DNA of 34,297 nt from Cryomorphaceae bacterium (GCA_003566715.1 PXCF01000125.1:1-34297), one strand, 5' to 3'. Numbered from the stretch's first letter, positions 1-34,297 are shown. Notes: generated by a model not told the origin, from the letters alone. Numbers and translations: made by a program.

Positions 1-348
1 CAACGCCAAATCGCCGACGCCAAGCGCTTAGCCATTCAATTGGCGGACCAAGGCTACGTGATGCCGGCAAAGGAAAAATTCCGCGTTCTCGGTCAGCAAG
101 CTTTGGGTATGTTTGAAGTGGGTATCCACCAAATGATGGAGGGCGGCTACATCTCTGAGCACGAAGTGAAGATGGCCCGCAAACTGGCCTACGTTATGGC
201 CGGCGGCGACCTCAGCGAACCCACCGACGTCAGCGAGCAGTACCTTCTTGATTTGGAAAGAGAGGCGTTTTTATCGCTTTGTACCGAGAAAAAGACGTTG
301 GAAAGAATCCAGCATATGCTGAAAACAGGCAAACCGTTACGTAATTAA
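1..348 (+). CDS. 3-hydroxyacyl-CoA dehydrogenase/enoyl-CoA hydratase, C-terminal part (5' truncated by window)
   Basis: The reading frame is open from base 1, so this is the last 115 residues of a gene that begins outside the window. The C-terminus (ending TLERIQHMLKTGKPLRN) matches what I know of the long (about 800 residue) FadN/FadB-type fatty-acid beta-oxidation enzyme of Bacteroidota, which hydrates enoyl-CoA and oxidises 3-hydroxyacyl-CoA in the cytoplasm. The catalytic NAD-binding and crotonase domains are not visible here. A thiolase gene follows 57 bases downstream on the same strand, the usual order for this pathway, and supports the call. The exact subfamily cannot be settled from the fragment. 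Confidence 0.8.
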   Translation, partial: QRQIADAKRLAIQLADQGYVMPAKEKFRVLGQQALGMFEVGIHQMMEGGYISEHEVKMARKLAYVMAGGDLSEPTDVSEQYLLDLEREAFLSLCTEKKTLERIQHMLKTGKPLRN

Positions 349-353
349 TTGAT

Positions 354-381
354 GTACAGCCAGGGCATGACCTGGCTATAC
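354..381 (+). other. Intercistronic hairpin between the two beta-oxidation genes
   Basis: AGCCAGG (358-364) pairs with CCTGGCT (371-377) around a six-base loop. Three further pairs extend the stem beyond one mismatch. No T-run follows, so it is not a classical terminator. It may stabilise or separate the two messages; that is inference. Confidence 0.45.
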
Positions 382-405
382 AGAAATATATAAAAAAAAC
401 AAATT

Positions 406-1581
406 ATGGAAGCATACATAGTAGCAGCAAAGAGAACGGCCGTAGGGAAGGCTAATAAAGGAGGGTTGCGATTTACACGTCCCGATGACATGGCCGCATC
501 GGTCATCAAAGACCTTTTGAAGGATGTACCCAAACTTGATCCGCAGCGCATCGACGATGTTATTGTGGGCAATGCCATGCCGGAAGCCGAACAAGGACTC
601 AATACAGGCCGTTTGATTTCCCTGATTGCCATGGACAATGTCGATGTGCCGGGCATGACGGTCAACCGATACTGTGCCAGTGGCTTGGAAACCATCGCTA
701 TTGCCAGTGCCAAAATTCGCTCGGGAATGGCGCATTGCATCGTGGCTGGTGGAACGGAGAGCATGAGTTATATCCCTATGGGAGGGTGGAAAGTGACGCC
801 CAACTATCAACTCGCCAAGAGTCACGCCGATTATTACAACAATATGGGCCTTACCGCAGAGGCAGTGGCCGAAAAATACAAGGTCAGTCGCGAAGACCAA
901 GACGCCTTCGCGCTAAACTCGCATAAGAAAGCGGTGGACGCCATCAAGCGAGGCGCGTTCAAAGACCAAATCACGCCGATACAGGTGGAGCACATTTATC
1001 TAGATGAGCGTGAAAAGCGTCAGACAAAAACTTATACCGTTGATACCGATGAAGGACCAAGAGCAGATACCAATCCTGATGCCTTGGCCAAACTTAGACC
1101 TGTATTTGCCGAAGGTGGTAGTGTTACCGCCGGAAATGCCTCGCAAACTTCTGACGGTGCCGCTTTTGTTGTGGTAATGAGCGAGCAGATGGTGAAAGAG
1201 TTAGGCTTAGAGCCCATCGCGAGACTCGTTGCTTTTGACGTGGTTGGTGTAGAGCCGCGCATCATGGGTATTGGTCCGGTCTACGCCATCCCCAAGGTGC
1301 TTAAACAAGCAGGGATGAAGCAGTCGGATATCGAGCAGATAGAGCTTAACGAGGCCTTTGCATCTCAGTCTTTGGCCGTTATTCGCGAACTAGACCTCAA
1401 TCCCGATATCGTTAATGTCAATGGTGGTGCCATTGCTCTAGGACACCCCTTGGGCTGTTCGGGCGCCAAGCTCAGCGTGCAACTTTTTAACGAAATGAAG
1501 ACACGTAAACAAAAGTATGGGATGGTCACTATGTGTGTGGGTACCGGACAAGGTGCAGCTGGAATCTACGAGTTATTGTAG
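406..1581 (+). CDS. fadA: Acetyl-CoA C-acyltransferase (thiolase), beta-oxidation
   Basis: A 391-residue thiolase of normal family length. It catalyses the thiolytic release of acetyl-CoA from 3-ketoacyl-CoA, the last step of beta-oxidation, in the cytoplasm. The nucleophile Cys90 lies in NRYCASGLE, the NEAFA motif is present, His347 lies in [15 protein letters not shown], and Cys377 lies in CVGTGQG, so the catalytic set is complete. The start ATG at 406 follows an A/T-rich leader without a Shine-Dalgarno sequence, as is usual in Bacteroidota. It sits just downstream of the dehydrogenase/hydratase gene, with which it is probably co-transcribed. A biosynthetic acetyl-CoA acetyltransferase is the alternative, but the gene order favours degradation. 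Confidence 0.93.
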
Positions 1582-1605
1582 CTCTTATATGTAAGCTTCA
1601 CGCCC

Positions 1606-1613
1606 TATCTTTG
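1606..1613 (+). promoter_or_regulatory. Probable -7 promoter element (TAnnTTTG) of the fabG-like gene
   Basis: TATCTTTG fits the Bacteroidota -7 consensus TAnnTTTG and lies 31 bases before the fabG-like start codon. No good -33 TTG is found at the usual spacing, so the call rests on one element. Confidence 0.5.
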
Positions 1614-1644
1614 GCGCTCCATAACCACAAACAAATTTTACAAT

Positions 1645-2394
1645 ATGGGACAACTACTCGAAGGAAAAGTTGTGCTCGTCACCGGAGCGAGCAAAGGCAT
1701 TGGTAAGAGCATTGCACAAGCCTGTTGTGATCACGGCGCCTCAGTGGCGTTTACGTTTTTGTCTAACGTTGAAAAAGGTCAGGCACTGGAAGCTGAATTA
1801 TCGGCCAACGGCAACAAGGTTAAAGGCTACCGCTCCGATGCATCTGATTTTGAACAAGCGCATACCCTCGTTGACGACGTGGTCAAGGAATTTGGCCGCA
1901 TCGATGTGTTGATCAACAACGCCGGTATCACGCGCGACAACCTCTTACTTCGCTTGACCGAAGAAGATTTCGACAAAGTCATAAAAACCAACCTGAATTC
2001 CGCGTTCAATCTTACCAAAGCCGTTACCCGTACCATGATGAAACAACGTGTAGGCTCTATCATCAACATCAGTTCGGTGGTGGGCGTACGCGGTAACGCC
2101 GGACAGACAAATTACGCGGCCTCTAAAGCCGGTATGATTGGTTTGACCAAATCTGTTGCCCTAGAGCTTGGCTCGCGCAACGTGCGTTGTAACGCCATTG
2201 CCCCGGGCTTCATCGAAACAGAAATGACGGAAGTTCTCGATGAGAAAACTGTTCAAGGATGGCGCGACAGCATCCCTATGAAGCGTGGCGGCAACCCGAT
2301 GGACGTGGCCAATGCTTGTGTATTCCTCGGCTCAGATATGTCGGCCTATGTGACCGGACAAGTCCTGAACGTCTGCGGGGGAATGCTGACCTAA
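1645..2394 (+). CDS. fabG: 3-oxoacyl-[acyl-carrier-protein] reductase family protein (SDR)
   Basis: A 249-residue short-chain dehydrogenase/reductase of standard length. The cofactor motif TGASKGIG (14-21), the NNAG motif (91-94) and the catalytic triad Ser144, Tyr157, Lys161 (YAASK) are all present, and the sequence closely follows the FabG pattern (NISSVVGVRGNAGQTNYAASK region). FabG reduces 3-oxoacyl-ACP with NADPH in fatty acid synthesis. Because it follows beta-oxidation genes, an acetoacetyl-CoA/3-hydroxyacyl-CoA reductase role is also possible; sequence alone cannot separate these. It has its own likely promoter, and the VWA protein gene begins 21 bases after its stop. Confidence 0.88.
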   Translation: MGQLLEGKVVLVTGASKGIGKSIAQACCDHGASVAFTFLSNVEKGQALEAELSANGNKVKGYRSDASDFEQAHTLVDDVVKEFGRIDVLINNAGITRDNLLLRLTEEDFDKVIKTNLNSAFNLTKAVTRTMMKQRVGSIINISSVVGVRGNAGQTNYAASKAGMIGLTKSVALELGSRNVRCNAIAPGFIETEMTEVLDEKTVQGWRDSIPMKRGGNPMDVANACVFLGSDMSAYVTGQVLNVCGGMLT

Positions 2395-2415
2395 TAGATA
2401 AGTTTAACCGTCGGT

Positions 2416-4458
2416 ATGATTCAATTTGCGTATCCCGTTTGGGCCTTGTTCATTGCTATTGCAGCTGCACTGGGCTTGGTGTACGTTACCTATCGACCGT
2501 CATCCAATGTATTTTCACCCGCAAAGCGCCTCACGTTAGGTGCTTTGCGGTTTTTTTCGCTCTTGCTGGTCATTTTTCTCATTTGGAAACCACAGGTGAA
2601 AAAGACCGTACGTGAAACCCAACCGCCCATCATTGCGGTGGCACTCGACCAGTCGCGTTCGATGACACTACATCTGTCTGATACGCTTAACGCCTACGCC
2701 GATGTGCAAGACAAGCTGCAAAGTATCTTAGGCAATGCCTTTGAACTTGACTATATTGGTTTTCACGAAAACGTTTTCCCCTTCGATACCCTTAGCTTTT
2801 TGGGCAATGAAACAGATATTTCAACTGTTTTGCTTTACGCATCCAAGCGCTACACACCCGAGCGATTGGCGGCGGTGCTCTTACTTACCGACGGGATTTC
2901 CACCACAGGGACGTCGCCTTCAGTGGTAGGTAACGCCTTTGAATCTCCGGTATATGCGATGGTCTACGGCGATACTTTGCCCACCACCGACGCCACGGTA
3001 GAAAGGGTGGTGCACAACAGTTTTGTATACGCCGGCAATCAGCTGGAAATCATGGCTGATTTGACTTTTTTGGAGAGTGATGGACAACGACCAACCGTTC
3101 GCATTCTGCGCGGCAACGAAGAAGTTTACCGCCAAACACTTGATCCGATAGAAGGAGAGCGCGTCTTTCGTCGCATTCAAACCAATGTGCCATCTTCGCA
3201 GCAGGAAGGTCTGCTCAATTACACCCTGGAAATTGAGCCCATGGAAGGGGAGACCTATCTCACCAATAATTCCCGTCGTTTTTACGTCAACGTGATGCGA
3301 CAAAAGAAGCGCATCCGCATCATAGCCGGTTCGCCACACCCGGATTTGGGCGCCATTCGACTGGCATTAGACCAGTTGGAGCATTACGACGTAGACATTG
3401 CCATTGGCGATGAAGCTTCACCCCAAGACGCTGATATAATCGTGTTGCACAATTACAAGCTCTCCGCCGCGGAAAAAGACTATGTGCAGAAACAACAGAC
3501 CGGCGTCTTACACATCCTCGGTCCGCGCAGTGATATCGATGGTTTGTCAGACGTGATTAAAGTAGAAGCATCGGGCGATTTCGAGCGCATACGTCCTTCC
3601 TTTAACAGCAATTTCACCTCTTTTCGCTTGGATGATTGGTGGATGACCAATGGGGGAGAGTTACCTCCTTTGCAATCCTACTTTTCTAAGGGCACTGTGG
3701 TAAGTGGCGCTGACGTCATGGCATCGTCGATGATACAAGGTATTGTCACCGAGCGACCAGCCATTGTTAACGGTACGGTGGATAACCTCCCCGTGATGGT
3801 GGTTAACGGATTGGGCATTTGGCAGTGGCGCATGTATGCATTTCGGGAAACCGGCAGTCACAATATGTTCAATCAGTGGATGTCTTCATTTTTCCGTTAC
3901 CTCGGTTCGGTACAGCGCAAAGAGCGCTTGCAACTCTTTCACGCCGAACGCATGCGGGAGGGACAAAGCATCAACATCGATGCCCGTGTGTACGATGCGG
4001 CCTTTGAGCCGACCACTTCGGCAGAGGTTACGCTGGATATCATGCAAGAGGGCGAGGTGCTTTACAATTATACCTTTTCTCCTTCGGTCAACAAGTACAA
4101 ATTAAATATTAAGGGTTTGCCTGCCGGGACTTATACCTATGAGGCACGAGCCAAACTGGGCAATGAAACCTTTCGCGCCGCCGGCAATCTCATTGTTGAA
4201 CCCTACGAAGCCGAATTTGTCCACACCACCGCCAGAATCGATGAGATGCGCGCATTGGCTAAAGTCACCGGTGGCATGGCTAAGACTTATGCCGAAGTAG
4301 ATGCTTTGGTCGATGCCATGAAGGGCATTAAGGCAAAATCAGTCATTAAAGAATACCAAAAACGATCGCCGCTCATCGACTTTTGGTGGTTATTGTTGTT
4401 ACTTTTGCTCAGCTTGTCGGTTGAGTGGTATCTTCGCCGAAGAGCAGGATCTTATTAA
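2416..4458 (+). CDS. Membrane-anchored VWA-like domain protein
   Basis: A 680-residue membrane protein. Two hydrophobic segments occur near the N-terminus (about 4-22 and 40-57). They are followed by a von Willebrand A-type domain from about residue 72 with a MIDAS-like DQSRS motif (Asp78, Ser80, Ser82), a TDIST segment (134-138) and Asp159 in LLLTDG. A long extracytoplasmic beta-rich region follows, then a strongly hydrophobic C-terminal helix (about 655-672) and a basic tail. The architecture resembles large VWA membrane proteins of Bacteroidota (Bat-like), which probably bind partner proteins through a metal ion in the periplasm. It lies 21 bases after the reductase gene and 33 bases before the SPFH gene, so a transcriptional unit is likely. 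The specific role is unknown. Confidence 0.75.
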   Translation: MIQFAYPVWALFIAIAAALGLVYVTYRPSSNVFSPAKRLTLGALRFFSLLLVIFLIWKPQVKKTVRETQPPIIAVALDQSRSMTLHLSDTLNAYADVQDKLQSILGNAFELDYIGFHENVFPFDTLSFLGNETDISTVLLYASKRYTPERLAAVLLLTDGISTTGTSPSVVGNAFESPVYAMVYGDTLPTTDATVERVVHNSFVYAGNQLEIMADLTFLESDGQRPTVRILRGNEEVYRQTLDPIEGERVFRRIQTNVPSSQQEGLLNYTLEIEPMEGETYLTNNSRRFYVNVMRQKKRIRIIAGSPHPDLGAIRLALDQLEHYDVDIAIGDEASPQDADIIVLHNYKLSAAEKDYVQKQQTGVLHILGPRSDIDGLSDVIKVEASGDFERIRPSFNSNFTSFRLDDWWMTNGGELPPLQSYFSKGTVVSGADVMASSMIQGIVTERPAIVNGTVDNLPVMVVNGLGIWQWRMYAFRETGSHNMFNQWMSSFFRYLGSVQRKERLQLFHAERMREGQSINIDARVYDAAFEPTTSAEVTLDIMQEGEVLYNYTFSPSVNKYKLNIKGLPAGTYTYEARAKLGNETFRAAGNLIVEPYEAEFVHTTARIDEMRALAKVTGGMAKTYAEVDALVDAMKGIKAKSVIKEYQKRSPLIDFWWLLLLLLLSLSVEWYLRRRAGSY

Positions 4459-4491
4459 TCTTGTCAATTAAAATCGAAAAATGTCATTGTT

Positions 4492-5307
4492 ATGCCTAGA
4501 AAAAGTTCAGTATTGTTAATAGCAGGCGCCGTTGGGCTTCTTGTACTCGTTATATTGTGGAACAGCATCACCACCGTGATTGAGTCCGGGGAAAAAGGCG
4601 TTATCTTTCGTCCGTTTAGCGGCGGTTTGGATAAAGAACGTCAGTTAGCACAAGGTTTTCACCTAATTGCACCTTGGAACGAAGTATTCAAATACGACGT
4701 GAAGGTTCAAGAAGCAACCAGCGTTATGGAGGTCTTGAGTAAAAATGGTTTGACCATCCGCTTGGAAGTTTCCTATTGGTACCGCGCTGACGAAAACCGC
4801 ATTGGTTTCTTGCACGACGAGATTGGGTTAAATTACCACTCAAAAATTGTGGCTCCCGCTCTTCGATCCGCCACCCGTGAAATCATTGGTAAATATCTAC
4901 CGGAAGAATTGTACTCCAGTAAACGTGAGATCATTGAAGATGAAATGCTCAATCGTGCCCGTCGAACCATGGAAGGTAAGCACATAATGTTAGACGACGT
5001 CCTTATCCGCGATGTATCATTACCGCGTTCACTGCAAGATGCAATTGAGAAAAAGCTCAAGCAAGAACAAGCCTCTCTCGAGTACGAATTCCGTATCGAG
5101 CAAGCCGAGAAGGAAGCTCAGCGTCAGCGCATTGAAGCTGAGGGTAAAGCTGCTGCCAACAATATTGTTAGCCGCTCCTTGACCGAGTCTATCCTCAAAG
5201 AAAAGGGCATCTTAGCTACCATAAAGTTGGCTGAATCAACCAACGCCAAGGTCGTAGTGGTAGGTTCCGGTAAAGATGGATTACCGCTGATATTGGGTAA
5301 TAACTAG
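4492..5307 (+). CDS. Prohibitin family protein (SPFH/Band 7 domain)
   Basis: A 271-residue protein with one N-terminal transmembrane helix (about 6-24), then an SPFH/Band 7 domain starting with VIESGEKGVIFRPFSGG, and a charged Glu/Lys/Arg/Ala-rich helix (about 185-225, EQAEKEAQRQRIEAEGKAAA) typical of prohibitins. Prohibitin-like proteins form large membrane-bound rings that scaffold proteases or membrane domains. The start ATG at 4492 gives the usual short N-terminal anchor. It closes the plus-strand run that begins with the reductase, and a strong hairpin terminator follows directly. Confidence 0.88.
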   Translation: MPRKSSVLLIAGAVGLLVLVILWNSITTVIESGEKGVIFRPFSGGLDKERQLAQGFHLIAPWNEVFKYDVKVQEATSVMEVLSKNGLTIRLEVSYWYRADENRIGFLHDEIGLNYHSKIVAPALRSATREIIGKYLPEELYSSKREIIEDEMLNRARRTMEGKHIMLDDVLIRDVSLPRSLQDAIEKKLKQEQASLEYEFRIEQAEKEAQRQRIEAEGKAAANNIVSRSLTESILKEKGILATIKLAESTNAKVVVVGSGKDGLPLILGNN

Positions 5308-5314
5308 AGATTAT

Positions 5315-5376
5315 CGCACAAAAAAATGGCCTATGGTTGCTTTTGTTTAAGTAACTATAGGTCATTTTTTTGTGCG
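5315..5376. terminator. Long hairpin, probable bidirectional terminator
   Basis: CGCACA plus a run of A (5315-5327) pairs with a run of T plus TGTGCG (5364-5376), and the inner part (TGGCCTATGGTT against AACTATAGGTCA) is largely complementary. The hairpin has A- and T-runs on its arms, so it can terminate the SPFH gene and also readthrough from the converging metalloprotease gene. The rest of the gap, to about 5507, shows nothing else. Confidence 0.8.
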
Positions 5377-5507
5377 CTTAAACCATTTGAGGAGCAACCG
5401 CTCAGATTATCTTAGAAAGCCATTTCTACATACGCCAATAAGAAGTTTGCTACAGGGAAATGTTTGGCTTTCATCTATTGATTAATCGTGATTGGATGTT
5501 TTGTTAT

Positions 5508-7673
5508 CTACATCCTTTGTATCACAACACGTTTTGTTTCAATAGCTCTATGGTATTGGTCATAAACCACCACCAAATAAACACCTTGAGGAAGTTGTGT
5601 CACATCAACAACGCTTTGTGTGTTGATTTGCTCAATAACTTTTTGTCCGTGCATGTTGGTGACCCCAATGTATGCAGCGTGAAGGGGAAGGTTGTCTACC
5701 ATCAAAACATCGGTTGCGGGATTGGGGTAAACTTGTATTTGGTCGGCAGTGTGCACTTCTACATCCAATCCTTGATCTAAAATGGAAAATACCGGACTCA
5801 AGTTGTAGAAAATGCCATCTTGTGCTTTGAGCATGATTCGTCCGCTGCTTGAAGTGCCAACATTTCTAGGTAAGTAAATCATACCAAATCCGGTGTTGGG
5901 TACCGAGCCTAAAAAGAAAGGAAAGCTTCGCGCATTGTCAATACTTAGGTAAACATCGAGCGTTTGGCAGTTGATGGGCGCAGTAGTTGTATTACCGGGA
6001 TCCCACTGAATGATGTTGATTGCATTGGTGAAAAAAGGTGTTTGAGCGTCCGGACTAATAACTTCAAAGGGTTCGTTGCCAACAACGTTAAGTGTAACGG
6101 CTTCCCAAGAAATAGCCCCACCAGCCGCATGATTGTCGCGTGCAGTTGCTCTAAAGCGCAACGTACGTTCTCCAAAAGTCAGTCTTTCCCCTAAAACATT
6201 CGATCCAAGGGCTACGGATCTAAACATAGGAAGGTAGCGCGTACCTTCATTCTCAGGGGTGAAACTGCGATATATGGGACCTCTGTCTTGGGTTTGTGAC
6301 GGACTTGAGGGTCCTAAGTCGTATTGTTCCCAGACCAAAGTCCAAGGGTCATTTTCCGAATCGCTGACATTTGCCGAAAGAAAAAAGGGTGTCTCCACAG
6401 GGATATTCACGTTGGGTAAATTCGGGGTAATGGTTGGAGCGCTATTGCCTGTAGGGACTTTCATCGCGCAACTATTTCCAAATGAATTGAACGCAAAATT
6501 GTTCATCTGTAACAACGAATGATGATGAAAGTAATCGTCGGATTGATTTTGTAGATTAGGGGCACAAATGCCGGCATATCCCATGATGGTCGATGCACTA
6601 AATGGTTCAAATGCTGAACTAGATGATCGCTGACAGCTATTGTTTTGTGTGTGTGTGGCACCAAATTGATGTCCGATTTCGTGGGCAACATAGTCAATGT
6701 CATAAGGGTCGCCAACGGGATTAGCCAATCCGGTAACACCTCGAGCTTTATTTGCGGTACATACACACTGTAAGGTTGCTAAACCACCAGCGCCGGTTGA
6801 AAAGGCGTGGCCAATGTCGTAGGCATTAGACCCGATGCGGCTGTTGATCACGGATCCATTCACGCTGATCATTTGGGTAGAACTATTGTTATTAAATGGA
6901 TCGGTGCTGCTATTGAGAAAAATTAGTTGATCGTTGTCTGCAACCAGTTCGAGCGTGATGCCGGCATCGATTTCATAAACAGAATTTACGCGATTTACTG
7001 TGTTAACAATGGCAGCCATCACCGATGAAATGGTTCCTCCGTGATACTGGGCATAATTGGATGTAGTGGCTACGGCCAAACGATATTTGTTGATTTCATT
7101 CTCTACCATAACGTTAGACTCTGATTCGACATCAAATCCAAATTCATCTTCAATGTCTTCGTCGACCCCACAAGACCACGGTGCCTTACCTTTCAATTGT
7201 GCTCTTCGATACACCACTCTTGGCGACTCCGCCGACACATCGGTAGGGTCTATATAATAACGAATTCCCCGGTCAACAATCACGGCTCTAAACCCGGTGT
7301 GAGGATTGTAATCAAAATATAAGATGGCGCCGTTTTCATCTCTTCCCTTTCCCGTAAAGATATCGGGAAATTTGGTGTTTAAATCCTGGTGCATGGTGTA
7401 GGAGGGAAGCGGGGTGAATGTGCCAATTCTGTCTTCAGACCATTGAATTTTTATACTTGTGCGTTTATCCTCTTGAGAGAATTGACGGAGTGTTTCAATA
7501 TCCCGTTCGTGATCAATGGAAGAGAAGAATGTATTGCTTTCTACAGAGATATATGTAGAAGCTGTTCGTTCGTTATCTGAAAATAGTCGAGTAACCTGCT
7601 GGGCATATGCATTTGACATCAGCAGAAATAAACCTAAAATCAGTAAGTTTGAAAACTTTTTTATACCGTTCAT
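5508..7673 (-). CDS. Secreted reprolysin-like zinc metalloprotease with T9SS sorting domain
   Basis: A 721-residue exported protein. I start it at the ATG at 7673, because this gives a clean signal peptide (MNGIKKFSNLLILGLFLLM, cleavage near AYAQ); an upstream ATG at 7694 would add seven residues. After a propeptide-like region, the zinc site HEIGHQFGATH (331-341; ligands His331, His335, His341; Glu332 catalytic) and a Met-turn (STIMGYAG, Met364) identify a metzincin of the reprolysin/M12B-like group. Ig/fibronectin-like beta regions follow. The last 80 residues (from about VYPNPATDVL, ending in a beta-strand and basic residues) form a type A C-terminal domain recognised by the type IX secretion system. 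It is a stand-alone minus-strand gene and probably degrades extracellular protein. Confidence 0.9.
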   Translation of the reverse strand: MNGIKKFSNLLILGLFLLMSNAYAQQVTRLFSDNERTASTYISVESNTFFSSIDHERDIETLRQFSQEDKRTSIKIQWSEDRIGTFTPLPSYTMHQDLNTKFPDIFTGKGRDENGAILYFDYNPHTGFRAVIVDRGIRYYIDPTDVSAESPRVVYRRAQLKGKAPWSCGVDEDIEDEFGFDVESESNVMVENEINKYRLAVATTSNYAQYHGGTISSVMAAIVNTVNRVNSVYEIDAGITLELVADNDQLIFLNSSTDPFNNNSSTQMISVNGSVINSRIGSNAYDIGHAFSTGAGGLATLQCVCTANKARGVTGLANPVGDPYDIDYVAHEIGHQFGATHTQNNSCQRSSSSAFEPFSASTIMGYAGICAPNLQNQSDDYFHHHSLLQMNNFAFNSFGNSCAMKVPTGNSAPTITPNLPNVNIPVETPFFLSANVSDSENDPWTLVWEQYDLGPSSPSQTQDRGPIYRSFTPENEGTRYLPMFRSVALGSNVLGERLTFGERTLRFRATARDNHAAGGAISWEAVTLNVVGNEPFEVISPDAQTPFFTNAINIIQWDPGNTTTAPINCQTLDVYLSIDNARSFPFFLGSVPNTGFGMIYLPRNVGTSSSGRIMLKAQDGIFYNLSPVFSILDQGLDVEVHTADQIQVYPNPATDVLMVDNLPLHAAYIGVTNMHGQKVIEQINTQSVVDVTQLPQGVYLVVVYDQYHRAIETKRVVIQRM

Positions 7674-7832
7674 CTTAATTACTTTTACGGCCATAAAATT
7701 ACGGCTAAATGCCTTAATGAATGAATGGCTTGAAATTTCTAATAATTTTTTGTTAATCAGTCTGTTGTAAGTTAATATGCTTGCCTGCAGAAAACATTGT
7801 TGGTTTTAAGTCAGGTGAAACACGTGATTTTA

Positions 7833-7860
7833 TTGTTTTGTAGTACCAGATAGTAATTTG
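7833..7860 (+). promoter_or_regulatory. Possible promoter of the biotin carboxylase gene
   Basis: TTG at 7833-7835 and TAATTTG at 7854-7860 are separated by 18 bases. The second element lacks one T of the TAnnTTTG consensus. It lies 19 bases before the chosen start codon. The 205-base gap between the divergent metalloprotease and this gene is very A/T-rich and holds nothing else that I can identify. Confidence 0.35.
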
Positions 7861-7878
7861 CTTAAAATAAATATATCT

Positions 7879-9360
7879 ATGAAAAAGATTTTGGTTGCCA
7901 ACCGCGGAGAGATTGCCTTGCGAATCATGAAAACAGCCCGCGAGATGGGTATTGCCACGGTAGCTGTTTACAGTGAAGCCGATGCCACTTCGCCGCACGT
8001 GCGCTATGCAGATGAAGCGGTGTGTATTGGTCCACCGGCTTCTGGTGAAAGCTACTTGCGTATGGATAAAATTCTTCAGGTTGCCAAAGATACACAGGCA
8101 GATGCCATTCACCCAGGCTACGGTTTTCTCAGTGAGAATGCAACCTTTGCGGATGAAGTGCAAAACGCCGGAATTATTTTTATAGGACCAAACGCGCACT
8201 CTATGCGCACTATGGGGGACAAGCTTTCTGCCAAAGATGCGGTTGCCAATTACGACATCCCTCTGGTGCCGGGTTCCGATGGTGAGGTAAACGATCCAAG
8301 TGTTGGTCGTGATATTGCCAAAAACATCGGTTACCCCGTTCTTATCAAGGCTTCTGCCGGAGGTGGTGGTAAGGGGATGCGTATCGTTTACGATGATGCC
8401 TCGTTTGTAGAGCAAATGCAGCTGGCCATCAACGAGGCAAAATCTGCCTTTGGCAATGGTGCTGTGTTTATTGAAAAATTTGTGGAAAACCCACGCCATA
8501 TTGAAATTCAGGTACTGGCAGATACACACGGTAATGTCGTTCACCTGTTTGAGCGGGAGTGTAGCATTCAGCGCCGTCACCAAAAAGTGATCGAAGAAGC
8601 GCCTTCCTCTGTATTGACGCCCGAACTCCGCCAAACTATGGGAGATGCGGCGGTAAAAGTTGCCAAAGCATGTGATTACATTGGGGCGGGTACGGTAGAG
8701 TTTTTGGTTGATAAGCACCTGAATTTTTACTTCCTAGAAATGAATACCCGCTTACAAGTGGAGCACCCGGTTACCGAATTGATTACCGGATTAGACCTTG
8801 TAAGAGAACAAATTCGTGTAGCTCGAGGAGAAACGTTAGGGTATAAACAGTCAGATATTCGCATGACGGGACACGCCATTGAAGCGCGCGTTTATGCCGA
8901 AGACCCCAGAGAAAACTTTATGCCTTCTACCGGTAAACTTCAGGTCTACCGTCTGCCCAGCGGTCCTGGCGTTCGTGTAGATGATGGATTTGAAGAAGGC
9001 ATGCAAGTGCCCATCTTTTACGATCCTATGCTGAGCAAATTGATCGTTTACGCCCAAGACCGAGAACAAGCCATGGATAGAATGATACGTGCCTGTAGAG
9101 AATACGAAATTCACGGTATCCAGCATACCCTTCCTTTCGTGTCTTATGTAATGAAGCACGAAGCGTTTCGCAGTGGGAGTTTCGATACGAATTTTGTGAA
9201 AGATTGCTTTACGCCGGAAGATTTGAACGTTGTTTCAGATAACCTGGCCAATGACGCTTCTGCAATAGTGGCACATTTGTTGGAAAATCAAGAAGCATCA
9301 GCAACCATTAAAGCGTCAAGCAATGATTCAGGTCTTTGGAAGATTAATCGTCGTCGTTAG
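7879..9360 (+). CDS. accC: Biotin carboxylase subunit of acetyl-/propionyl-CoA carboxylase
   Basis: A 493-residue ATP-grasp enzyme that carboxylates the biotin of a carrier protein using ATP and bicarbonate. The start is the ATG at 7879, giving the invariant family N-terminus MKKILVANRGEIALR; an in-frame upstream start would only add a non-conserved leader. The glycine-rich loop ASAGGGGKGMR (about 158-168), the ERECSIQRRHQK segment and the EMNTRLQVEHPVTE catalytic segment are present. The C-terminus carries a tail beyond the usual AccC of about 450 residues, ending LWKINRRR. Such a tail is common in Bacteroidota stand-alone subunits that pair with a separate carrier and carboxyltransferase, and neither is nearby. 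The acetyl- versus propionyl-CoA role is therefore undecided. The next gene overlaps its 3' end by 38 bases. Confidence 0.9.
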   Translation: MKKILVANRGEIALRIMKTAREMGIATVAVYSEADATSPHVRYADEAVCIGPPASGESYLRMDKILQVAKDTQADAIHPGYGFLSENATFADEVQNAGIIFIGPNAHSMRTMGDKLSAKDAVANYDIPLVPGSDGEVNDPSVGRDIAKNIGYPVLIKASAGGGGKGMRIVYDDASFVEQMQLAINEAKSAFGNGAVFIEKFVENPRHIEIQVLADTHGNVVHLFERECSIQRRHQKVIEEAPSSVLTPELRQTMGDAAVKVAKACDYIGAGTVEFLVDKHLNFYFLEMNTRLQVEHPVTELITGLDLVREQIRVARGETLGYKQSDIRMTGHAIEARVYAEDPRENFMPSTGKLQVYRLPSGPGVRVDDGFEEGMQVPIFYDPMLSKLIVYAQDREQAMDRMIRACREYEIHGIQHTLPFVSYVMKHEAFRSGSFDTNFVKDCFTPEDLNVVSDNLANDASAIVAHLLENQEASATIKASSNDSGLWKINRRR

Positions 9361-10006
9361 CATACTATTGCCTGCGTTGACTTTCGCACAGAGCGAAGAC
9401 AGCATTTTTTCCTACCAACAAAAAAATCGTCGCGACTTATCTCGTGGGTTGGTGATTGATGGCGATACCATTTCATTGCAGATACTCGACGAAGTGTTGC
9501 TGTTTGACGAACCATCTTTCAGCAGTGCAGAAGCACGTAGGCGATATGAGATTCTCAAGCGAAAAGTTATAAAAGTATATCCGTACGCCGTCATCGCCGG
9601 TGATAAATTGGATTCTTTAAACTTTGCCTTGTCGCTAATTTCCAAGAAAAAGCAGCGTAAACGCTATATCAAAGAGTTTCAATCCTACTTGGAGGAAGAG
9701 TTTGCCGATCAACTGAAGAAATTGACACGCTCGGAAGGGCAGATTCTCAATAAGTTGATATACCGTGAAACAGGTCGTTCAACCTACGAATTGATTAAAG
9801 ATCACCGCAGTTTTTTAAAAGCCTTTTGGTACAATACCATGGCCAATTTTTATGATATTAGCCTCAAACGACCATACCAACCCGATAGCGATGAAGAGGA
9901 TGAACTGATAGAGATCATTCTCAATAAAGCCTTCCTCGAAGGTAAATTAAAAGAAAGAGAACCTAAGGTTTTTACCAAAGACGATTTTCCGGAACTTGTA
10001 CGCTAA
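9323..10006 (+). CDS. DUF4294 domain-containing exported protein
   Basis: A 227-residue protein with an N-terminal signal peptide (hydrophobic stretch about 6-20, cleavage near FAQ) and a charged region rich in Lys/Arg/Glu containing the segments VYPYAVIAG, LIYRETGRSTYELIK and FWYNTMANFYD. I recognise these as DUF4294, a family found in Bacteroidota with unknown function. The gene starts inside the end of the biotin carboxylase gene (38-base overlap) in a different frame and ends 13 bases before the symporter, so it belongs to the same transcriptional run. Probable location is the periplasm. Confidence 0.8.
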   Translation: MIQVFGRLIVVVSILLPALTFAQSEDSIFSYQQKNRRDLSRGLVIDGDTISLQILDEVLLFDEPSFSSAEARRRYEILKRKVIKVYPYAVIAGDKLDSLNFALSLISKKKQRKRYIKEFQSYLEEEFADQLKKLTRSEGQILNKLIYRETGRSTYELIKDHRSFLKAFWYNTMANFYDISLKRPYQPDSDEEDELIEIILNKAFLEGKLKEREPKVFTKDDFPELVR

Positions 10007-10019
10007 TTCTAAGAAGTAA

Positions 10020-11681
10020 ATGACCCACATTGATTGGATTGTACTGGCCGTTACTCTTGTGTTTATCGTGTTCTACGGTGCTTATAAAAACATGCGCGTA
10101 CGCAGTGAAGGTGGGTTTTTAAGAGGAGAAGATCAAAGTTGGTTTACCATGGGAGTTTCTGTAATGGCTACGCAAGCAAGTGCCATTACGTTTCTCAGTG
10201 CGCCCGGACTTGGCTATGAATCCGGATTGCGGTTTGTGCAGTTCTATTTTGGCTTACCCCTTGCGATCATCATCGTGTGTGCATTCTTCGTACCGATGTA
10301 TTACAAACTCAATGTGTTTACTGCTTACGAGTTTTTAGAGAAACGCTTTGATGTTCGCGTGCGCTTGTTTACTGCGTTTTTGTTTTTGGTGCAAAGAGGA
10401 CTGGCCGCCGGGATTACCATATTTGCGCCGGCGCTTATTTTGAGCACCATACTTGGTTGGCGCCTTGACTTGACATGCATAGTTGTCGGCCTACTGGTCA
10501 TCGTTTATACGGTTTCCGGTGGCACCAAAGCTGTAAGTATGACCCAGAAATGGCAAATGGGCATCATTATGCTGGGCTTGGTCTTTTCTTTTGTTTTGCT
10601 GTGGGGAGATATTTCCAACCATCTGAGTTTTAAAGACACCATTCAATTTGCCGGTACACTGGATAAAATGAAAGCCATTGACTTTTCCTGGGATTTGAGT
10701 GAGCGATATACCGTGTGGAGTGGGTTGACCGGTGGATTTTTCTTGGCCTTATCTTACTTTGGTACCGATCAGAGTCAGGTTCAACGCTACTTGGGCGGGA
10801 AGAGCATTGCTGAGAGTAGGGCAGGATTGCTATTTAATGCAGTTTTGAAAATTCCTATGCAGTTTTTTATTCTATTCATTGGTGTATTGGTGTTTGTCTT
10901 TTTTACCATAGAAAAACCGCCATTACACTTTAACCAAACAGCTGTAGAGTTGCTATCCGACTCAGCGGTGCAAGAAGTCCAACTGCGCGAAGCAAAATTT
11001 GAGCGCATTCACAATGAGATACAACGAAATCGCATTTGGTGGACAGACCCCAGCATGAGGGAAAGCATTGCGCCTCAATTGCAGTCGTACATTCAGCAGG
11101 AGCAAAAGCTTCGCAATGAAGTAAAAACCATCATAGCCAGGGAGCAAGAAGAGGCCAAAGACACCAACTATGTCTTCTTGTATTTTGTGCTCAATCATTT
11201 ACCCATTGGTGTGGTGGGACTCATCATAGCCATGATTCTCAGTGCGGCGATGAGTAGCACGGCCGGTGAGTTGAATGCACTTACCACCACCACCGCAGTC
11301 GACTTTTATCAGCGCTTAGGTAAGCGGGAAGCCACACTTAAAGTCTCAAGGTTAATGACAGCAGGTTGGGGGGTGTTGGCCATTATTTTTGCGATGCTGG
11401 CCAATTTGTTTGATAACCTCATCGAAATGGTTAACCTTCTAGGGAGTCTCTTTTACGGGACCATTTTAGGGGTATTCATCGTAGCGTTTGTCTTTAAAAA
11501 GATCAAAGGTTCATGCGTGTTTCCTGCGGCTATAATTTCTCAGTTGGCCGTACTTCTGTTGCACTTTTGGCAAACAGCTGGTGGCCCTCAGGTAGGGTAC
11601 CTCTGGTATAATCTTGTGGGGTGTGTATTGGTGGTGGTTTTATCCTTTGTATGTCAGTTGTTCATTCGAACCAGTAAATAA
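10020..11681 (+). CDS. Sodium:solute symporter (SSS family)
   Basis: A 553-residue integral membrane protein with about 13 predicted hydrophobic helices. It starts with an N-terminal helix (DWIVLAVTLVFIVFYGAYK) and contains SSS family signatures such as VSVMATQASAITFLSAPGLG, GGTKAVSMTQKWQMG, YFGTDQSQVQRYLGG and AMSSTAGELNALTTTTAVDF. It should couple sodium entry to uptake of an organic solute, which I cannot name. An unusually hydrophilic, charged loop of about 60 residues (about 325-385) sits between two late helices. The last base of its stop codon is the first base of the glycosyltransferase start (TAATG), which implies translational coupling. Confidence 0.88.
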   Translation: MTHIDWIVLAVTLVFIVFYGAYKNMRVRSEGGFLRGEDQSWFTMGVSVMATQASAITFLSAPGLGYESGLRFVQFYFGLPLAIIIVCAFFVPMYYKLNVFTAYEFLEKRFDVRVRLFTAFLFLVQRGLAAGITIFAPALILSTILGWRLDLTCIVVGLLVIVYTVSGGTKAVSMTQKWQMGIIMLGLVFSFVLLWGDISNHLSFKDTIQFAGTLDKMKAIDFSWDLSERYTVWSGLTGGFFLALSYFGTDQSQVQRYLGGKSIAESRAGLLFNAVLKIPMQFFILFIGVLVFVFFTIEKPPLHFNQTAVELLSDSAVQEVQLREAKFERIHNEIQRNRIWWTDPSMRESIAPQLQSYIQQEQKLRNEVKTIIAREQEEAKDTNYVFLYFVLNHLPIGVVGLIIAMILSAAMSSTAGELNALTTTTAVDFYQRLGKREATLKVSRLMTAGWGVLAIIFAMLANLFDNLIEMVNLLGSLFYGTILGVFIVAFVFKKIKGSCVFPAAIISQLAVLLLHFWQTAGGPQVGYLWYNLVGCVLVVVLSFVCQLFIRTSK

Positions 11682-12781
11682 TGGATCAATCATTAACGAT
11701 TATTTTGACCGGAATAGTGGCCTTGTTGTATGTGGTACAGCTAACCTATGTTATACGTTTTCTGCGTTTTAAGCCATTAAAATTCGAAAACAAAGAACCT
11801 TTGCCTCCCATATCAGTCGTAGTCGTTGGTAGAAATGAGGCCAACAACTGGGTAAAACTCATTCCAGTTTTACAAAACCAATCACACCAGACCTTTGAGA
11901 TTGTGGCTGTCAGCGATCGCTCCTACGACGATAGTGTTGAGATTATATCCAAGTTTATGGTAGAAGATACCCGTATTCGTTTGGTTGATGTCGAAGATAA
12001 CGAAACCTTTGCTGGTGGAAAAAAGTATGCTTTGACCTTGGGAATCAAAGCCGCTCGCTATGAACACCTGTTGTTTATCGATGCCGATTGTTTGCCCGTA
12101 GACGAACATTGGATTCGTGAAATGGCCAAAGGGTTTTCAAAAGGCGACATTGTTTTGGGCTTTGGCGATTATCAGGCATATCCCGGTTTTTTAAATCGTC
12201 TCATTCGTTGGGAAACCCTCCATACGGCAATGATGTACTTTTCCGCAGCTTTCTCAGGGAATGCGTATATGGGTATTGGTCGCAATCTGGCGTACACCAA
12301 GTCACTGTTCTTTGCCGTCAAAGGTTTTTACGAGCACATGCACCTACCTATGGGCGACGACGATTTATTTGTAAACAAAGCGGCAACCATTGCGCCAACT
12401 GTTTGGGTAACCTCCACCAAAACCATAAGTGAGCCCAAACAGACATGGAGAGCATGGTGGAAGCAAAAGCGTCGACATATGGCTTCTTCAACTTTATACC
12501 GGAAGCATTCTAAACTTTACCTTGCAATCTTCGGGATGAGTAAGGTTTTTTTGTATATTGGATTGCTGCTGCTGTTGTTCACTTTTCTCGCACCGGTCGC
12601 TGCCATGTTGTTGTTTTTATATATTGGCATGGTTTCTTTGAGTATGTGGCACATTGGTAAGCATTGGAAAGTGGGAACAACGGCGTTATTTTCCATTATC
12701 ATAGATCCGCTACTCATCGTGCTACAAGGACTCTTAATGTTACAAAACTATTTCACTTCACCCCCCAAAACATGGAAGTAA
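11681..12781 (+). CDS. Membrane-associated family 2 glycosyltransferase
   Basis: A 366-residue protein with one N-terminal membrane helix (about 6-27), a GT2 catalytic domain and two or three C-terminal helices (about 283-355). Visible catalytic features are VVVVGRNEANN (47-56), the DXD motif DAD (134-136), the acidic GDDDLF (225-230) and a QKRRH motif (262-266) in the position of the QxxRW signature. It probably transfers a sugar from a nucleotide-sugar to a lipid or polysaccharide at the inner membrane. Its start overlaps the symporter stop by one base and its end overlaps the rsmG start by ten bases. The acceptor is unknown. Confidence 0.85.
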   Translation: MDQSLTIILTGIVALLYVVQLTYVIRFLRFKPLKFENKEPLPPISVVVVGRNEANNWVKLIPVLQNQSHQTFEIVAVSDRSYDDSVEIISKFMVEDTRIRLVDVEDNETFAGGKKYALTLGIKAARYEHLLFIDADCLPVDEHWIREMAKGFSKGDIVLGFGDYQAYPGFLNRLIRWETLHTAMMYFSAAFSGNAYMGIGRNLAYTKSLFFAVKGFYEHMHLPMGDDDLFVNKAATIAPTVWVTSTKTISEPKQTWRAWWKQKRRHMASSTLYRKHSKLYLAIFGMSKVFLYIGLLLLLFTFLAPVAAMLLFLYIGMVSLSMWHIGKHWKVGTTALFSIIIDPLLIVLQGLLMLQNYFTSPPKTWK

Positions 12782-13413
12782 ACATCATTGATTATTTGAC
12801 GGAGACTTTTTCTCTGAACGAGAAGCAGCGCCAACAATTTGAGGCATTGCCGGACCTATATCGCCATTGGAACGAGCAAATCAACGTCATCAGTCGCAAA
12901 GACATCGATAACCTCATGGAACGTCACGTATTGCACGCTTTGGCCATTGCTCTGGTCATCGATATTCCAGACGGCAGTAAGGTTATGGACATTGGCACCG
13001 GCGGCGGTTTTCCCGGTATTCCATTGGCCATCTTGTTTCCCAACGTGCATTTTCACTTGGTAGATTCCATCGGAAAGAAACTAAAGGTGGTAGAAGCTGT
13101 CGCCGAAGAGATAGGGTTAAACAATGTTACAACCGAGCACAATCGAGCTGAAAAGGTTCAGCAAAAGTTTCACTACATCGTGAGTCGTGCCGTGACCAAT
13201 TTGACCGATTTTGAACGATGGACGCGAGGTAAAATCGAGAAAGGAAGGATGCATCCAGATTTTGCCAATGGTATTTTTTATCTCAAAGGCGGCGACCTTA
13301 GAGATGAACTCAAACCGTTTAAAAAGCGCAGCAAATTGTTTCCCATCAAAAAGTATTTCCATCAACCCTTTTTTGACGAGAAGTACGTTGTTTATGTGAG
13401 AAATGAAAAATGA
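12772..13413 (+). CDS. rsmG: 16S rRNA (guanine(527)-N7)-methyltransferase RsmG
   Basis: A 213-residue Rossmann-fold methyltransferase that methylates G527 of 16S rRNA. The family pattern is clear: WNEQINVISRKD (33-44), NLMERHVLHAL (47-57), and the S-adenosylmethionine loop VMDIGTGGGFPGIPLAI (71-87), followed by VDSIGKKLKVV and FHYIVSRAV. The start is the ATG at 12772 (MEVNIIDYL), which gives the normal length; an upstream in-frame start would run far back into the glycosyltransferase. The last ten bases of the glycosyltransferase overlap this start. Confidence 0.95.
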   Translation: MEVNIIDYLTETFSLNEKQRQQFEALPDLYRHWNEQINVISRKDIDNLMERHVLHALAIALVIDIPDGSKVMDIGTGGGFPGIPLAILFPNVHFHLVDSIGKKLKVVEAVAEEIGLNNVTTEHNRAEKVQQKFHYIVSRAVTNLTDFERWTRGKIEKGRMHPDFANGIFYLKGGDLRDELKPFKKRSKLFPIKKYFHQPFFDEKYVVYVRNEK

Positions 13414-13514
13414 CCCTTCATAACCCTCAAACAACGTCCATAATTATAATAACACATCTCCCCCCAAAACCAATCATCAATCTAAAATCAGTCATCTGAA
13501 ATCACCCAACAGCA

Positions 13515-13544
13515 TTGGCGTTAACCATTTCCGTTCTACTTTTG
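13515..13544 (+). promoter_or_regulatory. Promoter of the Fur-family gene
   Basis: TTG (13515-13517) and TACTTTTG (13537-13544) are separated by 19 bases, a full match to the Bacteroidota -33/-7 consensus. The start codon is at 13549, so the transcript should have no leader or only a few bases of leader. Confidence 0.7.
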
Positions 13545-13548
13545 TACT

Positions 13549-13941
13549 ATGAGTAATAAGAACCGCAGACATACCAAGACGCAGCAGATGGTGTTGGATT
13601 ATTTTGAAAATACGGATGGTGCTGTGTCTCATGAAATGGTAGAGAAGTCGTTGGGGGATAGCATGAATCGTGTAACCATTTATCGCATACTCAATCGGTT
13701 TGAGGAAGATGGTATTGTTCATAAGATTGTGGGTGATGACGGAGTCTCTTACTATGCACGTTGTGAAAGTGCCTGCGATCACGACCACCATCACGACAAT
13801 CATATTCACTTTCGCTGCGAAAAGTGTAACAGCATCAATTGTTTGGAGCAGTCAATTTCAATTGATCTTCCCAAAAATTATCAAATGACCAATATTAATT
13901 TTTTGATTACAGGCATTTGTGCATCATGTAACAAAGAATAA
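13549..13941 (+). CDS. Fur-family metal-responsive transcriptional regulator
   Basis: A 130-residue Fur/Zur/PerR-type repressor. The N-terminal winged helix contains the recognition helix region NRVTIYRILNRFEEDGIVHKI (40-60). The dimerisation and metal domain contains a His/Asp-rich stretch (CDHDHHHDNHIHFRC, 76-90) and two CxxC pairs, Cys90/Cys93 and Cys124/Cys127, which form the structural zinc site. It binds DNA when its regulatory metal is present. Which metal (iron, zinc or manganese) cannot be read from the sequence. It is monocistronic with its own promoter. The ten-gene operon starts 178 bases downstream, but I see no convincing Fur box there. Confidence 0.9.
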   Translation: MSNKNRRHTKTQQMVLDYFENTDGAVSHEMVEKSLGDSMNRVTIYRILNRFEEDGIVHKIVGDDGVSYYARCESACDHDHHHDNHIHFRCEKCNSINCLEQSISIDLPKNYQMTNINFLITGICASCNKE

Positions 13942-14062
13942 TAGAATGTCAAATTGTTTTCTTTAGTGTTAAATATTCACCTTTAAAAATGTGGGTTTAT
14001 CATAAGTGTCTGATTTGTAGACGCAGATTTCATTCGTTGTTTTGATTCAGAAATAATGGGGC

Positions 14063-14092
14063 TTGTTTAGTTAAAATATTTTATTATATTTG
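14063..14092 (+). promoter_or_regulatory. Promoter of the ten-gene uncharacterised operon
   Basis: TTG (14063-14065) and TATATTTG (14085-14092) are separated by 19 bases, the same spacing as the fur promoter, in a very A/T-rich region. Transcription should start near 14098, about 20 bases before the first ATG at 14120. No other convincing promoter is seen before 22850, which supports one long transcript. The rest of the 13942-14119 gap shows no clear terminator or operator. Confidence 0.7.
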
Positions 14093-14119
14093 ACTCGAAA
14101 ACAACCTCACTCCACTCAA

Positions 14120-15259
14120 ATGTCTGATGATGACAGTTCCCCTTATGGTATCAAGATTAATTCAATAGGTAGTGCACTTCCGGCCTCATCGGCTTTACTT
14201 GCCGATGCATTGTCATGTTCACCTGAATTAATAAGTCGCGCTGTCTACACAGCGCCTTCCCAGCTATTTTCATCGCTTGACTTTAAGACAGCTGAAAAAG
14301 CGCACGATGTCTTATCTAAGTTAGGCTTCGATGTTGAAATCACCCGTGGAAAGTCTGAAAAAGAAGAGGAAAAACGCTTGTTTGACATCGCCGTTTATTT
14401 GTCTTCTCCATTAGATTTAACAAAAGTTGTAAAGGAGCTATCGGTTTTTCTAGGACTGCATGAATCGCAAGTACAAAATATGCTGATGGCCTTTCCTCCC
14501 TTGGTTTTAGGTCATGTATCTCAGAGTACCGTTGATGCTATTTCCAACAGGATTCCGCAGGCTCAGGTATTCGCCTATAACCCCAATGAAGGACATTATT
14601 ATTCACGTCTTATTAATGTCAAAAAAGAGAACGTAACCAATGACTCGTCTATACAATGTCATCAAATTGGTGATGACGTATTTATTGAAGGTTTGAGCTT
14701 TGAGCAGACAAAGCGGTTTTGGCGTCAGTTCAACAGCAAATGTCAGGTTTTACACCATTCACTTTTACGTGCTGAGTTGGTTGCTTTAAAAATTGATCGC
14801 AGTGAGTCTAAAGCGATTGATTATTTGATTAATTGCGTTGGAATGCCAGAGGCGTTTGTAAACGCGATTGATACATATTTACCACTAAAACTTTATGAGC
14901 CAAGACCGATTTCAATCTTAAAAGAAGAGATTAATCAATTAAAGGACATCGGGATATATTGTGAATTGGTTCCTTTATGGGAGGATTTTTCTAGATTACA
15001 TCTTACGTCTGTAAGTGTCAAAAATATGGAGGCCATCAACAAAATACTCCGAACTTTTTTTGCAGAAGAATACAGCTTACTAAATACAAAACATAATAAT
15101 CGCGATACCTTTCATGTGTTTTCTGAAAAACCTACACTACTAAACTACTTTGCCGAAGAGCTTCTTTCACAAAACGGTTGCGATGTTATTGTCGAACCAA
15201 GCATGAGGCTTAAAATTAATCATTTAAAACGTTTAGAATTTCATGAAAACACCGTTTAA
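14120..15259 (+). CDS. Uncharacterised protein with L7/L12 C-terminal-domain-like repeats (operon gene 1)
   Basis: A 379-residue soluble protein with no signal peptide or membrane helix. The start is the ATG at 14120 (MSDDDSSPYG); an earlier in-frame TTG lies inside the promoter. I see a repeated helix-helix-strand unit at about 22-74, 100-153 and 231-285, with partial copies near 185-212 and 335-362. Each full unit has a helix with a hydrophobic core, a proline-containing turn (TAPSQLF, AFPPLVL, YLPLKLY), a second helix and a final strand after G/I-x-x-V (LGFDVEI, IGIYCEL). This matches by eye the pattern of the ribosomal L7/L12 C-terminal (ClpS-like) fold, which mediates protein contacts. 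That assignment is inference. It is the first gene of the operon and overlaps the TPR-like gene by 17 bases. Confidence 0.7.
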   Translation: MSDDDSSPYGIKINSIGSALPASSALLADALSCSPELISRAVYTAPSQLFSSLDFKTAEKAHDVLSKLGFDVEITRGKSEKEEEKRLFDIAVYLSSPLDLTKVVKELSVFLGLHESQVQNMLMAFPPLVLGHVSQSTVDAISNRIPQAQVFAYNPNEGHYYSRLINVKKENVTNDSSIQCHQIGDDVFIEGLSFEQTKRFWRQFNSKCQVLHHSLLRAELVALKIDRSESKAIDYLINCVGMPEAFVNAIDTYLPLKLYEPRPISILKEEINQLKDIGIYCELVPLWEDFSRLHLTSVSVKNMEAINKILRTFFAEEYSLLNTKHNNRDTFHVFSEKPTLLNYFAEELLSQNGCDVIVEPSMRLKINHLKRLEFHENTV

Positions 15260-15797
15260 GAATAACACATTACACCTGGGCATTGCCGAGAAGGGGAAAA
15301 TATTAACCCTTGATGGCAATTATCCACTCGCTCTCCATTATTTTAGAGAAGCCATAAGATTGTGTTCGGAGGGCGAAGGCGCTGATGTGTTTTTCCAGCA
15401 TTACAGTCAGTGTGTTATGGAGGTATTAGAACACATGAGTGCATATGATGAAGTATTGGATTACTGCGATAAGGTTGTCCATCATCTTGACGTTAAAGTA
15501 CAATCGGATTTTTCCAATAAGTTGTTGGCGTCAACCCTAGAAAGAGCTGGTATACAGTGTCTTTATCTGGGTGATGTAGATAGTGCACGGGTATATTTTG
15601 ATTCTGCTCAAAAGAGAATCGGTAAAGGGCGGTTGCCAATTACCGATCGTTTGCTGTTTTGGTTGATAAGAGGTTATGCCATCACAAAGAAACAGATTGT
15701 TGACTTGCAGAAAAAAAATGGATATTTTGTCATTGATAAAAGTAAGTTGAGACCGGATATTGCGATTGACTTACCCTCTCATAATGCGCCATTCTAA
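15243..15797 (+). CDS. TPR-like helical repeat protein (operon gene 2)
   Basis: A 184-residue soluble protein without export signals. Helical pairs with the tetratricopeptide pattern are visible: GKILTLDGNYPLALHYFREA (about 18-37), a second pair around 58-80 (AYDEVLDYCDKVVHHL), and a third around 95-125 (LYLGDVDSARVYFDSAQKRI). TPRs are protein-binding scaffolds or chaperone platforms. The gene overlaps the previous one by 17 bases, which suggests coupled translation and a joint role, and lies 29 bases before the OmpA-containing paralog. The specific partner is unknown. Confidence 0.7.
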   Translation: MKTPFKNNTLHLGIAEKGKILTLDGNYPLALHYFREAIRLCSEGEGADVFFQHYSQCVMEVLEHMSAYDEVLDYCDKVVHHLDVKVQSDFSNKLLASTLERAGIQCLYLGDVDSARVYFDSAQKRIGKGRLPITDRLLFWLIRGYAITKKQIVDLQKKNGYFVIDKSKLRPDIAIDLPSHNAPF

Positions 15798-15826
15798 ATC
15801 AATAAACACTCCTAAATCAAATCACT

Positions 15827-17620
15827 ATGAGACAAGCTAAAATTATGCAAGAAGGTGCCAACGTTCTTCAACAGGTTGACGTTAGCGACATTTTCACGTC
15901 TTTGGCTTTGGGCATTGCAGAAGCTCAAGAACGATTAGACGATAATTCTATCAAGCAGATTTTGCGGTTGACGGACAAACAAGTTGCCGGTAAATCTTTA
16001 ATTGAGCTCGGGTTCGTGCCTGCTTTTTACCATTTTGATTACGCCGACATAAGTGCTTCCATTCAATTGAAAATGGCGGTAAAAACGTCCATGGATTTAG
16101 GAATAAAAGCGAGAGTTGAATTTGCTAGATCAAGAGGGTATGATGAATCATTTCTTGAATTACTCAACGAAAGCAGACAAGAGAAGAAGAGAACCGAATT
16201 TAAAAGCAGTCGGACGTTCCTCATCAACTCAAATTCTTCAGAACGGATAGATTACCAGAATAGAACCATACAAATGGATCAGTCGTCCGGCTCTATTGAA
16301 AAGGTGGAGATGATGAAAGATGAGATGAGAAATTCGGAAAAAATAGACCGAGTAGAAGTGGATGTGATTGATAGAGAGGAGATGCGTAGTTCATCGGAAA
16401 GTTCTGAAGTCGTTGTTACCAAAAGAGATGGCTATGGAATGATTTATATTCCCAACAGAAAAGCCAAGACCGCCTTGCTCAAGGTTCACCAGTATCCTGA
16501 TGGCGAGCAAGTACACCAAATAGGTGAACAAATTAATTATAAAATCAAGACCTCGTTCCAAGCTACACTTGAAGGTTTAAAGGCATTGGCTGCTAATGGA
16601 GGTTTAGGAACGGACGCTAAAGTAGTCGGATGCAAAAGAAGTGTAGCTAACGACACAGTAGGTGGCTTTTCGGTTTTCTTTGGACATGACAAAGACAGAG
16701 TAAATGAGAATTTTTCCGATAACGATGTCAATAATGATGGTGTTTTTGATCAAATAAATGCTTTGGCAGACATACTTTTAAAAGATTCATCTATAAATGT
16801 TGAGATTGTAGGGTATACAGATAGCACGGGAAAAGAGGCCTACAATCAAGGTTTAGGTAAGAGAAGAGCGGAACGTGTAAAAGACCATTTGGTTGCCAGG
16901 GGGGTACCCCCTGCTCGGGTAAGGACCAAAAGCATGGGGGAAATTCCCGCTAGAGAAAAAAACGGGGATGGACAACACGATGAGAACTATCGACGTGTGG
17001 ATGTGCTTTTGCCTCATACCGCCGATTTCTTTCACATTCAGGGAAGTAATGTTAATAAAGGAGGTGTGGTCGAGCCGGAGTTTTCTTCTGAAAGCAAGTA
17101 CGGTATCATATCCGTTATGTCAAAAATACCAGCCACTGATAAAAATGTTTCATTTGAATACGGAAACCGATCTTTTGAGGCAGATGCTAAAAGTGCTGAG
17201 GATTTTTTACAAAAAGAAACCAGTATTCAAGGTTTTGATGAAACCTTTTCCTCAGAAGTACATAATGAGGTAGTGTATTTGCTCAGTCACTCAGCTAAAC
17301 TGCAATTTACTTCTTACAGTAACGAGTCGGAAGACATCAGCATTCAATCTTCAAGGAGTGAGGTAGGGACTGAGTCTGGTACAGAAAACACCCTACTTGT
17401 TGACGAAACAGTAAACAGCAGGAGTCGATTGCGTAATGACGCCGGAGCTTCTGAAGAAGAGTCCACCTTTGCGGTTGGAGCATCTGTAGATTTTCGCATG
17501 TCTCGACAATTTGAAATGGAAGTGACAGGCAATTCTTCGATGTCGGCTAGATTGTCTTCTGTGCCACCGCCGGATGCCTTTACCGAACATATTCGCAAAA
17601 CACTCAATGGTGAAGCGTAG
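15827..17620 (+). CDS. Paralog-family protein with internal OmpA-like domain (operon gene 3)
   Basis: A 597-residue protein. Residues about 20-90 carry the first blocks of the family shared with the downstream genes (GIAEAQERLDDNSIK, then LGFVPAFYHF). The matching end block (GNSSMSARLSSVPPPDAF, about 565-582) is at the far C-terminus. Between them, residues about 281-394 form an OmpA C-terminal-like domain: FSVFFGHDKD, an Asn/Asp-rich turn (NDVNNDGVFD), GYTDSTG with Asp332, an NQGLGKRRAERVKDHL helix, and YRRVDV with Arg390. Asp332 and Arg390 sit where OmpA family members bind diaminopimelate of peptidoglycan. The OmpA domain therefore looks inserted within the family fold. The remaining parts are charged and Ser/Glu-rich. 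There is no signal peptide, lipobox or membrane helix, which is odd for this domain. It ends three bases before the next paralog. Confidence 0.8.
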   Translation: MRQAKIMQEGANVLQQVDVSDIFTSLALGIAEAQERLDDNSIKQILRLTDKQVAGKSLIELGFVPAFYHFDYADISASIQLKMAVKTSMDLGIKARVEFARSRGYDESFLELLNESRQEKKRTEFKSSRTFLINSNSSERIDYQNRTIQMDQSSGSIEKVEMMKDEMRNSEKIDRVEVDVIDREEMRSSSESSEVVVTKRDGYGMIYIPNRKAKTALLKVHQYPDGEQVHQIGEQINYKIKTSFQATLEGLKALAANGGLGTDAKVVGCKRSVANDTVGGFSVFFGHDKDRVNENFSDNDVNNDGVFDQINALADILLKDSSINVEIVGYTDSTGKEAYNQGLGKRRAERVKDHLVARGVPPARVRTKSMGEIPAREKNGDGQHDENYRRVDVLLPHTADFFHIQGSNVNKGGVVEPEFSSESKYGIISVMSKIPATDKNVSFEYGNRSFEADAKSAEDFLQKETSIQGFDETFSSEVHNEVVYLLSHSAKLQFTSYSNESEDISIQSSRSEVGTESGTENTLLVDETVNSRSRLRNDAGASEEESTFAVGASVDFRMSRQFEMEVTGNSSMSARLSSVPPPDAFTEHIRKTLNGEA

Positions 17621-17623
17621 ATT

Positions 17624-18076
17624 ATGAGTGCCATTAATACCATAACAGATACGCTGACCAACACACCACTGCCGTTGATGGTCGAAAAACTCGGGTTGTC
17701 AATTGCTCAGGCACAAGCTGCGCTGGATGACAACACCATTAAAATGATATCAACACTGGTGGATAAAAAGGTGGATCTTGGAGGAAAGCCATATAGTCTT
17801 TTGGCGCTTGGCTTTGTACCAACCTTCTACGCTTTTACCGAGGCGACGATTGAGGCAAGGTTGGAGTTTTCAATGACCGAGTCCGAATCTTTGTCTGTCG
17901 GAGGCGAGGTGTCTGCCGAAATTGGGGTGGTAGCCGTGTCTGTTAATGCGTCTTATGCCAGAAAATACGAGCAATCTGCCAGTGGCTCCTCAGCCATTTC
18001 GGCACGACTGATTTCTTTACCGCCTCCTGAAGCTTTTCTAGAAGTTTTACGAGCATTGGATGAAAACGACAATTGA
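17624..18076 (+). CDS. Minimal paralog-family protein (operon gene 4)
   Basis: A 150-residue protein that seems to be the shortest form of the shared family. The order of blocks is: amphipathic start (TNTPLPLMVEKLGLSIAQAQ, with AALDDN after it, about 12-37), LALGFVPTFYAF with ATIEARLEFSM (about 60-84), a Ser/Glu/Val-rich strand region (about 85-115), NASYARKYEQ, and GSSAISARLISLPPPEAF (about 121-138). No signal peptide, membrane helix or cysteine is visible. Overall layout resembles, from memory, proteins annotated DUF2589; this needs a profile search. It lies between two paralogs in the same operon. Confidence 0.75.
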   Translation: MSAINTITDTLTNTPLPLMVEKLGLSIAQAQAALDDNTIKMISTLVDKKVDLGGKPYSLLALGFVPTFYAFTEATIEARLEFSMTESESLSVGGEVSAEIGVVAVSVNASYARKYEQSASGSSAISARLISLPPPEAFLEVLRALDENDN

Positions 18077-18105
18077 TTTTTTTAACCCTGTAAACACTTA
18101 ATCAC

Positions 18106-18873
18106 ATGTTACCAAGAAGAAGAAGAACAAGCGTGGGACAAGAACTGCTCGACGTCCCCATGGGCGATATGATTCGCGATATGGCTTTTGCTATAGCAGA
18201 AGCGCAGATTAAATTAGATGAAAACTCCATCAATGTTGCCGAAATGATGGGAGGAATTAGAACGACAGTAACTGAAACCCCAGAAGGTGAAGAGCATGTT
18301 GAAGTGCACGACAGCCGGGTGTTTTTTGGAAGAGAAACGGTTACGAAAGCAGAAGCAGTGGCCATTCTTAACAGTAATGCCGATCCAAAAACCATACAAT
18401 CTGTTAAAGGTGAATTAGAGAGTAGTGATTACACCGGAGGTGGAGAAGATCCTTACGTTGTAAAAGAAGGCGTAGCCAATCAAACCATAACCATTCCACG
18501 CAGAATGTCTATGATGGAACTGGGTTTTACACCGACGTTTTATCAATTTGTAGACACCATTATTGAAGTAAAAATGAGTATTAAATTTACTCAGGAAGTC
18601 GAGCGTGGACGCACGACGTCGGATAGGAGCAGGGATTCTTCCATGGAAGGTAAAGCGTCTTTCAGTTTTCGGAGAGGTTTAAGTGCCGGAGGCTCTCGCA
18701 AAGTAAATACCTCACAAGTCAATGCATCCTACTCTCAAAAGTACAGCTATTCTGCAGAGGGTTCCAGTCTTTTGCGAACCAAATTGGTGCCCATACCACC
18801 TCCATCTGTACTTGAAGAGCGAATTCAGAGAATGATGGACAATGAGTTTTCCGATAACGAGGAAAACAACTAG
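18106..18873 (+). CDS. Paralog-family protein with long insertion (operon gene 5)
   Basis: A 255-residue member of the shared family. It has the start block (FAIAEAQIKLDENSIN, about 28-43), then an acidic insertion of about 90 residues not found in the short paralogs, then LGFTPTFYQF with DTIIEVKMS (about 139-158), an Arg/Ser-rich region (about 165-200), VNASYSQKYSYSAEGSSLLR (about 205-224) and LVPIPPPSVL. The middle block is nearly identical, also in DNA, to that of the next gene. The N-terminus begins with a basic stretch (LPRRRRTS). No export signal is visible. Confidence 0.75.
   Translation: MLPRRRRTSVGQELLDVPMGDMIRDMAFAIAEAQIKLDENSINVAEMMGGIRTTVTETPEGEEHVEVHDSRVFFGRETVTKAEAVAILNSNADPKTIQSVKGELESSDYTGGGEDPYVVKEGVANQTITIPRRMSMMELGFTPTFYQFVDTIIEVKMSIKFTQEVERGRTTSDRSRDSSMEGKASFSFRRGLSAGGSRKVNTSQVNASYSQKYSYSAEGSSLLRTKLVPIPPPSVLEERIQRMMDNEFSDNEENN
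18538..18576 (+). repeat. Direct repeat copy 1 within the paralogs (39 bases)
   Basis: The codons for FYQFVDTIIEVKM match 19133-19171 at 36 of 39 bases, with all three differences at third codon positions. This indicates a recent duplication or gene conversion between operon genes 5 and 6. Confidence 0.85.
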
Positions 18874-18895
18874 TAAGCTTTAATATCGCCATATT

Positions 18896-19390
18896 ATGAA
18901 CATTGGTAAGGAATTACTAAACGCCCCCCTGCCCGAAATGGTGCAGGGTTTAGGCGTTGGTATAGCTGAAGCTCAGTTTGCACTCGACAAAGTTTCTGTT
19001 CGTATCGCCCAGAAAATGGCGGGCATGGCAGAGGACAAAGACGGAAAAATGGTTTTTGATGAAAAATCACTGATTAAACTCAGAGAGGACCTGCCTGCGC
19101 AGAGCCTGTTGTCGCTGGGATTTGCTCCAACCTTTTACCAATTTGTAGACACCATTATAGAAGTGAAAATGGCGGTATCAATGAGCAGAGAGCGTGAAGC
19201 AAGTGCTTCTGTAAGTGCTAGTGTGTCAAAGTTTATGGTTGCTTCGGCATCGGTAAATGCCAGTTACTCTCAAAAGTATCAATATGGAGCGGAAGGCTCT
19301 AGTTTGCTGCGAACAAAATTAGTTACCGTTCCTACGCCGGCTGTTTTTGAACAGCAATTAAAGTCTATCATTGAAAACCAATCAACATAG
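18896..19390 (+). CDS. Paralog-family protein (operon gene 6)
   Basis: A 164-residue member of the shared family, closest to the preceding gene. Visible blocks are LNAPLPEMVQGLGVGIAEAQ with FALD after it (about 8-32), LLSLGFAPTFYQF with DTIIEVKMAVSM (about 71-96), an Ala/Ser/Val strand repeat (ASASVSASVSKFMVASASV, about 102-120), NASYSQKYQYGAEGSSLLR and LVTVPTPAVF. The alternating Ala/Ser/Val pattern suggests exposed beta-strands. No signal peptide or membrane helix is visible. It begins 22 bases after the previous stop and is followed after four bases by the basic protein gene. Confidence 0.75.
   Translation: MNIGKELLNAPLPEMVQGLGVGIAEAQFALDKVSVRIAQKMAGMAEDKDGKMVFDEKSLIKLREDLPAQSLLSLGFAPTFYQFVDTIIEVKMAVSMSREREASASVSASVSKFMVASASVNASYSQKYQYGAEGSSLLRTKLVTVPTPAVFEQQLKSIIENQST
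19133..19171 (+). repeat. Direct repeat copy 2 within the paralogs (39 bases)
   Basis: Matches 18538-18576 at 36 of 39 bases; all differences are synonymous. Confidence 0.85.
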
Positions 19391-19394
19391 GATA

Positions 19395-20315
19395 ATGGCC
19401 AAGCATTGGAAACATCATATTCCTAAAACGTCTGAGCCTTATTTAGACTTAGAAGATTTGACGCGACAAGTTCCCGGCTTTCAAGATTTGCTCGAAGAGC
19501 GAAAGTCTCTGGAGGAACAAATGTCTGCGATGACCAATAAAACAGAAAGCCGTCAACTTCCTTTCGAACCGGATATTCCCAGTATGTCGGAGCAAAGAAG
19601 GCGTTATCAGGCTTGGGCAAAGAAAAGAGAACAGGCTCAACAAAAACTTAAGATTAACCGCCAACCAAAAGAAAAAAACGAGGATAAAATCATCTCAAAA
19701 ATAAAACGGAGCCGTAAAAAAGCTAAAAACGTTGATCATTTTATTTCAAAGATCAATCGCCGTCGAAAAAAAATCCAGGATGGTCTGTTATTGGTACATG
19801 ACAATCGCTTTTCCGTAGGCTTTGAAGCAAAGCGCTCCAAACGAGAAGACTTGACCAGTAATGAATCAAAACCCAGAGAAGCTAAGCGGTTAGCTACTAA
19901 ACTAGATAAAGACTTTCGACAATTGTCTGTTGAGGATATTAAGACCAAAAAGCCAAAAGAAAAGATTTTAGGTTTTGTTTCTCAGGTTATATCTAAAACA
20001 AAATCAGATATATCACCTAAGAAAGCGTTGCTAAAACCCAAGGGGTTCCAAAACCTCATGGAAGATGTCAGCGATAAAAAGAAAGCAGCTAGTGAATCAC
20101 TTCGCTTTAATCGTCCTAAGCTCGTTAAGCCTCAAGTTACACGAAAGCTGATTGATCCTTTCTTTAAAGTAGAAATGGGTGATTTCAAAACGGATGATAT
20201 TGGATTACAAGACGATTTTTCTATGAATATTGACGATTTAACACGCGACATCAAGAAACGAAGTGATTCAGATACGTGGTCTTTAAACCGCGATAAAAAG
20301 AAATTTCAATTATGA
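19395..20315 (+). CDS. Strongly basic uncharacterised protein (operon gene 7)
   Basis: A 306-residue, Lys/Arg-rich hydrophilic protein starting at the ATG at 19395 (MAKHWKHHIP); an in-frame upstream TTG would overlap the preceding gene. I do not recognise a family. Two adjacent copies of a basic motif occur (IISKIKRSRKKAK at 99-111 and FISKINRRRKKIQ at 116-128). A short acidic/aliphatic motif occurs near both ends (LDLEDLTRQV at 18-27 and MNIDDLTRDI at 277-286). The composition suggests a largely disordered linker or nucleic-acid/anion-binding protein; that is inference. It overlaps the next gene by four bases (ATGA). Confidence 0.65.
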   Translation: MAKHWKHHIPKTSEPYLDLEDLTRQVPGFQDLLEERKSLEEQMSAMTNKTESRQLPFEPDIPSMSEQRRRYQAWAKKREQAQQKLKINRQPKEKNEDKIISKIKRSRKKAKNVDHFISKINRRRKKIQDGLLLVHDNRFSVGFEAKRSKREDLTSNESKPREAKRLATKLDKDFRQLSVEDIKTKKPKEKILGFVSQVISKTKSDISPKKALLKPKGFQNLMEDVSDKKKAASESLRFNRPKLVKPQVTRKLIDPFFKVEMGDFKTDDIGLQDDFSMNIDDLTRDIKKRSDSDTWSLNRDKKKFQL

Positions 20316-20995
20316 GTGATCAATCAGAAAAACACACCTTTGCTTTACAGCACATACTTTCAGGGATAGCTGAGGGACTAAATACTGCCCAGGAGAACTT
20401 ACGCGATGTGGCACCTTATGATTCATTTGGCAGACCCAACACCATGTACCAGTTGCCATATCTTGACTTTGATCTCAAGGTGACAACCTCCTCTGTAGAA
20501 ACCAACAGAAACGTGCCGTTACTTAAAATGACACGAATTCCATTACACACGTGTTTTTTTAATTTAAAACCTCAGCAAAAACAAGGTTCTACATCAAATG
20601 AGGTGAATAGTACCATCTCAGGGCGATTTGTAGCGGTTGTACCCAATGAAGGAAAGCCACAGCGCATGTTGGTTTTTTCGTCAAATGAAGTAGTTAAAAA
20701 AGGCAGTAAGTATACCATTCAACTGGAGGCGCTTTGTAAAAATGTGATGGAAGAGGTGTTTGCCAATGTATTGGTAGAGTTTAATTTTGATAAGTTGGCC
20801 AGTGAGCAACTAAATGCAACGCCCATACAAACCCTACCTGAGTTTTCCGTTTCTGAAAAGCCCACCAACAATGATGGTATTGCCTTAACTGAAGTAAGCA
20901 TCCCCGAAAAGGAATTTGAAAAGGGACTTACCTACGTCATCGTTGCCAATATTGGTAACTTATATTCATCAATTGCCATACAATACGAGCCATGA
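20312..20995 (+). CDS. Uncharacterised protein, divergent paralog-family N-terminus (operon gene 8)
   Basis: A 227-residue soluble protein. The N-terminal part (ILSGIAEGLNTAQENLRD, about 14-31, then MYQLPYLDFDLKVTTSSVET, about 45-64, and STISGRFVAVVP, about 99-110) follows, in weaker form, the block order of the other paralogs. The C-terminal half is beta-rich with no recognised domain. No signal peptide or membrane helix is visible. It is coupled to both neighbours by ATGA overlaps, with the basic protein upstream and the coiled-coil/PASTA protein downstream, so these three are probably made in fixed ratio and may act together. Confidence 0.65.
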   Translation: MSDQSEKHTFALQHILSGIAEGLNTAQENLRDVAPYDSFGRPNTMYQLPYLDFDLKVTTSSVETNRNVPLLKMTRIPLHTCFFNLKPQQKQGSTSNEVNSTISGRFVAVVPNEGKPQRMLVFSSNEVVKKGSKYTIQLEALCKNVMEEVFANVLVEFNFDKLASEQLNATPIQTLPEFSVSEKPTNNDGIALTEVSIPEKEFEKGLTYVIVANIGNLYSSIAIQYEP

Positions 20996-22245
20996 TTCAA
21001 AGAATACAATGTGTCGCAGACTTATACGACCACAACAAAAAGGCTGTTAATATTAGAGTGAGGGTACAATACTTTGATGCAACTAGAAATAGATGGATCA
21101 ATTTAACACCACTGGCAAGTTTCAAGTTATCAAGGATGCAGTATACTACATCTTCTTCTAATGTCTTGAGCCGATTGACTAACGGTAACTTAGCAGTTTT
21201 TCGTTTGGTTAATAGTCAAAATACAGCCGAGATGATATCGTGCGGGTATTCTATTCAGCGCAGAAGTATTCCCGGAACCAACAATGATGAAATATTTTTA
21301 GATTTTGGAACAATTTATTATCATTCCTCCAGTTACTTATCTGATCTGGACTTAAAACTACCTCCAAATCAACGTGGTTTTCGAACCATTTTGGTGAAAG
21401 AAAAAAATGACAAGCAAGATGCGGTTATAAAAACCCTACAAACCGAAATAAGAGGTTTAAAATCAACGAATACTGAATTGTCTAACGAGATTGAAAAACT
21501 CAATAAATTGTTGTCTGACGCAAGAGCTGAATTAAAAAAATTACAAAGCGGTTCGAACGATTCTGATAAAATACGCAAGAAGTTAGAGAAAACGATTTTA
21601 GACCTAGAGCGTGATGTCGATCATTTAAACAAGTCTAAAAAGGAGAAAGATCAGCAACTAAAACGCACTCATAATGAATTGATTAAAGCAAGTGGTGATT
21701 TAAAAAAAGAAAGTTCTCTCAGAGCTAAGGCCGAAGAGGAACGCGATATGATTAGTGGTAAACTTGAGCAACTTAAGGAGGAGGTTCGCATCAGTAAAAA
21801 GAATGGTCCGGCCAATATATCTTCCATATACCGTCACATGATAGAGGAGGTTGAAGAGTCCATACCTAAGTCAAAAAACAGTCGCTTTTCCATTGGAAAA
21901 GTTTCCATGAATTTAAAGGGATTGGTTGTTAATGACAGCGGTCGCGAACGCTTTCAGTTACTGGATCCTGAACTGGCCAAGCAAATTCGCAGTGATGTCA
22001 TCAGTAATGTGTTTATTGAAATCAACGACACAAACCCATCTGAAGATCATCGATCGTTGGTTCCCAATGTATTGGGGCAAACGGAAACAGCTGTTAGAAA
22101 TACGTTGAAGGCAAGTGATTTACACTTGAATGCAGTGTATCAATCCAGAAAGTCAGTGCCCGTTGGCCAAGCATTTAAACAAAGTCCGGAAGAAGGCGAC
22201 GCACTCCCGGCAAATTCCGTTGTTACCGTAGTTTTTTCAAAATAA
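20992..22245 (+). CDS. Beta domain, coiled coil and PASTA-like domain protein (operon gene 9)
   Basis: A 417-residue protein with four visible parts. Residues 1-135 are beta-rich (for example VRVQYFDATRNRWINLTPLA). Residues about 138-270 are a long Lys/Glu/Leu heptad coiled coil. Residues about 275-345 are a mixed domain (ISSIYRHMIEEVEESIPKSK, then FSIGKVSMNLKGLVV) that loosely resembles the trypco2 pattern. Residues about 357-417 are a PASTA-like domain (VPNVLGQTETAVRNTLKASD ... PVGQAFKQSPEEGDALPANS ... VTVVFSK). PASTA domains usually bind cell-wall fragments outside the cell, but there is no signal peptide or membrane helix. The gene starts within the preceding stop (ATGA) and ends seven bases before the next gene. 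Confidence 0.75.
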   Translation: MIQRIQCVADLYDHNKKAVNIRVRVQYFDATRNRWINLTPLASFKLSRMQYTTSSSNVLSRLTNGNLAVFRLVNSQNTAEMISCGYSIQRRSIPGTNNDEIFLDFGTIYYHSSSYLSDLDLKLPPNQRGFRTILVKEKNDKQDAVIKTLQTEIRGLKSTNTELSNEIEKLNKLLSDARAELKKLQSGSNDSDKIRKKLEKTILDLERDVDHLNKSKKEKDQQLKRTHNELIKASGDLKKESSLRAKAEEERDMISGKLEQLKEEVRISKKNGPANISSIYRHMIEEVEESIPKSKNSRFSIGKVSMNLKGLVVNDSGRERFQLLDPELAKQIRSDVISNVFIEINDTNPSEDHRSLVPNVLGQTETAVRNTLKASDLHLNAVYQSRKSVPVGQAFKQSPEEGDALPANSVVTVVFSK

Positions 22246-22252
22246 TTAAGTT

Positions 22253-22849
22253 ATGCCAAAGAAAGCGATAGATTTTTACAACAGTGCACTTTCCGGTTCA
22301 TTGGGTGATTTGATCTCAAGCATAGGAGAGGGGGTAGGAGAAGCTCAAGCAGCTTTAGATAGAGGTTCGCTGGCAAAATACCTGGAGTTATACCAGCAAA
22401 ATGATGATGAAGTACCAGATCACATACTGGAACTTTTGCGCTCAATTGGATATCAGCCAACTTTTTATACCATACCGGAAACCGAAGTTGAGGCCAAGAT
22501 TGCACTGTCTATTTCAGCAAAGACCATCAATCATCAAACCGGTGGTTCAAAAGTTAGAATGTATGGGATGCCTAGCAATCCGGGAAATGTCAATCAGTTT
22601 AATGCAGAAGTTAATTCATTCGCTACACTGAAATTTAAAATTTTACCCGTACCACCACCCGAGGGTATGGACCAAATGATTCCGGTGCCAAATTTTGAGC
22701 ACCTTACTGTTGTTAAAGCAAATGAGTTGGCAGAAAGCGAGGGTTGGAATATTATTATCAGGGGAAGCAAAAACAAGATTAAAAAACAGTATCCGGAAGA
22801 AGGTCAAATGCTGTTACCCGGTGGAACCATTGTGTTAGTAACGGCATAA
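22253..22849 (+). CDS. Paralog-family protein with C-terminal PASTA-like domain (operon gene 10)
   Basis: A 198-residue protein. Residues about 14-140 carry the family blocks (ISSIGEGVGEAQAALDRGSL at 21-40, RSIGYQPTFYTIPETEVEAK at 63-82, FATLKFKILPVPPPEG at 123-138). Residues about 144-198 form one PASTA-like domain (PVPNFEHLTVVKANELAESE, 144-163; QYPEEGQMLLPGGTIVLV, 179-196). It thus joins the two main themes of the operon in one chain and links to gene 9, which also ends in PASTA. No export signal is visible. It is the last gene; I see no convincing terminator hairpin before the guaA promoter, only a short imperfect palindrome near 22860. Confidence 0.78.
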   Translation: MPKKAIDFYNSALSGSLGDLISSIGEGVGEAQAALDRGSLAKYLELYQQNDDEVPDHILELLRSIGYQPTFYTIPETEVEAKIALSISAKTINHQTGGSKVRMYGMPSNPGNVNQFNAEVNSFATLKFKILPVPPPEGMDQMIPVPNFEHLTVVKANELAESEGWNIIIRGSKNKIKKQYPEEGQMLLPGGTIVLVTA

Positions 22850-22923
22850 TTAATTGACAACCGTTGTTGAATAATCTTGAGATGGCACACTAAAAAATTT
22901 TCGCTACTCCGTGCCGCTCGTCC

Positions 22924-22931
22924 TATCTTTG
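22924..22931 (+). promoter_or_regulatory. -7 promoter element of guaA, nearly leaderless
   Basis: TATCTTTG matches TAnnTTTG. The ATG at 22936 begins four bases after the element, so transcription should start at or just beside the start codon. A TTTT run at about 22898-22901 may act as a weak -33 region. Confidence 0.6.
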
Positions 22932-22935
22932 CGGC

Positions 22936-24465
22936 ATGCAAGAAACCATCATTATTGTCGATTTCGGCTCGCAATACACCCAGTTGATTGCACGCCGACT
23001 GCGTGAGCTAAATGTTTACTGTGAAATCCAACCGTTTCACAATGTCAATACCGATCATGTCAATCTTAAAGGGATTGTCCTTTCCGGAAGTCCGCACTCT
23101 GTATTAGAGGACAACGCACCATTACCTCCTGAGGTGGTCTTTCAATCGGATGTACCGGTTTTAGGTGTATGCTACGGTGCACAGCACTTGGCGCATATTG
23201 GTGGTGGCTCCGTGCAAAAATCTGAAGTGCGTGAATATGGTCGCGCTAACCTAACCAGCATTGACGACAAGCATCCATTGATGAATGGGGTTCCTGTTGG
23301 TTCTCAGGTGTGGATGTCGCATGGTGATACCATCAAATCGTTACCCGAAGGCTATCAGATTATTGCCAGTACGGAAGACGTGGCGGTTGCTGCTTTTTAC
23401 ATTGAAAACAAACAGATTTTTGGTATTCAGTTCCATCCGGAGGTCTATCATTCCACCGATGGTATGCAGTTGCTCAGCAATTTCGTGCTCGATATTTGCG
23501 GGTGTGTGGCCGACTGGACGCCCGCCGCTTTTGTTGAGGAAACTGTGGAGAACCTCAAGTCCACTATTGGCGAAGGTAAAGTCGTCATGGGACTATCTGG
23601 CGGTGTTGACAGTACCGTTGCAGCCGTCTTGCTTGATAAGGCCATAGGCGATCGCCTCCACTGTATCTTCGTCAACAATGGTTTGTTGCGTAAAAATGAA
23701 TTTCAGAGTGTGCTCGAGCAGTACAAGCACATGGGGCTCAACGTTAAAGGCGTCGACGCCTCCGATCGCTTTCTGGGGCAGCTCGAAGGGGTGTCTGAAC
23801 CCGAAGCCAAGAGAAAAATCATTGGTCGCGTATTTATTGAGGTGTTTGACGATGAAGCCAATCGCATTGAAGGCGTTGACTTTTTAGGTCAAGGCACCAT
23901 TTATCCCGACGTAATTGAATCGGTATCTTCCGGTGGCCCGTCGGTAACCATTAAATCACACCACAACGTAGGTGGATTGCCCGATTTTATGAAATTGAGT
24001 GTTGTAGAGCCCCTGCGTTTGTTGTTTAAAGATGAGGTTAGACGCGTGGGCGCATCACTGGGTATTGCCCCACAATTGCTTGGACGCCATCCTTTCCCCG
24101 GCCCCGGATTGGCCATTCGTGTGTTGGGCGATATTACCAAAGAAAAAGTACGCATCCTCCAAGAGGTAGATGACATATTTATTCAAGGACTTCGCGAAGA
24201 AAATCTATACGACAAAGTATGGCAAGCCGGAGCAATTCTTTTACCGGTTCAGTCGGTAGGAGTGATGGGAGATGAACGTACGTACGAGCAAGTGGTTGCC
24301 CTGCGTGCCGTAGAGTCTACCGATGGTATGACCGCCGACTGGGTGCATTTGCCTTACGAATTTTTGGCACGGGTTTCGAACCGCATCATTAATCGTGTAA
24401 AAGGCGTTAATCGCGTCGTATACGACATTAGTAGCAAACCTCCCGCCACCATTGAGTGGGAATAG
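22936..24465 (+). CDS. guaA: GMP synthase (glutamine-hydrolysing)
   Basis: A 509-residue two-domain enzyme that converts XMP to GMP with glutamine and ATP. The N-terminal class I glutamine amidotransferase has nucleophile Cys79 (GVCYGAQ) and His167/Glu169 (FHPEVYHS). The ATP-pyrophosphatase domain has the loop GLSGGVDST (219-227). The C-terminal dimerisation part ends in the family signature IEWE, with [11 protein letters not shown] also present. Length and all motifs are normal. It has its own promoter, and the LysM gene follows after 17 bases. Confidence 0.97.
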
Positions 24466-24482
24466 GGAATAATTATCAAGGC

Positions 24483-26405
24483 ATGATGAGATTTGTAAAT
24501 CTCCTTTTCTTTCTTCTGTTGGCTCATTTGTCAATGGCACAACAACAGCAACTACAACAGCACGTTGTTCAACCGGGGGAAACAGTATACAGCATCGCCA
24601 GAAGTTACGGCATGTCTGTAGAAGCGTTTTACGATCTCAATCCGGAAACAAAGGAGGTGCTTAAAGAAGGAGGAAGGGTGATGGTTTTTGTGCCGCAAAG
24701 TACTGTCCCTATTGATTCTGCACGTTTTCACTTCCACACAGTAAAACCAGGGGAGACCGTCTACAACCTATCCAGGCGCTATGACGTAAATGAAGAAATA
24801 CTATTTGAGCATAACCCTGATTTAAAGGAAGGTGGATTAAAAACCGATATGGTGCTGAAAATCCCTAAAGCGCCAAGACGTAGTCCTATGGTTGAGACCT
24901 TGACTTCTGACGATGAGCAAACAATTCAAGCCGATGAAGATGGCTTTCTCATGCACAATGTTTCGGCTGGAGAAACCATCTTTTCCCTGACAAGGAAGTA
25001 CAACATTACGGCCGGTGAGTTGGTGGAGCGCAATCCCAAACTAAGTGAAGGACTTAAAGAAGGTCAACGCTTAAAAATTCGTCCATTATCGCCAGGCGAA
25101 ATACAAGTCAAGGAAGACATTAAGATTAGTGCAACAACAACTGATTCTACTCGTCAACCATTCACCCTATATCGCATTAAAGAGGGCGATAGGTTGGCAG
25201 ATATCTACGAAAAGTTTGATGTAAGCTATAAAGACCTTGAACGTTTTAATCCCAGAATACAAGAGGGTTTAAGACCTGGCCGCATGCTATTGATTCCCTT
25301 GTCGCCATCCAAAGATGACGTTGTCATACGCGATACATCGGTTTATGCATTAGACAGAGTTTACCCCAAAGGAAAAGCGATAAATGTAGCGCTGTTTCTT
25401 CCGCTAGATATTGATATAGACTCTACAAATGCCAATTACAAAAACAAATGGATTAAGCAAAATGAGGTGAGCCTTGGGTTTTACAGTGGCGTTAAAACGG
25501 CCCTTGACAGCCTTCAAGCTTTGGGAATTCCTTCTCGAGTTATGGTTTACGAAGACAAAAACATCAGTGATGAGATCGTTAGGGGTTTAGACAGTATTGA
25601 TCTTGTGCTTGGTCCTGTCTTTTATCGAGAACTGGAAAAGCTACACAGCAGTATGAAACGCTTAGAGGTAAGTGCGCTCGTTGTTTCTCCTATGAGTAGA
25701 GAGTCAAATATATTAAACCTCCCCAACATCTATCACTGTTTACCTCTCAAAGAAAAGGAGAATATCTCCATGGCTCGTTTGATCAACACCAAATTCTCAA
25801 AAAATCCGATTGTTATTCTTCACGAAAATACGGATGATCACAAGAAAACGACCAACCGCTTTTTAGCGGCACTAAACGATACCAATGTTTCCGTACGCAA
25901 AGGTTCTGCCGACCGGAGCGATTTGGTAACCTTGCTCGGTCAAGAGAATGATTCTTTAAAAAAGGTGGTTGTTCTATTTGGAGATGATCGTTCCTATATT
26001 GCCAGTATTTTGAATGCGCTGGGGGGATTACGTCGCTCCGATATCATACTTATTTCCGGCTCTGACTTGATAAAAAACCCCACGGTTGATTTAAATAATC
26101 TTGGCAGGTTAAATTTTATTCGCCCTGAGTCTACCCACGTAAGCTTTAGCCATCAAGGGGCATTAGATTTTTATAAGCATTACAGACGCAACTACAACCG
26201 TGAGCCTGATCGCTTTGCCAATCAGGGGTTTGATGTAACTTGGTATTTTGCAGGTAAAATCTGGGGTAGAGACGAACAACAGCAACCTATTCAACAATAC
26301 TTTTCTTTTGAAAAATTACCCAATGGAAGCTTCCAAAATATTGATTTTATTTGGATAGCACTCGATAAACGCATCAATCAACGCGTGATTATGCCCATGC
26401 AATGA
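24483..26405 (+). CDS. Exported LysM protein with periplasmic-binding-like domain
   Basis: A 640-residue exported protein. I start it at the ATG at 24483, giving a signal peptide (MMRFVNLLFFLLLAHLSMAQ). Four LysM peptidoglycan-binding repeats are visible at about 26-70, 83-128, 157-200 and 228-272, each with the pattern V-x-x-GET/GDR...Y-x-V...NP...G-x-x-L-x-IP. From about residue 298 (NVALFLPLDIDID) the rest resembles a type 1 periplasmic-binding (amino-acid receptor or LpoA-like) fold. It probably acts at the cell wall, perhaps as an activator or sensor of wall synthesis; that is inference. Its position after guaA is common in this phylum. The next gene overlaps it by four bases. Confidence 0.88.
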   Translation: MMRFVNLLFFLLLAHLSMAQQQQLQQHVVQPGETVYSIARSYGMSVEAFYDLNPETKEVLKEGGRVMVFVPQSTVPIDSARFHFHTVKPGETVYNLSRRYDVNEEILFEHNPDLKEGGLKTDMVLKIPKAPRRSPMVETLTSDDEQTIQADEDGFLMHNVSAGETIFSLTRKYNITAGELVERNPKLSEGLKEGQRLKIRPLSPGEIQVKEDIKISATTTDSTRQPFTLYRIKEGDRLADIYEKFDVSYKDLERFNPRIQEGLRPGRMLLIPLSPSKDDVVIRDTSVYALDRVYPKGKAINVALFLPLDIDIDSTNANYKNKWIKQNEVSLGFYSGVKTALDSLQALGIPSRVMVYEDKNISDEIVRGLDSIDLVLGPVFYRELEKLHSSMKRLEVSALVVSPMSRESNILNLPNIYHCLPLKEKENISMARLINTKFSKNPIVILHENTDDHKKTTNRFLAALNDTNVSVRKGSADRSDLVTLLGQENDSLKKVVVLFGDDRSYIASILNALGGLRRSDIILISGSDLIKNPTVDLNNLGRLNFIRPESTHVSFSHQGALDFYKHYRRNYNREPDRFANQGFDVTWYFAGKIWGRDEQQQPIQQYFSFEKLPNGSFQNIDFIWIALDKRINQRVIMPMQ

Positions 26406-27847
26406 CCGCGGTAATCGTCATTATCGGCTACTTTGCACTGCTGGTGATCATTTCTCGATTAACCGCAGGAAAAGCGGATAATGCCACCTTCTTTACAGCC
26501 AATCGTCAGTCCCCTTGGTATCTCGTCGCTTTTGGAATGATTGGCGCCTCTCTTAGTGGTGTCACCTTTATCAGTGTTCCCGGTTGGGTAGCTACCAATT
26601 CGTTTTCTTATATGCAAATGGTGCTGGGGTACTTGGCAGGCTACGCAGTGATTACTTTTGTTTTACTGCCCTTGTATTACCGACTCAACCTGGTGTCTAT
26701 TTACGGCTATCTTCATCAAAGATTTGGATTTTGGTCTTACCAAACCGGTGCTTGGTTCTTCTTGCTTTCACGTATGCTTGGATCGGCATTTCGACTGTAC
26801 ATTGTGGCGTTGGTTCTGCAGTTGCTCATATTTGATGCACTGGGACTCCCTTTTTGGTTGGCTGTGTTGACCACCATTTTGTTGATTTGGCTATACACGT
26901 TTCGAGGTGGAATCAAAACCATCATCTACACCGATACCTTGCAGACCCTATTCATGCTTTTAGCTTTGGGGTTTACCCTTTATTTTCTTCACGGTATCTT
27001 GGCAGATGGACAGAACCCGGTGCGTTACATTGCCTCTCATGAATGGAGCCAAGTGTTCTTTTGGGATAACTTTGGTAGCGAGCCGCGACACTTCATTAAA
27101 CAAGTTATAGGCGGTATGTTTATTACCATAACCATGACTGGCCTCGATCAGGATATGATGCAAAAAAACCTTACGTGTAAGAACTTAGCCGACGCCAGAA
27201 AGAACATGATTTGGTTTAGTCTACTGCTGGTGCCGGTCAACCTGTTGTTTCTCTCCTTAGGCGTTTATCTCTACGATTACGCTGCGATGATGAACGTGCC
27301 AGCGGTTGGCGATGAGTTATTTGCTGCCGTGGTATTCTCAGAAGGATTACCCACTTGGATAGGCGTGGTGTTTCTCCTTGGCTTGGTAGCCGCGGCCTAC
27401 AGTAGTGCCGACAGTGCCTTGACCGCTATGACGACCTCCTTTTGTGTCGATATTTTGGGGATGTCAAAAGAAACCACTAAGCGATCGCTGCAAACGAGAA
27501 AATGGGTCCACGTGGGGATCAGTCTTTCCTTGCTATTTGTCGTCGTTATCTTCAAGTACTTTGTTTCCGAAAGTGTCATCAAAGAAATCTTCACCGTTGC
27601 AACCTTCACCTATGGTCCGTTGTTGGGGATGTATGCTTTTGGACTATTTACACGTCGAAAAGTCAACGACCGATTTGTGCCCGTGGCTGCTTTAATAGCC
27701 CCTGTCATTTCCGGACTTCTTTACGCCTTCGGACCAAAGTGGTTTGGATATACGTTTAGTTTTGAATTGCTTTTAATCAACGGTACACTCATGTTTGCCG
27801 GCCTCTTGTTTTTAAGCAAAACCAATAATGAATTGCCTCATGAATGA
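26402..27847 (+). CDS. Sodium:solute symporter (SSS family), second copy
   Basis: A 481-residue membrane protein with about 13 hydrophobic helices and SSS signatures (FGMIGASLSGVTFISVPGWV, TFRGGIKTIIYTDTLQT, TGLDQDMMQKNL, AAAYSSADSALTAMTTSF). It should import an organic solute with sodium; the substrate is not evident. It is clearly different from the symporter at 10020-11681, being shorter and without the long hydrophilic loop. It starts inside the LysM stop codon (ATGA), so translation is probably coupled, and its 3' end overlaps bshC. Confidence 0.88.
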   Translation: MTAVIVIIGYFALLVIISRLTAGKADNATFFTANRQSPWYLVAFGMIGASLSGVTFISVPGWVATNSFSYMQMVLGYLAGYAVITFVLLPLYYRLNLVSIYGYLHQRFGFWSYQTGAWFFLLSRMLGSAFRLYIVALVLQLLIFDALGLPFWLAVLTTILLIWLYTFRGGIKTIIYTDTLQTLFMLLALGFTLYFLHGILADGQNPVRYIASHEWSQVFFWDNFGSEPRHFIKQVIGGMFITITMTGLDQDMMQKNLTCKNLADARKNMIWFSLLLVPVNLLFLSLGVYLYDYAAMMNVPAVGDELFAAVVFSEGLPTWIGVVFLLGLVAAAYSSADSALTAMTTSFCVDILGMSKETTKRSLQTRKWVHVGISLSLLFVVVIFKYFVSESVIKEIFTVATFTYGPLLGMYAFGLFTRRKVNDRFVPVAALIAPVISGLLYAFGPKWFGYTFSFELLLINGTLMFAGLLFLSKTNNELPHE

Positions 27848-29432
27848 TGCGCCGTTTTACAATCAAATAGACTTCATCAGTGCGCCACATATTTCGTCCT
27901 TGATTAAGACATATCTCAAGGGAAATCTTCCGTCTGAACTATACGGGCATCTGCCAAACCCGGAAGGTTTGCGCAAACAAGCAGACGTGAAATCCAAACA
28001 TTTTTCATTTAGAAAAGATCTGGTAAAGGCCTTACAGCTTCAGTATAAACGTTGTGACGCCGACTTAACCGACCTATCGGAAGTATCCGAGAATATTGAG
28101 GCGCTATTGGATGAAAAAACCGTTACCATAACCACTGGACATCAGGCGTGTTTTGGCGGCGGTCCGCTGTTTAGCGTATATAAAATTATCACGGCCATCG
28201 ACCGATGTCGAACCTTTCAAAAGGCCAACCCGGAGTACAAAGCCGTACCGGTGTTTTGGATGGCCACGGAAGACCACGACTGGGAGGAGGCCAACCACTT
28301 TTATATCGACGAAAAGAAATGGGTGTTTGACAATGGCGAAAGTGGCGCTGTAGGTAGACGTTCTACTAAGGGGATAGAGGCATGGATGGATCAATTTGCT
28401 TCGCAGCTCCCCAAAGGTAATGTTTCGGATCAAGTTATTAAGCATTTGCGCCATGCTTATTGTACCCACGACAATTGGGCTGATGCCACACGACAGTGGG
28501 TGCATGATCTCTTTGGTGCTTTCGGCTTGGTGGTGATTGACGGTGACGATAAATCCCTTAAGGAATTGTTTGTTCCTGTTATGGAGCGTGAACTCTTTGG
28601 CTCCGGCTTTGCCAAACAGGTTAAAGAAAATACGGCAGCGCTAGAGAAAGCGGGGTTTGGCGCTCAAGCGCATTACGCGGATGTCAACCTTTTTATGCTG
28701 AGTGATGGCTTGCGTGCATATCCAGAGCGAACAGATAAGGGATTCATGTGGAATAATAAACAATGGACCAATAACGACCTACACGATTTGCTCCTAACCA
28801 ATCCGCAAATGTTTAGTCCCAATGTCATGCTTCGTCCGCTATACCAAGAGTGGATTTTGCCTAATATCAGTTATGTGGGTGGTCCCGGTGAACTGGCGTA
28901 TTGGTTTCAATTAAAGGGTATTTTTGATTCGGTTCATGTACCTTTCCCTGTCCTCACTCTGCGAGATGGTTTTGTTTTATGGACCGATAAAGACCGTAGA
29001 CGATACGAAAAATTAAAGGTGGACACATTGTTTTTTACCCCTGGAGAATGGAAAAATCGTTGGGTAGAAACGCATACGTCACTACCACTCAAATTGGATG
29101 AGCAAAAGCAAACCATACAAACGCTCTTTGATGGCTTAGAGAAGTTGGCCGAGCAGACCGACGAAAGTATGGTAGGAGCAGTGGCAGCGCAGCGAGCCAA
29201 GCAACTAAAAGGAATGGATAAACTCGAGAAAAAACTTCTCCGAGCCGAGAAGCGCCAACACAAAGAGGCCATGCAGCACATCGACAAGCTGCTTAACGTC
29301 ATGTATCCAATAAATATTCCGCAGGAACGTCACAATTCTCTTTGGATGTGGTGGCTAAAAACTGGAAAAAACCCAATTGAAGACGTTATCAAAGCTGCAG
29401 ATAACGGGTTTGCGGTATTGATTATTGATTGA
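27840..29432 (+). CDS. bshC: Bacillithiol biosynthesis cysteine-adding enzyme BshC
   Basis: A 530-residue protein of the normal BshC length. BshC adds cysteine to glucosaminyl-malate in the final step of bacillithiol synthesis in the cytoplasm. Recognisable family segments are TITTGHQACFGGGPLFSVYK, VPVFWMATEDHDWEEANHF, ISYVGGPGELAYWFQLKG and a C-terminal coiled-coil region (about 430-485) with PQERHNSLWMWW near the end. The start at 27840 overlaps the symporter by eight bases; an ATG at 27828 is equally in frame and would add four residues. No other bsh gene is nearby, so the pathway genes are scattered. It converges on the sulfotransferase genes with only 16 bases between stops and no hairpin. 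Confidence 0.94.
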   Translation: MNDAPFYNQIDFISAPHISSLIKTYLKGNLPSELYGHLPNPEGLRKQADVKSKHFSFRKDLVKALQLQYKRCDADLTDLSEVSENIEALLDEKTVTITTGHQACFGGGPLFSVYKIITAIDRCRTFQKANPEYKAVPVFWMATEDHDWEEANHFYIDEKKWVFDNGESGAVGRRSTKGIEAWMDQFASQLPKGNVSDQVIKHLRHAYCTHDNWADATRQWVHDLFGAFGLVVIDGDDKSLKELFVPVMERELFGSGFAKQVKENTAALEKAGFGAQAHYADVNLFMLSDGLRAYPERTDKGFMWNNKQWTNNDLHDLLLTNPQMFSPNVMLRPLYQEWILPNISYVGGPGELAYWFQLKGIFDSVHVPFPVLTLRDGFVLWTDKDRRRYEKLKVDTLFFTPGEWKNRWVETHTSLPLKLDEQKQTIQTLFDGLEKLAEQTDESMVGAVAAQRAKQLKGMDKLEKKLLRAEKRQHKEAMQHIDKLLNVMYPINIPQERHNSLWMWWLKTGKNPIEDVIKAADNGFAVLIID

Positions 29433-29448
29433 GGATATGCGCCCTTTT

Positions 29449-30108
29449 TCAGGTTTTTCTTAATTCCATCAACGCTTTTCCCACATCTTTTTTACAAAAT
29501 GCATTAAGCTTGTGGTGGGTTTCGGCAAGGAGCAGCGATTCGTAGTTGATTTCCAAATAACGGTCTTTCAGTTTCGGTTGATAGGACCTCGCTTGTTCCA
29601 CGTATTTTTTCCACAATGCATGGGCTTTATCACGATCTTCTTGTACTTGGGAGCGCACTTCACCGGGGGTGTTTTGTCGGTTGATTAAACTCTTTACCAC
29701 ATCGTCGGCGTTGCGTACCAGGTGTATTATTTTCGCCTCGGGGTAAAGTGTCAACCAGTGTGGAAGGGTAAAGGTGTTGCGAGGGTCTTTCCATCCCCAA
29801 GCGGTTTTCCCCAAAATTATTTGCCACACAAAATCCCGACGTCGATGTAAATCAAAGTGGATTTTTAATAATGCGTAGGGCTGGTGATTCGGCCAATGAT
29901 TTTCTTGGGGAAGAATGGGGTTGTCCCAATGACCACCGGCCATTTGTATGGCTTGTTGGTTCAAACTCAAAAAGTGAATGGCCTCTTCATTGTGGTCGCG
30001 ATTCACGCCCATGTGAATCCCTGATCGATGCATGGCAGCTGCCAACCACGATGTACCGCTGCGATGACAACCTATAACGATGAAAGGACGAGCAAACGCA
30101 GGTATCAT
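29449..30108 (-). CDS. Sulfotransferase family protein (small)
   Basis: A 219-residue putative PAPS-dependent sulfotransferase. The 5'-phosphosulfate loop is visible at the N-terminus (FIVIGCHRSGTSWLAAAMHR, 9-28), and the 3'-phosphate region around IIHLVRNADDVVKSLINR follows the usual R-x-x-x-x-x-x-x-S pattern. There is no signal peptide, so it acts in the cytoplasm, probably on a glycan or lipid precursor. It is the second gene of a two-gene minus-strand unit, eight bases after its larger neighbour, and converges on bshC. The substrate is unknown. Confidence 0.82.
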   Translation of the reverse strand: MIPAFARPFIVIGCHRSGTSWLAAAMHRSGIHMGVNRDHNEEAIHFLSLNQQAIQMAGGHWDNPILPQENHWPNHQPYALLKIHFDLHRRRDFVWQIILGKTAWGWKDPRNTFTLPHWLTLYPEAKIIHLVRNADDVVKSLINRQNTPGEVRSQVQEDRDKAHALWKKYVEQARSYQPKLKDRYLEINYESLLLAETHHKLNAFCKKDVGKALMELRKT

Positions 30109-30116
30109 GATGCTTG

Positions 30117-31022
30117 TTAAGACTCTTTTTCTGTGTCGTTATCGTCTACGGAATCTATGGGGTCTTCCAGAGCTGCATCTTGCTCGTCACTATTTGCTTG
30201 ACTTGGAGGAAGTGCCGTGTCGTCCCAACTTCCAATGGACAAAGGAACCCAAGCTTTTAATTTTTCGTGGTGTGGCGTGAAGTAATGATGAAGATACTCT
30301 TTAGCGAAAGATTCATCGGCCTGAATACCTTGAGACGCATTTTCGTGTGGTAAAGTTTCACTTTTCCAATTGTGGGCGGGTAGCTTTAAAAAAGCTGTTA
30401 GTGCTTTCATACACTCAGCCGGTTGAGCCAAAAGCGTTTCCATACGCAGCACAAACATTTGTTGACGCTTAAAGTGTTTGGTGAAATTTATCCACTGTGC
30501 TTCATAGTGTCCGCGAGACTTATACGTAAAGTTTTGAAACGTTGAATCGGGTGTGTCCCAACTTTCACCGGCCTGCATAGCCTTCAATAAACGATCTTCT
30601 TCGGTGACCAATGCCATGAGCGGACTCAATGGTTCAATGCCCCGCTCAGCGTTCATGCGGTAATGCGACAGCGCTCTTTCTGCCGGGTCGCGTAAGATGA
30701 AAATCAATTTCACATTGGGATACATCTTCGCTATTCTTGCTGCTACGGCAGGGTGGTACATATAGAACGGAGATGCTTCACCGGTAATCATACCTTCCGG
30801 ACAACTCAATTGCTCGCGGTAAGTATCTTTTCCTGCATTGTAATTGAAGTCAAAAAAGTGAAGTTCCTTTTTTTCGTTGCGGTATACCTTGGGATGCTTT
30901 GCGAGCATGTCGTAAAGCGTACTGGTGCCTGATTTTTGCGCACCCACGATGATGAATGAAGGAGAAGCCGGGGAAGTGGACGATTTGGCGCCCTTATTTT
31001 TCTTTCTAAAGAGTCCGAACAT
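30117..31022 (-). CDS. Sulfotransferase domain protein
   Basis: A 301-residue sulfotransferase. A basic N-terminus is followed by the PAPS 5'-loop FIIVGAQKSGTSTLYDML (23-40), a HFFD segment, EASPFYMYHP, and the 3'-phosphate motif LIFILRDPAERALSHYRM, which matches the heparan/glycan sulfotransferase type. The last 30 residues are acidic and low-complexity. No signal peptide is seen, so sulfation probably occurs in the cytoplasm. It is the first gene of the two-gene unit. The 198-base gap to the divergent DUF2911 gene has only a one-mismatch -7 element for this strand (31089-31096). Confidence 0.85.
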   Translation of the reverse strand: MFGLFRKKNKGAKSSTSPASPSFIIVGAQKSGTSTLYDMLAKHPKVYRNEKKELHFFDFNYNAGKDTYREQLSCPEGMITGEASPFYMYHPAVAARIAKMYPNVKLIFILRDPAERALSHYRMNAERGIEPLSPLMALVTEEDRLLKAMQAGESWDTPDSTFQNFTYKSRGHYEAQWINFTKHFKRQQMFVLRMETLLAQPAECMKALTAFLKLPAHNWKSETLPHENASQGIQADESFAKEYLHHYFTPHHEKLKAWVPLSIGSWDDTALPPSQANSDEQDAALEDPIDSVDDNDTEKES

Positions 31023-31157
31023 TGTGGTATATGTTTTTTATCAAACAAATTGGGTTCTATTTGTCGAAAATGAGCATTTCCGACGGTTCGAAGATAGAAA
31101 TAAAAAGCGAACTTAAAAAGATGAATTTTTGAACCTTAGGAGAAAGCTGTTGTTTGT

Positions 31158-31165
31158 TATGTTTG
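31158..31165 (+). promoter_or_regulatory. -7 promoter element of the DUF2911 gene
   Basis: TATGTTTG matches TAnnTTTG and lies 55 bases before the start codon. The -33 side is poor (TTA at the expected place). A small hairpin, CTGCTT/AAGCAG (31190-31204), lies in the predicted leader. Confidence 0.5.
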
Positions 31166-31220
31166 TCGTTCTAAAATTACACATTCACGCTGCTTGTAAA
31201 GCAGTACAAATCAAACACAC

Positions 31221-32060
31221 ATGAAAAAGTATTTTGTTGCCGCTACCGCGTTGATTTGCGGTTCTGTTTTTGCACAAGAATTGCCTACACCAAGTAGTAA
31301 AGCAAGTGTAGAGCAAAGAATTGGCCTTACCGATATCAGCGTTGCTTATCATCGCCCCAACGTCAATGATCGAGATGTTTTTGGTGCCTTGGTTCCCTAC
31401 GAGAAAATGTGGAGAACAGGAGCCAACAAAGCAACAGCTTTGACGTTTTCAACCGAGGTGATGATTATGGACGAGGTACTTCCTGCCGGAACCTATAGTT
31501 TATTTGCCATTCCCGGACAAGATCAGTGGACATTGGTGTTCAATACCGAAACGGAACTTTGGGGAACCGGTAATTACAAAGAAGAAAACGATGTCATGCG
31601 CGTAATGGTTGCGCCTGAGATGACTAACTTTACCGAGTCGTTCACCATCGATTTTCAAAATGTGAGCAAAACCAGTGGTATGCTTTGCTTGCGCTGGGCA
31701 GAAACGCAGGCATGTGTTCCCATCCAAGTAGATGTTGATAAAAAAGCACTGGCAAACATCAGCGAAGCTGTAAGCAGCGACGACGCCAACTGGGCCGTTT
31801 TCCGTACTTCCGCGTCTTATTTCATTGACAACGATGTTGACCATGTCCAAGCGCTTGAGTGGATGAAGAAGTCTGTGGAAATGAAAGACGATAACTGGTA
31901 CAGCCACTATTTACTTGGTAGAGCTTACCATCTCAACGGCGATAAAAAAATGGCCAAGAAATCTGTTAAAAATGCATTGAAAATGTACCGCGACAACACC
32001 GAAGAAGGTGACCGTCCTTATGAAGCTATGTTGGAAGCAGCTCTTAAGGAGTGGAAATAA
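31221..32060 (+). CDS. Exported DUF2911 protein with TPR-like C-terminus
   Basis: A 279-residue protein with a clear signal peptide (MKKYFVAATALICGSVFAQ). The DUF2911 core is recognisable from ISVAYHRPNVNDRDVFGALV, YEKMWRTGANKATALTF, LPAGTYSLFAIPG and WTLVFNTETELWG (about 35-120). The C-terminal third (about 195-275) has TPR-like helices, including NWYSHYLLGRAYHLNGDKKM. DUF2911 is frequent in Bacteroidota and has no established function. It is a single gene with its own promoter and terminator and is probably periplasmic. Confidence 0.88.
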   Translation: MKKYFVAATALICGSVFAQELPTPSSKASVEQRIGLTDISVAYHRPNVNDRDVFGALVPYEKMWRTGANKATALTFSTEVMIMDEVLPAGTYSLFAIPGQDQWTLVFNTETELWGTGNYKEENDVMRVMVAPEMTNFTESFTIDFQNVSKTSGMLCLRWAETQACVPIQVDVDKKALANISEAVSSDDANWAVFRTSASYFIDNDVDHVQALEWMKKSVEMKDDNWYSHYLLGRAYHLNGDKKMAKKSVKNALKMYRDNTEEGDRPYEAMLEAALKEWK

Positions 32061-32122
32061 TAGGCATCTGTCTGTAAATTCAGATAGCTACATAGGGGAT
32101 TGATATTTAACCCCAAATCTAA

Positions 32123-32153
32123 AAGGGACAGCAAATGCTGTCCCTTGTTTTTT
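32123..32153 (+). terminator. Rho-independent terminator after the DUF2911 gene
   Basis: A perfect ten-base stem, AAGGGACAGC (32123-32132) with GCTGTCCCTT (32137-32146), has an AAAT loop and is followed by G and a run of seven T. On the other strand the stem is followed by a shorter T-run, so it may also serve the convergent minus-strand gene ending at 32168, although it lies just beyond that stop. Confidence 0.92.
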
Positions 32154-32167
32154 TATGTGTTTTGTCG

Positions 32168-33985
32168 TTAAAAACAAACCATCAACGCATATGACACAAT
32201 GTGCAGTTCAGGCCCGTCCCAGCTGCTAAAATACGAATTGGCATCAATCATAATTCTGTTGTGAATGACATCATCCAGACTCATACTGAAGTAAAAACCA
32301 TAGCGATAAGGATTTATGTCAAAACTGCCCCGCTGCATTTCTCGTATTGTATAACCGGCTTCGTCTTTAAAGCGTCTGCGTGAAGTGCTTCTGGTATGTG
32401 CCCCTCCATAAACACCAATCTCAAATGCATCGGCAAAAAAACTACTTTTATTTCTAAAACCTATTCCCAACTGTACATCAAAGTAGTTACTGGCAAAGGA
32501 AGAGCGTTCGAGGCTTTCATCTGAGCGAACAAATGCGGTTTCATCATCTACAACAGTGAAATAATTGTTGCGACGAAAGCGATGGCGATAAGTCGAATAC
32601 CTCAATTCACTGGATAAGTACCAGCGCTTGCTGAGATTGAGCTCGCCGCGTAAGCCAATATAACCGGAAATGTTAAAAAGACGTTGGTTGTTTTCTGCAA
32701 ACATTTGACCATATGGCCCAAGAGCTAAGTTACTGAAACCACTTCCTAACAAAAAATATACCGATGTAGGACTGTCTTTTTTGCGCTTTTCAATGCTCAA
32801 TACGGAGTAGTATTCGTTGTCGTCAAAAACCTTGAGGGTTTCTTCTAAATCCAGTAAAGCGTTGTCGATGTCTCCCAGCGCTTTTTCTACTTGCCTACTG
32901 ATGTCGTCTTTGTATTCGTTGTGAATCTGACTGGCCAACTCATCGCCCAAGTCGGTACGAAGGTCTTTCTTGGACTTTAGACGCCTAGACGGGTAGTTGA
33001 ATGCTTGGAGTTCGCTGGCTTCTTGAAACACAGTTGACAAGTCGCTGCCATCTGCCGGTTCAACCAACGCTTCTTTCACGTGTAAAATGCCGCTGATTTC
33101 TATGTTTTTAGGTTTTCCGCCTCGCTCGTTTAGCTCTTTGCGTACATTGTAGAGGTATGTGTTTAGTATGGAGTCCGCTTCGGCTAAGGTAACGGCAAAT
33201 ACGCCGCCGTTGGTGACACTGAAATCTCGACGGATGATCCAACCTTTGTATCCCTCGCCAAATACATTGATGGCCACGGCATACAGTGCGGGATCGTTCA
33301 GGTAGCGTTCAGGTATGTCGCCACCAAATATGGTGAACTGCGTGTCAACTTTCGTTGTGAGTTTAATATCCCCAGCTTTTGAGCCCAATTCGGCTTTTAT
33401 AGCTGTTTCCAATGAATCGGTCAGCCGTGTCAAGCCGTCTGCATTGGTCAATTGAGAAATGCTAATTTTATGCGAGCGACCTTTCACCTTTCCCTTACTG
33501 CTAACCTCTACAAAGTACTTGTTGTCAAATACCGGAGGATTGCTTTGGTGAATGGCCACATAGGATTTTTCTTGGACTGTTTCGTCTTGTGATGGTTTAT
33601 AGATGACTTGACGTTTGACATAACCGGACTCCACGTCATTAAAGTATAAGTTGAGTTGACTCTGAACGCTTCCATCGGCAACAGTGTCGTGAATCATCAT
33701 GATCTTTCCGCCCTCAGACGTTTTGCCCCAAAACACAACCACGTAGTGTCTTTCATCATCGTTGCCATTACCAAGTAGTTGTCGTTCAAGGTCTGTTCTT
33801 GCGGCGTCTTTGATATCTTTCAATACCATTTCGCCTTGTCTTGGCGTGAAAATTTCTTTGTCCACCAATTGATACACTTTGCGTATTTCGTTTTTCCATT
33901 CTTCTGCGGCAGATTGCTGCGCATGGGTGCTGCCGAAGATTAAGGCAAAGGACAATAAAGCGATGGGTTTAATCATTGAATTCAT
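32168..33985 (-). CDS. Exported protein with probable C-terminal outer-membrane beta-barrel
   Basis: A 605-residue exported protein. I start it at the ATG at 33985 (MNSMIKPIALLSFALIFGST, signal peptide, cleavage near HAQQ); an ATG at 34027 would place 14 residues ahead of the signal. A mixed region (about 25-400) contains no domain I recognise. The final 180 residues show alternating aromatic/polar strands (YIGLRGELNLSKRWYLSSEL, SFASNYFDVQLGIGFRN, IGVYGGAHTRS, IVSYALMVCF) and end in Phe, as beta-barrel outer-membrane proteins do. The function is unknown. It is separated by 128 bases from the upstream partial gene on the same strand; I see no promoter motif there. Confidence 0.72.
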   Translation of the reverse strand: MNSMIKPIALLSFALIFGSTHAQQSAAEEWKNEIRKVYQLVDKEIFTPRQGEMVLKDIKDAARTDLERQLLGNGNDDERHYVVVFWGKTSEGGKIMMIHDTVADGSVQSQLNLYFNDVESGYVKRQVIYKPSQDETVQEKSYVAIHQSNPPVFDNKYFVEVSSKGKVKGRSHKISISQLTNADGLTRLTDSLETAIKAELGSKAGDIKLTTKVDTQFTIFGGDIPERYLNDPALYAVAINVFGEGYKGWIIRRDFSVTNGGVFAVTLAEADSILNTYLYNVRKELNERGGKPKNIEISGILHVKEALVEPADGSDLSTVFQEASELQAFNYPSRRLKSKKDLRTDLGDELASQIHNEYKDDISRQVEKALGDIDNALLDLEETLKVFDDNEYYSVLSIEKRKKDSPTSVYFLLGSGFSNLALGPYGQMFAENNQRLFNISGYIGLRGELNLSKRWYLSSELRYSTYRHRFRRNNYFTVVDDETAFVRSDESLERSSFASNYFDVQLGIGFRNKSSFFADAFEIGVYGGAHTRSTSRRRFKDEAGYTIREMQRGSFDINPYRYGFYFSMSLDDVIHNRIMIDANSYFSSWDGPELHIVSYALMVCF

Positions 33986-34113
33986 GGTGATGATTGTTGG
34001 GTTAATATTTTTGTGGGGAACAGGCACACGTTTACTTTTAAAAGGACAGCGTTTGTCTTTTTATTTTGAAAGATGGGTGATTGGTAATGGCCATTTCAGC
34101 CTGATAGTCGCAG

Positions 34114-34297
34114 CTATTTATCAGACCTTTTAGACTCCTGTTTGCGAAACTTTGTCAACTGATCTAAGTCGACCGATAGGTAGTAATCCGGATGGAAAAA
34201 CTTCTTGATGGCCGGTAGAAGATTGTTGCCCTGGTTGTTGTCTACCGTAAAGTTTTCACGCCAGGCATTTTCCAGCATGGCCTCGGTTTCCATGCGC
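34114..34297 (-). CDS. C-terminal fragment of an unrecognised protein (5' end outside window)
   Basis: On the minus strand the frame is open from the window edge to a TAG at 34114-34116, giving at least 60 residues (it includes AIKKFFHPDYYLSVDLDQLT and ends KQESKRSDK). The composition looks like genuine coding sequence and the strand agrees with its neighbour. The fragment is too short for me to name a family. Confidence 0.6.
   Translation of the reverse strand, partial: RMETEAMLENAWRENFTVDNNQGNNLLPAIKKFFHPDYYLSVDLDQLTKFRKQESKRSDK

Follow-up and report, generated by a model that had tools for sequence, protein, structure and literature searches.

A conserved ten-gene operon with six paralogs and its very probable product, a single multi-part structure or machine

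Ordered ten-gene operons that recur across phyla are usually well known, as in secretion, motility, gas vesicles, and defense. The window analyzed here, a stretch of 34,297 nucleotides that is part of a 2.46-Mb draft Bacteroidota genome, harbors ten plus-strand ORFs (P1–P10) spanning 14120–22849, and Pfam assigns families to only four of them, P2 (TPR), P3 (OmpA), P9 (PASTA, coiled coil), and P10 (PASTA). The question raised by this locus is whether these genes are chance neighbors or the parts of a single assembly and, if the latter, of what kind.

Layout and inheritance of the operon as one unit

The initial annotation described ten plus-strand genes with spacings from a 17-base overlap to a 29-base gap, and both extremes were re-found in the sequence, the former between P1 and P2 (15243–15259) and the latter between P2 and P3. 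ATGA overlaps join P7 to P8 at 20312 and P8 to P9 at 20992 (Table 1). A promoter had also been claimed before the first gene and none inside. The first part stands, as a Bacteroidota-type promoter, TTG-N19-TATATTTG, precedes P1, and the number of such matches in the window was reached in zero shuffles. The second part is not strictly true because one of the other three matches (20760–20789) sits within P8. The start of P1 is probably ATG 14120, as indicated by the position of the promoter, and TTG 14090, which falls inside the −7 box, is not a likely start; in a sister genome (G030), the P1 ortholog begins at the ATG matching 14120.

Table 1. Features of the ten-gene operon and its promoter (window coordinates).
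Feature	Position	Strand	Basis
Bacteroidota-type promoter, TTG-N19-TATATTTG	14063–14092	+	Sequence; 4 matches in the window vs. 0.86 expected
P1, N-terminal L7/L12 C-terminal-like domain and probable further repeats, 379 aa	14120–15259	+	PF00542, profile
P2, TPR-like	15243–15797	+	PF00515, E 1.1e-6
P3, paralog core split by a ~440-residue insert with an OmpA-like domain (311–385)	15827–17620	+	PF00691, E 1.2e-13; alignment
P4, minimal paralog	17624–18076	+	Alignment, AlphaFold2 model, profile comparison
P5, paralog with an insert behind the first helix	18106–18873	+	Alignment, family mapping
P6, paralog	18896–19390	+	Alignment, family mapping, profile comparison
P7, basic and fast-evolving, net charge +29, dN/dS 0.20	19395–20315	+	
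P8, divergent paralog domain and probable Ig-like C-terminal domain	20312–20995	+	hhalign, alignment; Ig-like by eye
P9, beta-sandwich, coiled coil, helix-plus-hairpin domain, PASTA	20992–22245	+	AlphaFold2 model, Foldseek
P10, paralog core and C-terminal PASTA	22253–22849	+	PF03793, E 1.6e-7; hhalign

The operon is flanked by a fur-like gene (13549–13941) on one side and guaA (22936–24465) on the other, and its G+C content is 40.5% vs. ∼45% in the flanks. In the sister genome, the operon occupies the matching position and is split over two contigs with fur-P1-P2 (C13) and P2-P10-guaA (C99), respectively. Among named genomes, a Cryomorphaceae MAG carries the operon's closest relative. Compared with this genome, P3–P10 showed dN/dS values of 0.04–0.20; these genes are under purifying selection and hence are not chance ORFs. 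A clean empty site was not seen, the fur-like gene and guaA not being adjacent in operon-less congeners.

A profile search of 84,980 species genomes identified 128 relatives, the counts being lower bounds as the genome scan used short conserved peptides. Iterated HMMs for the ten families were mapped onto the best 80 of these 128 relatives, among which 46 loci bear P1 or P2 (the long form) and 40 of these are untruncated. All ten families were found in the same order and on the same strand in 32 of the 40, in Pseudomonadota and Bacteroidota. The exceptions were six Amphritea loci, in which P3 is devoid of the OmpA insert and different paralogs occupy other slots, one Archangium (Myxococcota) locus with the order kept and P7 not detected, and one Roseomonas locus that misses the full set only through a mis-called ORF start, an artefact. 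Carriers of the long form include marine Bacteroidota, Caulobacter, and one myxobacterium. Outside the ten, no gene family or cluster was common to the neighborhoods across loci, and the distance matrices of the ten families correlate (r 0.75–0.96); the ten genes are thus inherited as one unit. Gene order, co-inheritance, and paralogy together show that they form one functional unit, as the initial annotation had proposed, and the conservation of order named beforehand as the test of that proposal was found. The reading as ten unrelated housekeeping genes adjacent by chance, which has nothing in its favor except the lack of known function, is hardly credible: it is contradicted by an order kept in Pseudomonadota, Bacteroidota, and (with P7 undetected) Myxococcota, and by the six paralogs and the correlated distances.

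In the concatenated tree, full support was obtained for the nesting of the Paracoccaceae operons within a gammaproteobacterial group, a placement suggestive of horizontal transfer of the operon. Its distribution is patchy (2 of 60 family genomes and 5 of 395 phylum genomes). A search for the long form on plasmids found one plasmid copy only, in Sphaerotilus, and that copy represents a compact form of the operon. The compact form comprises usually a small protein, followed by P6-like, P4-like, and P8/P10-like paralogs and a protein that combines a coiled coil with the P9 domain. This form made up a separate, fully supported clade in the P6 tree and spans eleven phylum-level groups, including Chlorobiota, Cyanobacteriota, Chloroflexota, Bacillota, and archaea (Natronomonas and Methanohalarchaeum). 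Its lead paralog shares 76% identity between Chlorobium and Sphaerotilus. The small upstream protein matched no Pfam family and was rejected as a relative of P1 (hhalign 0.8%).

Six paralogs and their distant relation to DUF2589

The contents listed earlier, an L7/L12-like P1 (PF00542), a TPR protein P2 (PF00515), a basic P7 (+29), and a coiled-coil/PASTA protein P9, were borne out; the OmpA domain of P3 and the terminal PASTA domain of P10 had been overlooked. PF00542 was matched by 7 of 15 P1 orthologs (best E 4e-4), and the P1 profile matched the E. coli L7/L12 CTD (1ctf) with an E-value of 1.3e-4. The first repeat of P1 is similar to L7/L12, but P1 is longer and resides in this operon and is not a ribosomal protein gene. 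Beyond Pfam, the matches in NCBIfam were confined to OmpA, PASTA, and coiled-coil types; PADLOC returned coiled-coil or PASTA matches along with one partial match to P7 (E 0.0014). No dedicated family exists in Pfam, NCBIfam, or PADLOC for the core subunits. A known anti-phage defense system was rejected as an identity of the operon, as no PADLOC defense family covers any of the proteins. In agreement with the earlier claim, Pfam, NCBIfam, and PADLOC detected neither an enzyme nor an ATPase domain among the ten proteins, and hydropathy revealed neither a signal peptide nor a transmembrane segment in any of the ten families, isolated sequences excepted.

"Five or six paralogs" had been noticed, and the number is six. 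Direct alignment revealed a common domain in P3, P4, P5, P6, and P10, and profile comparison added P8 (hhalign 95% vs. P10 and 80% vs. P4; P10 vs. P4 gave 99.8%). At the level of alignments and profiles, these six proteins are distant paralogs of one small protein, bearing out the claim of several copies of one fold. The combined profile of P4 and P6 was collinear with DUF2589 (PF11655) over 140 columns (hhalign 92%, E 5.7e-7), with a score of 46.9 compared to ≤18.6 in 20 column shuffles and 23.4 for the reversed profile. The profiles of P5, P8, and P10, each alone, did not match DUF2589, and direct matches were obtained for 3 of 96 core members (best E 2.7e-4). Membership in DUF2589 proper was rejected as none of the window proteins reached the Pfam cut-off. 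Hence, it is concluded from these profile comparisons that the paralog core is a distant relation within a DUF2589 superfamily, DUF2589 itself being without known function. DUF2589 genes likewise occur as adjacent copies in several of the genomes examined, but the ten-gene layout was not seen in any part of these clusters. In the open-access literature, DUF2589 was found in one paper, reported there as up-regulated in Archaeoglobus on lactate (PMC3949148), and PF11655 was found in none.

Trypco2 (PF19631) is the trypsin-co-occurring domain of vWA-MoxR conflict systems (PMC7159879). It was weakly matched by 5 of 96 core proteins, the best match (E 0.012) being below significance and the Pfam cut-off. 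Trypsin, vWA, and MoxR genes were found neither in the operon nor as recurrent neighbors across loci, and no Trypco2 member was present in 14 genomes carrying relatives; at one cyanobacterial locus, two vWA-like proteins are encoded downstream. The link to conflict systems is only a lead. Weak matches to Cas7/Csd2 (10 of 96, best E 9.5e-4) were taken as chance, probably an effect of the long hairpin.

Tertiary structure prediction of P4 using AlphaFold2 showed a helix (16–47), two strands (68–89 and 112–132) joined by a loop (90–111), and a second helix (136–149), with a mean pLDDT of 71 that rises to ∼88 in the core and falls below 50 in the hairpin loop (90–113). In the first strand and loop region, the beta moment exceeded that of shuffles at p < 0.05 for 73% of the P4 sequences, 65% of the P6 sequences, and 8 of 8 P3 segments and was weak in P5 (19% at p < 0.05). 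Sequence comparison of the paralog core with the PDB found zero relatives, and the P4 model had no significant PDB match (best Foldseek E 0.24, best Z 3.6), a result that does not in itself prove a new fold. Its weak structural neighbors were ring- or pore-forming hairpin proteins, including pore stems, and, besides these, the ring-building RBM3 motif of FliF. The amphipathic hairpins and the resemblance to pore stems would be expected of a beta-barrel pore or membrane channel, but amphipathic strands also arise where one face packs against a helix, the structural matches are below significance, and membrane localization finds no support in the ten families; a pore is decidedly improbable.

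The P9 model (mean pLDDT 86) comprised an N-terminal beta-sandwich, an antiparallel coiled coil (140–270), a helix-plus-hairpin domain (276–345), and a PASTA domain (354–417), the last superposing on PknB PASTA with an rmsd of 1.1 (Foldseek).

The OmpA and PASTA domains and their possible ligands

The OmpA-like domain of P3 differs from other PF00691 domains in sitting within another domain, without a detected signal peptide or transmembrane segment. Its D and R, the residues by which OmpA/Pal hold diaminopimelate, were invariant in 41 of 41 P3 orthologs; hence, the site is under selection. Nearly all members of the P3 set were devoid of a signal or a TM-like stretch by hydropathy. The complex could reach the wall through an unrecognized route or, within the cytosol, bind a soluble ligand that derives from the wall; the site could also have another ligand altogether. 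PASTA was present in 47 of 48 P9 relatives, and unlike known PASTA (PF03793) systems, the operon has no kinase or penicillin-binding protein. The P9 relative in archaea also carries PASTA, and archaea are without bacterial peptidoglycan; therefore, PASTA need not denote wall binding.

An intact set of peptidoglycan-ligand residues with no visible export signal could indicate a cytosolic conflict or stress sensor, in which OmpA and PASTA would sense wall fragments or envelope damage and P1 and P2 would pass on the signal. The patchy distribution and, in the spirit of Trypco-containing conflict systems, the weak Trypco2 matches point the same way. However, Pfam, NCBIfam, and PADLOC gave no effector, protease, nuclease, or NTPase for the operon, no conserved neighbor was seen, the core produced weak, scattered matches in PADLOC, the setting in the window is one of housekeeping genes (fur-like, guaA), and the OmpA domain is absent among the core genes of the compact form. 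A sensor is accordingly considered unlikely.

The same modules without export signals, together with one structural domain in several non-identical copies, are also what a lysis-released or surface-bound particle would present, made in the cytoplasm and anchored on peptidoglycan via P3 and the PASTA domains. Such a particle is quite unlikely: the operon has no sheath, tube, baseplate, or lysis gene and no phage homology, phage records gave zero matches, viral contigs gave zero confirmed relatives, and PHROG matches were weak and scattered. Sheath, tube, baseplate, and AAA+ genes, as expected of an extracellular contractile injection system or a tailocin, were likewise not found in the operon, and phage records gave no match. 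A phage origin was rejected, given that no phage record matched and no relative was confirmed among viral contigs. Separately, a single BFVD entry, an unnamed predicted viral protein, resembles P4 (E 7e-6).

A multi-subunit assembly as the preferred explanation

Very probably, the product of the operon is a single structure or machine with several parts. Of the "built structure or receptor-type complex" proposed initially, a multi-subunit assembly is retained as the best explanation, and direct evidence was not obtained for the "receptor-type" part. The physical assembly and the cellular role that we infer are as follows. The core would be a hetero-oligomer of six DUF2589-like superfamily subunits (P3, P4, P5, P6, P8, and P10), each predicted to consist of a helix and a long amphipathic beta-hairpin, with a C-terminal helix in the minimal form, and lateral alignment of the hairpins may give rise to a ring or tube. 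P9, through its coiled coil, beta-sandwich, and PASTA domain, and P8, through its Ig-like tail, may act as structural adaptors; the L7/L12-like P1 and the TPR protein P2 could be assembly or docking factors, and P7, being basic, could serve as a linker. The long OmpA-bearing insert of P3 takes the place of the loop that joins the two hairpin strands, and as this insert retains intact ligand residues, the tip of the assembly would meet the wall or a diaminopimelate-type ligand. Against contact with the wall, the domain architecture offers no visible route by which an OmpA domain devoid of a signal peptide might reach peptidoglycan. This arrangement of a ring or tube with adaptors and a P3 tip meeting the wall or a ligand is put forward tentatively, at somewhat under an even chance.

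The description of the operon as undescribed held, as it matched no described system in the open-access literature searched, and neither the ten-gene operon nor its compact archaeal and bacterial form has a match among described systems. It is a rather doubtful but conceivable reading that both belong to a bacterial and archaeal nanostructure, a ring or tube of DUF2589-superfamily hairpins, which in its ten-gene form would carry a peptidoglycan-binding tip, be made in the cytoplasm, and reach the wall by an unrecognized route. The orphan family DUF2589 is now tied to a larger superfamily, and the operon poses a testable puzzle in that a protein without a detected export signal retains an intact peptidoglycan-binding site.

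Compact-form loci

The compact form of the operon carries upstream a small protein of about 100-130 aa, A8, whose family shares the motif FGAxV...GLFLV...GGxVV...GPVxxDxxRF and had no match in Pfam; it looks like a small alpha/beta domain. In Pseudanabaena, the compact operon is followed downstream by genes for two vWA-like proteins; the second of these has a TM segment and, at its C-terminus, an OmpA domain, possibly an independent pairing with OmpA.

Table. Coordinates of features in the window and in loci (L) of other genomes
Feature	Locus	Position	Strand	Basis
Two neighbouring sulfotransferase-like genes	window	29449-31022	minus	by eye
A8 (example)	L041	9541-9936		
Two vWA-like proteins, Pseudanabaena	L044	3831-7129		
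Archaeal P9 relative, Natronomonas	L061	11502-12479		
DUF2589-cluster companion, divergent-paralog-like start	L173	4107-4790		
DUF2589-cluster companion, divergent-paralog-like start	L174	4114-4791		

Variants and relatives of the ten-gene form

Six Amphritea loci (L085, L088, L089, L105, L106, and L111) represent a variant of the ten-slot layout, in which the P3 slot is without the OmpA insert and two additional genes downstream (about 117 and 715 aa) are without known family. The Natronomonas relative of P9 ends C-terminally in PASTA and a helix-hairpin-helix domain. In CP034120 (L076), labelled 'Glaciecola amylolytica', the operon and its flanking genes (clusters c17-c21, c30, and c47) are matched by Fluviicola loci, and the sequences of L076 group close to those of Fluviicola; either the name on this record may be wrong or it may contain transferred DNA.

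DUF2589 clusters

In loci L169-L174, DUF2589 genes form small clusters of their own, often with two or three adjoining copies, and the beginning of a companion gene resembles a divergent paralog. These clusters are an undescribed multi-paralog system apart from the ten-gene operon.
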